64,000 bases of DNA from Cyclobacteriaceae bacterium (GTDB taxonomy: Bacteria > Bacteroidota > Bacteroidia > Cytophagales > Cyclobacteriaceae), in contig JAEUUJ010000005.1 of assembly GCA_016786495.1 (NCBI GenBank), positions 1 to 64,000 on the forward strand, given 5' to 3'. Numbering within the stretch: the first letter of the stretch is position 1; the number at the start of each line of letters is the position of its first letter. The position numbers were made by a program, and so were the translations under genes. Shown in pieces: positions 1-64,000 of the stretch. The notes under the pieces were generated by a model. That model was given only the letters and a program-made list of their open reading frames with translations. It was not told where the DNA came from and made no database searches.

Positions 1-2
1 AT

Positions 3-1304
3 GTAAAGAAGTTGCTTCCGGGACACTACCTGACGATTGCCAACAGAAAATTAACGATCGGGAAATACTATGACATTCCCGTAGCGGAAGACCGCTCATT
101 TACGTACGACCTGGCCAAGGAAAAACTAAAAGAGTTGCTTGACGCTTCCGTTCAGCGCAGGCTGATTTCGGATGTTCCGCTGGGTGCGTTCCTTAGTGGC
201 GGAATTGATTCATCGGTTATTACCGCGCTGGCCGTCAAACATAAGCCCGACTTGCACACCTTTTCGATTGGGTTCAAAGACGAGAAGTTTTTTGACGAAA
301 CACACTACGCCAAACTGGTCGCGGAGCATTTTAAAACCGAGCACACAGTCTTTTCGCTCACGAACGATGACTTATATGAGCACGTTCACAATATTCTGAA
401 TTACCTGGACGAGCCGTTTGCAGATTCGTCAGCAATCAATGTGTACATCCTGAGCAAGCAAACGCGTAAACATGCTACGGTTGCTTTATCGGGCGATGGT
501 GCCGATGAAATATTGGCGGGCTATAACAAGCACGCAGCCTTCTACCGGTCGTTTCATCCCGGCATCAAAGAAAATGTTGTTCAGGCATTGTCGCCTTTGT
601 GGAACCTGATTCCGCAATCGCGCAACAATACATTATCGAATAAAGCACGTCAGTTTGCCCGGTTTGCGGAAGGGATGAAACTTCCTCCGAAAGACCGGTA
701 TTGGCGCTGGGCAGGTTTTGCCGATGAAGCCACTGCAAAGAAGTTACTCACAGCAGATTCCGTTTCTAAAATCTCCGAACAACACTATACCGAAGGCAAA
801 GCTGAACTACTGAAACACATCACGGGATCGGGAAGCATGAACGAAGTGCTCCTCACCGATGCCAAACTCTTGTTGCCAAACGACATGCTCACCAAGGTCG
901 ACCTGATGAGTATGGCGAATGCCCTGGAAGTTCGCACGCCTTTTCTGGATTTCGAAGTTGTGAACTTTATCTTCTCGTTGCCGGAAGCGTTCAAGATCAA
1001 CCCGACCATCCGTAAGCGCATTTTGCAAGATGCCTTTAAAGATATTTTGCCGCCACAACTGTACAAGCGGCCCAAAAAAGGTTTTGAAGTTCCGTTATTG
1101 AAGTGGTTCCGCAAGGAAATGAAATCGATGATCGTTGATGACCTGCTTTCTAAAAAGCTGATTGACGAACAAGGGATTTTCAACTACGCTGAAATTCAAA
1201 AACTTAAGGAACAACTTTTTTCATCAAATCCGGGCGATGTTCACGCGCGCATCTGGGGACTGATCGTGTTCCAATTTTGGTGGAAGAAGTACATGCAAAA
1301 ATGA
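3..1304 (+). CDS. asnB: asparagine synthase (glutamine-hydrolysing), 3' part
   Basis: The synthetase half of an AsnB-type enzyme, which makes asparagine (or amidates a related acceptor) from aspartate, glutamine and ATP in the cytoplasm. The frame is open to the left edge of the window, so the start and the N-terminal glutaminase domain with its catalytic Cys lie outside. The PP-loop ATP-pyrophosphatase motif SGGIDSS is at about 195-215, and GDGADE, typical of the family, follows. The C-terminal end, with FEVPLLKWFRKEM and WGLIVFQFWW, is intact. The next gene is convergent, 17 bp away. AsnB homologues also occur in polysaccharide and secondary-metabolite loci, and the missing left side prevents me from excluding that. 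Confidence 0.93.
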   Translation, partial: VKKLLPGHYLTIANRKLTIGKYYDIPVAEDRSFTYDLAKEKLKELLDASVQRRLISDVPLGAFLSGGIDSSVITALAVKHKPDLHTFSIGFKDEKFFDETHYAKLVAEHFKTEHTVFSLTNDDLYEHVHNILNYLDEPFADSSAINVYILSKQTRKHATVALSGDGADEILAGYNKHAAFYRSFHPGIKENVVQALSPLWNLIPQSRNNTLSNKARQFARFAEGMKLPPKDRYWRWAGFADEATAKKLLTADSVSKISEQHYTEGKAELLKHITGSGSMNEVLLTDAKLLLPNDMLTKVDLMSMANALEVRTPFLDFEVVNFIFSLPEAFKINPTIRKRILQDAFKDILPPQLYKRPKKGFEVPLLKWFRKEMKSMIVDDLLSKKLIDEQGIFNYAEIQKLKEQLFSSNPGDVHARIWGLIVFQFWWKKYMQK

Positions 1305-1321
1305 CCGCAGCCGCCCTGGCC

Positions 1322-2518
1322 CTATTTAATGTTCTCCGGCAGAATTTCGGTGCTCTCGTGATAAATGATCTTCGCCTGCGAACTGAACGAATTTCCTAAA
1401 TAGTCTTGCTGGATCGTAAAGTAGTTGTACAGCGTATACGCGCCAGTTTTGTCTTTGCTGGCAATAGCCGCCCGGATCGTCCGTGCTTCCAACACACCCG
1501 TTATATCATTACGGATTGCTTTCCAGTCGCGGTCGAGCAAATGAATTTTAAGAATCGTTTCATTCCAGCCGGCATCTTCAAAGGTCTGACGAAATAACTT
1601 TTCAAGCTCAGCATTTTGAACAATAGCCGGCGGCATTTTGGTATTGGCAATTCGCTGTTGCCTGCGCAGGTTTCCGGCTTTAATCATATCCTCTACCGAG
1701 CCCATTCGGGTAACCAGATTGGTCACCTTGTTATATCCGTCTGACAGCGCTGCTTTTTCAGCAAACGGACCTTTGCGAAGCGCATCCCAGTGCGCAAGTT
1801 CATAGTGCAAAATGGTATGCTGTGCGCGCAAATTTCGCTCGTCTTCAATCGAGGTAAGATTTTGCTCTAACCGCTTTAACGCATTGTCGAGATCAGATAA
1901 ATCCCTTTTTATCCGGGGCAGTACGGAGTTAATGTTTGCGGCAGTTACTTTATCAGCCGGATTGAGGTTCATGGCCACCAGCTCCGCTGTTTTTTGTTTG
2001 TACGTTTGAATCTCGGCTTGCTTCTTTTCGACATCAGCGGGGGGAACATGGGTATCCACTCTGTACAACAGTGTTAATAAATCGAGCAACGCATTGCTTG
2101 CATCCCGCGAACTGCCTCTGCCTTGAAGGGCTTCGTTGTATCGGGCCGACCATTTTGCAAGTTCGGCTTCGAGCGGAGCAACATCATAATTTTTATCCTT
2201 CATTTTGATGTTATTGATCGCGGTACCGGCTGCACGGCTGTTTGTTCCCAGAATATTCACATCTTCGGGAGCCGCCTCCATCTTCCCGATGTACTCCCAA
2301 AATTTCTTGATATAACTCTTTGCCGGGCTTTCGGGGATTTCATTGCGATCGCCCTTCAGTTCCTTCGAAATCTCTTTCGAGTCGGTTACGATACCTTTTA
2401 CTTCGCGTGTGGTGCCCCGCACTTCGCGGGCTCCCTGTCTTACTTTTCGCAGATCGTCTTGTGCCATAAGGTTACTTGCAAGGATTAAAAACAAAATTGT
2501 GAACAGTACATTTTTCAT
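1322..2518 (-). CDS. secreted helical protein of unknown function
   Basis: 398 residues that I cannot assign to a named family. The N-terminus is a clear Sec signal peptide of about 19 residues ending in LMAQ. It is followed by a highly charged heptad-like stretch rich in REVRG/KEISKELKG and long predicted helices, including a coiled-coil-like DLDNALKRLEQNLTSIEDE. No cysteine or lipobox is present, so the protein is probably periplasmic. The gene starts 12 bp after the stop of the 50-residue ORF at 2531-2683 and is last in a minus-strand run from the GloVer protein onward, so it is probably cotranscribed with it. Confidence 0.8.
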   Translation of the reverse strand: MKNVLFTILFLILASNLMAQDDLRKVRQGAREVRGTTREVKGIVTDSKEISKELKGDRNEIPESPAKSYIKKFWEYIGKMEAAPEDVNILGTNSRAAGTAINNIKMKDKNYDVAPLEAELAKWSARYNEALQGRGSSRDASNALLDLLTLLYRVDTHVPPADVEKKQAEIQTYKQKTAELVAMNLNPADKVTAANINSVLPRIKRDLSDLDNALKRLEQNLTSIEDERNLRAQHTILHYELAHWDALRKGPFAEKAALSDGYNKVTNLVTRMGSVEDMIKAGNLRRQQRIANTKMPPAIVQNAELEKLFRQTFEDAGWNETILKIHLLDRDWKAIRNDITGVLEARTIRAAIASKDKTGAYTLYNYFTIQQDYLGNSFSSQAKIIYHESTEILPENIK

Positions 2519-2530
2519 GAGCCACGGGTG

Positions 2531-2683
2531 TTACTTTTTGGAAAGAAGGTTTCGAAGCAATTCGCGGATGGCCTGCGAAAGCGTGGTGCTGATGCTTCGG
2601 ATCACCTGACGAAACAGGTTCTCAAGTCCCCATTTTCGCAGGAAGTTCTCTTTTCGGGAGTTGGATGGCGGTTCAGCGTTCAT
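2531..2683 (-). CDS. 50-residue amphipathic mini-protein
   Basis: A short ORF starting with ATG at 2683, four bases after the TGA of the lipocalin-like gene, and ending 12 bp before the next gene. The spacing fits a translated cistron of the same operon. The product starts MNAEPPSNSRKENF. Its last 35 or so residues can form one amphipathic helix with regularly spaced Leu/Ile/Val/Phe and Arg/Lys, ending LLRNLLSKK. There is no signal peptide and no transmembrane segment. Spacing and composition are the only evidence; no family is recognised. Confidence 0.5.
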   Translation of the reverse strand: MNAEPPSNSRKENFLRKWGLENLFRQVIRSISTTLSQAIRELLRNLLSKK

Positions 2684-2687
2684 CGCA

Positions 2688-3119
2688 TCAGTTTTTGACG
2701 AAATGAAACTCATGCGCTCCGGCCAGTCCGTTCGCTTTCGCGGAACCGATAACAGTTGTGGGATTCGTAAGAGAAAGCTTGAGCGAAGTTTTGGTGACCT
2801 CCAACACGGTGACTTCAATTCCATCATCGCGGATGATTTTATCGGCTGAGTCATCTGCAAACTCCCAGGTTCCACTGGCGGGCCAAACGGCTTTACCGTT
2901 TGTTGTGGAGTAGGTGTCTTTCGTAAAGGAGAGCGTCAAGCCTGTAAAAAAGGAGGTTTGATCGGTTTCATCAACCCACACCTGATTGATTTGCCATGTG
3001 CCGGATGAAAGGAGTTTCTGCACGCGTTGTGTTTCCGGTTGCGGATCATCGCCTTTGCAACCCGCAAACAAAGCAACAGCCAGTAGTATCGTATAAAAGA
3101 TTGAATTGTAATTTTTCAT
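2688..3119 (-). CDS. lipocalin-like lipoprotein
   Basis: 143 residues. A lipoprotein signal peptide with lipobox LFAGC puts the lipidated Cys at residue 21. The mature part has the pattern of the Bacteroidota lipocalin-like families: LLSSGTWQINQVWVD near the start, then SFTKDTYST, SGTWEFADDS and a run of short beta strands. It probably folds as a small beta barrel anchored to a membrane. The ligand is unknown. It lies 33 bp downstream of the GloVer/T9SS gene and directly upstream of the 50-residue ORF. Confidence 0.8.
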   Translation of the reverse strand: MKNYNSIFYTILLAVALFAGCKGDDPQPETQRVQKLLSSGTWQINQVWVDETDQTSFFTGLTLSFTKDTYSTTNGKAVWPASGTWEFADDSADKIIRDDGIEVTVLEVTKTSLKLSLTNPTTVIGSAKANGLAGAHEFHFVKN

Positions 3120-3152
3120 TTCATGAATATTTAGCGTTCACCGTTGCGATGA

Positions 3153-5882
3153 TTAATTTTTAACGAAGCGGAAAATTTTCGTGGAATTATTGAATTGAAT
3201 CGAGAGGATGTATGCACCGGGCGGATAATGCCCGACAAACAGGCGCGCCTCATCTGTATTCACCTGCTGTTCCGTGTGCATGCTGCCCAACATGTCGAGC
3301 ACCCGAAGTGTTTTAGACGTGTTCGGCTGGCCGAAGCGAACCGTTAGCCATTCTGTTACAGGGTTCGGATAGAGTTGAATCTGTGAATCGTAATCACTGT
3401 TACCGGTTATTACGAGTGCCACGGGATCCGAGAAATCACTGTTGCAGCCGGTTCCGAGAACCTGAACTTTATAAACACCCGGCTCAGTTATGCTCAGGGT
3501 TGAACCGGTTGCTCCGTCAATGGCGACATCATTTTTATACCACTGATTGTTGGTGGCTGAACTTGACGTGAGTGTTGGTGAGGCCGTGTTCTCGTTCGAC
3601 CGCGTAACAACCGGCTTATCGGGCTTAATGCAGTCAACAAATAAAAGCCGTCCGTAAAACAAGCCGGCACCGTTTGGCCCGGTAAAGTCCTGCTTCTTCG
3701 TGAATACACCGGTAGCCGGGTCGTATTCGAACAGCACTCCGCGATTGGAACTTCCTCCAAACAACGTGCTTCCGTATAACTTTCCATTAGACGATAGCCC
3801 TAGGCTTGCCACGGGCTCCGCAGGCGCGGAAGCGGATCCGCCAAAGTCAAATTTCTTGGTGTACGTATTGTTGGCAATGTCATACTCAAACAATACACCT
3901 TTTCCATTTGTACTGCCATATCGGGTAGTTCCATACAACTTTCCATTGGGTGCCTGAACAAGGCCTCCCTCGGGGAGTTCTCCGTTGGCCCCGCTAAAAT
4001 TTACTTTTACGGTAATTGCATTCGTGGAAAGGTCGTACTCAAACAAGGTCCCCGAACCGTTTCCGTTTAAGCCCCCATCGCGGCAAAGGCCGTAAAACTT
4101 GCCATTGCTGGCTTGTAGCAAGCCCTCATACGGATTAAAACCCACCGTTGTATTATTAAATTCAGCCTTTTTGACGAACGTACCTGTAGTGGGATCGTAC
4201 TCAAAGATGACGCCATAACCCGTTGTACCACCTTGACTCGTCATTCCATACAGTTTGTTATTCGATGCCAGCGTCAGGTTGCCAAAAGGTTCGCTGCCAT
4301 TATCATAATCAAATTCATACTTCACGGTATACGTGCCGGAGGCAGGGTCGAATTCAAAAATAGTCCCGTCATCGTTCGCGCCTCCCTGGGATGTCATTCC
4401 ATATAGCTTCCCGTTGGGCGCCTGGGTTAGATTCCCCAACGGAAACGCACCTGTGGCTTCGGTAAAGTCATGTTTTTTTGTAAACACACTGGTCACTGGG
4501 TCCATCTCAAAAATTACACCCTTATCCTGTGTTCCACCGGTTAGGGTCATGCCATACAGTTTAGTATTCGATGCCCGCATCAACCCGCCATACGGGTAAC
4601 CTCCCATCGGATAAGCATTGAAGTCGATCTTCTTCGTGTATGTATTGGTGCCGGCATTGTATTCAAAAATAACGCCCTGTCTTGCGGCTCCGCCATCATA
4701 GGTTACACCGTAGAAATTTCCATTGCTGGCTAATAACAAGCTTCCATAAGGGCCATAACCCGTCTCACGGACGAAGTCGTGCTTCTTGGTATATGTATTC
4801 GTGCTGACGTCGTACTCGAACAATACTCCCGCTTCTGAACCTCCGGAATTGGTCATGCCATAGAGCTTTCCACCACTCCCCTTCACGAGCGCACCATAAG
4901 CAAACTGACCGTTGGTGAGATTATTGAAATCAAACTTTTTGGTTAGTGTATTCGTAGCCGGATTGTATTCATAAATGCTTCCATTAACAGGTGTTACACC
5001 ATACAGGCGATTATTATCAGCTTCCGTCAACGTGCTGTACGGGAACGAGCCATTGGCTGCAGTAAAATCTATTTTCTTCGTGAGCGTATTGGTAGCGGGT
5101 GCATACTCGAATAAAACACCCTGACTGTTGGCACCGCCATTTGCTGTAAGTCCAAACACTTTACCAGCACTGGTAATCATCAAACTGCCGTATGGGTATG
5201 CTCCATTCGTATTGTTTGCAAAATCGATCTTCTTCGTATACACATTCGTGGCCGGATCGTACTCAAACAATACCCCGTAATTATTTACACCACCAAACGT
5301 TGTCATTCCGTAAAACTTCCCATTGGTATGCAGGTACAGACTGTTTCCTTGAGGTGATGAGCCATTGGCACTTGACAGATCGATCTTTTTGCTGTAGACA
5401 CTGGTAGCCGGATCATATTCAAAAATAACCCCCGCACTATTCGCACCACCCTGACTTGTCATTCCGTATAACTTCCCATTGCCGCCTAACGCAAGTGGTC
5501 CCATGGGGTTTTCACCCGTGGGAGTGTTGAAATCTATTTTCTTGGTATAAACACCTGTAGCCGGATCGTACTCAAACAAAACACCATCGTTGTTGACACC
5601 CCCGTCTTGTGCAACTCCGTATAGTTTGCCATTAGCCAGTTGTATGAGCCGCGCATTAATGTAAGGTCTGGATCCCGGATTTTGAACCTCAAAACTATGC
5701 TGTACGACCATTGATGTTCCATCGGGCGCAGTTTTAAAGATCGTCCCACCTTCACTCGTTCCGCCTTCGCTGGTCATGCCCCAGAGGCCGGGTACTTGTG
5801 CATGCAGCGTGACGGGAAACAGAACGCAAAGAACGGAGATGATAAAGAGACAGCGGGAAAAAAAGAGTAAACGTGTTTTCAT
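3153..5882 (-). CDS. GloVer tandem-repeat surface protein with T9SS sorting domain
   Basis: 909 residues. A signal peptide of about 28 residues ending in LHAQ is followed by 14 repeats of about 50 residues. Each carries a version of NGKLYGMTSQGG, then GVLFEYDPATG and YTKKIDF; this matches the GloVer tandem-repeat family (TIGR03803). Next come an Ig-like segment (NQWYKNDVAIDGATG; two cysteines) and a C-terminal T9SS type A sorting domain (LYPNPVTEWLTVRF to the final KIFRFVKN). The protein should cross the outer membrane by T9SS and end on the surface or be released. The repeats probably form a beta-propeller or solenoid. Function is unknown; adhesion or polymer binding is an inference. Confidence 0.92.
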   Translation of the reverse strand: MKTRLLFFSRCLFIISVLCVLFPVTLHAQVPGLWGMTSEGGTSEGGTIFKTAPDGTSMVVQHSFEVQNPGSRPYINARLIQLANGKLYGVAQDGGVNNDGVLFEYDPATGVYTKKIDFNTPTGENPMGPLALGGNGKLYGMTSQGGANSAGVIFEYDPATSVYSKKIDLSSANGSSPQGNSLYLHTNGKFYGMTTFGGVNNYGVLFEYDPATNVYTKKIDFANNTNGAYPYGSLMITSAGKVFGLTANGGANSQGVLFEYAPATNTLTKKIDFTAANGSFPYSTLTEADNNRLYGVTPVNGSIYEYNPATNTLTKKFDFNNLTNGQFAYGALVKGSGGKLYGMTNSGGSEAGVLFEYDVSTNTYTKKHDFVRETGYGPYGSLLLASNGNFYGVTYDGGAARQGVIFEYNAGTNTYTKKIDFNAYPMGGYPYGGLMRASNTKLYGMTLTGGTQDKGVIFEMDPVTSVFTKKHDFTEATGAFPLGNLTQAPNGKLYGMTSQGGANDDGTIFEFDPASGTYTVKYEFDYDNGSEPFGNLTLASNNKLYGMTSQGGTTGYGVIFEYDPTTGTFVKKAEFNNTTVGFNPYEGLLQASNGKFYGLCRDGGLNGNGSGTLFEYDLSTNAITVKVNFSGANGELPEGGLVQAPNGKLYGTTRYGSTNGKGVLFEYDIANNTYTKKFDFGGSASAPAEPVASLGLSSNGKLYGSTLFGGSSNRGVLFEYDPATGVFTKKQDFTGPNGAGLFYGRLLFVDCIKPDKPVVTRSNENTASPTLTSSSATNNQWYKNDVAIDGATGSTLSITEPGVYKVQVLGTGCNSDFSDPVALVITGNSDYDSQIQLYPNPVTEWLTVRFGQPNTSKTLRVLDMLGSMHTEQQVNTDEARLFVGHYPPGAYILSIQFNNSTKIFRFVKN

Positions 5883-5930
5883 TCATTTACGATTTTGATG
5901 TTGAGAATGCTTAAGAGTTGTCCCTGTTGG

Positions 5931-6563
5931 TTACGGACGGATATCTTCTACAGTGGCTTCAAATGAAATGATCACATTTTCATCCGATGATGTCTGGTTA
6001 CCCTGTGCATCATACCGACTATAGTCAAGGGTACCATCAAATTCGAGCTTCATCACTTCACCATTGTTACCACCACCCTTTACTTTAAAGAATTCGTTGC
6101 GGGTACTATTACTCGTGATGTAAACCTGATTATTTCCGGTCCCGGATTCAAAAAGCACTATGCCATACTTTGTGTTAACCGGTAGTTCGTTCCAGCCTTG
6201 CCCTTGTTGAAAATTACCTGCTGTGAAATTTTCATTGAAATCGCCCAGATAGATTAGGGCGTGATATGTTGCATTTTCATACCCGGAGATATCATCGAGT
6301 TCGCCCCCCTCTGTCGGTGTGCCATCCGTTAAGGCATATATGCGTGAATAAATCATCGGCCCGGTATTGTGCGCAAACGAGTATGTATCAATCCAATACA
6401 GGTTTGCATTTTCAAGAGAAACAGCGAACTCGGTTCCTTTAACTTTAACGATGGGGCCAAGCGGCTTAGGCGTTTCATCACTGCCACAAGCAGTTGCCAG
6501 CACAAGCCCACAAGTAAACATGAACACGCGGGTTATAAGACTCTTTATACGAGCATTAATCAT
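5931..6563 (-). CDS. lipoprotein, paralogue of the 6610-7209 product
   Basis: 210 residues with a lipoprotein signal ending in VLATAC (Cys26). The mature region is beta-rich and shares an architecture with the upstream neighbour: an early KGTEFAVSLENANLYW-like strand, NATY, GNF, then GNNGEVMKLEFDGTL and a final strand before VEDIRP. I infer a divergent tandem duplication. No enzyme motif is visible. It lies 46 bp after the neighbour and 48 bp before the GloVer gene on the same strand, so it may be displayed together with that surface protein. Confidence 0.8.
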   Translation of the reverse strand: MINARIKSLITRVFMFTCGLVLATACGSDETPKPLGPIVKVKGTEFAVSLENANLYWIDTYSFAHNTGPMIYSRIYALTDGTPTEGGELDDISGYENATYHALIYLGDFNENFTAGNFQQGQGWNELPVNTKYGIVLFESGTGNNQVYITSNSTRNEFFKVKGGGNNGEVMKLEFDGTLDYSRYDAQGNQTSSDENVIISFEATVEDIRP

Positions 6564-6609
6564 AGTTATTTTCTAAAGGTTAATTGAAAGTGATTGCGGA
6601 TTGCACCGA

Positions 6610-7209
6610 TTAATCGCGTTTGTCGATCACCGTGCCGGTGAAAATCAGTTTGGTGTCGTACGGATCATACACTACGGTTTCGGTCGAATTGTCAACATAC
6701 CGGTGTGCAATCTCACCCGAGAATTTGATCGTCATTTTCTCACCCGGTTCTCCACCTCCGGTGGCTACTATGGCAGGATGCTGGTCGGAGTCGTGCGTAT
6801 CGTAGGTCATACCTTCGAACTCAGCAAAAAAGTAACTCACGTTTGATCCATCGGTCACATCATCCCAAAACCGATGCAGGGGAAAGTTGCCCGTGGTGGG
6901 CTTATTGGGTTCGGCGGTTGCCAACTCAATTGCTATAAAATAGGTTGCATTTGTATAATCGCTAAGCGACCAGCCATTTTCACCAGCGATCAAATCTCCA
7001 TCCGAAATCAGGTAATCGCGGTAGGTATAATTTACAGAGCCTTCGTAGCTGCCTTCTATTCGCAGGTAAAGCTTGGCATCTTTCAGTGAGTATTTATTTT
7101 CACCAATTTTGATTTGTGGCACCGCTGGCTTCTCGTCGTCCTGGCACCCGGAAAAAATAGCGGCACACGTTATAAGCAGGCCAAAGCAAAGAATTCGTCT
7201 CATTTTCAA
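6610..7209 (-). CDS. lipoprotein, paralogue of the 5931-6563 product
   Basis: 199 residues. The signal peptide ends in lipobox IFSGC (Cys22), followed by an acidic DDEKP linker. The mature part resembles the next gene: KIGENKYSLKDAKLYL near the start, NATYF, TGNFPL, and GEPGEKMTIKFSGEI before a closing FTGTVIDKRD strand. The function is unknown. It is the first gene after the LytTR regulator, with a 96 bp gap that could hold a promoter, and it heads the lipoprotein/surface-protein run. Confidence 0.8.
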   Translation of the reverse strand: MKMRRILCFGLLITCAAIFSGCQDDEKPAVPQIKIGENKYSLKDAKLYLRIEGSYEGSVNYTYRDYLISDGDLIAGENGWSLSDYTNATYFIAIELATAEPNKPTTGNFPLHRFWDDVTDGSNVSYFFAEFEGMTYDTHDSDQHPAIVATGGGEPGEKMTIKFSGEIAHRYVDNSTETVVYDPYDTKLIFTGTVIDKRD

Positions 7210-7305
7210 ACAGGGTTAATTGATGACATCAAATAACGCCCGATGAATCGTACAGAGGTGACTACATGAGTAACTGTGTGGGTTTATCGAGAATAGGACA
7301 GCTGC

Positions 7306-8049
7306 CTACGAGAATTTGGAAAGCTCATCCAGCAGTAAATCACGTCTCCGGGAAGATACCGGCACTTCGCTGCCATCTTTCATCGTGATGCTTCCGCCCT
7401 CCCGCTTGTTGAATTGCTTGAGCTGATTGAGATTGATCAGGTGACTTTGGTGCACCCGCAAAAATTTGGAAGAAGTTAACAGATCATCGTATTCGCGCAG
7501 CGGGCGCGAAACAACGATGGGTGCCTGATCGGTAAAGAAAAACGTGGTGTAGTTGTCGGAAGCTTCGCACCGGATAATTGACCTAACCGAAACCACGTAA
7601 ACGGCATTCATGTCTTTTAACACAATTTTACGGTCGGTTTCAGCTGCAGGCTGAATACTCTGGCGCAGCACCTCCATCATCTGTTGCCAAGGATATTGTT
7701 GCGCGGGCACAAGCCGGTTCAGCGTTAACCGAAGTTCGTCCTGATCGACAGGCTTGAGCAGGTAATCAATGGCGCTAAAGCGAAAGGCTTTCAGGGCAAA
7801 CTCATCGTGGCCGCTTACGATAACAAGCTTAAACGTAATGGCCGGAAGCCGGGCAAGCAGATCAAAACCGGTTCCGTCTTTCATCATTACATCGAGAAAA
7901 ACCACGTCCGGACTGATTGTGTTGATTAACTCAAGGCCCGACTGAACGCCCGAGGCCTCATGCAGGTCTGCAGTTGCGAGTTCAGCCTCCAGAAGCAATC
8001 GAAGCGTTTTCCGGGTATCCGGTTCATCATCAATCAGCGCAATCTTCAT
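7306..8049 (-). CDS. LytTR-family response regulator
   Basis: 247 residues. The N-terminal receiver domain has the acidic pair at D7-D8, the phospho-acceptor D53 in VVFLDVMMKDG, and the conserved Lys in YLLKPVD. The C-terminal 100 residues are a LytTR DNA-binding domain (YVVSVRSIIRCEASDNYTTF, then FLRVHQSHLINL). It begins 10 bp after the histidine kinase gene, its evident partner. Regulators of this AlgR/AgrA type bind short direct repeats. Target genes cannot be read from the sequence, but the lipoprotein and GloVer genes downstream are obvious candidates. Confidence 0.95.
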   Translation of the reverse strand: MKIALIDDEPDTRKTLRLLLEAELATADLHEASGVQSGLELINTISPDVVFLDVMMKDGTGFDLLARLPAITFKLVIVSGHDEFALKAFRFSAIDYLLKPVDQDELRLTLNRLVPAQQYPWQQMMEVLRQSIQPAAETDRKIVLKDMNAVYVVSVRSIIRCEASDNYTTFFFTDQAPIVVSRPLREYDDLLTSSKFLRVHQSHLINLNQLKQFNKREGGSITMKDGSEVPVSSRRRDLLLDELSKFS

Positions 8050-8058
8050 ACACGAAAA

Positions 8059-10128
8059 TTACGAATAGATTGGCAAAGTCAATGTCACGCGGGTTCCGCT
8101 GCCGGTTGCACCCGGCCCGATTTGCAACCGAATGGGTTGTTTAGCCGACTGATTCAGTACCGCGATCCGTTCGTGAATGATGGTAGTGGAAAGTGATTTG
8201 TGATTTGGATTTTCAGCAAGCCGGATACCGGCGCCATCGTCTTCGATTTCCAGCAACAATTGATCGCCTTGAGCGGAAAATGAGATTACAATGTTGCCAT
8301 TGTCGCGATCACCAATCCCATGCTCCAGTGCATTCTCAACAAACGGCTGTGCCAGCATGGGCGGAATCCGGGAATCGGTTACGGACAGGGCAGGATCAAT
8401 TTCGATCCGGTAATTGAACTTTTCTTTCATGCGCAACTTCTGGATATCGAGGTAGTTACGGAGCAAATCAATTTCCTCTTCAATCGAAATCAAATCCTGT
8501 CGGGAATATTCCAATAACTGCCGCATCAGTTTTGAGAACTTGGCAAGGTACTGCGAAGCGCGGGGCGCATCATTGTCCAGCATAAACCGCTGGATGGAGA
8601 CCAATGCATTGGATAGAAAGTGAGGATCTAACTGAAAGCGAAGAAACCGGTTTTCAATTGCAAGCGCGCGCTGCTTTTGATTCAGTGCGCGTTGACGAAA
8701 ATATAAAAACAAGATGAGCGCCATCAGAAACGCAGCTACCGCGGTACCCACCAGCCAAAAATTCTTTTGCCGGATTTCCAATGCCTGAATTGACCCACGC
8801 TGTTCCAGTTCCTTGATTTCACTATCCTTCAGGTCACTTTCGTAGCGGGCTTTTAGTTCTTCGATGCGTGCAAAGTTTTTTTCGTTGGTGATACTGTCGC
8901 GCAAAATTCCAAAATTGATATAATGCTCAAGGGCAGCCTGGTAGCGTTGCTGCGCAACACTTATTTCATAGAGTAACTGGTACGCTGATCGCTGATCGTT
9001 CAGTAACTTTAACTCACGCGCCTCGGCAAGTGTTTTTGTGGCCAGGATTTCAGCTTCCCGCCACTTCTTCTGCGAAATGAGAATCTTTACTTTATCGAGC
9101 GAGGTAGCAATACCCGTTATCGGATTCAAGGCCAGCGCAGCGTGCTCATGCGCGCGGTCAAGGTAGTACAGTGCCGAATCAGGCTTTGCAGCATACAGCG
9201 TACTCTTGGCGCGATAGGCGTTGCTCAGCAACTCATGAAAACTCGTGGCCAACCCCAATCGGATAGCTTCATTGAGGTAGTATTGGGCACTGTCGGTCTG
9301 ACGATCTTCGGCATACAACGACCCCAGGTTAAATGCCGTAGCCCCTTGCGATCGCTGACTGGCATTGGTGATACTGAGCGCATAACTCAGTTTCATATAT
9401 TTTTTTGCTTCCGCATGATAGCGTTGACGGTCTTGAGCAGTGCCCAGGCCGTTCTCAGGCGAAGAAAGTTCGCCATACAGGCCGCTGAGGTTGAGGTAGG
9501 ATTTCAGAATCTGGATAGGTTCTTTGCTCTTCTCGGCCAGGCGACTGCTTTGCAGTCCATAGTCAAGCGCTTCCGTGTACCGGCCCTGGTGATGGTACAC
9601 AGCAGAAACTGTTCGGATCAGGTCTGACTTGATGCCGATCCAGTTAAGCGCAGCACGGTCATCAATCGCGTTAAAACCTCGCAGCAAATATTCGCGCGCC
9701 TGATCGTATTGCCCTAACGTAAGAAGTCGGGAACCAAGCCCTAAACAGGAGATCGCAACACCCGGAGAAAAACCAGCTGCCTGTGATTGCCGCAGCGCCT
9801 CGTTTGCCTGCTTAAAAAAAGTGATTGAATCGCCACGAGCAAAGGATTGCGCCTTATACACGCGCGCCAATAACGAAACCTCCTGACTGTTCAACCGGGT
9901 TCCCAGCGCAAGAAGCTCATCCGCATAGTTCCCAAGAGAGTCATACCGGGTGGAAGAGAAAAAAGATTCGGATATTGCTGAAAGAATCTGAGCCCGTTTT
10001 TCGGGCGCTGTTGTTTGACGAAGTTCTGCCTTCAGACTATCGATCTTGTTTTGTGCGCGGCCGGTTGCCACGATTGCCGTCAGCAACCCGATCATCACCA
10101 GAAACCGGACTTGTTTCATCATGATCAA
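8059..10128 (-). CDS. TPR-containing LytS-type sensor histidine kinase
   Basis: 689 residues. A signal peptide or first membrane segment ends near VATGRAQ. About 400 residues of TPR-like helical repeats follow, with NAYRAKSTLY and QRSQGATAFNLGSLYAE-type units. Then come a coiled segment, one membrane span (FWLVGTAVAAFLMALILFL) and a His_kinase domain whose DPHFLSNAL holds the phospho-accepting His. The ATPase part has QPFVENALEHGIG as the N box and glycine-rich DGAGIRL. It transfers phosphate to the LytTR regulator encoded directly downstream. The TPR array is presumably periplasmic and senses a protein or envelope state; that is an inference. Confidence 0.94.
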   Translation of the reverse strand: MIMMKQVRFLVMIGLLTAIVATGRAQNKIDSLKAELRQTTAPEKRAQILSAISESFFSSTRYDSLGNYADELLALGTRLNSQEVSLLARVYKAQSFARGDSITFFKQANEALRQSQAAGFSPGVAISCLGLGSRLLTLGQYDQAREYLLRGFNAIDDRAALNWIGIKSDLIRTVSAVYHHQGRYTEALDYGLQSSRLAEKSKEPIQILKSYLNLSGLYGELSSPENGLGTAQDRQRYHAEAKKYMKLSYALSITNASQRSQGATAFNLGSLYAEDRQTDSAQYYLNEAIRLGLATSFHELLSNAYRAKSTLYAAKPDSALYYLDRAHEHAALALNPITGIATSLDKVKILISQKKWREAEILATKTLAEARELKLLNDQRSAYQLLYEISVAQQRYQAALEHYINFGILRDSITNEKNFARIEELKARYESDLKDSEIKELEQRGSIQALEIRQKNFWLVGTAVAAFLMALILFLYFRQRALNQKQRALAIENRFLRFQLDPHFLSNALVSIQRFMLDNDAPRASQYLAKFSKLMRQLLEYSRQDLISIEEEIDLLRNYLDIQKLRMKEKFNYRIEIDPALSVTDSRIPPMLAQPFVENALEHGIGDRDNGNIVISFSAQGDQLLLEIEDDGAGIRLAENPNHKSLSTTIIHERIAVLNQSAKQPIRLQIGPGATGSGTRVTLTLPIYS

Positions 10129-10251
10129 AAGTAAAAACTTTTAACACATGTAGGAGTATGCTGATCATTAAGCAAGACGGGAATAATTTAACCAACAGAA
10201 AAAAGGACAAAAAATAAATACCTTCCAATCCGTATCTTGCCAGTCGGGAGA

Positions 10252-10812
10252 ATGAAGTTATACATCAAAAATATGGTTTGCGATCGCTGCAAAATGGCCG
10301 TTAAGCATGAGCTTGGTGCAGCGAAAATCGCGTATCGCAATCTCGAACTGGGAGAGGTGGAACTTTCGGAAGAGGTTTCGGAAAGAAAACTCGAAGAATT
10401 TTCGGCTAAGATTTCCGCACTCGGTTTTGAATTGATTGAAGACCGTAAAGCAAGAATCATCTCCAAAATTAAAAAGAGCGTAATCGAACTCATCCGTGAC
10501 TCCGCTGCGCTCCGAAAACAAAAACTATCGGCCTACATCCGCGAAACGGTTCACCAGGATTACGATAGCCTCAGCGCCATGTTCTCATCGGTAGAGGGCG
10601 TAACCCTCGAAAAATATTTTATCGAGCAGAAAATTGAGCGGGTGAAAGAATTGCTCGTGTATGACGAGCTTACGCTAAGCCAGATTGCTGCCGACCTGGG
10701 CTACAGCAGTGTTAACCATCTCTCAGGCCAGTTCCGGAAAGTTACCGGCCTTACGCCTACCCATTTCAAAAAAGTTGGAGCAAAAAAGCGCAAGTCGCTG
10801 GATAAGGTTTAA
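10252..10812 (+). CDS. AraC-type regulator with N-terminal HMA-like domain
   Basis: 186 residues from ATG 10252, chosen because the protein then begins MKLYIKNMVCDRC; upstream codons in the frame are poor starts. The first 70 residues look like a heavy-metal-associated fold carrying a perfect MxCxxC motif. The last 90 residues are an AraC/XylS helix-turn-helix pair (LTLSQIAADLGYSSVNHLSGQF, shown here only to locate it, then TGLTPTHFKK). In this phylum such proteins usually sit beside copper-efflux genes. No metal transporter is present here, so it is an orphan. It is divergent from the LytS-type kinase across a 123 bp gap. Confidence 0.88.
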   Translation: MKLYIKNMVCDRCKMAVKHELGAAKIAYRNLELGEVELSEEVSERKLEEFSAKISALGFELIEDRKARIISKIKKSVIELIRDSAALRKQKLSAYIRETVHQDYDSLSAMFSSVEGVTLEKYFIEQKIERVKELLVYDELTLSQIAADLGYSSVNHLSGQFRKVTGLTPTHFKKVGAKKRKSLDKV

Positions 10813-10883
10813 GATCTGTTGAACCAGGAACGGAGCTGTCTGAATCACAATCGCTCTGCAGGATCTTAAGTCAGTAAGCAAAA

Positions 10884-12164
10884 TCACTGCTTATACACCA
10901 CTCCATCCTTCATCACAAACGTTACATTCGTCATGATTGAAATATTTTTGAGCGGGTTATCATCAACTGCTACGATATCCGCCAGCTTGCCGGGTTCCAG
11001 CGTGCCGAGCTTATCACTCATACCTAAAATACCTGCTGGTACTACCGTTGCCGATTTGATCGCCTCCATAGCCGGCATACCAGCTTCAACCATATAGATA
11101 AATTCCTTGCCGTTCTCACCGTGTGGGAATACACCCGCATCGGTACCGAACGCAATCTTTACCCCCCGCTTGTATGCTTCACCGAATGTCTTCTGAATCT
11201 GCGGACCGATTTCCAGTGCCTTGGGAACAACCAGCGGATGGTAGTAGCCCGGCTCTTTAGCCTTCTCGGCAACAAATTTTCCCGCAGTGATCGTAGGGAC
11301 ATAGTATGTTCCCTTTTGCTTCATTAAGTCCATCACTTCAGGAGTCATTTTTGTTCCGTGTTCAATGGTTGTGATGCCTGCAAGCACAGCACGCTTCATG
11401 CCTTCTGCTCCATGGGCATGTGCTGCTGTATGCATTCCGTAATCCTTTGCCGTCTCGATAATCGCTTTCAGTTCTTCATCCGTAAACTGCGGACCGGAAC
11501 CATCTTTAGCAATGCTTAATACACCACCCGTTGCGGTGATTTTGATCATATCCGCTCCGTCTTTGTAGCGCTGCCGCACCGCCTGGCGCGCGTCCTCCGG
11601 TGAGTTAATCACGCCTTCTTTCGGACCCGGATCGCCCATCAAATCTTTCCGATACCCGTTTGTCGGGTCCGCATGACCGCCCGTTGTTGCAATTGACTTC
11701 CCCGCAGTTACAACACGTGGCCCCACTACCAACCCCTGATTGATAGCGTTTCGAAGTGAAATGTTCACTCCACTCCCACCCAGGTCGCGTACCGTGGTGA
11801 ATCCGGCCATCAATGTTCGTTTGGCAAACACCGTTGAACGAAATGCAACATCTGCTTCGTTTGAAGTAAAGCGTTGCAGGTTTTGATCTTTATTGGTTTC
11901 GCTTTCCAGGTGAACATGCATGTCCATGAGCCCGGGCATAACCGTTTTCTTACTGAGGTCAATTAACTTCTCTCCTGCCGCAGGTGAAGTAAATCCTTTT
12001 TGAACAGAAACAATTTTATTGCCCTCAACCACCAGTGTCATTTGCGCCTGAACCTCGTTCGACTTGCCGTCAATCAGGTTGCCGCAGTGGATAATTGTTT
12101 TTTGCGCATAGCATGATGCAGCGGCAACGAATAAAAGGACTGCCAGCAGACTTTTCGATTTCAT
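10884..12164 (-). CDS. secreted amidohydrolase-family enzyme
   Basis: 426 residues. A signal peptide of about 20 residues ends in SCYAQ, so the enzyme acts in the periplasm or outside. Metal-site motifs of the amidohydrolase superfamily are complete: [10 protein letters not shown] (HxH), a Lys-containing [19 protein letters not shown] and TTIEHG histidines, and AFGTDAG with the final Asp. The closing [12 protein letters not shown] segment is the usual composite sandwich end. Relatives act as Xaa-Pro/Xaa-Arg dipeptidases or imidazolonepropionase-like hydrolases; I cannot fix the substrate. It starts 12 bp after the stop of the TerB-like gene. Confidence 0.9.
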
Positions 12165-12176
12165 AAACAGGGAGCG

Positions 12177-12569
12177 TTACTTATTCAGATATTTTTCAGT
12201 GAGCTTGCGGAGGTTTTGCATTTCGCCAGTCTCCATGACCGACCGCACATGCAGCATGAGGTCGAACATTACATCCTCTTCATAGCCCAGTTTAGCGGCT
12301 ATTTTTGAACAGTATTTGATCTCATCCTGATACAGGCGCTCATCGATCTTCATTAACTGCACCAGACTGAAAATATAATCAAACCGTTCTTCGCGCGTCA
12401 GGTTGGCCGGCACAACAATCTCATGATTTTTCTCAAATAGGGTTAACACTTCCTGCGTAGGAACGTGGTTGGCCAAACCGATATTGGAAATGTATTTCTT
12501 TTCACGCTCGGCCACATCGCCATCAATGCGGGCCAGGTTAATTAATAGCTTGAGTTGCTCTAATGCCAT
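12177..12569 (-). CDS. TerB-like protein
   Basis: 130 residues from ATG 12569. The open frame extends further, but that would run into the divergent acpH start at 12649. The all-helical pattern, with LLINLARIDGDVAEREKKYI near the start and LMKIDERLYQDEIKYC later, matches the TerB-like fold, whose acidic residues bind metal in some members. The name tellurite resistance is historical. No ter operon genes are nearby. It is read together with the amidohydrolase 12 bp downstream, but a functional link is not evident. Confidence 0.78.
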   Translation of the reverse strand: MALEQLKLLINLARIDGDVAEREKKYISNIGLANHVPTQEVLTLFEKNHEIVVPANLTREERFDYIFSLVQLMKIDERLYQDEIKYCSKIAAKLGYEEDVMFDLMLHVRSVMETGEMQNLRKLTEKYLNK

Positions 12570-12648
12570 AGCTGGGAATATGGCTTGAAGATGGAAAAAC
12601 TTGCCCGCATTACCAACAGTTTGTTCATCACTTCGAGTATATTGACGC

Positions 12649-13233
12649 ATGAATTTCCTCGCCCACCTGTACCTGTCAGGAAGTAATCCCAAAATCATGA
12701 TCGGGAATTTTATGGGCGATTTTGTAAAAGGACGGGCCTACCTGCAGCAATACGACAGCGAAATAATCAAAGGCATTGACCTGCACCGCTCCATTGACGA
12801 ATTCACCGACAGTCATCCGGTTGTAACGCAAAGCAAGAACCGGCTGCGGCCAAAATACCGGCATTACTCAGGCGTAATTGTTGATGTGTTTTACGATCAT
12901 TTTCTGGCTGCCAACTGGAATCAATTCCATCCCATGCCACTCGAACAGTTTGCCCGGGAGGCGTATCAAACCCTGCAATCTTTTGATGCCCAACTGCCGG
13001 CTGAACTTAATCACATGATGCCGTACATGATCAATGGTAATTGGTTGCTTAACTACCAGCACCCGGAAGGCATTCATCGCGCACTCAGCGGCATGGCCCG
13101 CAGAACTCCTTATCAATCAAAAATGGAAGAAGCCGTAAACGATCTGCACGAACATTACGATGATTTCAAGGCCGAGTTCATGGAGTTCTTTCCGCTGCTG
13201 GAAGCGTATTGCAAGACTATTCTTTCGGCTTAA
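12649..13233 (+). CDS. acpH: acyl carrier protein phosphodiesterase family
   Basis: 194 residues beginning MNFLAHLYLSG and containing GNFMGDFVKG, GIDLHRSIDEFTDSHP and VIVDVFYDHFLAANW. These are the metal-binding His/Asp blocks of the AcpH family (PF04336), which has an HD-like helical fold. The family enzyme removes 4'-phosphopantetheine from holo-ACP. The length matches. It ends in a four-base TTAA overlap with the convergent ankyrin gene. Not all Bacteroidota members of this family have had the activity tested. Confidence 0.9.
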   Translation: MNFLAHLYLSGSNPKIMIGNFMGDFVKGRAYLQQYDSEIIKGIDLHRSIDEFTDSHPVVTQSKNRLRPKYRHYSGVIVDVFYDHFLAANWNQFHPMPLEQFAREAYQTLQSFDAQLPAELNHMMPYMINGNWLLNYQHPEGIHRALSGMARRTPYQSKMEEAVNDLHEHYDDFKAEFMEFFPLLEAYCKTILSA

Positions 13234-13766
13234 GCCTTTTTGTAAAAATCAATCCGTGTTTCGGTTGCGCCAAGCGATTGAAGATAAGTAACCACGCCTT
13301 TTGAATCTTCTCCGCCTTTCTGCGCGTGATGCAACATGGTAAAGCCATGCGGGCCTTTTGAATTTAATAACCCGGCATTAAAGGTCAGAATTTGCTTCAC
13401 GGTATCAACATGCCCGAGCATACAGGCAAGGTAAACATTGTATCGCGCACCTTTCGAAAGCAGGTACGCGGCAATCTCTTTGTTACCCACGTGCCCTGCA
13501 GCTTCGATACCCGATTCAAAATCCCCTCCGCCCCAATCCCACGAAGCATGTAACAACAGCGGCTGATTTTCGAGCATCTCCTTGGCACGTACAAGGTTGC
13601 CATGACACACGCCAACAAATTCTTTTACCAGATCGCCCTTCAGCGGAGCGGGCCTGTCTTGTTGCGTTTGCGCAAATGAAATAGCAGGAAGAAGAAGCGA
13701 AGCTGCTCCCGTTAGTGTATACTGAATAAACTCCGTTCGGCTGAGGTTGTGGGGGTGTGGTTTCAT
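13230..13766 (-). CDS. exported ankyrin-repeat protein
   Basis: 178 residues. The N-terminus, MKPHPHNLSRTEFIQYTLTG followed by ASLLLPAISFAQ, looks like an export signal, possibly a weak Tat signal, though a twin arginine is absent. The mature part is two to three ankyrin-like repeats: HASWDWGGGDFESGIEAAGH, KEIAAYLLSKGARYNVYLA, HVDTVKQILTFN and GFTMLHHAQKGG. It probably binds another protein. The stop codon overlaps that of acpH on the other strand. Confidence 0.82.
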   Translation of the reverse strand: MKPHPHNLSRTEFIQYTLTGAASLLLPAISFAQTQQDRPAPLKGDLVKEFVGVCHGNLVRAKEMLENQPLLLHASWDWGGGDFESGIEAAGHVGNKEIAAYLLSKGARYNVYLACMLGHVDTVKQILTFNAGLLNSKGPHGFTMLHHAQKGGEDSKGVVTYLQSLGATETRIDFYKKA

Positions 13767-13854
13767 GATGTTGGCTTTTAATTAAAGGTAGATTTACTGC
13801 ACCGCCTCCAAAAGATCATGCGAACCTATTATTTTAGTGGTCTTAATTGGACAT

Positions 13855-14223
13855 ATGCATAACGATCCGGAGCTAAGCGGTAAATACCTGGGAACTATCT
13901 CGGCCGACTTTGTAAAAGTGGCCGACACACTCAAGGAAGCATCCTATCAAATCCGGAAACGGGAAATATCGGAATACCCGGTCTTTCCAGTTTGCAAAAA
14001 CGAGCAGCCTATCGGCCAGATCATCATCGCTCAACACCAGGCCGAAACCCAGTGTAATTACTACGCTTCCTTCCTGGACGAATTCGTGCAGCGGGGCATA
14101 ATTGACGCAGAAAAACAAGAGGATTTCAAAAAAGCGTACAAAGACGCTGATGAATTTTGCTGCCTGTTTGTAATCGACAAAGAGTTTACCAATTTTGTCT
14201 TCATACCCTATCCCGAAGACTAA
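13855..14223 (+). CDS. conserved hypothetical protein, 122 residues
   Basis: I chose ATG 13855; a GTG at 13837 in the same frame would add six residues. The product begins MHNDPELSGKYLGTISADF. It is acidic, soluble, contains several aromatic residues and a CC pair (DEFCCLFVIDKEF), and has no signal peptide or membrane segment. I do not recognise a named family. The propeller histidine kinase starts with GTG three bases after the stop, so the two genes are very probably cotranscribed. This could make it an accessory cytoplasmic protein of that kinase. Confidence 0.7.
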   Translation: MHNDPELSGKYLGTISADFVKVADTLKEASYQIRKREISEYPVFPVCKNEQPIGQIIIAQHQAETQCNYYASFLDEFVQRGIIDAEKQEDFKKAYKDADEFCCLFVIDKEFTNFVFIPYPED

Positions 14224-14226
14224 CCT

Positions 14227-17200
14227 GTGAGATCGCTGCTCGTTTGGCTACTGTGCTGTGCCGTCACCGCGGCCCTGTCGCAGTCGCAGCACCCCGAACT
14301 GCCGTTCGATCATCTCACCATTCCCGGAACCATCAACTCCTCACAGGTAAACGACATCATCCAGGATCATCACGGTCTTATCTGGATAGCCGGCAATGGC
14401 TTGTACCGATATGATGGGTATCGCTTTTCACATTACCTGAACATCAACGACAGCTTACTGATTGCAGGCAGGGAAATACATTGCCTGATCGCGGACTCAC
14501 TCCGCAATCAGTTACTGATCGGCACGCATTCGTATGGTATTGTTAAACGCGACTATGGCACCGGAAAATTTACGATCGTTCCGGCTCCTGACGGAACTCC
14601 CATTATTACACACATTACACAAACAACAGACGGAACAGTTTGGGGAAGTTCGTTCACCAATGGTGTGTACTACATCAAAGACGATACCCTGCAGAAATTC
14701 AGCTCACCAACTAACAAATTCGTGAGCAACTCATGCATTGCAGCATGCAACAACACCGTGCTGATTGGCGGAAACCGGATCGTGCATGTGATCAAAAATT
14801 TCACCTTGGTTGATTCAATCAAAGTTGATTATCCAAGCCTTAATCCTTCAACCGTGATTCGCATCACGGCAATCACGCCCGACCGGACCGGCAAGCTGTG
14901 GATTGGCAGCGAGCAGTACGGTGTTTTTGTTTACGACACACTTACCCGATCGGTCGTTAAGCACTTTTCACCGGATACGCCTCCGTTCCATAATCGCATC
15001 AACCGAATCTTTGAAGATGCGAACGGACGAATCTGGATTTTAACGAAAGGTGACGGGCTTGTGATTTACAGTCCATCTACCGGTAATCATATTCAGGTTG
15101 AAAGAAATCCGTTAAACGAGCGTTCGCTGAGCGGAAACAACTGCACATCAATCTTTCAGGATCGCACCGATATCATCTGGGTGGGATCAACCGGTGACCT
15201 AAACAAATATGATCCGGCCAAAATAAAATTCAGGCATATCTACAAAAACCCATACGCGGCTGTTTCCCTTCAGGATAACATGGTGCGGGGCGTGTACGAA
15301 GACATCGAAAACAAGCTTTGGGTTGGAACCGATGGCGGAGTGGTTCACGTTTTCGATGAAAAAAGACTTTCGGTTGAAAAGATTGAACTGCACGTGGGTG
15401 GTAAGAAGAGAATTGCCCCGCTGTACTTCATGGACCTTGACCAAAACACGTTGCTAATCGGCACAAGCGAAGGCATGCTCCAATACGATCGCAGAACAAA
15501 ACGTATCGGATATTTTCCGCCGCTCGAAAAGCACACAAAGGGATTGCAGGTACGGCAGATGCTCATTCATAATGGAGTCCTTTTCTATACCACGTTCGGA
15601 GGACTAAAATCGCTTAACCTAAAAACAAAAGAATTCCGGTCGTACAATGATCGGAGCCACGAAGAACGCGTGGTGAACGCTACAACGCTGTATGTCGATA
15701 AATCAAACCGGCTGTGGGTAGGTGTGAGCAACGGTATCGCCCGCTACGATCCTGCCACAGACAAATTCAAAAAATTCGCATTTGAAAAAACATCATCCCG
15801 GCCCCTCGGAAGCTACTTCATGATTCTTTCCATTCAGGAATACGATAACAAACTCTGGATCGGATCCTTTAACGAAGGCTTGTGGACGCTGGATCTTGCT
15901 AATCCTGGAAATCCCGTGATCACCAACATTTCCAGAACACGCGACACCCAAAACATGACGGTGTACTCCACGATTCCGGACGAGGAAGGAAACCTCTGGA
16001 TGAGTACCAACGCGGGCATCACACGCTACAATCCGGCTACCGATAAATACCTTGATTTCGCAGTAACCGAAGGCCTTCAGCAGGAGGAGTTTAACAGGCT
16101 GGCAGCTGCGCACTGTGCAAACGGAGACATTGTATTCGGTGGAATAAACGGGCTTAACATCTTCAATCCGAAAAACGTGGTGGTAGAAGAGGAGAATTTT
16201 ACTCCGGTTTTTTTACATGCCAGTGTATTCGATGAAGATACCAATACCGATGTTCCGGTAGTCATTGACACAAGCTCCTCGTTTTCGCTGGAACACAATC
16301 AAAACGACATCGACATCAGCTTTTTCGTTCCGGTATACCGCAATCCAAAACGCTACGATTCGTACTACAAACTGGACGGATACAATCCCGCCTGGATGAA
16401 AGCTGAGACCAACAGTATTCACTACTCAAACCTGAAACCCGGAGACTACACACTACGCGTCAAGACGGTTTCGGTTTCCGGCAGGGAAAAGTTTGCCTCG
16501 TTGAACTTTACCATCCTGCACCCTTTTTGGCAAACGTGGTGGTTTATCACAATTTCAATCATCACAACAGGCTTGATCATCGTGGCGATCGTACAGGGCA
16601 GTTTGTATAAATCACGTAAGGACAAAGAAAGACTGGAAAAGCTTCTCAGTATCCGCACGCAGGAAATTGAAAAGTCGCGCGAAGAACTTGCCAACCTGAA
16701 CCAGAAAAAGGATCTGATCTTCTCAATCTTATCGCACGATCTGCGTTCACCGCTCACCACGCTGAAAGGGTTTTTATCCATCCTGATTGATGATCATGAC
16801 CTGACCCGGGCCGACATTCAAAAACATGCCACCAGCATTCGGAACTCTGTTACCAGCTCGCTTGACTTAATTGACAATACCCTGTTCTGGTCGCTCTCGC
16901 AAACAGGAAACATTTCGTACACGCCCACGCAGTTTTACTTGAACGACATGCTGGAAAAAATCAGCAGCCTCTACCACCTGATTGTCGAAAAGAAAAAAAT
17001 CAACTTCAGCATTGCCATCGAGGGCAAGCTTGCCTTGTTTGCCGATGAGAATATGACGTACGTAAGCTTGCGAAACATCGTGTCAAACGCGCTGAAGTTT
17101 ACACCGCAGGGCAATGCGGTTCGGATCACAGCGTGTGCAAAAGACACCCGCGCCCTGATCGTCATTGAAGATGAAGGCATCGGCATGAGTTCTGCGTACC

Positions 17201-17391
17201 TCGAAAAATTATTTACTGAGGAACAACTTCCGCTGACCAAGGGAACGAACGATGAAAAAGGAACCGGCATCGGCCTAATCCTTTGCCGTAAGTTTATTCA
17301 AATGAACCGGGGAAAACTCTCGGTAAAAAGCGTTGAAGGTAAAGGAAGTCAGTTCACCATTGACCTGCCACTCGCTCAGGAAGAAAAGTGA
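14227..17391 (+). CDS. two-component propeller sensor histidine kinase
   Basis: 1054 residues from a GTG start that gives a clean signal peptide (RSLLVWLLCCAVTAALSQ). A periplasmic two-domain beta-propeller of Reg_prop repeats (GLIWIAGNGLYRYDG, GKLWIGSEQYGVFVYD, NRLWVGVSNGIARYD and others) is followed by a Y_Y_Y domain (YYKLDGYNPAWM) and one membrane span near WWFITISIITTGLIIVAIV. The HisKA domain has its phospho-His in LSHDLRSPL. The HATPase has NALKF, DEGIGM and GTGIGL. Unlike hybrid HTCS proteins, it ends after the ATPase with no receiver or AraC domain, so it needs a separate regulator that is not seen nearby. Its last 16 bases overlap convergent thiL. Confidence 0.94.
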   Translation: MRSLLVWLLCCAVTAALSQSQHPELPFDHLTIPGTINSSQVNDIIQDHHGLIWIAGNGLYRYDGYRFSHYLNINDSLLIAGREIHCLIADSLRNQLLIGTHSYGIVKRDYGTGKFTIVPAPDGTPIITHITQTTDGTVWGSSFTNGVYYIKDDTLQKFSSPTNKFVSNSCIAACNNTVLIGGNRIVHVIKNFTLVDSIKVDYPSLNPSTVIRITAITPDRTGKLWIGSEQYGVFVYDTLTRSVVKHFSPDTPPFHNRINRIFEDANGRIWILTKGDGLVIYSPSTGNHIQVERNPLNERSLSGNNCTSIFQDRTDIIWVGSTGDLNKYDPAKIKFRHIYKNPYAAVSLQDNMVRGVYEDIENKLWVGTDGGVVHVFDEKRLSVEKIELHVGGKKRIAPLYFMDLDQNTLLIGTSEGMLQYDRRTKRIGYFPPLEKHTKGLQVRQMLIHNGVLFYTTFGGLKSLNLKTKEFRSYNDRSHEERVVNATTLYVDKSNRLWVGVSNGIARYDPATDKFKKFAFEKTSSRPLGSYFMILSIQEYDNKLWIGSFNEGLWTLDLANPGNPVITNISRTRDTQNMTVYSTIPDEEGNLWMSTNAGITRYNPATDKYLDFAVTEGLQQEEFNRLAAAHCANGDIVFGGINGLNIFNPKNVVVEEENFTPVFLHASVFDEDTNTDVPVVIDTSSSFSLEHNQNDIDISFFVPVYRNPKRYDSYYKLDGYNPAWMKAETNSIHYSNLKPGDYTLRVKTVSVSGREKFASLNFTILHPFWQTWWFITISIITTGLIIVAIVQGSLYKSRKDKERLEKLLSIRTQEIEKSREELANLNQKKDLIFSILSHDLRSPLTTLKGFLSILIDDHDLTRADIQKHATSIRNSVTSSLDLIDNTLFWSLSQTGNISYTPTQFYLNDMLEKISSLYHLIVEKKKINFSIAIEGKLALFADENMTYVSLRNIVSNALKFTPQGNAVRITACAKDTRALIVIEDEGIGMSSAYLEKLFTEEQLPLTKGTNDEKGTGIGLILCRKFIQMNRGKLSVKSVEGKGSQFTIDLPLAQEEK

Positions 17392-18413
17392 TTCCAGCCC
17401 TGCGCCTGCAGCGGAACAACGTTACCCTGCTTGGTAATCATCACACGCTCATCGGTTTTTTCATGTACGTAGCCGATCATATGAATATCGGAATGGTTCT
17501 TCACCTTTTCAAAATCCGCCTGACTGATGGTGAACAGTAATTCATAATCTTCACCTCCGTTCAACGCGGCAGTAATCGGATCAATCTTGAACTCCAGCGC
17601 AGCCGTGTTAAAGGTCATTTGATCGATGGGCACTTTGTCTTCGTAAATGCGGATTCCCACATTCGAATTTTTGCAGATGTGGAATAGCTCCGAGGCCAGT
17701 CCATCTGAAATGTCAATCATGGAAGTGGGCCTAACACCAAGCTCTTCCAGTTCAAAAACAATGTCTGTACGTGCCATCGACCTGAGCTGACGGCCAACAA
17801 TGTATTCGTATTTCTCCAGCGAAGGCTGCATGTTCGGATCGGCCTGGAAAACCTCTTTCTCCCGTTCCAGAACCTGTAAGCCCATAAAGGCCGCGCCCAG
17901 ATCGCCTGTTACACAAATGATGTCGTTGGGTTTTGCACCATCCCGATAAACCACCTTATCTTTTTTAACGCGACCCAACACGGTAAGCGAGATCATCAAC
18001 CCGGCACGCGATGAAGTTGTATCACCCCCTACCAGGTCAACTTGATAATGCTCACACGCAGCGCGGATACCTTCGTATAACGCATCAACCGCTTCAACCG
18101 AAAACCGGTTACTGATCGCGAGGCTTACCACAATCTGCTCGGCCTTGCCGTTCATCGCAGCAATGTCAGACACGTTTACCGATACAGCTTTGTAACCGAG
18201 ATGCTGAAGCGGGGTGTAAGCCAAATCGAAGTGAACGCTCTCGGCCAGCACATCGGTCGACACGAGCAGGTAATCACCACCCGCATCAATCACAGCCGCA
18301 TCGTCACCAATGCCCTTAACGGAAGTGGCGTTTTGCAGCGTAAAATTTTTACTGATCCGGTCGATTAACCCGAATTCTCCCAAATTGCTGATTTCTGACC
18401 TGTTTTCGCTCAT
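17376..18413 (-). CDS. thiL: thiamine-monophosphate kinase
   Basis: 345 residues from ATG 18413 (MSENRSEISNLGEFGLIDRI), which fits the usual N-terminus. The open frame continues upstream without family similarity. The PurM-like ATP-binding fold shows GIGDDAAVI, STDVLAESVHFD, NVSDIAAMNG, VGGDTTSS, ITGDLG-like VTGDLGAAFMG and MIDISDGLASEL. It phosphorylates thiamine monophosphate to thiamine pyrophosphate using ATP in the cytoplasm. No other thiamine genes are nearby and I see no TPP riboswitch upstream. The 3' end overlaps the convergent kinase gene by 16 bases. Confidence 0.96.
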   Translation of the reverse strand: MSENRSEISNLGEFGLIDRISKNFTLQNATSVKGIGDDAAVIDAGGDYLLVSTDVLAESVHFDLAYTPLQHLGYKAVSVNVSDIAAMNGKAEQIVVSLAISNRFSVEAVDALYEGIRAACEHYQVDLVGGDTTSSRAGLMISLTVLGRVKKDKVVYRDGAKPNDIICVTGDLGAAFMGLQVLEREKEVFQADPNMQPSLEKYEYIVGRQLRSMARTDIVFELEELGVRPTSMIDISDGLASELFHICKNSNVGIRIYEDKVPIDQMTFNTAALEFKIDPITAALNGGEDYELLFTISQADFEKVKNHSDIHMIGYVHEKTDERVMITKQGNVVPLQAQGWNHFSS

Positions 18414-18548
18414 ACCGGTTGTCGTTGTAACCATCCCTTCAGCGACACCGCAGACGGTTTGGCAGGCAAAAATACGATTCTCGACCAATTTCAACCGCTT
18501 TCGCAGGTTACCCGGTATCAATACCCAAGCAACAAAACCCGTAACGAT

Positions 18549-18707
18549 ATGAGAAGGTTGATTTCGGTTTCTATTGTGGCATTAATCATTCTTTCATCCT
18601 GCGCGACTGAAAAGTCGTATTACCAAACACGCGTGGGTAAGCGCAAACTAAAATATTACAACGCAGTTCAATTCGGACAAAAGGACGTGCCGAAACCGAA
18701 GTTCTGA
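18549..18707 (+). CDS. small lipoprotein, 52 residues
   Basis: The product MRRLISVSIVALIILSSCAT has a textbook lipoprotein signal with lipobox LSSC (Cys18). About 34 basic, Tyr-rich residues follow (KSYYQTRVGKRKLKYYNAVQ). ATG 18549 is preferred over an upstream in-frame start because it begins exactly at the signal peptide. The function is unknown. It is divergent from thiL and ends 10 bp before the convergent epimerase gene. Confidence 0.72.
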   Translation: MRRLISVSIVALIILSSCATEKSYYQTRVGKRKLKYYNAVQFGQKDVPKPKF

Positions 18708-18717
18708 CGTGCTAAGC

Positions 18718-19131
18718 TCACAACGCTTTATCAGCAATTTCCTGGCATAACTCGATTAAAACCCCACCCGTTGACTTAGGGTGCAGAAAGCAAATTAACT
18801 TGTTGTCTGCGCCTTTTTTTGCTTCCGGATTGATGAGTTCAAAACCCTGCTCTTGGTAATGCGCAATCGACTGTTTGATATCGTTAACCTCAAACGCAAG
18901 ATGGTGTATACCCTCACCGCGTTTGTCGATAAATTTGGCAATAGGTGATGTAGCCGTACTGGCTTCCAGCAACTCAATTTTTACACCGTTCACGTTAAAG
19001 AACGATGTACGCACACCCTCGCTGGCAACCTCTTCAATTTTGTAATGTGCCTTACCCAGGAGTTTTTCAAACAGGGCATTGGCCTGGCCGAGGTTCTTCA
19101 CGGCAATGCCGATGTGCTCGAGTTTTTCCAT
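18718..19131 (-). CDS. mce: methylmalonyl-CoA epimerase
   Basis: 137 residues with the VOC fold of two beta-alpha-beta-beta-beta units. The start, MEKLEHIGIAVKNLGQA, carries the first metal His; GEGIHHLAFEV carries the second and GGVLIELCQE the closing Glu. It interconverts R- and S-methylmalonyl-CoA in the propionyl-CoA / succinyl-CoA route. The length matches the family. The mutase is not in this window. It is divergent from the gene at 19206. Confidence 0.93.
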   Translation of the reverse strand: MEKLEHIGIAVKNLGQANALFEKLLGKAHYKIEEVASEGVRTSFFNVNGVKIELLEASTATSPIAKFIDKRGEGIHHLAFEVNDIKQSIAHYQEQGFELINPEAKKGADNKLICFLHPKSTGGVLIELCQEIADKAL

Positions 19132-19205
19132 AATTGCTAAATTTGTCGGGAAAATGAGAACTTTTTGAGGGTAATGAAAGTTTCAAACCATGAATCTGAG
19201 GTAAA

Positions 19206-19616
19206 ATGATCGAAACGAACAGCGAAATCCACGTAGAAGCAGCCCGCATTCAGCAGGAGATAAAAGACTACCTGGGCACACGAACCTCCGACCTCGTGTT
19301 TGAATATGCGCTTGCCGACGGGAAGGTAAAGCTCGATTTGATCACCGTAAATCCGCGGCATAAGCAGGCGTTCCTGTTCCATTCCGAAACCGGTATCGAT
19401 AAGCTTGACGCCCTGCGCAAAATGCTGAACTACGTTCAGAATTATAAAGAGAAAGAAAACAGTTATACGATTCAGTGGGTTGCTAAAGGAGACAAAGAAC
19501 TTCACACCTCGTATTTCAAGGCCGGAAACATCATGGATGCGTTACAAAAATTGTACTACGGCCGCGACATGAACACCATTACCGTTTTTAGTGTAGTATT
19601 GAACCCGATCTCTTAA
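19206..19616 (+). CDS. conserved hypothetical protein upstream of the Fe-S carrier
   Basis: 136 soluble residues starting MIETNSEIHVEAARIQQEIK. Mixed alpha/beta, with KVKLDLITVNPRHKQAFLF and ENSYTIQWVAKGDKELHTSY strands and an ending that mentions no known motif. I do not recognise a family. It ends four bases before the A-type Fe-S carrier gene, so the pair is an operon and a role near Fe-S assembly is possible but unproven. A TAAATTTG -7-like box at 19138-19145 lies about 60 bp upstream. Confidence 0.75.
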   Translation: MIETNSEIHVEAARIQQEIKDYLGTRTSDLVFEYALADGKVKLDLITVNPRHKQAFLFHSETGIDKLDALRKMLNYVQNYKEKENSYTIQWVAKGDKELHTSYFKAGNIMDALQKLYYGRDMNTITVFSVVLNPIS

Positions 19617-19620
19617 GGTT

Positions 19621-19950
19621 ATGATTAGCGTTACCGATAAAGCAAAAGACAAAATCAGCGAACTCCTGCTGGCGGATGGCCGTACTCCCGCTACGCACAA
19701 CGTGCGTGTTTCTGTAAAAGGCGGTGGCTGCTCCGGGCTGATGTACGACCTGGATTTCGATGACAAAATAAACCCGGCTGATCAGGTGTTTGAAGACAAG
19801 GGCGTTAAGATCCTGGTCGACAAAAAGAGCTTATTGTATCTGTTAGGAACCGTGCTCGATTTCTCAGACGGCCTGAACGGTAAAGGATTTCAATTCATCA
19901 ACCCGAATGCAACCCGTACCTGTGGGTGTGGCGAAAGCTTCGCGGTGTAG
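19621..19950 (+). CDS. A-type iron-sulfur carrier (IscA/SufA/ErpA family)
   Basis: 109 residues. It has the three conserved cysteines of A-type carriers: GGGCSGLMYDLDF near the middle and TCGCGESF at the C-terminus. GKGFQFINPNATRTCG is the usual lead-in. The protein accepts [Fe-S] clusters from a scaffold and passes them to apo-proteins in the cytoplasm. IscA, SufA and ErpA cannot be told apart from sequence alone, so no symbol is given. It is the second gene of a tight pair. Confidence 0.94.
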   Translation: MISVTDKAKDKISELLLADGRTPATHNVRVSVKGGGCSGLMYDLDFDDKINPADQVFEDKGVKILVDKKSLLYLLGTVLDFSDGLNGKGFQFINPNATRTCGCGESFAV

Positions 19951-19967
19951 GTTTCAGATTTTAATGG

Positions 19968-20378
19968 TCAGATCGTAGCAATGCATTTCAATTCGATGGC
20001 GATCGGAGTCGGCAGCGCATTGATTTCGATCGTGGTTCTGCACGGCTGATTTTCCTTAAAATATTCCGCGTAGATTTTATTGAAGATTGGAAAGTCTTTC
20101 TTCATATTCGTGAGGAACACCGTTACATCCACCAGGTTCTCCCATTTCGAGCCTGAGGCTTCCAGCACATACCGAACATTCTGAAACACCGAATGGCATT
20201 GCTGTTCGATATCATACGAAACAATATTACCCTGAGTATCAAGTGTAACTCCGGGAATTTCTTTTGAACCTCGTTTCCGCGGGCCAACACCGCTTAAAAA
20301 AAGCAGGTTGCCAACCTTCCGCGCATGCGGATAGGCGCCAACGGGTTCCGGGGCTTTATCGGAATTGAGGATATTCAT
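19968..20378 (-). CDS. RidA-family protein, 2-aminomuconate deaminase-like
   Basis: 136 residues of the YjgF/YER057c/UK114 family: NSDKAPEPVGAYPHARKVGN at the start, then LLFLSGVGPRK, VFQNVRYVLEASGSKWENLV and RTTIEINALPTPIAIEL with the Arg and Glu of the pocket. RidA proteins hydrolyse reactive enamines and imines. The GAYPHARK start and GPRKRGSKEIPGV insertion resemble the 2-aminomuconate deaminase subgroup of the kynurenine pathway, but no other pathway gene is present here. Its ATG overlaps the TGA of the TonB-domain ORF (ATGA). Confidence 0.88.
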   Translation of the reverse strand: MNILNSDKAPEPVGAYPHARKVGNLLFLSGVGPRKRGSKEIPGVTLDTQGNIVSYDIEQQCHSVFQNVRYVLEASGSKWENLVDVTVFLTNMKKDFPIFNKIYAEYFKENQPCRTTIEINALPTPIAIELKCIATI

Positions 20379-20929
20379 AGATCAAGCTTGAAATTTATTG
20401 GTAATACAAAATCGGACTTAACAGGAATACCACGCAGTTTCCCAGGGATCCACTTTGGAGAGGACCTGACAACCCTGATAGCTTCTTTGTTCAGGGATTC
20501 ATAGCGGCCCTTTATAACTCGGATCGCAGAAATTTTGCCCTGAGCATCTACTTCAAATTTTACAAAAACACGGTCTTGCATTCCTGCTTGTCTGGCCTCA
20601 GGAGGATACTTTATATTTTTCTGAAGAAACCTCATCATTCCCTTAATCTCGCCCGGGAATACCGCTTGCTCGACTATCTCGTCATATTTTATCAATTCAT
20701 CCTTATAGGTCGATTCTCCCCGTAGAAATTGTCCCTTTTCATACCACTCCCTCGATAACACAGAATCCCCGGCGTTTATATACCAAACGGAATCGCGATA
20801 ACCGCCAACAACCTTTCCCTTTTCAAATAATCCGGTATCAAAAAGATCTCCATCGTAAAACCCAAACCCATCCTTTACTAGCTCATGTCCGCCAGCCCAA
20901 TAACTGACGATTTTGAAAGAGTCGGTCAA
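20375..20929 (-). CDS. TonB C-terminal-domain protein; probable 3' half of a frameshifted gene
   Basis: 184 residues counted from a TTG at 20929. The last 90 or so are a TonB C-terminal domain (KYPPEARQAG, VFVKFEVDAQGKISA, PKWIPGKLRGIPVKSDF). The first part carries MORN-like units (GFYDGDLFDTGLFEKGKVVG). There is no signal peptide or membrane anchor, which an energy transducer needs, and no ATG. The frame is open for about 14 codons upstream of the TTG, inside the preceding ORF. I therefore read this as the second half of one gene whose first half is 20926-21342. Inserting one T in the CTTT run near 20930 would join them. Such MORN-TonB proteins are common in Bacteroidota. Confidence 0.75.
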   Translation of the reverse strand: MTDSFKIVSYWAGGHELVKDGFGFYDGDLFDTGLFEKGKVVGGYRDSVWYINAGDSVLSREWYEKGQFLRGESTYKDELIKYDEIVEQAVFPGEIKGMMRFLQKNIKYPPEARQAGMQDRVFVKFEVDAQGKISAIRVIKGRYESLNKEAIRVVRSSPKWIPGKLRGIPVKSDFVLPINFKLDL

Positions 20930-21342
20930 AGAATTGTCTCCCGATAGAAATACTGAAGGGTTTGCTTGACCGTTCCGCTTTCAGTCCAATGAATGGCGTA
21001 ACCGGTTTTCTGGCCCTTTTTATAAAAACCTTTTTCCTTAAGTCGTCCGTTCGGATGATAAACACTATATGGTCCTTCTGCATAGCCTTCGCGATAGAAG
21101 CGTCTGGAGCGAAGTGAACTTGTGCTTGTATAAAAAGTCTTGACTGTGTCCACATAAACTGTATCAATCCACTTGATTGTTTCCCCTCGTTGCATCAAAA
21201 CTTTCTTTCCTGTTTCATAGTAGTGGCTGGTGCTGGCCTCGGTCGGCCTACCGTCTCTTGTAAAGTACTTTTTTACCGTCATTTGCCCGTTAGCAACCAC
21301 GGATAGTAGCGACAGAACGATCAAGCCAACAACCTTCATCAT
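20926..21342 (-). CDS. exported MORN-repeat protein; probable 5' half of a frameshifted gene
   Basis: 138 residues. A signal peptide (MKVVGLIVLSLLSVVANGQ) is followed by MORN/YwqK-like units: TVKKYFTRDGRPTEAS, YSVYHPNGRLKEKGFYKKGQ and YAIHWTESGTVKQTLQYF. The ORF stops within a unit, directly where the TonB-domain frame takes over. Joined, the product would be about 320 residues: signal, MORN repeats, TonB C-terminal domain. The start overlaps the stop of the aminopeptidase gene (ATGA). As it stands the product may be a truncated periplasmic protein, or the break may be a base-calling error. Confidence 0.75.
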   Translation of the reverse strand: MMKVVGLIVLSLLSVVANGQMTVKKYFTRDGRPTEASTSHYYETGKKVLMQRGETIKWIDTVYVDTVKTFYTSTSSLRSRRFYREGYAEGPYSVYHPNGRLKEKGFYKKGQKTGYAIHWTESGTVKQTLQYFYRETIL

Positions 21343-22637
21343 TTCGAGTTCATTAAGTCTTCAATTTCTTCCGCTTCAACCGGGATGTTTTTCATTAAGT
21401 CGCGCACACCATTCTTTTCAATCACAACATTGTTTTCCAGTCGCACGCCCAAACCCTCTTCTTTGATATAAATGCCCGGCTCAACCGTCCACACCATACC
21501 CGCCTGCATTTTGCTGTACATATTACCGGTATCATGAACGTCCAGCCCCAGGTGATGGCCCGTTCCATGCATAAAATACTTCATGAACAAGGGTTTGGCT
21601 GGATTCTGATTTTTCACGTCCGTTTTATCAATCAGCTTAAGCTTGATCAGTTCTGCTTCAGTGATTTTCTGTACTTCTTTATGATAGTCGTAGTACAACA
21701 CCCCGGGCTTCAGCAATTTTATCGCTGCACGTTTAATCCGCAGCACAGCGTTGTACACATCCTTCTGGCGTTTGGTGAACGTGCCATTCACCGGAATTGT
21801 GCGCGTCATGTCGGCATTGTAATTTCCGTATTCAGCGCCTACGTCCAGTAACAAAACGTCTCCCGCCTTACACACCTTGTTATTTTCCACGTAATGAAGA
21901 ACGCATGAGTTCGCTCCGCTGGCAATAATCGGCTCGTAGGCAAAACCACGCGAGCCGTTTCTTAAAAATTCGTGAATGAACTCAGCTTCAATCTCGTATT
22001 CCTTCACTCCGGGGTTCACAAACTTTAAAACTCTCCTGAATGCGTTGTTCGTGATATCACACGCCACCTGCATCTGCTCAATCTCCTCCTTCGATTTCAC
22101 CGCCCGCAACTTCGACAAGATGGGCGCAACACGTTCGTATTTATGCAACGGATACTTCTCTTTACACCATTGAATAAAACGTGAGTCACGGGTTTCCACA
22201 GCAACCTCCGCCCGGTAATGCTCATTCGTATTGAGATAAATAAACTCCGCCCCCCCCATCGTCAGCGCTGTGTTCAGCACACGGTGAAAATCGGTTGTCC
22301 AAAGAATCGTTTCAATGCCACTCAAGGCACGCGCTTCGTCCCGGGTGAGTTTATGTCCCTCCCAGGTGGCAATCAGCTCACTTGTTTCGCGAAGGAATAA
22401 CACCTCTCTGAATTTCTTCTCGGGATGATCGGGAAACAAAAGAAGAATCGTTTCCTCCTGATCTACACCGGTCAGGTAAAACAAATCGCTATTCTGCCGG
22501 AAGCGCATCGTACCATCGGCATTGGTAGGCATGATGTCGTTCGAATTAAACACGGCCACCGAACCTGATTTCAGTTCGGCTGCAAGCCGTTTCCGGTTGT
22601 TCACAAAAAGTGACTTGTTGATTTGCTTATAGCGCAT
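21339..22637 (-). CDS. pepP: Xaa-Pro aminopeptidase (aminopeptidase P family)
   Basis: 432 residues from ATG 22637 (MRYKQINKSLFVNNRKRLA), the usual start of the family; a TTG six codons upstream is not needed. The N-terminal creatinase-like domain has FRQNSDLFYLTGVDQEE. The C-terminal pita-bread domain holds all five metal ligands: LLLDVGAEYGNYNADMTR (two Asp), HGTGHHLGLDVHD (His), VEPGIYI (Glu) and GVRLENNVV (Glu). It removes an N-terminal residue before proline. It heads a minus-strand run with the MORN/TonB and RidA genes, each linked by an ATGA overlap. Confidence 0.94.
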   Translation of the reverse strand: MRYKQINKSLFVNNRKRLAAELKSGSVAVFNSNDIMPTNADGTMRFRQNSDLFYLTGVDQEETILLLFPDHPEKKFREVLFLRETSELIATWEGHKLTRDEARALSGIETILWTTDFHRVLNTALTMGGAEFIYLNTNEHYRAEVAVETRDSRFIQWCKEKYPLHKYERVAPILSKLRAVKSKEEIEQMQVACDITNNAFRRVLKFVNPGVKEYEIEAEFIHEFLRNGSRGFAYEPIIASGANSCVLHYVENNKVCKAGDVLLLDVGAEYGNYNADMTRTIPVNGTFTKRQKDVYNAVLRIKRAAIKLLKPGVLYYDYHKEVQKITEAELIKLKLIDKTDVKNQNPAKPLFMKYFMHGTGHHLGLDVHDTGNMYSKMQAGMVWTVEPGIYIKEEGLGVRLENNVVIEKNGVRDLMKNIPVEAEEIEDLMNSK

Positions 22638-22662
22638 GAAGTTGATTTTGCTCAAAAATAAA

Positions 22663-22693
22663 AAACCTGCTACGGTTTATGCGCAACAGGTTT
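22663..22693 (-). terminator. rho-independent terminator of the DUF4199 gene
   Basis: On the minus strand AAACCTG and CAGGTTT (7 bp, perfect) are separated by a 17-base loop and followed by a T-rich TTTATTTTT tract. It lies 24 bp after the DUF4199 stop and just before the aminopeptidase start. Confidence 0.65.
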
Positions 22694-22716
22694 ATGTATT
22701 TTACCGGAGGAGAATC

Positions 22717-23175
22717 CTACGTTGTTTCGGTTGGTTCGTCTGTTTGCAGATAGTTGATCAGCACGAACGTCACCAGCAGGCCTGAAAACAATCCTTCCAG
22801 CGCCACGATGAATGACACAATATAGGGATTCAGGAATCGGCCCATGGGTTCATTCTGCTGAAGCCAGACCATGAAGTCAGAATCAATGTGAACATAGATA
22901 AACAGAAATATGGCAAAGAGCACTGAGCCGATCGCGCCCGTGACCACGCCTACTACCAGCGCGCGGAAGTAATTAATGTGCTTTCCATGGGTCTCTTTGA
23001 ACTTTCGCAACGCGAGATAAATACCCGCCACGAGAATAAAGATGTTGAGCATTCTCAGTTCAACGATGTGGAAAAACCCGGTAAACTTCATGAGCAGAAA
23101 GAAGGCTGTTACACCAATGCCGATTCGGATACCGTAATCTTCGGGAATTCTCTTTGGGTCGTTGAAAATTATCAT
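22717..23175 (-). CDS. DUF4199 membrane protein
   Basis: 152 residues with four hydrophobic spans: GIRIGIGVTAFFLLMKF, LNIFILVAGIYLALRKF, ALVVGVVTGAIGSVLFAIFL and IVSFIVALEGLFSGLLVTF. The segment LRKFKETHGKHINYFRALVV is the hallmark of DUF4199 proteins, which are small inner-membrane proteins of unknown role in Bacteroidota. Two more copies are encoded at 41078-42147. It stands alone, with its own terminator downstream. Confidence 0.85.
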   Translation of the reverse strand: MIIFNDPKRIPEDYGIRIGIGVTAFFLLMKFTGFFHIVELRMLNIFILVAGIYLALRKFKETHGKHINYFRALVVGVVTGAIGSVLFAIFLFIYVHIDSDFMVWLQQNEPMGRFLNPYIVSFIVALEGLFSGLLVTFVLINYLQTDEPTETT

Positions 23176-23299
23176 GGTTCAAGGGTTTGGTTTCTTAAAT
23201 TTTACAATTTCCCCACATAATTTCAATCGTTTGAAAGGTATATTTTTCCTAATTTGTCAGGATATCCCCTAAAAACGCGTTAAACCAAACTCCACACGT

Positions 23300-24307
23300 A
23301 TGCTGAAGAAAATTCTAATCGGCCTCGCTGTACTGATCGTAGCCTTGCTGCTGATCGGTTTTTTGCTTCCGGGAAAAATGGAAGTATCGAAGACCACGAT
23401 GGTAAACGCTTCCGCGGAAGCCGTTTTTGAAGAATTGAACGACCTCCGAAACTGGCAGGAATGGCAGTACTGGAATACACTCGACAAACCAGGCGAATCA
23501 ACGATTACGTATGGCGAAAAAAGTGCAGGCACCGGAGCCAGCTATACGTGGGATGGTAAAAATACCGGCAAAGGAAAAATCACCATCACCGAGAGCATTC
23601 CCAACAAATCGGTTGCCAGCGACATCGAGTTTACCGGCAGCGGCTCAGCCAAAGGACTTTACACCGTTGAACCGCAAGGCGACAGCACGAAAACCACATT
23701 GAACTTTTCGTTCGACAATGGAATGAATCCCATTGGCCGCTGGATCAGCGTGTTCATGAAAGGTGAAATTGAACGAGCCTTTGACTACGGCCTTCAAAAA
23801 ATAAAAGAACGGGCCGAAGCAAAACCTAAGTTCACAGTCGACATTACCGAAGTTACCACACCTGTCGTTTATTATGTCGGAATCGAATCGAAAGGCGTAA
23901 TCGCTACCAGTAATGAGGTTAATGAACTCATGACCAAAACCTATGGTCAAATCGCTACCGATCTGAACAAAGCCAAGGTACCTACAACCGGTGCGCCATT
24001 TTGCCTGATCACCAAGTGGGACGATGCCACAAAACAAATGGACATGATTTGCGCATTCCCGGTGGATGAAAAAGCGAAGGTTCCATCCAAATACAAGGTT
24101 CAACAAATACCAGCCGGTAACGCCGTGAAAGCAATTCACCGCGGTGACTACCGAGCCATGGAGAAAACTCACATTCAAATCAATCAGTATATCGGCATGA
24201 AACAGCTCTCCATAAACGGAGCGCCGTGGGAAAGTTATCTCACCGATCCGATGATTGAAAAAGATACCACTTCATGGGTGACGGAGATTTACTATCCCGT
24301 CCAGTAA
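23300..24307 (+). CDS. membrane-anchored SRPBCC domain plus GyrI-like domain protein
   Basis: 335 residues. A single N-terminal span (LIGLAVLIVALLLIGFLLPG) is followed by an SRPBCC/START-like ligand-binding fold (residues about 30-165; MVNASAEAVFEELNDLRNW). A GyrI-like/AraC effector-binding domain fills the rest (about 180-335; VYYVGIESKG, KAIHRGDYRAM). Both domains have hydrophobic pockets for small molecules. The ligand is unknown. This two-domain layout with an anchor is common in the phylum. A strong terminator follows at 24333-24378. Confidence 0.86.
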   Translation: MLKKILIGLAVLIVALLLIGFLLPGKMEVSKTTMVNASAEAVFEELNDLRNWQEWQYWNTLDKPGESTITYGEKSAGTGASYTWDGKNTGKGKITITESIPNKSVASDIEFTGSGSAKGLYTVEPQGDSTKTTLNFSFDNGMNPIGRWISVFMKGEIERAFDYGLQKIKERAEAKPKFTVDITEVTTPVVYYVGIESKGVIATSNEVNELMTKTYGQIATDLNKAKVPTTGAPFCLITKWDDATKQMDMICAFPVDEKAKVPSKYKVQQIPAGNAVKAIHRGDYRAMEKTHIQINQYIGMKQLSINGAPWESYLTDPMIEKDTTSWVTEIYYPVQ

Positions 24308-24332
24308 ATTTGTTCTTCATCATTTCTCAATG

Positions 24333-24378
24333 AATTCCGGGCTTGCGGTTTAAAAATTCCGGCCCGGAATTTTTTTTA
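24333..24378 (+). terminator. rho-independent terminator after the SRPBCC/GyrI gene
   Basis: AATTCCGGGC and GCCCGGAATT form a perfect 10 bp stem (24333-24342 with 24362-24371), followed on the plus strand by seven more T residues. It also lies directly after the stop of the convergent gene at 24376, so it may serve both. Confidence 0.8.
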
Positions 24379-25344
24379 GTCATCCGCTTCCGGCCTCACG
24401 TTAAATCGCTGCGCCTTCCAATCGTCAAGGCTCTTCTTTCGCTGTGCCAATTCCGCTTCTGTGGGGACATAGTCAATCAAGGCTTTTAAATCCGGCTGAC
24501 CGGCATCCACCCAGGCCGTGTACCAGAAGTCGCCAATCATTTTTATGGCATCGCGCATGCGCTGCTCAACCATTCCGTTCAACGCTTTGTGATAGGCTTT
24601 CGAAAATTCAACCGAATAGACTTTAATCGTTTGCTTGCCTTTTGTTTCAAACGAAAACTTCTTCTCACCGAATTTTTTGGTTAGTCGCTTTTCGAGTAAC
24701 AACACCGAATCAAGATGAAGGTGAGAACCTTCAATAGCTTTCCAGGCTGCCAGCTGCGGGTTGGTGATGTACGCTGCGCGACCCGTAAAAAAGTCGTAGT
24801 TGCCTGCGAATAATTCAGGTAATCGTGATTCCCAGAAACCATGAATACCTTCCTGACCGGTCAATTGACCGTTATAATTTTCGGTGGTATGAAGCGGAAC
24901 ATGGGCGTCTGCGATGTAGTGCCCTAACTCGGCAGAATGCAATAGAATCTTCGCGGGATCGCGCAGCATAAATGCATCCCGCAACCGAAAATACATCGTG
25001 TTGATGTGCCACGGCACAATTCCATAGGCCTTCAGGGTATCTTCGGTGTATCGCGTCACCGCGTCTTTCCAGTATCGCGGCATCTTGTACAGGGCACTGT
25101 CGCCATAATGATCCACATCCAAATAATGCCGGGCAGCTTCATCGGCTACGGTGTACCGCCTGCGGTCGGGATTTACAGCAGCCTCGCTGATATACCGGAT
25201 GTTCTTTTTGTAGAAGCCGATCATTTCCGGGGGCAGCGTAAAAACCGCCAAACGATTGATTTGCTGGTGGCCAAAGAAGCCCCAACCGCTCGACAAAACA
25301 CCTGTAAAAACCAGCAAAACAATATAAAAATGACGTTTTTGCAT
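24376..25344 (-). CDS. zinc-dependent phospholipase C / S1-P1 nuclease-like protein
   Basis: 322 residues from ATG 25344 (MQKRHFYIVLLVFTG), where the signal peptide begins; the open frame runs on upstream without sense. The mature protein starts GWGFFGHQQINRLAVF and continues with ARHYLDVDHYG and SAELGHYIADAHVPLHTTEN. These Trp, His and Asp residues are the tri-zinc site of the phospholipase C/P1 nuclease fold. It should hydrolyse phosphodiesters in the periplasm or outside. Phospholipid versus nucleic-acid substrate is not decided by the sequence. It is divergent from rpsT across 90 bp. Confidence 0.85.
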   Translation of the reverse strand: MQKRHFYIVLLVFTGVLSSGWGFFGHQQINRLAVFTLPPEMIGFYKKNIRYISEAAVNPDRRRYTVADEAARHYLDVDHYGDSALYKMPRYWKDAVTRYTEDTLKAYGIVPWHINTMYFRLRDAFMLRDPAKILLHSAELGHYIADAHVPLHTTENYNGQLTGQEGIHGFWESRLPELFAGNYDFFTGRAAYITNPQLAAWKAIEGSHLHLDSVLLLEKRLTKKFGEKKFSFETKGKQTIKVYSVEFSKAYHKALNGMVEQRMRDAIKMIGDFWYTAWVDAGQPDLKALIDYVPTEAELAQRKKSLDDWKAQRFNVRPEADD

Positions 25345-25404
25345 CCTGAGAATATAGGACTCTAAAAATCTCAAACGCAGAATCCAAAATCTGAAATCTT
25401 TCGC

Positions 25405-25412
25405 TACCTTTG
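25405..25412 (+). promoter_or_regulatory. Bacteroidota-type -7 box of rpsT
   Basis: TACCTTTG is a perfect match to the TAnnTTTG box recognised by the primary sigma factor of this phylum, 22 bp before the rpsT ATG. I see no clear -33 TTTG. Confidence 0.7.
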
Positions 25413-25434
25413 CAGTCCTTTTTATCAAGAAACC

Positions 25435-25689
25435 ATGGCAAATCACAAGTCAGCAGAAAAGAAAATCCGTTCAAGCGCAGCCAAGCGTGACAAGAACCGC
25501 TACCAGCACAAAACAACCCGTACCGCGATCAAGAATTTGAAAGCCGTAACCGGTAAGTCAGAAGCAGAAGGTCAGTTGAAAACTGTTTCCGCTCAAATCG
25601 ACAAGCTGGCAAAGAAGGGTGTGATCCACTGGAAAAAAGCAGCAAACCAGAAATCAAAGCTCGCTAAAGCTGTAAACAAGCTGAAGTAA
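25435..25689 (+). CDS. rpsT: 30S ribosomal protein S20
   Basis: 84 residues. It starts MANHKSAEKKIRSSAAKRDK and has the long Lys/Arg-rich helices and GVIHWKKAANQKSKL ending of S20. The protein binds 16S rRNA early in 30S assembly. The length is standard. It is monocistronic, between a TAnnTTTG promoter and a strong terminator. Confidence 0.98.
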   Translation: MANHKSAEKKIRSSAAKRDKNRYQHKTTRTAIKNLKAVTGKSEAEGQLKTVSAQIDKLAKKGVIHWKKAANQKSKLAKAVNKLK

Positions 25690-25720
25690 GCTTTCATCGC
25701 TTTCTATAAAGTATTCAAGG

Positions 25721-25752
25721 CCCGGAGTTTTAAAACACTCCGGGTCTTTTAT
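25721..25752 (+). terminator. rho-independent terminator of rpsT
   Basis: CCCGGAGT (25721-25728) pairs with ACTCCGGG (25737-25744) around an eight-base loop, followed by TCTTTTATTTTT. It ends just before the radC start. Confidence 0.85.
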
Positions 25753-25761
25753 TTTTATACG

Positions 25762-26460
25762 ATGAACAGCAAACGCGACTTTCTCAACATTAAAGATTGG
25801 GCAGCAGAAGACAGGCCGCGTGAAAAGTTAACACTCAAAGGGAAAGCCGCACTTTCCGATGCAGAACTGATAGCCATATTGCTGGGCACAGGTACGGCCC
25901 GGCTTAGTGCCGTTGATCTCGCCAAGAATATTCTGCTGTCTGTAAACAACGACTTGAATGAACTGGCCCGACTGTCGGTCAAGGACCTGATGAAGATAAA
26001 AGGTATCGGTGAAGCTAAGGCGATCACGGTTATCAGTGCGCTGGAACTCGGGCGAAGAAGAAAAGATTTTCACGCGGAAGAACGGCCGCGCATTATGGGA
26101 TCGGCCGATGTGTATGATCTTTTGAAAGCCGATCTGTCCGATATTCCGCATGAAGCATTCTGGATAATCTTGCTCAACCGCGCTAATCGCGTAATCAAAA
26201 AGCACCAGGTGAGTCAGGGAGGCGTTGCCGGAACGGTGGCCGACCCAAAAATTATCTTTAAAGCGGCTGTGGATGAACTGGCAAGCGGGATTATTCTGGC
26301 CCATAACCACCCCTCCGGGAACCTTACCGCCAGCCAGGCCGATATTGATCTGACAAAAAAATTGAAAGAGTCGGGTAAATTGCTCGACATTCAGGTACTG
26401 GACCACGTGATCATTGCGGGCAAAACCTATTTCAGCTTTGCGGATGAGGGTCTGTTATAA
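25762..26460 (+). CDS. radC: RadC family protein (JAB/MPN domain)
   Basis: 232 residues. The N-terminal helix-hairpin-helix region has AALSDAELIAILLGTGTA and LMKIKGIGEAKAITVISALE. The C-terminal JAB1/MPN domain has ILAHNHPSGNLTASQADID with the His, His, Ser and Asp of the zinc-metalloprotease-like site. Long called a DNA repair protein, its real activity is unsettled. The length matches the chromosomal RadC. It is followed four bases later by the DUF1684 gene. Confidence 0.95.
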   Translation: MNSKRDFLNIKDWAAEDRPREKLTLKGKAALSDAELIAILLGTGTARLSAVDLAKNILLSVNNDLNELARLSVKDLMKIKGIGEAKAITVISALELGRRRKDFHAEERPRIMGSADVYDLLKADLSDIPHEAFWIILLNRANRVIKKHQVSQGGVAGTVADPKIIFKAAVDELASGIILAHNHPSGNLTASQADIDLTKKLKESGKLLDIQVLDHVIIAGKTYFSFADEGLL

Positions 26461-26463
26461 ATT

Positions 26464-27078
26464 ATGAAACCGAAAAACATCATACTGATTATCATTGTGG
26501 CTGCCGTGGTAGCCGGCTTTTACTATTCCTTTACGGGATCGGATACAAGCGAAGCGTACGTAGCACGGATTGAACAAGTGCGAACTGAAAAAGATAACAG
26601 CTTTCGCTCGGCCGATGATTCACCCTTTGGCGACAGCATTGAATTTACAGGCCTTCACTATTTTCCGATTGATGCACGTTACCGGGTCAACGCCAGGCTT
26701 ACCGAGATCAATCCAAAAAAGCCGGTCGTGCTGCCCACAAGCGATGGTCGGGAAAAAAGTTATCTGGAATATGCTTACGCAGAGTTCACCCTTGACGGTG
26801 TACAAAACAAACTGTTGATTCTCGAGATCATGGACATGGGCCCGTATCGCGGCACGTTGTTTCTCGCGTTCGCGGATAAGACCAGCGCCAATGAAACGTA
26901 CGGGGCCGGGCGGTACCTTGATGTGAAGAAAGTTCCGGGCGCAACCTCGATCACACTCGACTTTAACGAAGCCTACAATCCGTATTGCGCGTACAACGAT
27001 ACCTACTCCTGCCCTTTCCCGCCGAAAGAAAACGTCCTCGCGGTTGAAATTAAAGCCGGAGAAAAAACCTATCATTGA
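26464..27078 (+). CDS. DUF1684 protein with membrane anchor
   Basis: 204 residues. One N-terminal span (IILIIIVAAVVAGFYYSF) is followed by a DUF1684 domain: TGLHYFPIDARYRVNARL, MDMGPYRGTLFLAFADKT, GAGRYLDVKKVPG, and the diagnostic ending FNEAYNPYCAYNDTYSCPFP. The family is widespread and of unknown function. The two Cys and the PxN cluster near the end are family features. The stop TGA lies two bases before the next ATG, so the three genes from radC onward appear cotranscribed. Confidence 0.88.
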   Translation: MKPKNIILIIIVAAVVAGFYYSFTGSDTSEAYVARIEQVRTEKDNSFRSADDSPFGDSIEFTGLHYFPIDARYRVNARLTEINPKKPVVLPTSDGREKSYLEYAYAEFTLDGVQNKLLILEIMDMGPYRGTLFLAFADKTSANETYGAGRYLDVKKVPGATSITLDFNEAYNPYCAYNDTYSCPFPPKENVLAVEIKAGEKTYH

Positions 27079-27080
27079 AT

Positions 27081-28055
27081 ATGAAAAAGATCATCACCCT
27101 GTTATGCATTGTTTTATCTGCCGCAGCATTTGGTCAGGTAAAACCATCTGAACTCGCCCACACATTTTCCATTGTCGCCCGTGATGCGCGCACTGGTGAA
27201 ATGGCGGTAGCGGTTCAAAGCCACTGGTTCAGCGTGGGTACAGTGGTATCGTGGGGTGAAGCTGGCGTTGGCGTTGTGGCCACACAATCTTTCGTAAACA
27301 AATCGTTCGGCTTGCGCGGGCTTGAACTACTCAAGCAGGGAAAAACTCCGCAGGAAGCTCTTGATCTGCTCCTGAGTGATGATGCGGGCAGAGAATTCCG
27401 TCAGGTAGCTATTCTCGACACAAAAGGCCGGGTGGCTACGCATACGGGTAAGAACTGTCTGGAAGCAGCCGGTCACTTGAATGACGAAGATTTCTCGGTT
27501 CAGGCCAACATGATGCTCAACGACAAGGTTGTTCCTGCCATGGAGAAAGCCTGGAAAGAACACGAAGCATTGCCGCTCGCGGAACGCATGATGGAAGTGT
27601 TAAAGGCAGCACAAAAAGCAGGTGGCGATATCCGCGGCAAACAGTCGGCCGCGTTGCTCGTGGTCTCACCAACCAATACCGGCAAGCCGTGGGACGACCG
27701 CCTGATTGACCTCCGGGTAGACGATGCCAGTGATCCGATCACCGAATTATCGAGGCTGCTCAACGTATCCCGTGCGTACGAACACATGAATCGGGGCGAC
27801 CTATATGTTGAGAAAAATGAAATGGCAAAGGCGATGGATGAGTACAATGCAGCTATGAAAATGTTTCCGGCCAATCTGGAGATGCAGTACTGGACAGCCA
27901 TCACCCTCGCGAACGGAAAAGAAGTTTCGAAAGCCTCCGCCATGCTGCAAAAAATCTATAAGCAGGATGCTCACTGGCGCGAACTCACGAAACGTCTTCC
28001 CAAGGCCGGCCTGCTCACCGTATCAGACACTGAGTTGAAAGAATTAACGAAGTAG
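27081..28055 (+). CDS. exported DUF1028 protein with TPR-like tail
   Basis: 324 residues from ATG 27081. A signal peptide ends in AAFGQ. The DUF1028 (Ntn-hydrolase-like) domain has ELAHTFSIVARDARTGEMA, SHWFSVGTVVSWGEAGVGVV, TQSFVN and VQANMML. A C-terminal extension from about residue 230 looks like two TPR units (AYEHMNRGDLYVEKNEMAKA, NLEMQYWTAITLANG). Family members are thought to be Ntn-type hydrolases, but the substrate is unknown. The signal peptide puts it in the periplasm. Confidence 0.88.
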   Translation: MKKIITLLCIVLSAAAFGQVKPSELAHTFSIVARDARTGEMAVAVQSHWFSVGTVVSWGEAGVGVVATQSFVNKSFGLRGLELLKQGKTPQEALDLLLSDDAGREFRQVAILDTKGRVATHTGKNCLEAAGHLNDEDFSVQANMMLNDKVVPAMEKAWKEHEALPLAERMMEVLKAAQKAGGDIRGKQSAALLVVSPTNTGKPWDDRLIDLRVDDASDPITELSRLLNVSRAYEHMNRGDLYVEKNEMAKAMDEYNAAMKMFPANLEMQYWTAITLANGKEVSKASAMLQKIYKQDAHWRELTKRLPKAGLLTVSDTELKELTK

Positions 28056-28096
28056 CCGGTTGCGGTTCGCACACGTGAACCAACTCCTAAAGGCTG

Positions 28097-28555
28097 TCAG
28101 AACTTCTGATTAAGGAGCGTTAGCAATTGCTCATTGAATTGCGGAACCTTCGCGCCCAATGCATCAAAGAACGTTTTATCGAATGCCTCAACGGCTTTCA
28201 CCGCCTGCTTAACCAGTTTCTTACCCTGATCGGTTAGCGTAACAGTTTTCGCTCGTGTGTCGGTTAAATGTTCCTGACGCTGCAGCAGCCCTTTGGTTTG
28301 AAGTGTGCGCAAAACAGTTGACGTAGTCATCGGGTCAATCTTCGTGTGCGATGATAACAAAATTTGCGTTACCTCCAGGTTATTCAGCGTAAGCCAGTGT
28401 GTGCTTGCCAACAGCACGAATTGAGAATGCGTGAGATCGAAGGGCTCTAACGCTTTCCGGATTTCGCGCTGCCAGAGATTTGTGACCTGCCAGAGCAAAA
28501 ATCCTGAACTGTCTTCGGCCTTTGCAACACTGAATGGATTATCCTTTGACTTCAT
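28097..28555 (-). CDS. MarR-family transcriptional regulator
   Basis: 152 residues with a winged helix: FDLTHSQFVLLASTHWL, then NNLEVTQILLSSHTKIDPMT as the recognition region and the wing RQEHLTDTRAKTVTLTDQGK. Dimerisation helices lie at both ends. It probably represses its own operon. Its ATG overlaps the TGA of the SRPBCC gene upstream. A candidate operator lies at 28988-29016. No ligand can be inferred. Confidence 0.9.
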   Translation of the reverse strand: MKSKDNPFSVAKAEDSSGFLLWQVTNLWQREIRKALEPFDLTHSQFVLLASTHWLTLNNLEVTQILLSSHTKIDPMTTSTVLRTLQTKGLLQRQEHLTDTRAKTVTLTDQGKKLVKQAVKAVEAFDKTFFDALGAKVPQFNEQLLTLLNQKF

Positions 28556-28971
28556 AGTGCTTTTGCAGCGCGGATCTGTTGCTGCACGTCGGCCGGCAAA
28601 TTATCGACTATTTTCTGCGCAACAACTTTACGCCAAAAAAAACCGAGCGGACCGGTCACGGTGATGGTATTTGTAATTCGTAAACCGTCAGGGGTCTGCT
28701 CAAATGTGTGCTGGTCGTACATTTTTGCTAACGGAAATCGGGTGACGTCAAGAAACATCTCATTCTCGACCGTTTCGAGAAGTTCAATTTTCACGTTGGG
28801 TCCGCCCTTGGGCCGAAGGGTAAAGAAGTTCCCTTTTTCAAAGCGCCCCTCCATCCGGGCAAACTCAATCCCGGTATCCCAAGTATGCCAATGATTCACA
28901 TCGGCAAACAGTTTCCACATTTGCTGTGCGGTAACATCTTTCGTTACCACCGAATAACTTTTTGACCACAT
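28552..28971 (-). CDS. SRPBCC-fold protein
   Basis: 139 residues of the START/polyketide-cyclase-like fold: SYSVVTKDVTAQQMWKLFAD at the start, WHTWDTGIEFARMEG, FFTLRPKGGPNVKIELLE and a closing long helix. Soluble, no signal peptide. Genes of this type are often paired with a small regulator; here the MarR gene follows with a four-base overlap. The ligand is unknown. Confidence 0.86.
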   Translation of the reverse strand: MWSKSYSVVTKDVTAQQMWKLFADVNHWHTWDTGIEFARMEGRFEKGNFFTLRPKGGPNVKIELLETVENEMFLDVTRFPLAKMYDQHTFEQTPDGLRITNTITVTGPLGFFWRKVVAQKIVDNLPADVQQQIRAAKAL

Positions 28972-28987
28972 CTTATAACAGGTTTAA

Positions 28988-29016
28988 TATAATATGTACA
29001 ATTATAATATGTGTAC
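28988..29016. promoter_or_regulatory. candidate MarR operator: AT-rich direct repeats
   Basis: TATAATATGT occurs twice, at 28988-28997 and 29003-29012. GTACA (28997-29001 region) and TGTAC (29012-29016) also form an inverted repeat. The element lies 17-45 bp upstream of the SRPBCC-MarR operon start on the minus strand. Such placement fits an autoregulatory operator, but binding is inferred. Confidence 0.4.
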
Positions 29017-29124
29017 TTATTATTTACAACTACCCACTCCTTTTTTTTGTGATTTTGATTCAGCCTGCCGCCAGGCATCCGTACAACGGCATTTCAATAG
29101 CTTTCAATACAGCCCCATTTTCCT

Positions 29125-29132
29125 TACTTTTG
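29125..29132 (+). promoter_or_regulatory. -7 promoter box of pheT
   Basis: TACTTTTG matches TAnnTTTG exactly and lies 19 bp before the pheT ATG. Confidence 0.65.
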
Positions 29133-29151
29133 CTGTCTTTAAGCATTAGCA

Positions 29152-31587
29152 ATGACCATTTCCTATAACTGGCTGAAAGACTACATCGATATTCCGGAAA
29201 CACCGGACGAATTGGGCCAGCTGTTAACCTCTACCGGGCTCGAAGTTGAACACGTAAACGCCTTTGAGACCGTAAAAGGCGGCCTGAAAGGACTGGTTAT
29301 AGGCGAGGTACTCACCTGCACCAAGCATCCCAATGCCGACAAGCTCTCCCTGACAACCGTTGACGTGGGCGCGGAAAAACCGTTGTCGATCGTGTGTGGC
29401 GCAGCAAACGTGGCGGCCGGACAGAAAGTGGTTGTCGCGACCGTGGGAACCACCGTGCACCCCACCAAGGGCGAACCATTCTTGATTAAGTCGGCCAAAA
29501 TCCGGGGCGAGCAATCCGAAGGAATGATTTGTGCGGAAGATGAGATCGGTCTCGGGGAAAGTCATGCCGGAATTCTGGTTTTGAATACCACGGCAAAAAA
29601 CGGTACGCCAGCCTCAGAATATTTCAAAATCGAATCGGACTATTCACTCGAAATCGGCTTGACGCCCAACCGCGTTGATGCAGCTTCGCACATCGGTGTG
29701 GCGCGCGACATCAAAGCATCAAAAGGCAGAACGCTTAACAAACCCTCGGTTGATCAGTTTAAAAAAGACGATAGTGCCCTGACGATCCAGGTTGAGGTAG
29801 AAAATACGTCAGCCTGCCCGAGGTATTCAGGAGTAACGCTCACCAACGTTACGGTTGGGGAGTCTCCGGCCTGGCTGAAAAACCGGCTTATTGCGATTGG
29901 TCTGACGCCCATTAATAACATCGTTGACATCACGAATTATGTATTGCATGAAACCGGTCAGCCCCTTCATGCATTTGATGCCGATCAGATTGCAGGAAAG
30001 AAAGTGGTGGTAAAAACACTTCCGGCAGGAACGAAGTTTACTACGCTCGATAACAAAGAGCGTGAACTCACCGCCAATGATTTGATGATCTGTTCAGGAG
30101 GCGATGGCGTATCGGCTAACGAGGCGGGAATGTGCATTGCGGGAGTATTCGGGGGCGCTAAATCCGGCATTACCGAACAGACAAAAAATGTTTTTCTGGA
30201 AAGCGCTTACTTTTCTGCGGATTACATCCGCAAGACCTCGATGTATCACGGATTAAAAACCGATGCATCCTTCCGGTTTGAGCGCGGTACCGATCCAAAC
30301 GGAACGATCTACGCGTTGAAGCGCGCGGCCCTGCTCATGCAACAACTTGCAGGCGCTAAAATCTCATCGGACATCACCGACATTTATCCGGCAAAAGTTG
30401 AAAACAAAATTATCCTGGTTCGCGATAAGAATATCAACCGCCTGATCGGAAAAGTTATTCCGCGGGAAAAGGTGTTCGCCATCCTGGAGGCACTTGACAT
30501 TCAGATCGCCGATAAGAAGGACGATAGTTATACGGTATCGGTTCCACCCTATCGGGTTGACGTTACGCAGGAGGCCGATATCTCAGAAGAAATTCTGCGC
30601 ATTTACGGCTTGAACAACATTGAATTAAGTGAATTCGCGGGCTCGGATTTCATTGCAGAGTTTCCAGAAAAAGACATCAACAAGTTCCGGAACACCATCA
30701 GCGAAATGCTTGTGGCGAACGGATTTTACGAAATCTGGACCAATTCGTTAACCAACGCGGCCTATCAGCAAAAACACAACCTCAGGTTTGCGGGCGAGCC
30801 GGTTGAAATCCTGAACAAACTCAGCGAAGAACAAGGAATTCTGCGTCAGACGATGCTTTTTACAGGCCTCGAGGTGTGTGCACACAATATCAACCGCAGG
30901 CAGAAAGACCTGAAGCTGTTCGAGTTTGGTAAGATCTATTTCAAAGCGAACGGAAAGTACATCGAAGAAGAGCGTCTGGCGCTGTACGTTACCGGAAACA
31001 TTGAAACCGAAAACTGGCAGAACAAAACGCGCGCAACAACCTACTACGACCTGGCCCAGCATGTAACGCAAGTGATTCAAAAATCGGGTATCGGCAACGT
31101 GAAGCAGGAGGTTGGGAAAGACCAATTGTTTGAGTACGCACTGCAACTCTCGGCCGGCAATAAAATAATCGGCACAGTAGGAAAAGTAAAACCCGCTTTA
31201 TTAAAGGATTTAGGCATCAAGCAGGAAATTTTTTATGCAGAGCTACTGACGACCTTGCTTTTCAATTCGGCAAACCCTATGTTAGTTGCGCAGGAAATAC
31301 CAAAGTTTCCGGAAGTAAGACGCGATTTGTCTCTGGTGTTGGATAAAGGTGTGAGCTTTGACGAAATCCGGAAAATGGTATTGAATACAGAGAAGAGGTT
31401 GATCCGCGACATCATTGCATTTGATGTGTATGAGGGAGATAACCTTCCGGCAGGAAAAAAGGCTTACGCGCTTGGATTTACCCTGCTGGATGAGGCCAAA
31501 ACCCTGACGGACGAAGAGATCGACAAAACGATGACCCGGCTGATGAACGCATTTGAGCAGACATTAGGCGCGGTTATTCGCAAATAG
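29152..31587 (+). CDS. pheT: phenylalanine-tRNA ligase beta subunit
   Basis: 811 residues. Domains in order: start MTISYNWLKDYIDIPETPDE; EMAP/OB tRNA-binding domain (about 40-150; CTKHPNADKLSLTTVDVG, IRGEQSEGMICAEDE); B3/B4 editing domain (ITNYVLHETGQPLHAFD); B5; the pseudo-catalytic core (LRQTMLFTGLEV); and a C-terminal ferredoxin-fold anticodon-binding domain (KFPEVRRDLSLVLD, YALGFTLLDEAKTLTDEEID). With PheS, which is not in this window, it charges tRNA-Phe and edits mischarged Tyr. A TAnnTTTG box lies directly upstream. Confidence 0.98.
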   Translation: MTISYNWLKDYIDIPETPDELGQLLTSTGLEVEHVNAFETVKGGLKGLVIGEVLTCTKHPNADKLSLTTVDVGAEKPLSIVCGAANVAAGQKVVVATVGTTVHPTKGEPFLIKSAKIRGEQSEGMICAEDEIGLGESHAGILVLNTTAKNGTPASEYFKIESDYSLEIGLTPNRVDAASHIGVARDIKASKGRTLNKPSVDQFKKDDSALTIQVEVENTSACPRYSGVTLTNVTVGESPAWLKNRLIAIGLTPINNIVDITNYVLHETGQPLHAFDADQIAGKKVVVKTLPAGTKFTTLDNKERELTANDLMICSGGDGVSANEAGMCIAGVFGGAKSGITEQTKNVFLESAYFSADYIRKTSMYHGLKTDASFRFERGTDPNGTIYALKRAALLMQQLAGAKISSDITDIYPAKVENKIILVRDKNINRLIGKVIPREKVFAILEALDIQIADKKDDSYTVSVPPYRVDVTQEADISEEILRIYGLNNIELSEFAGSDFIAEFPEKDINKFRNTISEMLVANGFYEIWTNSLTNAAYQQKHNLRFAGEPVEILNKLSEEQGILRQTMLFTGLEVCAHNINRRQKDLKLFEFGKIYFKANGKYIEEERLALYVTGNIETENWQNKTRATTYYDLAQHVTQVIQKSGIGNVKQEVGKDQLFEYALQLSAGNKIIGTVGKVKPALLKDLGIKQEIFYAELLTTLLFNSANPMLVAQEIPKFPEVRRDLSLVLDKGVSFDEIRKMVLNTEKRLIRDIIAFDVYEGDNLPAGKKAYALGFTLLDEAKTLTDEEIDKTMTRLMNAFEQTLGAVIRK

Positions 31588-31657
31588 AAAGAATTGGTGC
31601 GGTTGAGAATAAATAAAAACACTAACTAGGCCCCTGAAGCCAAGAAAAATTGTTTCC

Positions 31658-31954
31658 ATGGAACAAGACATTCTGAAAACCAACCTGAACGGACTTGAGC
31701 GCAAACTTCTCGTGCTCATCAGCGAACACAAAAGTCTGAAAGAGGAAATCAAGAGTTTAAAAACTGAAAATCAGGAGCTTAAATCGGGGCTGAAGAGCCG
31801 CGATGAGCAGCTTTATAATTTTAAAAATCAAATTAAAATATCTAAAATTGTAGATAATATAAATCCGGAAGACGGAAGTGTTTCGGAGCTGAAGAAGAAA
31901 GTAGACGATTACATTCGGGAAATTGACAAGTGCATTGCCTATTTGAGCCGATAA
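31658..31954 (+). CDS. coiled-coil protein encoded next to zapA
   Basis: 98 residues, almost entirely a predicted coiled coil: NGLERKLLVLISEHKSLKEE, then LKTENQELKSGLKSRDEQL with heptad Leu/Ile positions, and a second short helix (DDYIREIDKCIAYLSR). There is no signal or membrane segment. It lies 20 bp before zapA, and this order (pheT, coiled coil, zapA, rny) recurs in the phylum as far as I recall. By position and shape it could be a ZapB-like partner of ZapA. That is an inference; there is no ZapB family match I can assert. Confidence 0.8.
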   Translation: MEQDILKTNLNGLERKLLVLISEHKSLKEEIKSLKTENQELKSGLKSRDEQLYNFKNQIKISKIVDNINPEDGSVSELKKKVDDYIREIDKCIAYLSR

Positions 31955-31974
31955 CTGACCGTAAGACTTAATTC

Positions 31975-32262
31975 ATGGACGAACTTTCAATAAAAATCAG
32001 GATAGCCGAGCGCGAATACCCCATGAAGGTAAAACGCGATGATGAGGAACGTGTGCGGACGGCAAGCAGGCTTATCAATGAAAAATTAAAATCTTACAAG
32101 GACCAGTTTGGAATTGACGATAAACAGGATTTACTGGCTATGGTTGCATTCGACAGTCTGGTTGAAAAGATGACTGCCGAAGAAAGCCGCCAGGGAATTG
32201 ATCAAACTGTGCTCGAAAAGGTTTCGCATCTCAATCAACTCGTCTCTCAGTCTATTTTGTAA
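31975..32262 (+). CDS. zapA: cell division protein ZapA
   Basis: 95 residues. The start, MDELSIKIRIAEREYPMKVK, is the ZapA beta hairpin. ERVRTASRLINEKLKSYKDQ and DLLAMVAFDSLVEKM follow, then the C-terminal coiled coil that forms the tetramer. ZapA binds and bundles FtsZ filaments at the division site. It sits between the coiled-coil gene and rny. Confidence 0.93.
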   Translation: MDELSIKIRIAEREYPMKVKRDDEERVRTASRLINEKLKSYKDQFGIDDKQDLLAMVAFDSLVEKMTAEESRQGIDQTVLEKVSHLNQLVSQSIL

Positions 32263-32346
32263 GGCCTCGTTCGGCCTGTTCTTCGCTTAAAAATCCTTCC
32301 TGCTGCATAAGCCTCCGGGTTATTCATAAACCCCAACTGTACCATT

Positions 32347-33915
32347 ATGCAACAGATACTTATCATAGCAATCAGCTGTACCTTCGCCACCATTTTGCTG
32401 AGCATGCTGTTTGGAAATTTCCTGTACAAACGCAAAGCCCGGAAACGTCAGGCAGCAGCCGAAGACAAAGCTGCCCTGATTCTCAAAGAGGCTGAGATTA
32501 CTTCTGAAACCATCAAGAAAGATAAAATTCTTGAGGCTAAGGAGAATATCATGAAAATGAAAAGCGAGTTCGAGGAAGAAGCGAACCGCAAGAAAAATCA
32601 GATCATCGCCAACGAGCAAAAGATCAAGCAGCGTGAGCAGCAGATCAACAAAGAACTCGAAAGCCTGAAGCGCAAAGAAGCCGATACGGTCGAAATGCAA
32701 CAAAACCTTGCCCTGCAGCTTGAAAATGTAAAGAAACGCAAGGAAGAGCTCGACAAATTCAACCAGCAAAAAGTTCAGGTCCTGGAAAGCATCTCGAAGC
32801 TTAGTGCTGAGGAAGCGAAAGATCAATTGATGGCTTCATTGAAAGAAGAGGCCCAGGCCAAAGCCAACTCGATGATCAAAGACATTCTCGAACAAGCCAA
32901 GCTTTCAGCAACCAAAGACGCGAAGAAAATTGTGGTTGAAACCATTCAGCGCACCGCAACCGAACATGCGATCGAGAACTGTGTATCTGTATTCAACATC
33001 GAAAGCGATGACATTAAGGGTAAGATTATCGGGCGTGAGGGACGAAATATCCGCGCCCTGGAAGCCGCTACCGGTGTGGAGATTATCGTAGATGACACTC
33101 CGGAAGCCATTATCATTTCAGGTTTTGATCCGGTGAGAAGAGAGATTGCACGCTTGTCGCTGCACCGTCTGGTGCAAGACGGCCGTATCCACCCGGCCCG
33201 CATTGAAGAGATCGTTGCCAAAACAACAAAGAACATTGAAGACGAAATCACCGAAACCGGTGAGCGGACCGTAATCGACCTGGGCATTCACGGCCTCCAC
33301 CCCGAGCTTGTGCGCATGGTGGGCCGCATGCGTTTCCGTTCGTCTTACGGTCAGAACTTATTGATGCACTCCCGCGAAGTAGCGAACCTGTGCGCCATCA
33401 TGGCAAGCGAACTCGGACTCAACGTGAAACAGGCCAAGCGGGCAGGACTTCTACACGACATCGGAAAAGTGTGGCCGGAAGAACTCGAAAAACCGCATGC
33501 AATTGTCGGCATGGAGCTTGCGCAGAAGTACAAAGAGCATCCGGTAGTGTGTAACGCAATCGGAGCACACCACGATGAGATCGAGATGACCAGTATCCTC
33601 TCGCCCATCGTTCAGGCGTGCGATGCGATCAGCGGTGCCCGTCCGGGCGCAAGACGCGAGGTGATGGAACAATACATCAAGCGTTTGCGCGACCTGGAAC
33701 AACTGGCCATGAATTTCGATGGCGTTGAAAAATGTTACGCGATTCAGGCGGGTCGTGAACTGCGGGTTATCGTGGATGCTGAAAATGTTACAGACGAACG
33801 TGCAGGTCAGCTCAGCTTCGAAATTTCACAAAAGATCGAGCGCGACATGCAATATCCGGGGCAAATTAAAGTAACCGTGATCCGCGAAATGCGGAGCGTT
33901 GCATATGCCAAATAA
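32347..33915 (+). CDS. rny: ribonuclease Y
   Basis: 522 residues. Order: an N-terminal membrane anchor ([19 protein letters not shown]), a long Lys/Glu-rich coiled coil to about residue 200, a KH domain ([20 protein letters not shown]), and an HD domain with [12 protein letters not shown] and [10 protein letters not shown], ending near MRSVAYAK. This membrane-bound endoribonuclease starts mRNA decay. Length and all motifs are standard. The 84 bp gap after zapA has a small GGCCTCGTTCGGCC hairpin but no terminator. Confidence 0.97.
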
Positions 33916-33923
33916 GAAAGATT

Positions 33924-34208
33924 ATGGAAATTAAGTTTGAGGAGGGTGAAACAAAAGGAGCTTTCTACATCGAAGAAGGCGGAAAGCGCGTGGCTGAAAT
34001 GACGTTCAGCAAAGCGGGCGGAAACATTTTCATTATTGATCACACGCAGGTGGATGATGCATTGCGCGGAAAAAATGCTGGAAAGCAACTCGTGGAAGCT
34101 GCAGTGAACCATGCCCGCGCACATCAATACAAAATCATTCCCTTGTGTCCGTTTGCCAAATCCGTTTTTGAACGGGTCAAGGACTTTCAGGACGTTTTAA
34201 ACCAGTGA
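33924..34208 (+). CDS. GNAT-like N-acetyltransferase (YjdJ type)
   Basis: 94 residues, the short acetyltransferase family: GAFYIEEGGKRVAEMTFSKA, then IDHTQVDDALRGKNAGKQLV as the acetyl-CoA binding loop and PLCPFAKSVFERV at the end, with the conserved Cys-Pro. The substrate is unknown. It lies eight bases after rny. Its stop codon is inside the left arm of the terminator at 34199-34235. Confidence 0.88.
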   Translation: MEIKFEEGETKGAFYIEEGGKRVAEMTFSKAGGNIFIIDHTQVDDALRGKNAGKQLVEAAVNHARAHQYKIIPLCPFAKSVFERVKDFQDVLNQ

Positions 34209-34235
34209 TGGGTAAACCCTCATTGGTTTATTTCT
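34199..34235 (+). terminator. terminator of the rny-GNAT unit, overlapping the stop codon
   Basis: 34199-34213 pairs with 34216-34229 through 13-14 base pairs (one G-U pair, one bulged T) around a two-base AA turn; ATTTCTG follows. The TGA stop of the acetyltransferase lies inside the left arm. Read on the minus strand it is followed by TAAAACG, so it may also act on the convergent TPR gene. Confidence 0.6.
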
Positions 34236-34294
34236 GTTAGCATCGTGAAGGATACCGGGAACTCTGTATCCGGACATGCGGTGAAGGAGTGTCG

Positions 34295-35281
34295 CTAACG
34301 CGTGTATTGCGCAGCCTTCTGACGATAAACATTTCCTTCTTTACCCGGAAGTAATTCTCCGAGCCGGGCGTAAATCTCTGTACGGGTTGTATCGTAAGAA
34401 AGGGTTTCCTGATAGAACGGAATTGCGCGTTGCGTCTGCCCCTGAGTATCATAAATATAGGCCATCAGATGAGTAAGCTCGGCATTTACAAATCCGCGTG
34501 AATACGCCCCCTCGTACCAGACGAGTGCCGAATCAAGCCGGCTGGAGTTATAAAAGCAGTCGCCAATCAATGCCATCGCTTCTTTGTATTCCGGGTCAAC
34601 AGCAATCGCCTTCTTTACCACCGTTATGCCATCCTGGTACTGTTTTCGATTGAAGTGAATCAACCCAATGTTATAAAACGCTTCCTTGTAGTCGGGATTC
34701 AACCGTAATGATTTCGTGTAGTCAAGCATCGCGGAATCGTACTGGCTGTTATTCAGAAAAGCATTTCCCCGTTCGAGATATAACTCGGCATTCTCGGGCT
34801 CATTAGCAATAGCAAACCGATACAGGTACGCGGATGAATCGTACACACCGCTATTGTAGAGTTCGCGGGCCCGCCGGAGGTTTTCAGTGGCTTGTTCAGC
34901 AGAACCGTCAGACAACATCACCGGTACGAGGATCGAAAGAAATACCAATCCCGCGAAAACCACCAGCACGATTTGAACCAGGCGTTTCGTGGTGGTGGGG
35001 GTTGACTGCACCTTGCTTTGATTGAACAGATTTCGGACGTCATCCCAGAAAGAACGCTGGTTAGCGTACGGTTGCTGATATCGGTTTCCGAATTCAGGTT
35101 GAGCTTTTGTGAACTTCAGGTTGCGTAAAACCATGTACAGGCTGAACGCTGAAAATCCGGCCAGAATGTATAAAATGGATCGGTCGACAGCCCAGAAGGT
35201 TGCCAGCGCAAACAGTGAAGCAACAAAAACGATGAGCCAAGTTTTTCGTTTTCCGGCTTTATCGTCTGTTTCTTCCATCAT
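34295..35281 (-). CDS. membrane-anchored TPR protein
   Basis: 328 residues. Two spans near the N-terminus (WLIVFVASLFALATFWAV; ILYILAGFSAFSLYMVL) and a third at about 105-125 (IVLVVFAGLVFLSILVP) precede five or so TPR units: RARELYNSGVYDSSAYLYRF, AELYLERGNAFLNNSQYDSA, KEAFYNIGLIHFNRKQYQDG and later repeats. It is presumably a scaffold in the inner membrane. The start overlaps the stop of the bestrophin-like gene by four bases, so the two are translated together. Confidence 0.86.
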   Translation of the reverse strand: MMEETDDKAGKRKTWLIVFVASLFALATFWAVDRSILYILAGFSAFSLYMVLRNLKFTKAQPEFGNRYQQPYANQRSFWDDVRNLFNQSKVQSTPTTTKRLVQIVLVVFAGLVFLSILVPVMLSDGSAEQATENLRRARELYNSGVYDSSAYLYRFAIANEPENAELYLERGNAFLNNSQYDSAMLDYTKSLRLNPDYKEAFYNIGLIHFNRKQYQDGITVVKKAIAVDPEYKEAMALIGDCFYNSSRLDSALVWYEGAYSRGFVNAELTHLMAYIYDTQGQTQRAIPFYQETLSYDTTRTEIYARLGELLPGKEGNVYRQKAAQYTR

Positions 35282-36054
35282 TGCATGAGGGTGATGATTT
35301 CCTGCTCTTCGATCCGGATGTCGTCTTCACCAACATCATCGAATGGATTCTCGAGGTGATCCTGGATATTGTCGAGACTCACCAGAATGAAACTGTACAG
35401 GATCGGCATAACATATTCGAGATGCGCGGAGTAATCCTTAAACGTGCTCGCGAAGTACGGACCATAGATGATCGGAAAAATGTAAATGAACACCTTACTG
35501 TATGCACGCAGCGTTACCGGAGTGCGGTACGTGTGAATAATTTTCAGGTTATCGAACGCGATAATCATCTTGCTCACATACTGGCTCACGCGGGAGATTT
35601 CACCGCTTTGAACGCCATGCTGGCGCATCTCCATCGTTAGCGCAGAAAGTTTGGAAAACAGTTCGTATATCTTTTTCTCGTTCTCGGCCCATTCTTTCTC
35701 ATGGTCGGCATTGAACATATACCGGATACGCACCAGCAGGTCGCGAACCAACTCCCGGGTGCGGTTAGGCAGTTCATTGTCTTTGTCGGCTGTCCAGTCG
35801 CGCGTGGCGTAATAAATCGCGATAGCGTGGCCTTTAAAGTCGGAGAAGCGCTGCAAGGCGGTTTCCCGTCGGGTGTAGGCTGCGCTGATGGAGAATACTA
35901 CCGGGAACACGATTGCAACCCCCACGAGCATGTCGGGGAACTTCGCCAGGAACCCAAGGTGAAAGCATACATACGTGGAGATCACCGCCAGGGCAGTAAT
36001 GATCAGCGTTTTGTAATTAATGATCAGGAAGAAACTTCGGAGGACACGGGGCAT
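35278..36054 (-). CDS. bestrophin-like membrane protein
   Basis: 258 residues with two spans near the N-terminus (TLIITALAVISTYVCFHLGF; MLVGVAIVFPVVFSI), a long cytoplasmic helical domain, and two later spans (VFIYIFPIIYGPYFAST; VMPILYSFILVSL). The closing LDNIQDHLENPFDDVGEDDI resembles the bestrophin/UPF0187 ending (an ENPF motif with acidic clasp). Bestrophin homologues form pentameric anion or cation channels. Similarity is clear only in the C-terminal part, so channel function is an inference. It is coupled to the TPR gene. Confidence 0.72.
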   Translation of the reverse strand: MPRVLRSFFLIINYKTLIITALAVISTYVCFHLGFLAKFPDMLVGVAIVFPVVFSISAAYTRRETALQRFSDFKGHAIAIYYATRDWTADKDNELPNRTRELVRDLLVRIRYMFNADHEKEWAENEKKIYELFSKLSALTMEMRQHGVQSGEISRVSQYVSKMIIAFDNLKIIHTYRTPVTLRAYSKVFIYIFPIIYGPYFASTFKDYSAHLEYVMPILYSFILVSLDNIQDHLENPFDDVGEDDIRIEEQEIITLMQ

Positions 36055-36076
36055 GGGGAGAAGAGATTAAAGCGGT

Positions 36077-36592
36077 TTAGTTAATTAGTAGTTTCTCGTA
36101 CGTAGGCAGATTTGTTTTGAAATCTGTGCCGAAAAATTCCACATACGCTACTTTTGGCCACCACCCGTCTTCGGCTACCTGCACGAATATTCTGACAAGT
36201 TTAGACAATTTATTGTCAATTTTCATAAGTGCGGTAGCCTGACCCTTCTCATCGAGGTAAACATCAATGGTGCGCTCTTTCTTTGCCACGAAGGAAGCGT
36301 GATATTTTCCGTTGCCCAACGGCTGCGTTTTCAACCCGTACGCGAACGTGCGCTCCATGTAGTTCAACTCCTTGTATTTGTTCTTTTCCCCGATTCTTAT
36401 CCAGTAAATCCGGAAGGGATTTTCGGGATCGATAGCACCTTTATCGGTGAGGTTTACCTCATACACCACGGAGTGGTTGTTGAGGTTCCGGTGGATATAG
36501 AAAAGTGACTTCTTAGTATGTGGCGGAACCGGGAATTCGGAGGAAGCAGCGCTAAAAAGAATCGCCACGCAGATGAATAATACAGCCTTCAT
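36077..36592 (-). CDS. exported DUF4833 protein
   Basis: 171 residues. A signal peptide of about 18 residues (FICVAILFSAASSEF) is followed by a DUF4833 domain: KKSLFYIHRNLNNHSVVYEV, PFRIYWIRIGEKNKYKELNY, FAYGLKTQPLGNGKYHASFV and WWPKVAYVEFFGTDF. A periplasmic beta-rich protein of unknown function. It lies 22 bp upstream of the bestrophin-like gene on the same strand and is divergent from the PAP2-like gene. Confidence 0.85.
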   Translation of the reverse strand: MKAVLFICVAILFSAASSEFPVPPHTKKSLFYIHRNLNNHSVVYEVNLTDKGAIDPENPFRIYWIRIGEKNKYKELNYMERTFAYGLKTQPLGNGKYHASFVAKKERTIDVYLDEKGQATALMKIDNKLSKLVRIFVQVAEDGWWPKVAYVEFFGTDFKTNLPTYEKLLIN

Positions 36593-36647
36593 TCAATTAT
36601 TCTATTCGACCGGTTTAGTTTACAAATTTTGATAAATTGGCCTTTCG

Positions 36648-37316
36648 ATGCCCATGATTTCTTCCGCGCTAGCTGCCTGGCGATCTGCCCTGCAAGGTAA
36701 AAGTTTTCGACTCAAATTAATAGTAACGGCCACGCTCCTGCTGGTATGTGCCTGGCTTGCGCCAATCGTATTTCAATACGCAGAACAACGTCCGGGAGTT
36801 CTCCTCCCCGACATTATTTTATATTGGCTTACCGCGAGAGACCTGTCGCTGGTCATCTTCATTGTGATGGATGCACTTTTGATCGCCAGCGTTGCAGCAC
36901 TCCTCACAAAACCCGATCATTTTTTGGTTGTTCTGCAGGCGTACGTGATTTTAACCCTCGTCCGGTTCGTGACCATCCTGCTGATACCGCTTAACGCACC
37001 TGAGAACCTGATACTTCTGCATGACCCCATCACCGACCGGTTTTTTTACAAGGGTGCGGTGATTACCAAAGACTTGTTTTTTTCGGGCCACACCAGCATC
37101 CTGATGCTAATGGCTTTCGGGCTTCCCTTCCGGACGCTGAAGGCATTTTTGCTTGCAGGAGGCATTTTGGTTGGCGTGATGCTGCTGATTCAGCATGCCC
37201 ACTATACCATCGATGTACTGGCAGCCCCGCTGTTCGCTTGGTTGGCATTAGCCGCCAGCCGGAGAATCCATCCCACCCTGGAAAAAGAGGCTTTAAAGGC
37301 CCCGGAAAGCGCCTGA
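36648..37316 (+). CDS. PAP2-like (sphingomyelin-synthase-type) membrane phosphatase
   Basis: 222 residues with about six spans. The signature is FFSGHTSILMLMAFGLP and later HAHYTIDVLAAPLFAW. This is the His-His-Asp triad arrangement of the PAP2-like C domain of sphingomyelin synthases rather than of classic PAP2 enzymes, which carry KxxxxxxRP. It should act on a phospholipid head group at the membrane. Sphingolipids occur in some Bacteroidota, so a head-group transferase role is possible; phosphatase is equally possible. Confidence 0.78.
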   Translation: MPMISSALAAWRSALQGKSFRLKLIVTATLLLVCAWLAPIVFQYAEQRPGVLLPDIILYWLTARDLSLVIFIVMDALLIASVAALLTKPDHFLVVLQAYVILTLVRFVTILLIPLNAPENLILLHDPITDRFFYKGAVITKDLFFSGHTSILMLMAFGLPFRTLKAFLLAGGILVGVMLLIQHAHYTIDVLAAPLFAWLALAASRRIHPTLEKEALKAPESA

Positions 37317-37335
37317 ATTACCCATTTTTGCCCGC

Positions 37336-37363
37336 AACAGGGTATTCCTGACGCAACCCTGTT
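37336..37363 (+). terminator. possible terminator hairpin after the PAP2-like gene
   Basis: AACAGGGT (37336-37343) and ACCCTGTT (37356-37363) form a perfect 8 bp stem with a 12-base loop. The T tract that follows is short. It could instead be an operator for the dioxygenase gene downstream. Confidence 0.35.
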
Positions 37364-37381
37364 AGTTTGGTAATATTGCGG

Positions 37382-37389
37382 TAAATTTG
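37382..37389 (+). promoter_or_regulatory. -7-like promoter box before the PhyH gene
   Basis: TAAATTTG matches TAnnTTTG. A TTTG at 37366-37369 is too close (12 bp) for a normal -33 element, so only the -7 box is supported. Confidence 0.4.
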
Positions 37390-37451
37390 CGCCCGTAAAC
37401 GCGGCTAAAACGCCAGAATCCACGTTAAATACCGAAAAAGAACCCAAACAG

Positions 37452-38270
37452 ATGAAATTGAACGATTATCCGATTTTTGAATTTACCTCCCCCCTGAAGC
37501 CAGAACACATCGATTTTTTCGAAGAACATGGCTTCCTCCACTTCCGGGGATTCATCAATGAGGATACGGTTGCACTTTTCAAGCGTGAAATGCGTGCAAT
37601 TGAGACGAAGTGGGCAGAACAAAATGTAGAAAAGGTTAACGGTGTACCCATCAAGTGGGGCAAAGACATTGACGGCCGCAGAATCGTTCAGCGATTCGCG
37701 TTCAGTTCGCAGCACAGCGATGTACTTCATGAGTTCATCCAGGATCCACGCTTCACAGCCTTGTTCCCGCTGCTAGGACCACATGCAAAAAATCCCCGCA
37801 TGGGTGAAAATGAAAAAGATGGTTTGGTAATCAATCACTATATCAATATCGACAGCAGTAACTTCTCGCGTCTGGGCTGGCATACCGACTCTTTGCGGGA
37901 TGTATTCTACGGCAAGCGCATCATGCCGATGCTGAATGTTGGCGTGCACCTCACGGATGCCGTTCCCAACAACGGTGGCTTGAAAATTCTTGCCGGAACG
38001 CATAAACAAGGTCTGTTTAAGTTGCTGTTCCGGAAACGGTATTTCATGGATCACAATCCTGATAAGAATGAAATGAGCCTGATGACAAAAGCGGGCGATT
38101 TAACCATTCACGATGGTCGCTTGTGGCACCGCGTGGAGCAATCTTCCGTAGTCGGTGAAACAAGCCGCAGGCAGGTAATGTACGTGCCGGTGATTTGTGG
38201 CGAGTACATGATCAAAAACGAAAACAGCAAAACGCAATTCTATCAGCGTTTCCAAAAGATGGCGAAATAA
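37452..38270 (+). CDS. phytanoyl-CoA dioxygenase family protein
   Basis: 272 residues of the Fe(II)/2-oxoglutarate oxygenase fold. The start, FFEEHGFLHFRGFINEDTV, is the usual PhyH opening. WHTDSLRD supplies the His and Asp of the metal triad, and LWHRVEQSS the second His; the Arg in TSRRQVMYVPV would bind 2-oxoglutarate. The substrate is unknown. The stop overlaps the start of the SDR gene by one base (TAATG), so the two enzymes probably act in one pathway. Confidence 0.9.
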   Translation: MKLNDYPIFEFTSPLKPEHIDFFEEHGFLHFRGFINEDTVALFKREMRAIETKWAEQNVEKVNGVPIKWGKDIDGRRIVQRFAFSSQHSDVLHEFIQDPRFTALFPLLGPHAKNPRMGENEKDGLVINHYINIDSSNFSRLGWHTDSLRDVFYGKRIMPMLNVGVHLTDAVPNNGGLKILAGTHKQGLFKLLFRKRYFMDHNPDKNEMSLMTKAGDLTIHDGRLWHRVEQSSVVGETSRRQVMYVPVICGEYMIKNENSKTQFYQRFQKMAK

Positions 38271-39052
38271 TGAAGCAGGCAATCATTACCGGTGCGAGCA
38301 AGGGTTTGGGTAAAGCCCTTGCGCATCAGCTTGCTGCAAAAGGTTATGAGCTTCTGCTCGTAGCCCGTTCCGAAAAAATGCTTACCGCGCTGGCGGAAGA
38401 AATTACCGCCACCAATCAGGTGAAAGCTGTCAGCCTTGCGCTGGACCTGAGCGATGCCCAATCGTCACGGACAATTTTCGAATGGTGTCAGAAAAATCAG
38501 TTTGCCGCCTCTGTTTTGATTAACAATGCCGGGTACGCCTGCTGGGGTTTTTTCGAATCGATGCCAATCGATCAGCAGGAAAAAATGCTTCAGGTAAACA
38601 CCGGTTCGCTCGTTAACCTGACGCATGCCATGCTTCCGGTTCTAAAGAAACATCCTGCCGCATATATTATGAACATCGCGAGCACGGCAGCCTACCAGGC
38701 TGTTCCAACTATGGCGCTGTATGCCGCGAGCAAAGCCTTCGTAAAATCATTCTCGCGCGGACTGCGGTATGAACTGCGCAACACGAATGTTTCGGTAACC
38801 TGCCTGAGCCCGGGCCCGATGGCTACCAACTTTATTCAGCAGGCTGGAATGGAAGCTATGCAGGAAACTGCCAAGAAATTTGAAATGCCGGCCGAGGTGG
38901 TTGCCAAAAAAGGACTGCAAGCGATGTTCAATAAGAAATCGGAAAGCATTCCGGGTGTGGTAAACTATCTCACCGTCAAGTTCTCGAATATTCTGCCGGA
39001 TGCGTTGCTCGAAAAAATTGCCGCGAATCTCTACCTCACCAAGCTGAAGTAA
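38270..39052 (+). CDS. short-chain dehydrogenase/reductase
   Basis: 260 residues from ATG 38270. The open frame extends upstream, but this start opens directly with the Rossmann motif AIITGASKGLGKALA. NNAG is present (VLINNAGYACWG), and the catalytic Ser and YxxxK are in IASTAAYQAVPTMALYAASK. It oxidises or reduces an alcohol or ketone with NAD(P). C-terminal SPGPMATNF is typical of the classical DltE/YqjQ-like subgroup, often acting on lipids. It is coupled to the PhyH gene. Confidence 0.93.
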   Translation: MKQAIITGASKGLGKALAHQLAAKGYELLLVARSEKMLTALAEEITATNQVKAVSLALDLSDAQSSRTIFEWCQKNQFAASVLINNAGYACWGFFESMPIDQQEKMLQVNTGSLVNLTHAMLPVLKKHPAAYIMNIASTAAYQAVPTMALYAASKAFVKSFSRGLRYELRNTNVSVTCLSPGPMATNFIQQAGMEAMQETAKKFEMPAEVVAKKGLQAMFNKKSESIPGVVNYLTVKFSNILPDALLEKIAANLYLTKLK

Positions 39053-39055
39053 GCG

Positions 39056-40018
39056 TTACGCTTTTGAAAAGATCTGTTTCAGGAATCCGGAGCCATAGCC
39101 GGTAAGCTGAATAAATGCTGCAGGAATACTCAATGCCGCCACGTACAAACTGTTATTGACCCGGTAAGCATCGAGGAAGATTGCCAGAAAATAAAGAACA
39201 TATCCTGCAAGTGCTGCGATTGCCAACGGCAAACTAAATGGCAATACAATTAATGGCGAAAACATCCCCACCAAAAACAACGCGGGAAACCAGTGCGTGA
39301 GTTTCACTTCACCGGGATGCGCTTTACCCACCTGCACTCGTCCTTTCCCGAACGATGAAACCTGGTGGTAGAATTGTCGCAGCGTGGTTCTTCTTTTGTG
39401 AAACACAAATGCCTCTGCCAGCAGTACCACGTTAAAGCCAAGCTTCCGCATGCGGATGCTCAGTTCGATATCTTCCGCCAGGCGGCTGAATGAAAAGCCT
39501 TGTGTTTTATCGTAAACGTTGCGCGAAATACCCATGTTAAAACTGCGCGGCTGGAACGAACCTACACTATTCTTCTTGCCGCGAATGCCGCCCGTTGTGA
39601 GTACAGACGACATCGTGAAGGCCATTGCCCGCTGTAGTGGGGTAAAGTTTTCGTGCGCACGATCCGGTCCGCCCCATGCATCAAATGGTTGGCGACTCAA
39701 CGCGTCATCAACTATTTTAAAATAGTCGGGAGGGATAATGCAGTCGGAATCAAACACTACGAAATAGTCGCCCTTTGCCTGAGCATAGCCAACATTCCGG
39801 CTTGGGCCGGGACCTGAGTTTTGTTTAAAAATGTACTCGAGCTGAAGCTTATCGCGATAGTTGTCGACTATATCCCGGCATGGATTTGTTGATCCGTCTT
39901 CGACAATGATAACCTCAAAGTTCCGGTATTGCTGAACCGTTAAGCTGTGCAGCAGTTCGTTTACCTCCTCCGGTCGGTTGTAAACAGGAACAATAACGGA
40001 ATACTTCGGATGCTGCAT
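39056..40018 (-). CDS. family 2 glycosyltransferase with C-terminal membrane spans
   Basis: 320 residues. The GT-A domain starts with YSVIVPVYNRPEEVNELLHS, then VIIVEDGSTN, GPGPSRNVGYAQAKGDYFVV, and FDSDC as the DxD-type metal motif; SRLAEDIELSIRMRKLGF supplies the catalytic ED. Two to three spans follow (LVGMFSPLIVLPFSLPLAIAA and others). It should add a sugar to a lipid-linked or polymer acceptor at the inner membrane. It converges on the SDR gene with a four-base gap. Confidence 0.92.
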   Translation of the reverse strand: MQHPKYSVIVPVYNRPEEVNELLHSLTVQQYRNFEVIIVEDGSTNPCRDIVDNYRDKLQLEYIFKQNSGPGPSRNVGYAQAKGDYFVVFDSDCIIPPDYFKIVDDALSRQPFDAWGGPDRAHENFTPLQRAMAFTMSSVLTTGGIRGKKNSVGSFQPRSFNMGISRNVYDKTQGFSFSRLAEDIELSIRMRKLGFNVVLLAEAFVFHKRRTTLRQFYHQVSSFGKGRVQVGKAHPGEVKLTHWFPALFLVGMFSPLIVLPFSLPLAIAALAGYVLYFLAIFLDAYRVNNSLYVAALSIPAAFIQLTGYGSGFLKQIFSKA

Positions 40019-40078
40019 GACCGCGCTTTCTGTTTTCCCGGCAAAGTTAGTGGTTATCTGATACCGTGCGAAGTATCG

Positions 40079-41077
40079 TCAGTGGTTGACGCGTTCAGCT
40101 TCTTCCATCCCAACCTTGCTGATCACGAGGTAATCGCGTGAGGACAGCGATTGCATCGCCAGCATTTCGGCCAGGAAGCCGGTAAGAAACAATTGTACAC
40201 CGATCACCACTGCCACCAGGGCCACGTAAAACAGCGGCTGGTCGGTAATGGCGCGCTTCAGCGGCTCATGCACGATGAAGTATGCATAAAACTTGTTCCA
40301 GAAAATTGAAAGCGTGATGAAAAATCCAACCAGAAATGAGAGCGTTCCCAACAGCCCGAAAAAGTGCATCGGCTTTTGACGGAACTTACTTACGAACGTG
40401 ATGGACAATAGATCCAAAAAGCCATTCATAAAGCGTTCCCAGCCGAACTTGGTTGTACCGTACTTTCTCGCACGATGTTCAACAACTTTCTCTCCGATCT
40501 TTTTGAAGCCAGCCCATTTCGCAATCACGGGGATGTAGCGGTGCATTTCACCGTACACGGAGATATTCTTGATTACTTTTCTGTCGTAGGCTTTCAAACC
40601 GCAGTTAAAGTCGTGCAGTTTAATGCCGGAGATCATGCTGGTGACTTTATTGAAAAATTTTGACGGGACGGTTTTTGAGAGTGGGTCGTTGCGTTTTTTC
40701 TTCCAGCCGGAAACCAGGTGATAGCCGTCTGTTTTAATCATCTTATACAGTTCGGGAACTTCATCCGGACTGTCCTGCAGGTCGGCATCCATGGTAATGA
40801 CCACATCGCCCTGTGCAGCCCGGAAACCGGTTTGCAACGCGGCCGACTTGCCATAATTCCGGTTAAACCGGAATCCCTTTACATGCGGATCTTCCTGCGA
40901 GATTTTTTCGATGACATCCCACGTATTGTCGGTGCTGCCATCGTCTATGAAAATAACTTCATAGGAAAAGCCGTGCGGGGTTAGTGCACGGCTTATCCAT
41001 TGGCTAAGCTCGGGGATTGATTCATCCTCGTCTTTAGCCGGTATAACAATTGAGATGTCGTATTTGCTTTTTGGCAT
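40079..41077 (-). CDS. family 2 glycosyltransferase, polyprenyl-phosphate sugar type
   Basis: 332 residues of the DPM1/GtrB/ArnC-like group: ISIVIPAKDEDESIPELSQW, VIFIDDGSTDNTWDVIE, NYGKSAALQTGF, TMDADLQDSPDEVPELY, and the RKYGTTKFGWERFMNGFLDL helix. Two C-terminal spans (FFGLLGTLSFLVGFFITLSI; LFYVALVAVVIGVQLFL) match GtrB-type enzymes, which load a sugar on undecaprenyl phosphate. It starts directly after the TAA of the upstream DUF4199 gene. Confidence 0.92.
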   Translation of the reverse strand: MPKSKYDISIVIPAKDEDESIPELSQWISRALTPHGFSYEVIFIDDGSTDNTWDVIEKISQEDPHVKGFRFNRNYGKSAALQTGFRAAQGDVVITMDADLQDSPDEVPELYKMIKTDGYHLVSGWKKKRNDPLSKTVPSKFFNKVTSMISGIKLHDFNCGLKAYDRKVIKNISVYGEMHRYIPVIAKWAGFKKIGEKVVEHRARKYGTTKFGWERFMNGFLDLLSITFVSKFRQKPMHFFGLLGTLSFLVGFFITLSIFWNKFYAYFIVHEPLKRAITDQPLFYVALVAVVIGVQLFLTGFLAEMLAMQSLSSRDYLVISKVGMEEAERVNH

Positions 41078-41608
41078 TTAGAAGGTAGGGGTGGGATTTT
41101 TCTTCTGCGTAAATATTGTAACGATCAGAACCATAATCATACCGAAGAACAAACCCATAAAAATAGCCAATGGCCAAAACAGGTTTTTGGTCCATGTGGC
41201 AGCCATTTCTATAGCTTCTTCAGGCTGACCCTGCTCCTGCATCTTCGCCAATTGTTCATCTAACATGAGCTGCATCGGACTATAGTCAACAAAATTGATG
41301 TACACATACATCACCGCTAGGCTAATAAGAGAAGATATCAGTATAAACCAAAACCCAACGCCAACGCCTTCTCCGTAAGACATAAAACCGTTTCCGGAAT
41401 CTTTGAATTTTTTGTGTGCTAAAACTAAAAGAACAATTGACGCCACCGTTCCGATATAGTTTAGCCCACCTCCGAACGGATTAAGGGCGGCCAAAGAAAT
41501 CCCAACAAATATTATTGCAGAAACTAGTCCTGAATAAAGGCCATAAGTCATTCCAATTGAACGCCCAGAGACAGGAGTTTCTTGCTTAGAATCGAGTGCG
41601 TTTTCCAT
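41078..41608 (-). CDS. DUF4199 membrane protein
   Basis: 176 residues with four spans: SGLVSAIIFVGISLAALNPF, YIGTVASIVLLVLAHKKF, VGVGFWFILISSLISLAVMY and LFWPLAIFMGLFFGMIMVLI. HKKFKDSGNGFMSYGEGVGV is the family hallmark after the second span. Function is unknown. The GT2 start codon follows its stop with no gap, and a second DUF4199 gene lies 11 bp upstream. Confidence 0.87.
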   Translation of the reverse strand: MENALDSKQETPVSGRSIGMTYGLYSGLVSAIIFVGISLAALNPFGGGLNYIGTVASIVLLVLAHKKFKDSGNGFMSYGEGVGVGFWFILISSLISLAVMYVYINFVDYSPMQLMLDEQLAKMQEQGQPEEAIEMAATWTKNLFWPLAIFMGLFFGMIMVLIVTIFTQKKNPTPTF

Positions 41609-41619
41609 AGTTTTGTTGT

Positions 41620-42147
41620 TTAGATTTTGGGTTGCTTTCTTAAAATTATTGATAAAATAATACTTACGAAAAGACCAATGATAAGACTTTGTGCAAAGTG
41701 CTGCTTAGCCATTGATCGCCCATTAGTCGCAGGAATATTCTCCAAAATTACACGCAGGCCGTTTTTTTCCGTTTCCGTAGATGCCTGCGCATATTGAATT
41801 TTAGCAGACTCTAACCCCTGTTTGATAAATTCAGTGATAAAGTCCGGCTGCAATTCAGCAAAAGCCCAAACCAATAAAGCAGACAAAACTGCTGCCGTCA
41901 TGATCATTATAAAGCTTCCCACCATGCCCTGAAAGAAATGTAAAATGCCTTCTTGGTAAGAGTCTCTGAATTCTTTTAACGTAAAAAAAATGAATATCCC
42001 GAAAAGCACCACCCTGAAATCAGCATAAGGCATAATCAGCATCGGATGACGTCCGATATAAAAAAGGGCAATCAACAGCACCGCGGCCAGAATCCCGGCA
42101 ATCAGTCCGTTGCGTAAACTAATTCCTACTAAAGGTGATTTTTTCAT
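41620..42147 (-). CDS. DUF4199 membrane protein
   Basis: 175 residues with the same four-span layout as its neighbour: LRNGLIAGILAAVLLIALFY, FRVVLFGIFIFFTLKEF, GSFIMIMTAAVLSALLVWAF and SLIIGLFVSIILSIILRK. LKEFRDSYQEGILHFFQGMV is the family segment. The loop between spans three and four is longer and polar. Its ATG overlaps the stop of the dihydroorotase-like gene by one base. Confidence 0.87.
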   Translation of the reverse strand: MKKSPLVGISLRNGLIAGILAAVLLIALFYIGRHPMLIMPYADFRVVLFGIFIFFTLKEFRDSYQEGILHFFQGMVGSFIMIMTAAVLSALLVWAFAELQPDFITEFIKQGLESAKIQYAQASTETEKNGLRVILENIPATNGRSMAKQHFAQSLIIGLFVSIILSIILRKQPKI

Positions 42148-43406
42148 TACAAGTCAAGCCATTGCTTGTCGTTATTGAAAACCGCCACCGCTTTCCCGGT
42201 AAGCGTTTGGTTAAACCAGGGCGAGTTTTTCGATTTCGAAAAATTGCTTTTGTCATCAAGCCTCCACTCCCGGTTTGGATCGAGCAGGGTGAGGTTTGCT
42301 TTCGCTTCTACGTCAATTACGGGCTGATCCAGGCCAAGTACCGTGCGCGGGCCGCTCGTTACTTTTTCGATGAGCACATCCCACTTCACATCCTGTGCAA
42401 GTGATACCAGGTTGGCCGCGAAAGTCTGAAGATTAATGATACCGGCATCGGCATGATCGAACTCAATGCTCTTGCTTTCTTCATCTTGCGGAGTATGGCC
42501 TGAACAGATCACATCGATTGTTCCGTCTTTTAGCGCCTTAATGAGGGAGTCGTTGTCGCTTTTCGTGCGCAACGGAGGATTTGTCTTATAATTCGTATCG
42601 AACCCGGCCAGCATGCTGTCGTCAAGCAGGGGCTGATAGGCCGCGATGTCGCACGTGATGTTCATCTTCTTTTTTGCCGCACGCACCAGTCCGATCGACT
42701 TAGAAGTTGATAGTCGGGAAAGATGAAGCCTCCCGCCTGCGTAGGTTAATAATTTTATATTCCGGCTGATCGCAATCTCTTCGGCAATTGAAGGCATTCC
42801 TTTCAACCCGAGCAGTGCGCTGTTCAGGCCTTCGTGCATCTGCCCGAACATGTTCAACCAGATGTCTTCAGGATGATCAATCAGTACACCGTTAAACTTT
42901 TGCAGGTATTGAAGCGACTTGAGAAAGATGTCGGTATGCCAAACCGTCTTCAGGCCATCGGTAAAGCCCACGGCACCGGCTTCGTGCAGGTCGATCATTT
43001 CGGTGAGGTCTTCACCTTTATTGTTTTTTGTGACCGAAGCCAGTGGGTGAATCTGAACGAGCCGGTTGTTGTTACCGCTCATCAGGTATGAAACGTCATT
43101 TTTGGTTTGAATACTCGGTGACGTGTTGGGAAGCGTTGCAATTTCGGTGAACCCGCCTGCGGCCGCGGCCTTTCCCACCGACTCGAGGTCTTCTTTGTGC
43201 TCAAGTCCGGGATCGCCCACGTAGGTTCCCAGATCAAACCAGCCTGTGGAGAGGATCATCCCTTCGGCTTTTATAACCTTATCGGCCTGGAAATTCTTAT
43301 CGCCAATGTCGGCAATCCGGCCATTTTGGATGAGAACGTTTTTTTCTTTTTTGTGAAATGGAGAGTTACTGTCGAGGATTTTGGCGGCCTGGATGAGTAT
43401 CTTCAT
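42147..43406 (-). CDS. dihydroorotase homologue lacking the metal-binding residues
   Basis: 419 residues, full length for the PyrC/amidohydrolase fold (ALLGLKGMPSIAEEIAISRN, YAGGRLHLSRLSTSKSIGLV, GPRTVLGL). The catalytic ligands are gone. The HxH that follows strand one is GTY in GWFDLGTYVGDPG; the HH of strand six is AY in CDIAAYQPLLDD; the final Asp of D-H-A-P is Gly in CSGHTPQ. It therefore cannot be a normal zinc dihydroorotase. Non-catalytic homologues of this kind (PyrC'/PyrX) hold aspartate transcarbamoylase together in some bacteria. Its start overlaps the stop of the BatA gene by four bases. Confidence 0.9.
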   Translation of the reverse strand: MKILIQAAKILDSNSPFHKKEKNVLIQNGRIADIGDKNFQADKVIKAEGMILSTGWFDLGTYVGDPGLEHKEDLESVGKAAAAGGFTEIATLPNTSPSIQTKNDVSYLMSGNNNRLVQIHPLASVTKNNKGEDLTEMIDLHEAGAVGFTDGLKTVWHTDIFLKSLQYLQKFNGVLIDHPEDIWLNMFGQMHEGLNSALLGLKGMPSIAEEIAISRNIKLLTYAGGRLHLSRLSTSKSIGLVRAAKKKMNITCDIAAYQPLLDDSMLAGFDTNYKTNPPLRTKSDNDSLIKALKDGTIDVICSGHTPQDEESKSIEFDHADAGIINLQTFAANLVSLAQDVKWDVLIEKVTSGPRTVLGLDQPVIDVEAKANLTLLDPNREWRLDDKSNFSKSKNSPWFNQTLTGKAVAVFNNDKQWLDL

Positions 43407-45406
43407 TTTAAGAATCGGATCAGGAGAATCTCAGCCAAAAGGAAGCAAAGAGCCAGAATCAGCGCATGCTTCCACAATGGTTTCCCCAAATATCTCGCTT
43501 TTATTTCGTTGCTGAAAGCCTCTTCCGAATTTGCTTCAAAAATACTGACGGTTTGCGGGTTGCCGAGTTGTTGTTTTACCGCTTCACCGGAGTATTGGCC
43601 GAGTAACGATTCGTATTTATTCAGGTTAAATGCGAGCAACCCAACCGTGTCGGCTTCGTGCACCACCTTGTAAAAGCCGGCATTCATGCTGAACCGGGGC
43701 AAATCCATTACCACCTGGTCGGCCAGCTTGCGTTGCGCGGGAACGATTTCCTGCTCACCCACGAGCTTCATGGGCTGCTCGCCCGAAATGCTGTCGAGCC
43801 TGAGGGAAATGAACGGATCGTTCAGGGAGTAATACGGCTTTACTTCACTTTTCTTTCCGGAGGCCGCCATCCGGTACATGATCGGAACAAACAACGCTGA
43901 GTTATGCAGGGTGGTAAATTCGTTTTGCAGCGGAGCGGCCAGCAAGTAAACCTTGCCCTGCTGACGGAACACCGAAAGATACGGTTGCTCATTCTTGAAT
44001 TTCAGGATTGCATTCCGGTCGGAACCCCAGTCGATTGTTTTGGCGGCCTGAGGCATCGCCAGGCGTGCCGTGCGTTCTTCAAAAACATTTTCGAAGAAGG
44101 GATTTTTAAAATCAGGATAATCAAGTTCTGATAATGGTGTGGCTTTAACCGGGTTTAACGTAGCGATGTGCAGCAGGCTTTTGTACGAAGAAGCGTCCGG
44201 TTCGATTCCAGGTATAACGAACAACGCCCCGCCCCCGTCAACAAAGGTTCTGAGCGAAGCGGATAGCGAAGCATCGAACCGGTCGATGCCGTTTACAACC
44301 ACCAGGTCGGCCTCATTCAGGAGACTGTAATTAAAATTGCTGACCGTAAAACTTCGGAAAGCAAAAACCTGCCGATTGCCAAAAACGGTTTCAATCGGAG
44401 TTACCTCCGTTCTGTTTTTGATTTCGAGTACGCGGATCTTTTCCGAAAAATTAAGCGCGAGATAAAACTCATTGTCGAAACTGACCGGGTAATCGTTAAA
44501 GCTGACCGTTGCGCGGCTTACGCCGTTCAGCCCGGTAGTTAAGTCAAATGCACTTTCAGCAACTCCCTTTGCTGCGATGGTTACTGAAGCAGTGCCGGTC
44601 TGAATTCCGTTGACCGAAAGTTTCACGAGAAGTTGTTCAACAGGTTTGCTGCCATCGTTCCGCATGCGGATATGAAGCGTGTTTTTTTCACCTCCCACAA
44701 CGAACGGATTTTCCAGGTAAGCTGTGTCGATAAAGATATTGGTATTGTTTTGATACGTCAGCGGAACCAGGTGCCAACGCTGCGTAGAATCGATCAGGGA
44801 AGCATCCAAGAGTCCGAGGGTGGATTGTTGAAAATCCGAAATCCAGAACACTTCTCCGTCAGACTGCCCTCTCGCAAGATTTTTGATACGGTCTTTTATC
44901 TCCGGTAAGCTCCGGCTGACAGGCGACAGCCGTACTTGTGTAAGCAGATCGGTAACTTCCGCTTTTGTTTTGTAGGAATTCGAGAAGGGAGCAAAATCGT
45001 TTGTGATCAGGCGGTATCGCGTATCGGGTGGAAATACGTCAACAATTCTTTTCACGTAACCAATACCTGCGTCAAGCGCACTTGTTTTTTCTCCGACGGG
45101 AACCGACATGCTTAACGAATTATCGAGGTAAATCGAAATATTACGGTTGGCCGAAAACTCTTCACTTGCCGGAATAATTGGTTGGGCGAAGGCGAGCACG
45201 AGAAACAGCAAGAACAGAATCCGGGACGCCAGGATCAGGTACTGTTTGAGTTTGCGTTTGGCGGTGGTGGCTTCCTGCACCCGTTGCAAGAACCGGGTGG
45301 TCGAGAAATAGATGCGTTTGGTTTTGCGGAAATTAAACAGGTGAATGATCACCGGGATGGCCAGGGCGGTTAACGCCCACAAAAACGCAGGATACAAAAA
45401 ACTCAT
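43403..45406 (-). CDS. BatA-domain membrane protein with a VWA-like region
   Basis: 667 residues from ATG 45406. The start, MSFLYPAFLWALTALAIPVI, followed by HLFNFRKTKRIYFSTTRFL, is the BatA N-terminal domain with its first membrane span. A second span (YLILASRILFLLFLVLAFAQ) is followed by a VWA-like domain (NISIYLDNSLSMSVPVGE; a DxSxS-type site with Asn in place), a large periplasmic region, and a final C-terminal span (ALILALCFLLAEILLIRFL). Relatives belong to the Bacteroides aerotolerance cluster. The role here is unknown. It heads the operon with the dihydroorotase-like and DUF4199 genes. Confidence 0.9.
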   Translation of the reverse strand: MSFLYPAFLWALTALAIPVIIHLFNFRKTKRIYFSTTRFLQRVQEATTAKRKLKQYLILASRILFLLFLVLAFAQPIIPASEEFSANRNISIYLDNSLSMSVPVGEKTSALDAGIGYVKRIVDVFPPDTRYRLITNDFAPFSNSYKTKAEVTDLLTQVRLSPVSRSLPEIKDRIKNLARGQSDGEVFWISDFQQSTLGLLDASLIDSTQRWHLVPLTYQNNTNIFIDTAYLENPFVVGGEKNTLHIRMRNDGSKPVEQLLVKLSVNGIQTGTASVTIAAKGVAESAFDLTTGLNGVSRATVSFNDYPVSFDNEFYLALNFSEKIRVLEIKNRTEVTPIETVFGNRQVFAFRSFTVSNFNYSLLNEADLVVVNGIDRFDASLSASLRTFVDGGGALFVIPGIEPDASSYKSLLHIATLNPVKATPLSELDYPDFKNPFFENVFEERTARLAMPQAAKTIDWGSDRNAILKFKNEQPYLSVFRQQGKVYLLAAPLQNEFTTLHNSALFVPIMYRMAASGKKSEVKPYYSLNDPFISLRLDSISGEQPMKLVGEQEIVPAQRKLADQVVMDLPRFSMNAGFYKVVHEADTVGLLAFNLNKYESLLGQYSGEAVKQQLGNPQTVSIFEANSEEAFSNEIKARYLGKPLWKHALILALCFLLAEILLIRFLK

Positions 45407-45424
45407 TGTGGCGAAGTTAGCGGA

Positions 45425-45489
45425 TTTTCCCCTCACCCCAGCCTCTCTCCAGAGGGAGAGGGATATCCGAAAGACAGGGTGAGGGAAAA
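45425..45489. repeat. REP-like palindromic element
   Basis: Outer arms TTTTCCCCTCACCC (45425-45438) and GGGTGAGGGAAAA (45477-45489) enclose a second imperfect hairpin, CCTCTCTCC with GGAGAGG. CCCTCACCC / GGGAGAGGG palindromes of this style are scattered in many bacterial genomes as REP-type units. Only one copy is seen in this window. Confidence 0.6.
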
Positions 45490-45511
45490 ATTATTTGAGC
45501 GGCATAAAAAA

Positions 45512-45538
45512 AGGCTGCCCAAATTTCTCCGGCAGCCT
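45512..45538 (-). terminator. rho-independent terminator of ssb
   Basis: AGGCTGCC and GGCAGCCT form a perfect 8 bp stem with an 11-base loop, followed on the minus strand by seven T residues. It lies 24 bp after the ssb stop. Confidence 0.85.
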
Positions 45539-45562
45539 ACCTCAAATGGATGAGTCTTCTTC

Positions 45563-45898
45563 TTATTGTTTACCTCCGAGCAGTACGAGGTCGTTTACGG
45601 TAATCTCGGTGATGTAGCGCTTTTCTCCTTTGTCGGTTTCATAATCGCGGTGCACGAGTTTACCCTCAATGGCAACTTCCTGACCCTTTTTGAGATATTT
45701 TTCGGCAACGCCAGCCAGCTTGCCCCAGATCACCACGTTGTGCCACTGGGTATCCTCCACCTTCTCGCCTTTTGCGTTCTTGTACGAATCAGACGTAGCG
45801 ATCGAGAATGAAGCTTTCTTTTTATCGCCAAACATTTTTACTTCCGGATCCTTGCCCAACCGACCGATCAACTGCACGCTGTTTCTTAGACTTTTCAT
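45563..45898 (-). CDS. ssb: single-stranded DNA-binding protein, short form
   Basis: 111 residues consisting of one OB fold: SLRNSVQLIGRLGKDPEVKM, DTQWHNVVIWGKLAGVAEKY, KGQEVAIEGKLVHRDYETDK and ITEITVNDLVLLGGK. It binds single-stranded DNA as a tetramer. It stops directly after the OB fold and lacks the glycine-rich linker and acidic DDDIPF-type tail that recruit partner proteins in standard SSB. A second, full-length SSB elsewhere is therefore likely. It is monocistronic, with a strong terminator. Confidence 0.94.
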   Translation of the reverse strand: MKSLRNSVQLIGRLGKDPEVKMFGDKKKASFSIATSDSYKNAKGEKVEDTQWHNVVIWGKLAGVAEKYLKKGQEVAIEGKLVHRDYETDKGEKRYITEITVNDLVLLGGKQ

Positions 45899-45948
45899 AA
45901 CTGTACTATTTTAATTGTTTAACATACACTTCCATTCACGTTGAACCT

Positions 45949-45988
45949 TGTGTCATGCTGAGCTTGTGGAAGCATGCGTTTTGACACT
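45949..45988. repeat. palindromic repeat upstream of ssb
   Basis: GTGTCATGCT and AAGCATG...TGACAC form a hairpin around GAGCTTGTGG. The core TCATGCTGAGCTTGTGGAAG closely resembles a palindrome I know as widely scattered in bacterial genomes. It sits in the 233 bp gap between ssb and the zinc-ribbon gene. The rest of that gap shows only possible promoter-like sequence (TTACTTTCG near 46065). Confidence 0.6.
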
Positions 45989-46131
45989 CACCGTGATGCC
46001 AACCATTTGTCCGATTGACGATGCAAAAGTGTGGGGAGAAAAATGGGGCAGTTGTATGATAATCGGTTACTTTCGATTACATTCATTTGTAAACGCTTAC
46101 GAACGGATAAACATCAGTTAAAAGCAGTAAA

Positions 46132-46506
46132 ATGATGGTGAAAAGTCCAGAAAAAAAGTGCCTTGAATGCGGTGACAAACTTGTTGGTCGGGCCGATAAA
46201 AAATTTTGCTCCGATCCATGCCGGATCAGTTACAACAACAAACTGAACAGCGATGAGACTAACTATGTACGTAACGTGAATAACGCGTTGCGCAAAAACA
46301 GGCGTATTCTGACCGAGTTGAACCCCACCGGAAAAACCGTTTCGGTAAGCCGTCAAAAGTTGTTGGAAAAGGGATTTGATTTTAGCTATTTAACAAGCCT
46401 GTTCACGACCAAAGAGGGAAAGATTTACAAATACTGCTACGAACAAGGGTATCTGGAAATGGACCGAGACTATTACCTGCTGGTCGTAAAGAAAGACTCG
46501 TTGTAA
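46132..46506 (+). CDS. zinc-ribbon protein, conserved hypothetical
   Basis: 124 residues. The N-terminal 35 carry a zinc ribbon: KKCLECGDKLVGRADKKFCS followed by DPCR (CxxC...CxxxC). The rest is basic and helical, with LRKNRRILTELNPTGKTVSV, then a short segment of KEGKIYKYCYEQGYLEMD that looks like a winged-helix edge. There is no signal peptide. Nucleic-acid binding is plausible. I recall proteins of this layout as common in Bacteroidota but without a known role. Confidence 0.8.
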   Translation: MMVKSPEKKCLECGDKLVGRADKKFCSDPCRISYNNKLNSDETNYVRNVNNALRKNRRILTELNPTGKTVSVSRQKLLEKGFDFSYLTSLFTTKEGKIYKYCYEQGYLEMDRDYYLLVVKKDSL

Positions 46507-46548
46507 CTGGCAAGCTCTTTGTTAAATTTCAATAACAACTCCAACCTA

Positions 46549-47238
46549 ATGAGAATTTTAATCTTAACAGCAGTTTTCACTTTCGGAATTACGCTTAGCG
46601 GTTTAGCGCAAGACGTGCGCGTGGTACTGAAAAGTGGGGAAACAAAAACCGAAGAACTACAAGCATTCTCAGGCACTAAACTTTTTCTTAAAAATGGTCC
46701 GTTAGAAATTAGTTCTTTGCAATCGATCGCTTTTGCATCGGAGGATGCGATAAACAAAAACCTCAAGAATCACCTTATTCAAGCTGGCGTCAAAATTGTC
46801 TTTTCCGATGACCTGATAAAACCCGAAGCGCTCGCAAAAAGCGATTACCCAAAACAGGATGATCATATCATCGTTTTAACTTGTCAGGATTCTGCGTCAG
46901 CACTTTTCAAACGAATCAGCCAACACCTCGTGCTGAAAGGTTACGCGATCGATTATTCCAGTAATGAACTTCGGGTCATCAAAACCGGCTTTCGGGCTAC
47001 TTCCAGGCTCCGTTACAATTATTACCTCAACATTGTTGTGGTCTCCAACCAGGTTATTATTACTTCACAGTGGAAAATCACACGGGGTAATTTGGCGTGT
47101 TGGCGCAGATCCGGAATTTTTGATTGGCACTTCTGTTATAAGAAAATGAATTTTAAACATCGCGTTGGACAAGTTCTGCATGCAGACGTCATGAAAAAAC
47201 TTGAGGATTTTGACAGAATTAGAATCGACTACCGATAA
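46549..47238 (+). CDS. exported protein of unknown function
   Basis: 229 residues from ATG 46549, where the signal peptide (RILILTAVFTFGITLSGLAQ) begins. An early VRVVLKSGETKTEELQAFSG strand pair resembles Bacteroidota proteins that remodel or sense the envelope. A second domain (IVLTCQDSASALFKRISQHL, RYNYYLNIVVVSNQVIITSQ) looks like the small alpha/beta domain seen in many secreted proteins of this phylum. No catalytic motif is visible. It lies 42 bp after the zinc-ribbon gene. Confidence 0.75.
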   Translation: MRILILTAVFTFGITLSGLAQDVRVVLKSGETKTEELQAFSGTKLFLKNGPLEISSLQSIAFASEDAINKNLKNHLIQAGVKIVFSDDLIKPEALAKSDYPKQDDHIIVLTCQDSASALFKRISQHLVLKGYAIDYSSNELRVIKTGFRATSRLRYNYYLNIVVVSNQVIITSQWKITRGNLACWRRSGIFDWHFCYKKMNFKHRVGQVLHADVMKKLEDFDRIRIDYR

Positions 47239-47293
47239 TTTCGCCCGTTTTCTGTCGTAGTAAAGAGGAAGATGTCATACCTTTCTTTTGATA

Positions 47294-47677
47294 ATGCGAA
47301 CGTCTCATCTCTTTTTCCTTTTGCCGGTTTGGTTGCTTTGTTCGTGCTCCGGAAGCCGCATGATCCAAACAGACTTGTACTTCGGGCAATCCCGGCCTGA
47401 CGGTACCGTGATAACCGAAGCCGAATGGCAAAGCTTCAAAATCGAGCAACTATCAAGGGTATTTAAGGAAGGCAGCACGACCATAAGCGCTACCGGAAAC
47501 TGGTACGACCCGGAACGTCATACGCTGATCACCGAGCCAACATATGTAGTTGTACACCACTACAAAAAGTCGCGGCAGAAATCTGCGCAGATCGACAGCC
47601 TGGTAAACGTTTACAAAGTCATGTTCAAACAACAATCTGTTTTGCGTGTCGATACGAAAGTAAAAGCAAAGTTCTAG
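47294..47677 (+). CDS. DUF3574 lipoprotein
   Basis: 127 residues from ATG 47294. The signal peptide ends in lipobox LLCSC. The mature domain matches DUF3574: QTDLYFGQSRPDGTVITEAE, GNWYDPERHTLITEPTYVVV and IDSLVNVYKVMFKQQSVLRV. This is a small ferredoxin-like fold anchored to a membrane; the function is unknown. It lies 55 bp after the preceding gene on the same strand. Confidence 0.85.
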   Translation: MRTSHLFFLLPVWLLCSCSGSRMIQTDLYFGQSRPDGTVITEAEWQSFKIEQLSRVFKEGSTTISATGNWYDPERHTLITEPTYVVVHHYKKSRQKSAQIDSLVNVYKVMFKQQSVLRVDTKVKAKF

Positions 47678-47692
47678 CTTAACTATTTCCCT

Positions 47693-48331
47693 ATGCCGTC
47701 TAGGTATTCACAGCCCGAACCGCAAGCATTGATAATTTCCGCAATACTGGCATGCTTCATCATTTCCTGTACGGGCAATAAAACGTCTTCGGAGTCTGCG
47801 GATACTGTACGTTCAGTAACACTCGCTCAAACCACTCCAGATACCGTTCACCGTAACGCTGACCCATCCCGCGGCTACGATACACTTATGGAAACCGATG
47901 ATGACTGCGTTTTCAATAACGATTTTAAAGGACTCACCACCGACTGGCTTGAGGAACTTAAAATCAACGATTTTATCTGGCGCGATGACCTTAAAGGTGC
48001 GCTGATACCTGCGGGTGAAGACACCGTTTTTCTCTCGAAGGGAGGTTGCTCGCATTTCGGAACAAGCGTAGAACTTTGGATACACACAGAAACGCCTGAT
48101 CTAATTGATTCAACTTTTTGGATATCGAAAGCGCTGGAACTGGCTGATCAATACGAAATGACCGATTATGCCGAACTAATCAGAAAGCGCAAACTCAAAA
48201 TATCTAATTTGGAAGAGGACCGTTTATGGTTTGAGGTATTTCCCGACAGAGACACTGAAGTTTACGAGGGCATCAATATCATTATTGATAAAAAAATCAA
48301 ACGACTAAGTATAAGTAAGTACTCTTACTAA
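47693..48331 (+). CDS. lipoprotein of unknown function
   Basis: 212 residues. The hydrophobic stretch LIISAILACFIISC ends in a lipobox (Cys26), followed by a Ser/Thr-rich linker. The mature part is acidic, with DTLMETDDDCVFNNDFKGLT and LSKGGCSHFGTSVELW carrying two cysteines that could form a disulfide. No family is recognised. It lies 15 bp after the DUF3574 gene and six before the GH36-like gene, so the three probably form one transcript. Confidence 0.75.
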   Translation: MPSRYSQPEPQALIISAILACFIISCTGNKTSSESADTVRSVTLAQTTPDTVHRNADPSRGYDTLMETDDDCVFNNDFKGLTTDWLEELKINDFIWRDDLKGALIPAGEDTVFLSKGGCSHFGTSVELWIHTETPDLIDSTFWISKALELADQYEMTDYAELIRKRKLKISNLEEDRLWFEVFPDRDTEVYEGINIIIDKKIKRLSISKYSY

Positions 48332-48337
48332 AACATT

Positions 48338-50008
48338 ATGAAACGCAGACACTTCATCCGGGCAACAGGCCTTTCGTTAGCAGCCACCCTGCTTTACGAC
48401 AACGTATTTTCCGCCACGGGTGAGCGCATCACCACCATCGCGCTCCCCAACCGCGTTTCTGCCATCGTTGACAATCAACGGGTAGAGTTTTCAAAAGCCG
48501 GTGACCTGTGGATTTACCAGGATGTGGCCGTAAACTTTGAAACAACAAAAGGTGTGCTGGCTGTTTTCATTCAGGCACCGGATGTGTTGCTGAGTGAAGT
48601 CACGCTGACCTGGGAAACTCCGCGGTCTGGAACGACCGTATTGAACGATCAATGGGAACGTACGTATGGCGATGCCTCGTGGCATCAGCCGAAAGAAGGT
48701 GAACGCTTTCCGTGGTATTTTATGGAACACAGTAGCGCTGGAACAAGCGGTATGGGTGTTAAAACAAATGCGTCATCGTTCTGCGCGTGGGCGATTGACA
48801 ACGGTCAGCTTTCCCTAACCCTTGACACGCGTTCGGGCGGCAATGGCGTGAAACTCGGCAACCGAAAATTGAAAGCGGCTGAGCTTGTCAGCATTACGTC
48901 AAAAGGCGATGAAGCTCCGTTTCACACCGCACGCCGGTTCATGAAGTTAATGTGCAACAAACCCCGGATGCCAAAACAACCCGTGTATGGAATCAACGAC
49001 TGGTACTTCAGTTACGGAAACAATTCGGCAAGGCTGATTATGGAACATACCCGGCTTATTGCACCGGCCGCAGCCGGATTAAAGAACCGGCCATTCTCGA
49101 TGATTGATGACGGCTGGTTCAAAACATCACCCTGCGGTCCGGAAGGAAAATGGACGTGGGGTGACGACATGATAACACCCAACACCAACTTTCCGGATAT
49201 GAAGCAGCTTGCCGATGATATCCGCAAAGAAGGCATGCGTCCCGGATTGTGGATACGGCCGCTTAGCATCAAGGCCGGGACAAAAGAAACGTTGTTGCTT
49301 CCCGACAGCAACACCAGACGCAGCGACATGCCTGTGCTGGATCCCAGTATCCCGGAAAACCTGGAAACAATTAAAAACTACTTCAAGGTTTATCACCAAT
49401 GGGGCTATGAGATGGTGAAGTTCGACTATACAAGCTGGGACATCTTCGGAAAATGGGGCATGCACATGACACGCGACAATGCCATGACTCAGTCCGGCTG
49501 GAGCATGTACGACACATCAAAGACCAATGCCGAAATTATTTCGGGCATGTACAGCGCGATTCGGGAAGCTGCGGGCGACATCTACGTCATCGGCTGTAAC
49601 ACATTTAGTCATTTATCGGCCGGATTGTTCGAACTTAATCGTATTGGTGACGACACCTCCGGCAATGAGTGGGACCGCACACGCAAGATGGGCGTGAACA
49701 CACTTGCGTTTCGCGGAATCCATCACGGGGCATTTTATGCGGCTGACGCAGACTGCGTGGGGCTTACTACAAAAGTACCCTGGGAGAAGACGGTCAAGTG
49801 GCTTGAGCTGGTCGCGAAAAGCGGAACTCCACTGTTTATTTCCGCACAGCCGGAGGCCACGAAAGAAGCACAACTTAAATCGATCACAGCATGTTTCAAG
49901 CTTGCTTCACAGGAATTGCCGCTGGGGGAACCGCTCGACTGGCTTGAATCTCACATTCCAACGCGATGGAAACTAAACGGAAAAGTTGAGATGTTCGATT
50001 GGGACTGA
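48338..50008 (+). CDS. Tat-exported alpha-galactosidase-like enzyme (GH36/GH27 clan)
   Basis: 556 residues. MKRRHFIRATGLSLAATLLY is a Tat signal with twin arginine. The TIM barrel shows YGINDWYFSYGNNSARL, FSMIDDGWFK, MRPGLWIRPL, then VKFDYTSWD with the nucleophile Asp and NRIGDDTSGNEWD with the acid/base Asp. The N-terminal 200 residues form a beta sandwich. It should release alpha-linked galactose or a related sugar in the periplasm. Substrate specificity cannot be told. No SusCD pair or other CAZyme is nearby, so it is not in a classic PUL. Confidence 0.87.
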   Translation: MKRRHFIRATGLSLAATLLYDNVFSATGERITTIALPNRVSAIVDNQRVEFSKAGDLWIYQDVAVNFETTKGVLAVFIQAPDVLLSEVTLTWETPRSGTTVLNDQWERTYGDASWHQPKEGERFPWYFMEHSSAGTSGMGVKTNASSFCAWAIDNGQLSLTLDTRSGGNGVKLGNRKLKAAELVSITSKGDEAPFHTARRFMKLMCNKPRMPKQPVYGINDWYFSYGNNSARLIMEHTRLIAPAAAGLKNRPFSMIDDGWFKTSPCGPEGKWTWGDDMITPNTNFPDMKQLADDIRKEGMRPGLWIRPLSIKAGTKETLLLPDSNTRRSDMPVLDPSIPENLETIKNYFKVYHQWGYEMVKFDYTSWDIFGKWGMHMTRDNAMTQSGWSMYDTSKTNAEIISGMYSAIREAAGDIYVIGCNTFSHLSAGLFELNRIGDDTSGNEWDRTRKMGVNTLAFRGIHHGAFYAADADCVGLTTKVPWEKTVKWLELVAKSGTPLFISAQPEATKEAQLKSITACFKLASQELPLGEPLDWLESHIPTRWKLNGKVEMFDWD

Positions 50009-50020
50009 AAGACATCACGC

Positions 50021-50578
50021 ATGTTAAGCGAATTCATCAAACTTGGCCTTACCGAATCACAGGCGCAGATTTTGTTCAGCGCTTTTGTTGATCATAAAAA
50101 ACTGGCCACTGGCAAATTCTTTATAAAGGAAGGCAAGGTTTGCCATGAAATCGGGATTGTCACCAAAGGCAAATGCCGGCATTTTTACAACACCAGTGAT
50201 GGCGAGGTAACCCGATGGATCGCGCTGACAAATGAATTTGTGACCTCGCTTTCGAGTTTTGTTTCGCAGCAACCTGCAAAAGAAAATATTCAGGCGATGG
50301 AAGCCACCGAAATTCTCGTCATGCCGCGCGCTCACTGGGTTAAGCTTTACGCGGAACACGATTTTATCCGTCAATTTTATACCCGCACCATGGAAGCAAA
50401 CTACATCGGCATGGAAGAGCGGGTATTTAACCTGATCGCCAAGTCGGCCGAGGAGCGGTATCAATGGATGCAGGAGAACCAGCCACGGTTTATTCGCGAA
50501 GTGCCTGACAAGTATCTCGCTTCGATGCTGGGTGTCCATCCCCGTCACCTGAGCCGCATCCGCGCCCAGCGGAAATAG
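50021..50578 (+). CDS. Crp/Fnr-family transcriptional regulator
   Basis: 185 residues. An N-terminal cyclic-nucleotide-binding-like beta barrel (KLATGKFFIKEGKVCHEIGI; KGKCRHFYNTSDGEVTRWIA) is followed by a dimer helix and a short helix-turn-helix (VPDKYLASMLGVHPRHLSRI). Cysteine spacing does not match an Fnr Fe-S site. In this phylum such proteins rarely bind cAMP. It lies 12 bp after the GH36-like gene, so it may be cotranscribed, or it may control the barrel gene 62 bp downstream. Confidence 0.88.
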   Translation: MLSEFIKLGLTESQAQILFSAFVDHKKLATGKFFIKEGKVCHEIGIVTKGKCRHFYNTSDGEVTRWIALTNEFVTSLSSFVSQQPAKENIQAMEATEILVMPRAHWVKLYAEHDFIRQFYTRTMEANYIGMEERVFNLIAKSAEERYQWMQENQPRFIREVPDKYLASMLGVHPRHLSRIRAQRK

Positions 50579-50640
50579 ACAAATGTCCACGTCAGGGACA
50601 GCGTTTTGTCCGTTCATGCATTCAAAAAAGACAAAACGTT

Positions 50641-51291
50641 ATGAAAAAAATTCTCCTCCCCTTGTTTGCGTTTACTGTTTCGATCATCGTTCACGCACAG
50701 GAATCGAAAAAGCCCGAAGTGAGCCTCGTATTCGGGTTAAATCAACCGTTGGTTACAAAAGGTTTCAATTTTGAAGTTGATTACTGGACTAAAAAATTCG
50801 TGTTCGACTATTCACACGGATTCGGGCTTGAGTTTACCGACAACCTGATCACAAAAGAAGCACAGGATCAACACCTATCCTTTAACATCACGCACTCGGT
50901 CGGATTTGGTGTTGGCTATCGGTTCACCGAAAAATTCAATGTTCGCGTAGAACCCAAGATGCACGTATGGGAAATGTACTACGATGACCAATTCAAACAG
51001 GAAGACAACCGGATTAAAAAGTACACCACGTATACGCTTGGGCTGGGCGCCTATTATCGCTGGACTCCATTCGAGAACAAACAAAACGCATTGCGCGGAT
51101 TAACCATCGTGCCGAATGTAAGGTGGTGGCCTAACGTGGGAAGTTCATTGAAAGACAACACATACACCTACTTCAACGAACGCACGCAGCAAACAGAAAC
51201 GCACAAAGCCAACAACATCGGAATATCAAACACGCCATTTTTCTTCAATGTCAGTGTAGGCTATACGTTTAATCTCCGGCCACGCGCCTAA
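50641..51291 (+). CDS. outer-membrane beta-barrel-like protein
   Basis: 216 residues. A signal peptide ends in IIVHAQ. Alternating strands follow: VSLVFGLNQPLVTKGFNFEV, FVFDYSHGFGLEFTD, VGFGVGYRFTEKFNVRVEP and NVSVGYTFNLRPRA. The last strand ends in an aromatic region, as outer-membrane barrels do. About eight strands fit a small OmpX/OmpW-sized barrel. The role is unknown. Confidence 0.78.
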   Translation: MKKILLPLFAFTVSIIVHAQESKKPEVSLVFGLNQPLVTKGFNFEVDYWTKKFVFDYSHGFGLEFTDNLITKEAQDQHLSFNITHSVGFGVGYRFTEKFNVRVEPKMHVWEMYYDDQFKQEDNRIKKYTTYTLGLGAYYRWTPFENKQNALRGLTIVPNVRWWPNVGSSLKDNTYTYFNERTQQTETHKANNIGISNTPFFFNVSVGYTFNLRPRA

Positions 51292-51369
51292 TGCCTGCAG
51301 CAGGTGAAAGTCCTTTTTCATCTGCTTTTTTGGCTTTCCGGAAAACGGAAATTGCGCTACATTTTCCGT

Positions 51370-51690
51370 ATGGAAATTTCAATTCAGCAAGCCAAACAAA
51401 CACTTATCGCCAGCAAGTCCGTTTTCACTGAACTGTTCAGGCACGGAACGCTGGCGGTTGAGTTTTACAAACCTGATAAAATCGACCATCAAAAGCCCCA
51501 CGATCGCGATGAAGTGTACGTGGTGGTTTCGGGCACCGGCACGTTCTTTCATTCGGGAAAGCGATGGAATTTCCATCCCGGTGATTTCCTGTTTGTTCCC
51601 GCGGGAGCGGAACATCGATTCGAGAATTTTACGGAGGATTTTTCCACCTGGGTGTTTTTCTACGGGCCGAAAGGTGGAGAACATGCTTGA
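51370..51690 (+). CDS. cupin-domain protein
   Basis: 106 residues from ATG 51370 (MEISIQQAKQTLIASKSVFT). The cupin barrel has PHDRDEVYVVVSGTGTFFH as motif one and FHPGDFLFVPAGAEHRFENF as motif two, with the usual metal-site His, Glu and His. It is a single-domain cupin without a helix-turn-helix. Its function (metal-dependent enzyme or sensor) is undetermined. The 109 bp after it holds only a weak CGAG-CTCG hairpin and a T run near 51732. Confidence 0.88.
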   Translation: MEISIQQAKQTLIASKSVFTELFRHGTLAVEFYKPDKIDHQKPHDRDEVYVVVSGTGTFFHSGKRWNFHPGDFLFVPAGAEHRFENFTEDFSTWVFFYGPKGGEHA

Positions 51691-51799
51691 TGATTATTCA
51701 AATTGAGAACGAGCCTGATCTCGAATCGGATTGATTTTTTTTCTAAATTCAAAACATTGAGTTCGAGGTGTTCGTACAACCGCCTTCACCACCATAACC

Positions 51800-52213
51800 A
51801 TGGAACTGCATTACACCCTTACCGACAACGAGTTTGAACAACTGTTTGCCTCCGCTACGCTGGACCCTGCAGTTTTTTCGCATGAAGCGCATTTGCGGCT
51901 TGCCTGGATTCATTTGAACCGGTATGGCCTCGAAACAGCCATCCAAAACATTACGGGTCAGTTACGAAACTATACGCGGGGGGTTGGCGCGGCCGACAAG
52001 TACAACGAAACAGTAACAATCGCTGCTATTCACGCAGTCAATCACTTTAAAAAGAGATCTATCTGTACGGACTTTGCGAGCTTCATTGCTCAGAACAGCC
52101 GTCTGAAAACCAATTTCAGAGACCTGATGAACGCGCATTACCAAACTGACATTTTTAAGTCCGCATCTGCGAAAGCAACTTACCTGGAACCCGAACTTTT
52201 GGCGTTCGATTAA
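51800..52213 (+). CDS. conserved hypothetical protein, His-rich helical
   Basis: 137 residues, mostly helical: LDPAVFSHEAHLRLAWIHLN, then LETAIQNITGQLRNYTRGVG, KYNETVTIAAIHAVNH and FRDLMNAHYQTDIFKSASAK. The conserved FxHxxHLxxAW pattern and KYNETVT suggest a metal or ligand pocket. I recall similar proteins in several phyla without a named function. Its TAA overlaps the TAA of the ABC permease gene on the other strand (TTAA). Confidence 0.72.
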   Translation: MELHYTLTDNEFEQLFASATLDPAVFSHEAHLRLAWIHLNRYGLETAIQNITGQLRNYTRGVGAADKYNETVTIAAIHAVNHFKKRSICTDFASFIAQNSRLKTNFRDLMNAHYQTDIFKSASAKATYLEPELLAFD

Positions 52214-53013
52214 ATATCGGCTTTCTTGAGGCGGAGATAAGCGAGGTAATTAAAGATTACCGTCCAGCCTACAGCAATTGCCACCGAACTAATTTTAATG
52301 TAATCCTGAATCTCCATAAACGCGTATCGATAAAACGGGAACGGTACGAGTCGGGTGATTGATTCCAACGGAAAGAAAGGAATCGCATCCGGGAAATAGT
52401 CATCCACGTTCAGCTTGATGATCAGTTCAAGCATGCTCGATAGTAACAGCAAAATGATGGTCAAGCCAGACCGTCTGATAAGAATACCCAGCAACAAGGC
52501 AAACGAGAGGTATTCAAAAATTTCCAGAAAGTATGCGAGGTAAAACTCCATGTCGGTAAACACATACTTCCATTGGATTTCAGGGGTATAAATAAATCCG
52601 GTAATGAGTGCGATCACAAATATGAGTGCTACGCTCATCAGGCTTAGAAGAATGTTGAGCAGCATTTTAGAACCAATGAATTCCCAGCGGCTGAGCCCGT
52701 CAATAATGTTCTGGCGAATGGTGCGGTACGAATATTCGTTGGTGATTGAAATAACCACCATGATCCCCAGTAAAACTTTAAACAGGCCGCTCCACCACAC
52801 GAGGTTTAGCCACACATCCGGAAAGTGATAAAGGGGGATACGATCAATGTTCAGCTCTTCGCCAAAACCATCGATAAAAGACGCAAGCCATTTCAAAAAC
52901 TCCATACCACTGGCGGTAGAGAAGCCGATTGTAATAAAATATAATCCACACACTACCCAGAACGTCCGGTAGTCGCGCATCTTCTTAAGTTCTATTTTCA
53001 GCAGGTGCAGCAT
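52210..53013 (-). CDS. ABC-2 type exporter permease
   Basis: 267 residues with six spans: TFWVVCGLYFITIGFSTASG, LFKVLLGIMVVISITNEYSY, MLLNILLSLMSVALIFVIAL and three more, ending VAIAVGWTVIFNYLAYLRL. SYRTIRQNIIDGLSRWEFIG after span two is the usual cytoplasmic loop that touches the ATPase. It works with the ATPase gene five bases upstream. The exported substrate is unknown. Confidence 0.9.
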   Translation of the reverse strand: MLHLLKIELKKMRDYRTFWVVCGLYFITIGFSTASGMEFLKWLASFIDGFGEELNIDRIPLYHFPDVWLNLVWWSGLFKVLLGIMVVISITNEYSYRTIRQNIIDGLSRWEFIGSKMLLNILLSLMSVALIFVIALITGFIYTPEIQWKYVFTDMEFYLAYFLEIFEYLSFALLLGILIRRSGLTIILLLLSSMLELIIKLNVDDYFPDAIPFFPLESITRLVPFPFYRYAFMEIQDYIKISSVAIAVGWTVIFNYLAYLRLKKADI

Positions 53014-53018
53014 GTCGG

Positions 53019-53924
53019 TTATTTTTGCGGGTTACTGGAAAGGATGTCAAGAAACTGTTGCTCGAGACTTTTCTTTTTCGTTACGAGATGCGAAGCAACC
53101 ACGTTCCGGTCGAACAAAAAACGGTTGAGGTCGTTACTGCGGAAGCCGTCACGCATGGACACACGATAGAAACCACTTTCTTTCGTGATGGTAGACGTTC
53201 CCGAAAACTCCATCAGGATTTCGTTCAGGTTGTCGACCTCTGCATTTACCTCAACAGTTTCCGTGCCGCGACCTACTTCATCAACCGGACCCGTGTGGAT
53301 CAGGTTACCGCGTTGCAGGATCGCAAAGTGCGTACATACTTTTTGTACTTCATCGAGCAGGTGACTGGCCAGGATGATTGTTTTTCCATTGGCGGCAATT
53401 TTCTTGATGATGTCACGAATCTCGGCAATCCCCATCGGGTCAAGTCCATTGGTGGGCTCGTCCAGAATCAGAACGGCTGGATCGTTCAACAATGCCGAAG
53501 CAATCGCCAGGCGCTGCTTCATCCCCAGCGAATACGTTTTGTATTTATGGTCCTTGCGTGCAGTGAGTTCAACCAATTCAAGCACGTTCGGGATGTTCTC
53601 AACCGGACATTGCTTGATCATTGCATTTAACTCCAGATTTTTTTGCCCACTCAGGTAGGGATAAAAAATCGGGTGTTCGAGTACCGCGCCAATCTTCTTT
53701 CGAACGTGATGCGTTGGCGTTTCTCCGAACCAGGTGAAGTTGCCAGCCGAAGGATTTACAACCCCCATGAGCATACCCAGCGTAGTGGTTTTACCGCTGC
53801 CATTCGGCCCCAGCATTCCAAATACCTGCCCGGTTTTTACCTCGAGCGCGAGATTGTTTACAGCGCGGATCCTGCCAAAGTCTTTGGTAAGTCCGTTAAC
53901 AGAAAGTACAGTTTGCACAGGCAA
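53019..53924 (-). CDS. ABC exporter ATP-binding protein
   Basis: 301 residues: Walker A MLGPNGSGKTTTLGML, signature KTYSLGMKQRLAIASALL, Walker B PAVLILDEPTNGLDP, switch His in IILASHLLDEVQ. The C-terminal 75 residues are the accessory region common in ABC-2 ATPases. It pairs with the permease directly downstream. The gene follows the DUF4252 pair on the same strand with a 46 bp gap; whether the sigma factor system controls it is not shown. Confidence 0.94.
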   Translation of the reverse strand: MPVQTVLSVNGLTKDFGRIRAVNNLALEVKTGQVFGMLGPNGSGKTTTLGMLMGVVNPSAGNFTWFGETPTHHVRKKIGAVLEHPIFYPYLSGQKNLELNAMIKQCPVENIPNVLELVELTARKDHKYKTYSLGMKQRLAIASALLNDPAVLILDEPTNGLDPMGIAEIRDIIKKIAANGKTIILASHLLDEVQKVCTHFAILQRGNLIHTGPVDEVGRGTETVEVNAEVDNLNEILMEFSGTSTITKESGFYRVSMRDGFRSNDLNRFLFDRNVVASHLVTKKKSLEQQFLDILSSNPQK

Positions 53925-53970
53925 TGTGATTATAGATAATGAGTCGGGCGTGTGTTACGGGAATTACAGC

Positions 53971-54477
53971 TTAGTTGCCTTTATTCATCAGGCTCTTGAT
54001 TTTCTGGCCGATGTCGGAGCTGCTATCTACCGTTGAGAAAAGGCTGGTGATTTTATTCAGCGCCACTTTTCCGACAATATCCATCACCAAAACATTCTCG
54101 CCATCATCAGCAGTAATCACTACACCTTTTGTATCGCCGTCTTTCTCTTTGATATACGCATTCAGGTTTTTTCCCTGAAACCGGGTGGTCAATATCTCTT
54201 CAAAGCTTTCTGCCTTATAAGAAGCAACCAGTTTTTTATACTGCTCCGCGCCAAAGTTCTTTTCGCGCTTACTCACCCACACAACCTTCAGTTTTTCAAT
54301 ATCCTTAATCAGTTCATCAAAGGCCTTGTCACCTTTCTGGTTGATCATCCGAAGGGTATTGTTATACAGGAAAAACGTGTGTGAAGAATAGTTGCGATCA
54401 AGTTCGTTCGTGGTTTCCGTTTGAGCGAACGCGCAGAACGACAGCAGTAAGAATGCAAAAGCCAAAATATTTTTCAT
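53971..54477 (-). CDS. exported DUF4252 protein
   Basis: 168 residues from ATG 54477, where the signal peptide (KNILAFAFLLLSFCAFAQ) starts. The domain has DKAFDELIKDIEKLKVVWVS, FEEILTTRFQGKNLNAYIKE, VVITADDGENVLVMDIVGKV and DIGQKIKSLMNKG. It resembles the next gene upstream in length and order of elements. DUF4252 proteins are usually encoded beside an ECF sigma factor and its antagonist, as here. Role unknown. A hairpin (54499-54533) separates it from its paralogue. Confidence 0.88.
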   Translation of the reverse strand: MKNILAFAFLLLSFCAFAQTETTNELDRNYSSHTFFLYNNTLRMINQKGDKAFDELIKDIEKLKVVWVSKREKNFGAEQYKKLVASYKAESFEEILTTRFQGKNLNAYIKEKDGDTKGVVITADDGENVLVMDIVGKVALNKITSLFSTVDSSSDIGQKIKSLMNKGN

Positions 54478-54498
54478 AACGAGGGATTTAAAAAGTAA

Positions 54499-54533
54499 AA
54501 CCTCATGCACCGGGTTGTCCGAAGCATGAGGTT
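54499..54533 (-). terminator. hairpin terminator or attenuator between the DUF4252 genes
   Basis: AACCTCATGC and GCATGAGGTT pair perfectly over 10 bp around a 15-base loop, followed on the minus strand by TTTACTTTTT. It lies inside the presumed operon, 21 bp after one DUF4252 stop and 21 bp before the next start, so it may lower expression of the downstream genes. Confidence 0.7.
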
Positions 54534-54554
54534 AATATACGCGGTGAGATCGAA

Positions 54555-55085
54555 TTAGTTCTTCTGCTCACCCATTTTCTCAAGCTTGTCGAGGCCGCCT
54601 ACATTCATCTTACGGCCAATCTTGGAAATTTGTTTCAGGTCAATTTCACCAAACAGGCTGATGATCATGAATTCCGAGTTACTTCCAATCAGCATCACAA
54701 ACTCACCAATTTTACCCGGGGCAGTTTCCTTGATGTAGAATTTCATGTCTTTGTCTTTGTCGCGAACCGACATAAGTTCGTCATATTTATTCTTGGTTAC
54801 CACACTCAGTGCTTCGGTGTAATACGTGCGGGCACCGTTGGTCTTATCTTTTCCCAGAATGCGAAGCCCCTTCAGCTTCGAAATTGCGTCAATAACCTCT
54901 TTGTCTTCCGCTGTGGTTGCTTCCATGTTGGTAAACAGACTGAACATTTTGCTGGAAATGGTTGCCTGTGTAGTGAACGACTCGTCTGTCGCATACTTGT
55001 CGAAAAACTTCGTAACCGCTTCGCCCTGCGCAAATGCTCCTGTCGCTGCGGTGATTAATGCCAATACTACGATTATCTTTTTCAT
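54555..55085 (-). CDS. exported DUF4252 protein
   Basis: 176 residues. A signal peptide ends in ATGAFAQ. The domain has AVTKFFDKYATDESFTTQAT, ISKLKGLRILGKDKTNGART, YTEALSVVTKNKYDELMSVR and KIGEFVMLIGSNSEFMIISL. A paralogue follows at 53971. The family often forms part of sigma-factor gene clusters. It lies 23 bp after the anti-sigma-like gene. Confidence 0.9.
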   Translation of the reverse strand: MKKIIVVLALITAATGAFAQGEAVTKFFDKYATDESFTTQATISSKMFSLFTNMEATTAEDKEVIDAISKLKGLRILGKDKTNGARTYYTEALSVVTKNKYDELMSVRDKDKDMKFYIKETAPGKIGEFVMLIGSNSEFMIISLFGEIDLKQISKIGRKMNVGGLDKLEKMGEQKN

Positions 55086-55108
55086 ACGGTTGTTATTTCA
55101 AATTCGGT

Positions 55109-55591
55109 TTATAAATTCTTTTTTTCTTTCACTTTATCTTCAGCTTCGTTCAGGACGTTGATTTTCTTTGCCTGCTCTTCTGCTGTACTGAATCCTTTTG
55201 AGATCATCATCAGCGCCTTTTTGGTTTCTTCCAGTGCCTTTTGCGGGTCCTCAATGGTTGCCATATCGGGCTTCTCCTGAATTTCCTGCTGCACGAAGAA
55301 GATAGCTGCTGCTACTACCGCAATTCCGGCTGCAATTTTGAGTGAGGTTTGCCACAAGCCGACCACCCTGCCTTTCGGTGCGATTATCTTTTTGATAACC
55401 TCTTTTTCGAATTGTGCTCCGGTTGCTTTCTGCTTCTGCTCATCAAAATAACTGAACAGCTTCGCGGTGTCTTTAAACCGTTCCGGCACTTCGTGCGTGC
55501 GGAACCACTCGCGCAACCGCTCTTCCTCTTCCAGGGATGTTTCGCAATCCCAGTACTTTTTGATCAGCGTTTCGAGTTGACTATAGTCCAT
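55109..55591 (-). CDS. anti-sigma-factor-like membrane protein
   Basis: 160 residues. A cytoplasmic N-terminal helical part (MDYSQLETLIKKYWDCETSL, then EEERLREWFRTHEVPERFK) precedes one span (LKIAAGIAVVAAAIFFV) and a periplasmic charged tail. Only one Cys is near the start, so it is not a zinc anti-sigma of the classic HxxxCxxC type. Its start overlaps the stop of the ECF sigma gene by 11 bases, the usual arrangement of sigma factor and antagonist. The function is inferred from this context. Confidence 0.82.
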   Translation of the reverse strand: MDYSQLETLIKKYWDCETSLEEEERLREWFRTHEVPERFKDTAKLFSYFDEQKQKATGAQFEKEVIKKIIAPKGRVVGLWQTSLKIAAGIAVVAAAIFFVQQEIQEKPDMATIEDPQKALEETKKALMMISKGFSTAEEQAKKINVLNEAEDKVKEKKNL

Positions 55592-56093
55592 ACGCGTTCA
55601 TCTTCAATAACTTTTCCTTTACCGAGTTGCGGGCACGGAACAGGTTTACTTTCACCTGATTCATATCGATCTCCATGATCTCGCAAATCTCATTATACGT
55701 GTACCCTTCTACATCCCGAAGGTGAATTACCTGCCGTTGCTTTTCAGGCAGTGCTGCGATTAATTGACTTACGTGTTGCATACTTTCACCCAGTTCAGTT
55801 TTAACATCCGGTGTTTTATCTGAGCCCAGCACATGAAAGCTTTTCTCGAGTGATTCGGTCGCCTTTCGCTGGTTAGCCCGGAGCTTATCGAGCGAGAGGT
55901 TTTTCGTGATCCGCATGCACCATGCCTCCATATTTTCGATGGTATGCATCTGCTCCCGGCCATTCCAAACCCTGATCAAAACTTCCTGCACCACATCCTT
56001 CGCATCATCGTCATTACCCAGCATTCGCAGGGCAAACCGAAAAAGCTTGTTTTTAGCAGGTAAAACACGGTTTTGAAAAGCCTCGAGGTTCAT
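55581..56093 (-). CDS. ECF-type sigma-70 factor
   Basis: 170 residues. Region 2 has LFRFALRMLGNDDDAKDVVQ, EVLIRVWNGREQMHTIENME and AWCMRITKNLSLDKLRA; region 4 has LPEKQRQVIHLRDVEGYTYN, then EICEIMEIDMNQVKVNLFRA and RNSVKEKLLK. It directs RNA polymerase to a stress or envelope regulon. Its stop overlaps the anti-sigma-like gene, and both DUF4252 genes follow. Its ATG shares the CATG at 56091-56094 with the divergent sulfotransferase ATG. Confidence 0.95.
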   Translation of the reverse strand: MNLEAFQNRVLPAKNKLFRFALRMLGNDDDAKDVVQEVLIRVWNGREQMHTIENMEAWCMRITKNLSLDKLRANQRKATESLEKSFHVLGSDKTPDVKTELGESMQHVSQLIAALPEKQRQVIHLRDVEGYTYNEICEIMEIDMNQVKVNLFRARNSVKEKLLKMNAYGL

Positions 56094-57078
56094 GTATTCA
56101 ATTCCAATAAGCAGACGCCAGGCTGTCCCGATTGTTACACCGGAAAGAAAACTTTTTGATGCCTTTCATCGAAAATACGACCGGGGGCAGCGCAAGCGGC
56201 CTTATGTTTGGGAAAAATACAGATTCGTGGGTTATATCCGGAAAGTTCTCAAACTCCTGTCATCCAAATTACTACCGGGTCATGACCCGTCCTTTATGAT
56301 TATTGGGGCTCAGAAGGCTGGAACAACCTCGTTACATTATTATCTCGATCAACATCCCAAACTGGCGGGCTCTTACCCAAAAGAACTCAACTATTTCTCG
56401 CGAGACATTTTACTGGGCAAGGACCTGAACTGGTACCGGCAACATTTTACATCGCTTACCAAGCCGGATGCCCTGTTCTTTGAATCGACACCGAAATACA
56501 TGAATCTTGAGCCGGTAGCACAGCAGATTGCGACCGCCTACCCTAACATGAAATTGATCATGATATTGCGTGAACCGATCGCACGCGCCTATTCCGGATG
56601 GAACATGTACCGCAGCTATTCGGCCAAACAAGTCGCGCGAAAAACAGCCGACAGCACCGGGCACAACGTAAACCGCGTTTACCAGTACCTGTTTGACAAG
56701 CGTACCACGTTTCCTTCTTTCCGCGAAGTTGTGGACCTGGAGCTCGACTTTATTTCACGCGGCAGCGAAGACGGACCGTTCATTCTCCGGAAAGGTCTCT
56801 ATGCAGATCAAATAAAAATGTATTACCGGTATTTCGATCCCGGCCAAATTCTTATTCTTGGATTCCGCGATCTGGTGAACAACCCGCAACAAAACTGCAA
56901 CCGGGTACTGGAATTTTTAGGGGTAGCCGGTCCTCCGTGCAACTTCAACCCTGAACCCAAGAACAAGCGCGACTATTCTGATAAGATTGCGGACGATGAC
57001 AAACGTATTCTGGAAGAATTCTATCGCGAACCCAATCGCCAGTTGAAGGAACTGTTGGGTATGGACCTGAACTGGTAA
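56092..57078 (+). CDS. sulfotransferase-domain protein
   Basis: 328 residues. FMIIGAQKAGTTSLHYYLDQ is the 5'-phosphosulfate loop that binds PAPS; IMILREPIARAYSGWNMYR is the 3'-phosphate site. YPKELNYFSRDI and ILILGFRDLVNNPQQNCNRV complete the fold. It should move a sulfate from PAPS to a sugar or other hydroxyl acceptor in the cytoplasm. ATG 56092 overlaps the sigma-factor start on the other strand; a GTG at 56227 is a possible later start. No PAPS-making gene is nearby. Confidence 0.88.
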   Translation: MYSIPISRRQAVPIVTPERKLFDAFHRKYDRGQRKRPYVWEKYRFVGYIRKVLKLLSSKLLPGHDPSFMIIGAQKAGTTSLHYYLDQHPKLAGSYPKELNYFSRDILLGKDLNWYRQHFTSLTKPDALFFESTPKYMNLEPVAQQIATAYPNMKLIMILREPIARAYSGWNMYRSYSAKQVARKTADSTGHNVNRVYQYLFDKRTTFPSFREVVDLELDFISRGSEDGPFILRKGLYADQIKMYYRYFDPGQILILGFRDLVNNPQQNCNRVLEFLGVAGPPCNFNPEPKNKRDYSDKIADDDKRILEEFYREPNRQLKELLGMDLNW

Positions 57079-59772
57079 CTACCGCTTGCGTTTTGACTTG
57101 ACTTCCCGGATAAGGTTCGCCTCAACATTCTCCTTTACAACAGCAGCGTAGTTTCCGTTACCCAACTGCGCCAATCGCTCCAGCACTTTACCGGAACCTG
57201 ATCCGCTTCCAAAATTGAAGATGGTCAGGTAGATGTCTGCCTTTGCAAATTTCTTAATCAGTGCTTCTGTTTCTGGTGAGATCGGAAACTCGCCATCAGT
57301 TGCCAGCACAATCCGGTTGTTGCCGGCCCGAATGTAGTTTTCATCTGCCACTTCGTAAGCAAGCGCCAGCGCTGCGTTTCCATCGGTGGTACCCTTCGAA
57401 TCAAGTTTATTGATTGCCTTCCTGATGGTTGTTTGTTCTTTAAAAGAAACCGGTTCAAGTAAAATCTTCGGTTTGCCAGAAAAAACAACTACAGCCAATT
57501 CATCCTCTTCCCGCATCATATCGAGCAGTTGCAGCACAGATTGCTTTAACAGCGGAAGTTTATCCGCCCGGCTCATAGAACCTGAAACATCCAGCAACAA
57601 CACCAGGTTGTTTGTAGCATACCCCTCCATGTTACGCGATAAGTCGGGGTTACGATCAAGCCAGATGGTATCGTGTTTCTCAATATAAATGGTATCCCGC
57701 GTGTTCGTATTCTTCGAATCATCCGTCACAGAAGAACCAGATTGTGGTGTGTAAACGGTTAATGGCGGGTTGTCAGGCGCTGGATTACTCTGAACCGGAG
57801 GATTAGTTACGGTCGCCTGTCGGTTACCCCGTTCTAACATGAATAACTCTGGTTCGTAAATAGTTTGAAGCAGCGGCACGGGCGACAGCTCGCAGAATTT
57901 GTTATAGTTCCTGACCACGTTATTGAACATGTACACGTAGTTATGATACGGGTGACTGTAACTCAGGGGCGACAAGGTTGAAGATTTGAACTCAGGCTCC
58001 GTAAATTTTTTCGAGTCATTGGCCAGGTCTTCATACGGAGTGTACGGGCAATTCCCGTTATAGCGTCCCAGCTTTTCAATGCCTTTCAGGTTAGCATACT
58101 CATCCGAAATTACCGATCGAATCAGTGCCTGAATTTTTTCGGGATCAGGCTTTTGGGATGGGTCACCGGTGTAAAATAACGTTGCTTTCAAAAGTTCCTC
58201 CTTATCGGCATCAGCCAGGCGAAGCAAAGCCTTTCCTGACACATGCCATGAACTTGCCGGGTTCGATACCTTAAAACTTTCAAAAATACTCCTGACATCC
58301 GCGTACAGTATTTCCTTTCGGTCATGAAAAACATCCCAGATTGTTTTGAATCGAAGCACAAGCTCATCAAGATGTTTCAGGTTATCACGTTCGTAGTTTT
58401 TCTGTTCGGTCTCCTGATCAAGCGCTATACTCAACTGATTCATTTCGATCATGATGCGGTTCAGTACTTCTGCCTGATCGTTCAATGATTTTCGGTATCC
58501 TTCCGGAATCGATTTACTCTCTGCTACGGCTTTTTGCCCGTACGAGACAGGGATTTCAAAGTCTTTAAAATCAAATGTCAGACCGCCCTTGCCTTTAAAC
58601 GATGTCAGATCGCGGTAGCCGGCAGTGCTTCCCCACAAATTGGCATACAATCGCTGCAAGTGATCGGTCTGTCGCACGCACTCATTGATATAGTCGATGT
58701 AGTTTGAAAGCGCCTTAAAGGTTGCCGGAGAAATCGACCCGGCCTGAGGCTTAATCGACAATGTCGCATGCGCGATATCCTGAAATGGCTGGATATCCGT
58801 CTGGATCGCTTTTACATCGTTACGAATGTCAAAGGCGGGCACGTACGTCATGGCCAGCAGGCCGGCATAGTTGTTATTCGCATACCCGATAAATGTGTTG
58901 TAAAATGAAATCAACACTCCGTTGTAGAGGTTGATCAGTTCGAGATACACCCCGTTGCTATGTTCATCTGATTTTTGTGCTTCGTAGGTGTAACCATCCA
59001 GACCGTTTCGTTTCGTTTGCTGCAACATCACGAGGCCTTCTTCGAATGATGGAATCATGGAAGACGCAGGGTACTGGATACCGGCAGCGGCAATCTTCTT
59101 TTCAACAAGTTCCTGTGTTTCCAGAATATGACTTTTGAGCAGCTCAACCGGCCAGCCGGAATGAATCTTTGCGTTGAAATTGTAATTCCATGAATTCAGT
59201 AAGATCATTTCATGTGCAATACGATCCTGCATCTGCCTGAGCGCAACAGCGTAAGGACCGGCTTTGGATGTTTGAAGTTTTGCGTACACACTCCGGACCG
59301 CATCATACAAACTGTTTCGCTTTGCCCGATACTCCGCAAACAGGCCCACCATCTGCACCATAATGTCCTCTCCCTTCTTATAATCGTCTGTTTTGTAATC
59401 TTCCAGTTTGTGATACGTATCAAGTGCCTTAAGTTGCTGATCGATAGCCTCGGCTGATTTTCTAAGGGCAGCTAATTTTGCTTTCAACGTGGCGTCATCC
59501 GTACCCACCTTGCGCTGGAGAGCCGTTGTATAGTAATAATCCTCAAGCTGAAACGTATAGCTAAACCGGACGGGCTGCTTGTATTTTGCCGTCCGGTAGC
59601 GTTGTAAATTATCGTAGTAGTCGCGGACGAGTGCAAACGATGCCCGGGCTTCTTCGCCCGACTTATTCATGTATTCAACGTAGCTGTTGAGTGCTTTTTG
59701 CTGGGAAGCCGTAATCTGGCCGTTTGTCAGCAATGGAATGAGCAATAGCGTTACGATAAGGCTTCTAACCAT
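57079..59772 (-). CDS. large exported VWA-domain protein
   Basis: 897 residues. A signal peptide (SLIVTLLLIPLLTNGQ) is followed by about 620 residues of mostly helical, coiled sequence (KALNSYVEYMNKSGEEARAS, ASQQ and long Gln/Lys/Glu helices) that I cannot assign. A Pro/Asn/Ser-rich linker near residues 625-665 leads to a VWA domain of about 180 residues: NLVLLLDVSGSMSRADKLPL with a complete MIDAS motif, GTTDGNAALALAYEVADENY and RIVLATDGEF. It binds a metal and probably a partner protein in the periplasm. It converges on the sulfotransferase gene with no gap. Confidence 0.85.
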   Translation of the reverse strand: MVRSLIVTLLLIPLLTNGQITASQQKALNSYVEYMNKSGEEARASFALVRDYYDNLQRYRTAKYKQPVRFSYTFQLEDYYYTTALQRKVGTDDATLKAKLAALRKSAEAIDQQLKALDTYHKLEDYKTDDYKKGEDIMVQMVGLFAEYRAKRNSLYDAVRSVYAKLQTSKAGPYAVALRQMQDRIAHEMILLNSWNYNFNAKIHSGWPVELLKSHILETQELVEKKIAAAGIQYPASSMIPSFEEGLVMLQQTKRNGLDGYTYEAQKSDEHSNGVYLELINLYNGVLISFYNTFIGYANNNYAGLLAMTYVPAFDIRNDVKAIQTDIQPFQDIAHATLSIKPQAGSISPATFKALSNYIDYINECVRQTDHLQRLYANLWGSTAGYRDLTSFKGKGGLTFDFKDFEIPVSYGQKAVAESKSIPEGYRKSLNDQAEVLNRIMIEMNQLSIALDQETEQKNYERDNLKHLDELVLRFKTIWDVFHDRKEILYADVRSIFESFKVSNPASSWHVSGKALLRLADADKEELLKATLFYTGDPSQKPDPEKIQALIRSVISDEYANLKGIEKLGRYNGNCPYTPYEDLANDSKKFTEPEFKSSTLSPLSYSHPYHNYVYMFNNVVRNYNKFCELSPVPLLQTIYEPELFMLERGNRQATVTNPPVQSNPAPDNPPLTVYTPQSGSSVTDDSKNTNTRDTIYIEKHDTIWLDRNPDLSRNMEGYATNNLVLLLDVSGSMSRADKLPLLKQSVLQLLDMMREEDELAVVVFSGKPKILLEPVSFKEQTTIRKAINKLDSKGTTDGNAALALAYEVADENYIRAGNNRIVLATDGEFPISPETEALIKKFAKADIYLTIFNFGSGSGSGKVLERLAQLGNGNYAAVVKENVEANLIREVKSKRKR

Positions 59773-59823
59773 GTGTTAAACTTACGTTTTTTAAGTTTTG
59801 ATTGGAAGTAATAAATTAGAAGG

Positions 59824-60174
59824 GTGAAGCAGGATAAGGAACAAGATAAAATCATCGTATTCCGCGAGTATGAAAACTCAATAGACGCTCACGTAGCCAA
59901 AACCAAACTGGACGCTTACGATGTACCGTGTTTTCTGACGCAGGAAAATCTCAACACCCTCATGGCTCAGAATCCGTTCCTCTTCCGGATTAAACTCCAC
60001 ATTTTTGAAAAAGATACGGTACAGGTCAGGAAGGTTCTTGACGAGCTTTTTGATTACGATTCGCCCATAACGTGTCCGCATTGCGGATCATCAGAAATCA
60101 TCTATGCCGAAAGCAGAAAGGATTTAACAAAATTGCAGCCGTTGCCTTTTCAGTCCTGCTTCATTTGCCCATGA
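59824..60174 (+). CDS. DUF2007 domain protein, apparently frameshifted before its second zinc-ribbon half
   Basis: 116 residues from GTG 59824. The DUF2007 domain (IIVFREYENSIDAHVAKTKL, then AYDVPCFLTQENLNTLMAQN) is followed by CPHCGSSEIIYAESRK, the first half of a zinc ribbon. The frame ends at TGA 60172. The missing half is in another frame: from 60126 it reads NKIAAVAFSVLLHLP, then MKAKEVHHCLDCKTEF and TAA at 60219-60221. One extra T in the TTT run at 60123-60125 would restore a full-length CDS ending at 60221. It is either a recent mutation or a sequence error. Confidence 0.8.
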   Translation: MKQDKEQDKIIVFREYENSIDAHVAKTKLDAYDVPCFLTQENLNTLMAQNPFLFRIKLHIFEKDTVQVRKVLDELFDYDSPITCPHCGSSEIIYAESRKDLTKLQPLPFQSCFICP

Positions 60175-60306
60175 AAGCCAAAGAGGTACACCACTGCCTC
60201 GACTGCAAAACCGAGTTCTAAGATTTCATCAAATCTTAACATCTGCTGCCCGCCTAACGCTTGTTATCAATTGGGAGGTCTTTATTTTCGTTGATAACCG
60301 AAGTTT

Positions 60307-60813
60307 ATGGGCGCAAAAATTATTGTCGGGGTAATGGGTCCGGGTGAAACGGCAACTCCCGAGCAAAACGAACGTGCATTTGAATTGGGCGCAGCGATAG
60401 CCAAACAAGGCTGGGTGCTGCTAACGGGGGGTCGGGCATTCGGAGTCATGGAATCTTCTATGCGCGGAGCCTCCGCCCACAACGGGCTCACCATTGGCAT
60501 TTTACCCGGTGATACCGGACAAGCGTCATCACCTTATGCACAAATCCGGATTGTAACCGGAATGGGCAGCGCCCGGAACAACATCAATGTATTAACAAGT
60601 CATGTAATCGTGGTTTGCGGAATGGCCTCCGGCACCGCATCGGAGGTGGCACTGGCCCTAAGGGCCAACAAACGCGTGATCTTTTTGAACCAGGACGAAC
60701 TCACCGTTGAATTCTTCAAAAAGCTGGGCACACACCGCGTGGTTGCTGTGGAGTCAGTGGATGAAGTCATTGAGCAAATCAACGACTTCATTTCCCTGAA
60801 ACAGATTGTTTGA
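60307..60813 (+). CDS. TIGR00725 family protein (SLOG superfamily)
   Basis: 168 residues. IIVGVMGPGETATPEQNERA, VLLTGGRAFGVMESSMRGAS, IVTGMGSARNNINVLTSHVI and VVCGMASGTASEVALALRAN are the nucleotide-pocket loops of the Rossmann-like LOG/DprA (SLOG) fold. Relatives are annotated as lysine decarboxylase-like but have no such activity shown; some SLOG proteins sense or cleave nucleotide derivatives. The function is unknown. It converges on the OmpA-type gene with no gap. Confidence 0.87.
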   Translation: MGAKIIVGVMGPGETATPEQNERAFELGAAIAKQGWVLLTGGRAFGVMESSMRGASAHNGLTIGILPGDTGQASSPYAQIRIVTGMGSARNNINVLTSHVIVVCGMASGTASEVALALRANKRVIFLNQDELTVEFFKKLGTHRVVAVESVDEVIEQINDFISLKQIV

Positions 60814-62574
60814 TTACTTCTTTACGACTGTAAACTCCACCCGTCTGTTGTTGGCGCGGCCGGCCTCAGTGTCATTCGTATCAATGGGCTTGCTTTCGCC
60901 ATAACCGTGAGCTGTCAGGCGGAACCCATCAATGCCCTGGCTTACAATGTAATCCACGACCGATTGAGAACGTCCCTGTGAAAGGTTAAGGTTGTAATCG
61001 TCTGAGCCCTTGCTGTCGGTATGGCCCTCGATTTCAATTTCAACGGTAGGATTGCTCTTCAAAAATTCCACCACCTTATTCAGTTCCACAAACGACTCGC
61101 TCTTCAGGGTCGTTTTATCAAAATCGAAATAGATGTTCTTCAGGCGTACCGTTAAGCCAACTTCAATCGGCTGCAAATACAGATCTTTAATAACGGGAGT
61201 TGTCTCTTCGTCCACCACTTCCGAGCTGTCGGTTGCATTCAGGTAGCCTTCCGCGGAAGCGGTAAGCCGGTAGGTTCCCAGGGCTTTAATCTCTTGTTCG
61301 TAGCGTCCTTCCGTGGCAGGCATTTTGAAATTAATACGCTTGTCATTTTTCAATACCGCATCAACCTTTGCCGTGATGGGCTTATTTGTTTTACTGTCGT
61401 ATACCGTTCCGGTAAGCAGCAACTTCTTTGCGATCGGTGTTAAATAGACGTCAACCACAACCGTTGTATCGTTTCCAAGGTCAGCCGGGAGTGTAAGCGC
61501 AATATCTTTAGGCAAATATCCCTGCTGGGATGCATTTATCGTATACGATGTTACTTCCGGAATCCGGGTTTCAAATTTCCCTGCAACGGACGACTTCAGG
61601 TTCGTTGGTTTATTCTGCCCGGGTGTAACCACGAGGTTCACCGGAATGGGTTGCTGGCTTTTCTCGTTGTAGGTGGTTCCGGTGATCATGATTTTAATGT
61701 CACGCGGAATAAGTTTGAAGATATCAAGATTACCTCCGTCAAGCGTGCTGTTCGCGCGGCTGTTAAATACGTGACCTTCTTTGTCGATACAAAAATAAAA
61801 TTCGTCAGCCGCGGTATTGATGGGCGACCCCATGTTCACAGGCGTGCTCCAGTTCTGCCAGGTGTCGTCCAGACGTGTCGTCTTGTATATGTCTGCCTTT
61901 CCCTTGCGGCCGGGAGCATTGCGATCGCTGGCGAAATATAATGTCTTGTCATCCACCGAAATAAACGGACCGAAGTCATCGTCACGCGTTGAGATGTTCA
62001 ACCGCTTGGGTGCAGTCCACTTGCCATCGGCCTCGAGGTTACTTACATAGAGTTGGCTCCGCGGGCCCTGCGGAGTGGTGCCAAAGAAAATAATCATGTG
62101 TTTTCCGTCCGAAGAAAGACTGGCTCCATAAAACTTGCCTTTGTTCAGTTCTTTAAAGTTGGGAACATCGAGCTCGCGAATTGAATTGCCGGTGATGAGT
62201 GAAAAACCTTTCGAATCTTTACCCCGACCTCCTTTGATGAAAAGTGATCCGTCTGGCAATGCGCTGAACACCTGATTGCTATGATGGATATTGAAAGGCG
62301 CCTGAAGATGTTTGGCGGTAGTCCATTCACCCTTGTCATCAAGTGTCGACATCCAAATGTCGTCACTGCCTTCCTTCCCAAACGTATTCTCCGGATGGTT
62401 ATGAACAAAGAAGTATAGCTTCTTGCCATCTTGTGAGATAATCGGAGCAGCCTCATGATAATGCGTATTGATTCCCTTACCGAGCTTGACTAACTCGTAC
62501 CGGGGAGCAAAATCCTGGGCGGCCAATGAAAGACTGAAGATTAAAGCAACTGCAAGAAGAACTTTTTGTTTCAT
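60814..62574 (-). CDS. OmpA-family protein with PD40 propeller and CRD domains
   Basis: 586 residues. A signal peptide ends in SLAAQ. A WD40-like/PD40 propeller (about 25-290; YHEAAPIISQDGKKLYFFVH, KTLYFASDRNAPGRKGKADI) is followed by three carboxypeptidase-regulatory-like or CRD beta domains (about 295-460). The C-terminal OmpA domain has IYFDFDKTTLKSESFVELNK, IEGHTDSKGSDDYNLNLSQG and GYGESKPIDTND, with the Asp and Arg that bind peptidoglycan. It anchors to the cell wall in the periplasm. The layout resembles PorE of the T9SS but lacks its TPR head, so I leave the role open. Confidence 0.92.
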   Translation of the reverse strand: MKQKVLLAVALIFSLSLAAQDFAPRYELVKLGKGINTHYHEAAPIISQDGKKLYFFVHNHPENTFGKEGSDDIWMSTLDDKGEWTTAKHLQAPFNIHHSNQVFSALPDGSLFIKGGRGKDSKGFSLITGNSIRELDVPNFKELNKGKFYGASLSSDGKHMIIFFGTTPQGPRSQLYVSNLEADGKWTAPKRLNISTRDDDFGPFISVDDKTLYFASDRNAPGRKGKADIYKTTRLDDTWQNWSTPVNMGSPINTAADEFYFCIDKEGHVFNSRANSTLDGGNLDIFKLIPRDIKIMITGTTYNEKSQQPIPVNLVVTPGQNKPTNLKSSVAGKFETRIPEVTSYTINASQQGYLPKDIALTLPADLGNDTTVVVDVYLTPIAKKLLLTGTVYDSKTNKPITAKVDAVLKNDKRINFKMPATEGRYEQEIKALGTYRLTASAEGYLNATDSSEVVDEETTPVIKDLYLQPIEVGLTVRLKNIYFDFDKTTLKSESFVELNKVVEFLKSNPTVEIEIEGHTDSKGSDDYNLNLSQGRSQSVVDYIVSQGIDGFRLTAHGYGESKPIDTNDTEAGRANNRRVEFTVVKK

Positions 62575-62591
62575 ATCAGGGGTTGGTTCGA

Positions 62592-63020
62592 TTAATAAAA
62601 TCCTCGTCCACTCATGTAAATCCCTAACAGGATCAAAAGGAAAGCGATCAGGTTAAAAATAAATACACGTTTGTGTTTGGCTGCGGCAGTCGGCAGTTTT
62701 TTTGACGTAATACGCGCCATCGTAATCAACACAACCGCGATGAGCATGATGGTAAGGTGCTCCACAGTCCAGTACCGGGTAAGACTGTCTTTCATGGTTG
62801 TTTCGCCAAATCGCACTTGCGGACTAACTACATACAGGATCAAGCCCAGTAGCAGTTGAATATGCGTGGATATGAACAGCGACAGGTTGAGTTTATTGTC
62901 GGTATTCGTGTAGTCCTTTTTGCCCAGCCAGCCGGCCAGCGAGGTGACGATCACCACAATTAATAAAATGAGTACAACAAACCGGAGGTAGGAGTGTGTC
63001 GTGAGTAACGCTTGATACAT
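62592..63020 (-). CDS. four-span membrane protein, cytochrome-b-like
   Basis: 142 residues with four spans: FVVLILLIVVIVTSLAGWLG, LFISTHIQLLLGLILYVVSP, LTIMLIAVVLITMARIT and RVFIFNLIAFLLILLGIYM. Histidines near spans one and two (TTHSYLRF, THIQ) and in VEHLTI and KHKRVF sit where heme ligands could be, which explains the usual cytochrome-b label; heme binding is not proven. It lies 17 bp upstream of the OmpA-type gene on the same strand. Confidence 0.75.
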   Translation of the reverse strand: MYQALLTTHSYLRFVVLILLIVVIVTSLAGWLGKKDYTNTDNKLNLSLFISTHIQLLLGLILYVVSPQVRFGETTMKDSLTRYWTVEHLTIMLIAVVLITMARITSKKLPTAAAKHKRVFIFNLIAFLLILLGIYMSGRGFY

Positions 63021-63105
63021 AGGAGTAGATTTTACTTCGATTATAGTGTTGGACCCGAAAGTTACGAAGCATACCCCTGCTTTCGAAATAATCTTTAAAA
63101 AGCTA

Positions 63106-63113
63106 TATTTTTG
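63106..63113 (+). promoter_or_regulatory. -7-like promoter box before the channel homologue
   Basis: TATTTTTG matches TAnnTTTG and lies 15 bp before the ATG. A TTTC at 63081-63084, about 21 bp further up, could be a weak -33 element. Confidence 0.5.
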
Positions 63114-63128
63114 ACAATTCCCTAAACC

Positions 63129-64000
63129 ATGAAGCGATTTATCCCACTTTTAGTGCTGATTTTGACTCCATTCCTGCTTTTCGCGCAGGACGACTCAGAA
63201 CCCCGGCCCGACACCGTGACCATTGGCGCCTACACGATCAGTATTCACGACATCGATTTCCACAACAAGGAATACACAACCCGATTTTGGTTATGGGTTC
63301 TGTATAATAATAATGACAAGTTCGATTTTCCCAATCAGCTCGACATCCCCAACGCGAAATCAATCGACAAGCCAGAGGTGATTTCAGATACCGTAGATAA
63401 TCGCGTGTGGCAGTTGATGAAAATGAAATGCGTGATGAAACAAAACTGGAAGGTGAAGGACTTCCCGTTTGATCAGCAACGTCTGGTGTTACATGTAGAG
63501 AACTCAATTTATGACCGGAACAGCCTCGTGTTCGTTCCGGATGAACTGGGAAGTACGTACGACCGCGAGCTTACGCTTGACGGCTGGAAAATCACAGACT
63601 TCAAAGTGACCACGAGCAACAGTGAGTACACTACCGTGTTCGGTGACCCGAGCAGCGACATGCTGCATTCGGAATACGCGTCATTCAACATTGAGATCGA
63701 CATTGAACGGAACGCATGGGGCTTGTTCATGAAAATTTTTATTGGCATGTACATTGCGTTCATGATTTCGGTGCTCAGCTTTACAACACAACCGACAGAA
63801 CTCGAACCCCGGTTTGGATTACCGGTGGGCGGCTTGTTTGCTGCCGTGGGTAACAAATACATTATTGACTCGCTCCTGCCCGAGTCATCGGCCTTCACGC
63901 TGGTAGACTCGTTGCATGCTGCAACATTCCTCGCCATTTTCTCAACCCTGTTGGTGTCGGCCGTTTCGCTGCGGTTCCATTATAAGGGCAATGTAAATAC
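63129..64000 (+). CDS. pentameric ligand-gated ion channel homologue, 5' part
   Basis: 290 codons are visible and the gene runs off the window. A signal peptide (RFIPLLVLILTPFLLFAQ) is followed by about 175 residues of beta-rich extracellular domain. WKVKDFPFDQQRLVLHVENS at residues 107-126 is the Pro-loop of pLGICs (the Cys-loop without cysteines, as in GLIC and ELIC). Span M1 is about 198-217 (IFIGMYIAFMISVLSF), M2 about 229-247 after EPRFGLPVGGLFAAV, and M3 about 259-282 after the LPESSAF loop; M4 would be outside. It should form a gated ion channel; ligand and ion are unknown. Confidence 0.8.
   Translation, partial: MKRFIPLLVLILTPFLLFAQDDSEPRPDTVTIGAYTISIHDIDFHNKEYTTRFWLWVLYNNNDKFDFPNQLDIPNAKSIDKPEVISDTVDNRVWQLMKMKCVMKQNWKVKDFPFDQQRLVLHVENSIYDRNSLVFVPDELGSTYDRELTLDGWKITDFKVTTSNSEYTTVFGDPSSDMLHSEYASFNIEIDIERNAWGLFMKIFIGMYIAFMISVLSFTTQPTELEPRFGLPVGGLFAAVGNKYIIDSLLPESSAFTLVDSLHAATFLAIFSTLLVSAVSLRFHYKGNVN

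Follow-up and report, generated by a model that had tools for sequence, protein, structure and literature searches.

A channel gene at the end of the window

The window, the whole 64,000-nucleotide stretch of DNA that was analysed, ends inside a gene that almost certainly encodes a member of the pentameric ligand-gated ion channel (pLGIC) superfamily (Table 1). The reading frame that starts at 63129 is still open at the window end, with 290 residues inside the window; on the window's own contig (81,684 b) it continues without an internal stop to a TGA at contig base 64088. The sequence-only reading, made earlier from the letters of the window, had called for the contig to be followed past 64000, and this extension showed that the fourth transmembrane helix (M4) is encoded, corresponding to the helix at residues 289–318 in the AF2 model of a relative of equal length. 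The 319-residue protein has a single match at E ≤ 0.01 in its own 4.0 Mb genome. Divergent to the gene lies one for a membrane protein of 142 residues, apparently with four helices as read from the letters. On the other side, the next ATG on the same strand starts one base past the channel stop and opens a gene for an Amidohydro_3 protein (2.8e-26) with a signal-like N-terminus, resembling N-acyl-D-amino-acid deacylases. The channel gene leads this same-strand pair, in agreement with the earlier proposal that it is a first gene. Farther along the contig, past the window (L001:3906-6910, contig 66405-69409), lie two neighboring genes of glycoside hydrolase family 30, and the genes beside them resemble a SusD/SusC pair, as read from the letters; this is likely a polysaccharide utilization locus.

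The octamer TATTTTTG fits the pattern TAnnTTTG, which we take to be the Bacteroidota-type −7 promoter element, and ends 15 b before the ATG. Of 85 family starts, 23 have the pattern in the 70 b before them, compared with a mean of 3.6 and a maximum of 9 for shuffled upstream sequences; these are related starts called by a simple rule (a GTG start was assumed for the second L023 copy) and do not represent 85 independent events. Across the 64-kb window the pattern is not enriched, with 36 matches against 43.6 expected. The element before the ATG and its enrichment before family starts support the earlier claim that the gene carries its own promoter.

To compare the protein with its relatives, we fetched loci with six peptide patterns, one of which (VGNKYIID) lies in M2. 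The search confirmed 127 relatives in named genomes, and the best 80 of the 127 were kept; all of their titles name Bacteroidota taxa, and 75 are metagenome-assembled genomes (MAGs). The working alignment, A1, holds 52 of the 85 family proteins: a filter at 82% identity kept 54, from which four were removed (L001; L036 and L055, both for long N-termini; and L054:4148, because it is cut short) and to which L003 and L004, which share 93% identity, were added. A 68-residue piece from L069 was left out of the family set; at that locus (L069:4844-5902) the pLGIC frame is split into two overlapping pieces of 327 and 68 residues, indicating a pseudogene or an assembly error. Residues 1–20 are the most variable segment of A1, with a mean entropy of 2.46 bits. 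Between the window protein and L003, which has the same length and is 91% identical, dN is 0.055 and dS is about 2.0 (saturated), and the gene is under purifying selection. With this ratio, the 127 relatives and the fold match over the entire model, the reading of the frame stands far above chance.

Table 1. Positions of the channel gene, its parts and its neighbors, and of the tandem pairs in related loci. Row counts refer to A1 unless another set is named.
Feature	Position	Strand	Basis or remark
142-residue membrane protein gene	62592-63020	−	divergent to the channel gene
−7 promoter element (presumed)	63106..63113	+	TAnnTTTG
pLGIC subunit gene	63129..64000 in the window, on to contig base 64088	+	319 residues in total
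Signal peptide (putative), residues 1–20	63129..63188	+	read from the letters alone
β2/loop D R52, W54, W56	63282..63296	+	52/52 rows each; expected to face the ligand pocket
K98, loop E	63420..63422	+	52/52 rows; GLIC R105 position
FPFD Pro-loop tip, residues 112–115	63462..63473	+	F/Y, P and D 52/52 rows each
E124, loop B	63498..63500	+	gapless alignment with ELIC chain residue 131
Loop C motif YTTVFGD (Yx[TS]x[FY]G), residues 167–173	63627..63647	+	family alignment
R194, pre-M1 arginine	63708..63710	+	52/52 rows
M1, residues 197–219, kink proline replaced by G206	63717..63785	+	model of L003 and A1
M2, E−2' to S20' (EPRFGLPVGGLFAAVGNKYIIDS, residues 226–248)	63804..63872	+	ungapped alignment to GLIC
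L250-P251, M2–M3 loop	63876..63881	+	52/52 rows each
M3, residues 258–285	63900..63983	+	helix in the L003 model
Tandem channel pairs in relatives	L023:4051-5942, L033:4064-5945, L044:1055-2961, L054:3045-5014	same strand within each pair

Fold and conserved residues of the pLGIC superfamily

The sequence-only reading had named the protein a pLGIC homologue and proposed a search with the two Pfam profiles of the superfamily. By this strict test the protein falls just short: PF02931 gave 23.1 bits for the whole protein, narrowly under its curated cut-off of 26, and PF02932 was unlisted for the window fragment (E ≤ 10), for the whole protein (E ≤ 0.01) and for any of the 52 relatives; fold and conserved residues support the assignment instead. 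PF02931 matches 50 of the 52 relatives at E ≤ 0.01 (best 9e-8), and its shortfall on the window protein reflects the limited sensitivity of the profile and not the structure of the protein. The absence of PF02931 matches in the window's own genome is uninformative alone, since 14 control genomes also gave none. Two NCBIfam models, LIC (7.4e-12) and LGIC_1 (9.8e-11), also match the 319-residue protein, both under their cut-offs.

Comparison with solved chains gave a consistent picture. With the 290-residue window fragment as the query, the best PDB match by phmmer was 4yeu (2.8e-5), an ELIC/GLIC chimera according to its molecule names, followed by ELIC chains from 4.8e-5, 6fl9 (1.4e-4), and GLIC and glycine receptor chains at about 1e-3. 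We take 6fl9 to be sTeLIC, a further prokaryotic pLGIC; DeCLIC is absent from the best 60 of the 119 matches. The A1 profile matches GLIC chains at about 1e-11, mostly over positions 65–308 of 313, and hhalign aligned it to a GLIC segment at 95.8% and 7e-9. Other weak profile matches were set aside as chance or membrane-helix similarity, namely DUF998 in 20 of the 52 relatives (best 6e-5), UFC1 in six, Expansin_C in one, and an NCBIfam microcin C permease model over residues 247–311 (8e-4, under cut-off). Two patterns run against viral_contigs matched 60 times without a single confirmed relative, and thus gave no sign of a viral origin.

The structure was modeled for L003, as an AF2 monomer, with a mean pLDDT of 85.5 and a pTM of 0.73. 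After a beta-rich domain, the model shows four helices at residues 197–219, 225–249 (M2), 258–285 and 289–318. Foldseek gave 1108 matches in the PDB (E ≤ 0.001), and every one of the 50 listed is a pLGIC. The top match, a GLIC chain, scored 1.6e-20 with TM values of 0.78/0.80 over 319 columns, at an rmsd of 5.5 and 16% identity. On this model, the predicted spans form the four-helix pLGIC fold, and the topology proposed earlier (a signal peptide, a beta-rich domain, M1, M2 and M3 in order, and an LP-containing loop, here at 250–251) agrees with both the sequence and the model.

The conserved residues point the same way. Table 1 of PMC4795631 gives seven hallmark positions of the superfamily, and six of them are present in each of the 52 rows of A1, the exception being the M1 kink proline. 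In FPFDQQ (residues 112–117), F112, P113 and D115 fit the [F/Y]PxD motif of the β6–β7 loop, in which P is found in 100% and D in 93% of the superfamily (PMC4795631). The β9 aromatic is W153 in 52/52 rows (superfamily: W 71%, F 16%, Y 11%), and the pre-M1 arginine and the M2–M3 loop proline, P251, are kept in 94% and 88% of the superfamily according to the same source; P251 is present in all 52 close rows and missing in three of 29 distant ones (L103, L110 and L112). Position 0' of M2 is R or K in 51/52 rows and position 9' is F in 52/52, the superfamily values being 79% basic at 0' and 75% Leu or 13% Phe at 9' (PMC4795631). At the M1 kink, G206 stands in place of proline in 52/52 rows, a known substitution at a position where proline is not strictly required, since this source lists Pro in 77% and Gly in 5% of the superfamily; the 29 distant rows have Gly in 16, Pro in 12 and Thr in one. 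No cysteine pair of the animal Cys-loop type flanks the Pro-loop in the 319-residue sequence, as the sequence-only reading had observed, and Cys-less Pro-loop receptors have been noted for bacteria (PMC4795631). The full-length fold match, together with six of the seven hallmarks, bears out the homology and rules out the reading of the frame as something other than a pLGIC.

With GLIC, the proton-gated channel of Gloeobacter violaceus, the window protein shares the whole-chain fold, the lack of Cys-loop cysteines and of an extra N-terminal domain, Glu at −2', the M2–M3 proline and a short M3–M4 loop. It differs from GLIC in its low identity, in the M1 glycine where GLIC has proline, and in the loop C motif, which the GLIC segment lacks. 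DeCLIC, as far as its description goes, is a prokaryotic pLGIC with an extra N-terminal domain, unlike the window protein.

A sporadic and under-annotated subfamily

The gene belongs to a distinct bacterial pLGIC subfamily that is under-annotated. Among 395 Bacteroidota genomes, the A1 profile matches 24 (E 1e-5), whereas PF02931 gives only two matches at 1e-3, both over the cut-off; of these two genomes, G271 also has an A1 match, whereas G140 does not. The standard Pfam model therefore mostly misses the subfamily. Within the window's own family, A1 matches 26 of 196 genomes, comprising 21 strong matches (best E <1e-148) and five weak or distant ones (G439, G537, G553, G563 and G575). Given these counts within the family and the phylum, the channel gene is sporadic. 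Relatives that are 25–34% identical also occur in PLSDB, in eight Azospirillum records and two Streptomyces records, where they are annotated as hypothetical protein, carry no feature, or lie in an unannotated record. For comparisons beyond the close family, we used 29 profile-found rows, most from the 395 genomes and four from plasmids.

In a tree, the window's group falls together with the Azospirillum and Streptomyces relatives (31 rows in all; SH-aLRT 96), and GLIC, ELIC and the G140 protein lie outside this set. This placement is tentative because the tree is a quick one in which long branches meet. A second divergent pLGIC group was seen in Bacteroidota of family code f18 with genomes of 1.9–3.3 Mb (L097-L104 and L106); it has L9', mostly F13', the M1 proline and the same loop C motif, and none of its genomes is among the two of 395 that are PF02931-positive.

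We recognized no paper describing the subfamily, in a literature survey judged mostly from titles and the openings of abstracts, with most subscription journals outside its scope. From the same phylum, a pLGIC, Chut0841 of Cytophaga hutchinsonii, has been reported (Tasneem et al. 2004, PMC549065); we liken it to the window protein by description rather than by sequence, and it may or may not share the subfamily. The MCP-N/Cache-fused form that this source gives for Cytophaga differs from the window protein, in which only the signal peptide precedes the ligand-binding domain.

A candidate ligand pocket

Several residues that are expected to line a pocket between subunits are conserved well beyond the close family. 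R52, W54 and W56 presumably belong to loop D, by alignment to nAChR/GABA-A receptors. All 28 distant rows that cover the tryptophan positions carry W or Y at 54 and W at 56; R52 is not kept outside the close family, within which it never varies. K98, placed at the GLIC R105 position by counting from the Pro-loop in an ungapped A1–GLIC stretch, is K or R in 26/28 distant rows. Position 124 is E in 52/52 rows of A1 and E or D in 28/28 distant rows with a residue there. The loop C motif ending in D/E occurs in 84 of 85 family rows and, without its last residue, in 29/29 distant rows. Both the acid at 124 and the loop C motif persist in the Azospirillum and Streptomyces relatives.

The closest functional parallel is ELIC, the amine- and GABA-gated channel of Erwinia/Dickeya, which is also among the best sequence matches of the window fragment. 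The window protein shares with it the acid at Glu131, the FPFD loop and an Asp early in M3. The agonists of ELIC are primary amines, with the bound amine near Glu77 and Glu131, and mutants of Glu77, Glu131 (alanine), Phe133, Tyr174 and Phe187 gave no response (PMC3119659). The parallel has limits. The position of Phe133, residue 126 here, is mostly T or S in the 52 rows, which leaves the aromatic box incomplete; the ELIC segment lacks the loop C motif, and the register of loop C against ELIC is ambiguous owing to gaps in the phmmer alignment. By analogy with ELIC, our reasoned guess is that the ligand would be an amine or a zwitterion.

A predicted glycine-rich pore

The sequence-only reading had pointed to an unusual, Gly/Ala-rich M2, and this is borne out. 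The stretch concerned, GLPVGGLFAAVGNKY (residues 230–244), falls in M2 by an ungapped HMMER alignment to the transmembrane part of GLIC, and we took the prime numbering from GLIC PDB titles such as H11'F and F14'A. The helix reads E−2' P−1' R0' F1' G2' L3' P4' V5' G6' G7' L8' F9' A10' A11' V12' G13' N14' K15' Y16' I17' I18' D19' S20'. In GLIC, the lumen-facing M2 positions are 2', 6', 9' and 13', occupied by T, S, I and A; the window protein has G, G, F and G. ELIC has Q2', T6', L9', A13' and F16', counted back from the M2–M3 proline because the alignment is gapped in ELIC M2. If these positions face the lumen as in GLIC, the pore is expected to be mainly glycine-lined with one ring of phenylalanine, and this ring at 9' is the likely gate.

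The oddity is real, but it is not peculiar to a single gene, being near-invariant across the close relatives. Gly at 2', 6' and 13' and Phe at 9' are almost unvaried in the 52 rows, and 16 of the 21 positions from 0' to 20' are invariant. Mean entropy is 0.05 bits in M2, compared with 1.26 in the extracellular domain and 2.07 in M4, and M2 is the lowest of 271 21-residue windows of A1, although this near-invariance arises partly by selection, with one of the fetch patterns lying in M2 and the best 80 of 127 loci kept. Outside the close family the conservation relaxes, as the 29 profile-found rows vary: G2' with F9' is found in 19 (G6' in 16 and G13' in 14 of these), and L9' in 10. The lining is thus unusual, as had been claimed, yet the candidate gate Phe 9' and Glu −2' are both present.

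For ion selectivity we infer a preference for cations. Against this, E-P-R at −2'/−1'/0' is neither classic selectivity motif. According to the part of PMC4795631 that treats it, the −2' to 0' region is generally insufficient to predict selectivity in prokaryotes. The acid at −2' is missing in 4 of 27 distant rows with a residue there.

Proposed mechanism and alternatives

We propose that the gene encodes a Cys-less pLGIC in which an amine- or amino-acid-like ligand opens a Phe 9' gate to cations, and we hold this whole chain to be rather more probable than its failure. The signal peptide would place the beta-sandwich ligand-binding domain in the periplasm, and M1–M4 would hold the channel in the inner membrane. 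Five copies, presumably a homopentamer because the genome holds a single gene, would form a ring whose pore is built by M2. A small ligand would sit between subunits, its positive group held by E124 (loop B), Y167/F171 (loop C) and W54 (loop D), with K98 (loop E) as a possible partner for an acidic end. The signal could then pass from the FPFD loop through a salt bridge to R194 and on to the LP loop between M2 and M3, opening a pore formed by the Glu ring at −2', the glycines at 2', 6' and 13' and the Phe ring at 9' as the likely gate; the resulting cation flux would alter the membrane potential or local ion levels. Counting against the chain as a whole are the PF02931/PF02932 shortfall, the M1 glycine, the partial aromatic box, the ambiguous loop C register and the Foldseek rmsd of about 5.

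A GLIC-like channel gated by protons, in which protonation of acidic or His residues (H263 in M3, D260, Glu −2') would open the pore and the pocket would bind only modulators, is an unlikely alternative: GLIC is the best profile and fold match, and H263 and D260 are each present in 52/52 rows. What tells against it is the pocket, whose acid at 124, aromatics and loop C motif are kept across phyla and would be needless for a proton gate alone, and whose loop C motif is absent from the GLIC segment.

It is more doubtful still that the protein is a non-conducting sensor with a pLGIC fold, signaling through a partner, with M2 kept for helix packing rather than permeation. The M2 glycines, P4' and the top conservation would also suit tight packing, and few polar side chains would lie along the pore, but Glu −2', Arg 0' and a bulky 9' residue agree with conducting pLGICs, and no constant partner gene appears among the 80 loci. 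The 142-residue protein, which has no Pfam match above cut-off, is adjacent in 48/80 loci and within three genes in 62/81; of the 196 family genomes, 160 contain a homologue of it, far more than the 26 with a channel match. We dropped it as functional evidence because most of its homologues are in genomes without such a match.

The remaining neighbors, named from one representative per cluster with genes called as simple longest ORFs, do not single out a ligand for the proposed amine- or amino-acid-gated channel. An Amidohydro_3 gene lies directly downstream in 4 of 80 loci; other same-strand downstream clusters are CinA (10), penicillin amidase (9), cysteine-synthase-like (5) and SGL-like (4), and in 28/80 loci the next gene, for a D-Tyr-tRNA deacylase, is on the opposite strand. 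In 18/80 loci the gene just upstream, on the channel's own strand, is of an S9 peptidase cluster. Because the downstream enzyme varies among relatives, it does not name the ligand. That the channel senses D-amino acids released by the downstream deacylase-like enzyme is very unlikely: the enzyme adjoins the channel stop and other amide-bond hydrolases (penicillin amidase and S9 peptidase) adjoin relatives on the same strand, but the amidohydrolase itself is rare at these loci, its place elsewhere being taken by CinA, cysteine-synthase-like or opposite-strand genes, such hydrolases are common, and the associations maybe reflect only about three independent events.

A different setting was found in Azospirillum sp. 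B510, where CheW and MCP genes come after a relative on the same strand, at spacings of 19 and 28 b. This arrangement is in line with the chemoreceptor role proposed for bacterial pLGICs in PMC549065. A mechanosensitive channel gene follows this row on plasmid pAB510b (L111:3779-8738). No CheW or MCP neighbor was seen beside the window's channel gene.

Tandem subunit genes in relatives

In 4 of 81 loci (L023, L033, L044 and L054), two channel copies lie head to tail on one strand. The stop-to-start spacings are 2 b, 1 b, a 4-b overlap and 167 b, which leaves a gap of no more than 2 b, or an overlap, in three of the four pairs. The upstream copies are 70–82% identical to one another and the three complete downstream copies 67–74% (that of L054 is cut by the contig end and stands outside A1), with 57–62% across types. 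Fifteen positions are fixed differently between the four upstream and the three downstream copies, including loop C residue 170 and the M2–M3 loop residues 254, 255 and 257. The MAG SZAS TMP-66, which may be mixed, has four pLGIC members on three contigs (L033 twice, L067 and L079). Bacterial forms have been expected to be homopentameric, since most carrier genomes hold one copy (PMC549065). The sequences of the tandem pairs hint at heteromeric bacterial pLGICs, to which they are the best lead. A bolder reading, which we regard as speculative and probably wrong, would make the subfamily a separate class that mostly escapes the standard Pfam model, with a wide glycine conduit, closed by one Phe 9' ring, that may pass larger or organic ions; in some relatives, two closely spaced subunit genes of ancient divergence would form the first prokaryotic pLGIC heteromers.

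Significance

The gene product is a bacterial member of the superfamily to which the nicotinic and GABA receptor channels of the brain belong. Structural work on human neurotransmitter receptors uses prokaryotic pLGICs as models, but few are characterized and little is known of their natural roles. The conserved odd pore and pocket of this branch offer new tests of which M2 residues are needed for gating and conduction. Its physiological role is approachable by gene deletion, since 5 of the 80 loci come from named non-MAG strains, such as Chryseolinea serpens DSM 24574 and Pseudochryseolinea flava SDU1-6. Through the tandem pairs, ideas on how heteromeric receptors arose can be tested in bacteria; if heteromers do form, subunits would not have first diversified in animals or other eukaryotes.
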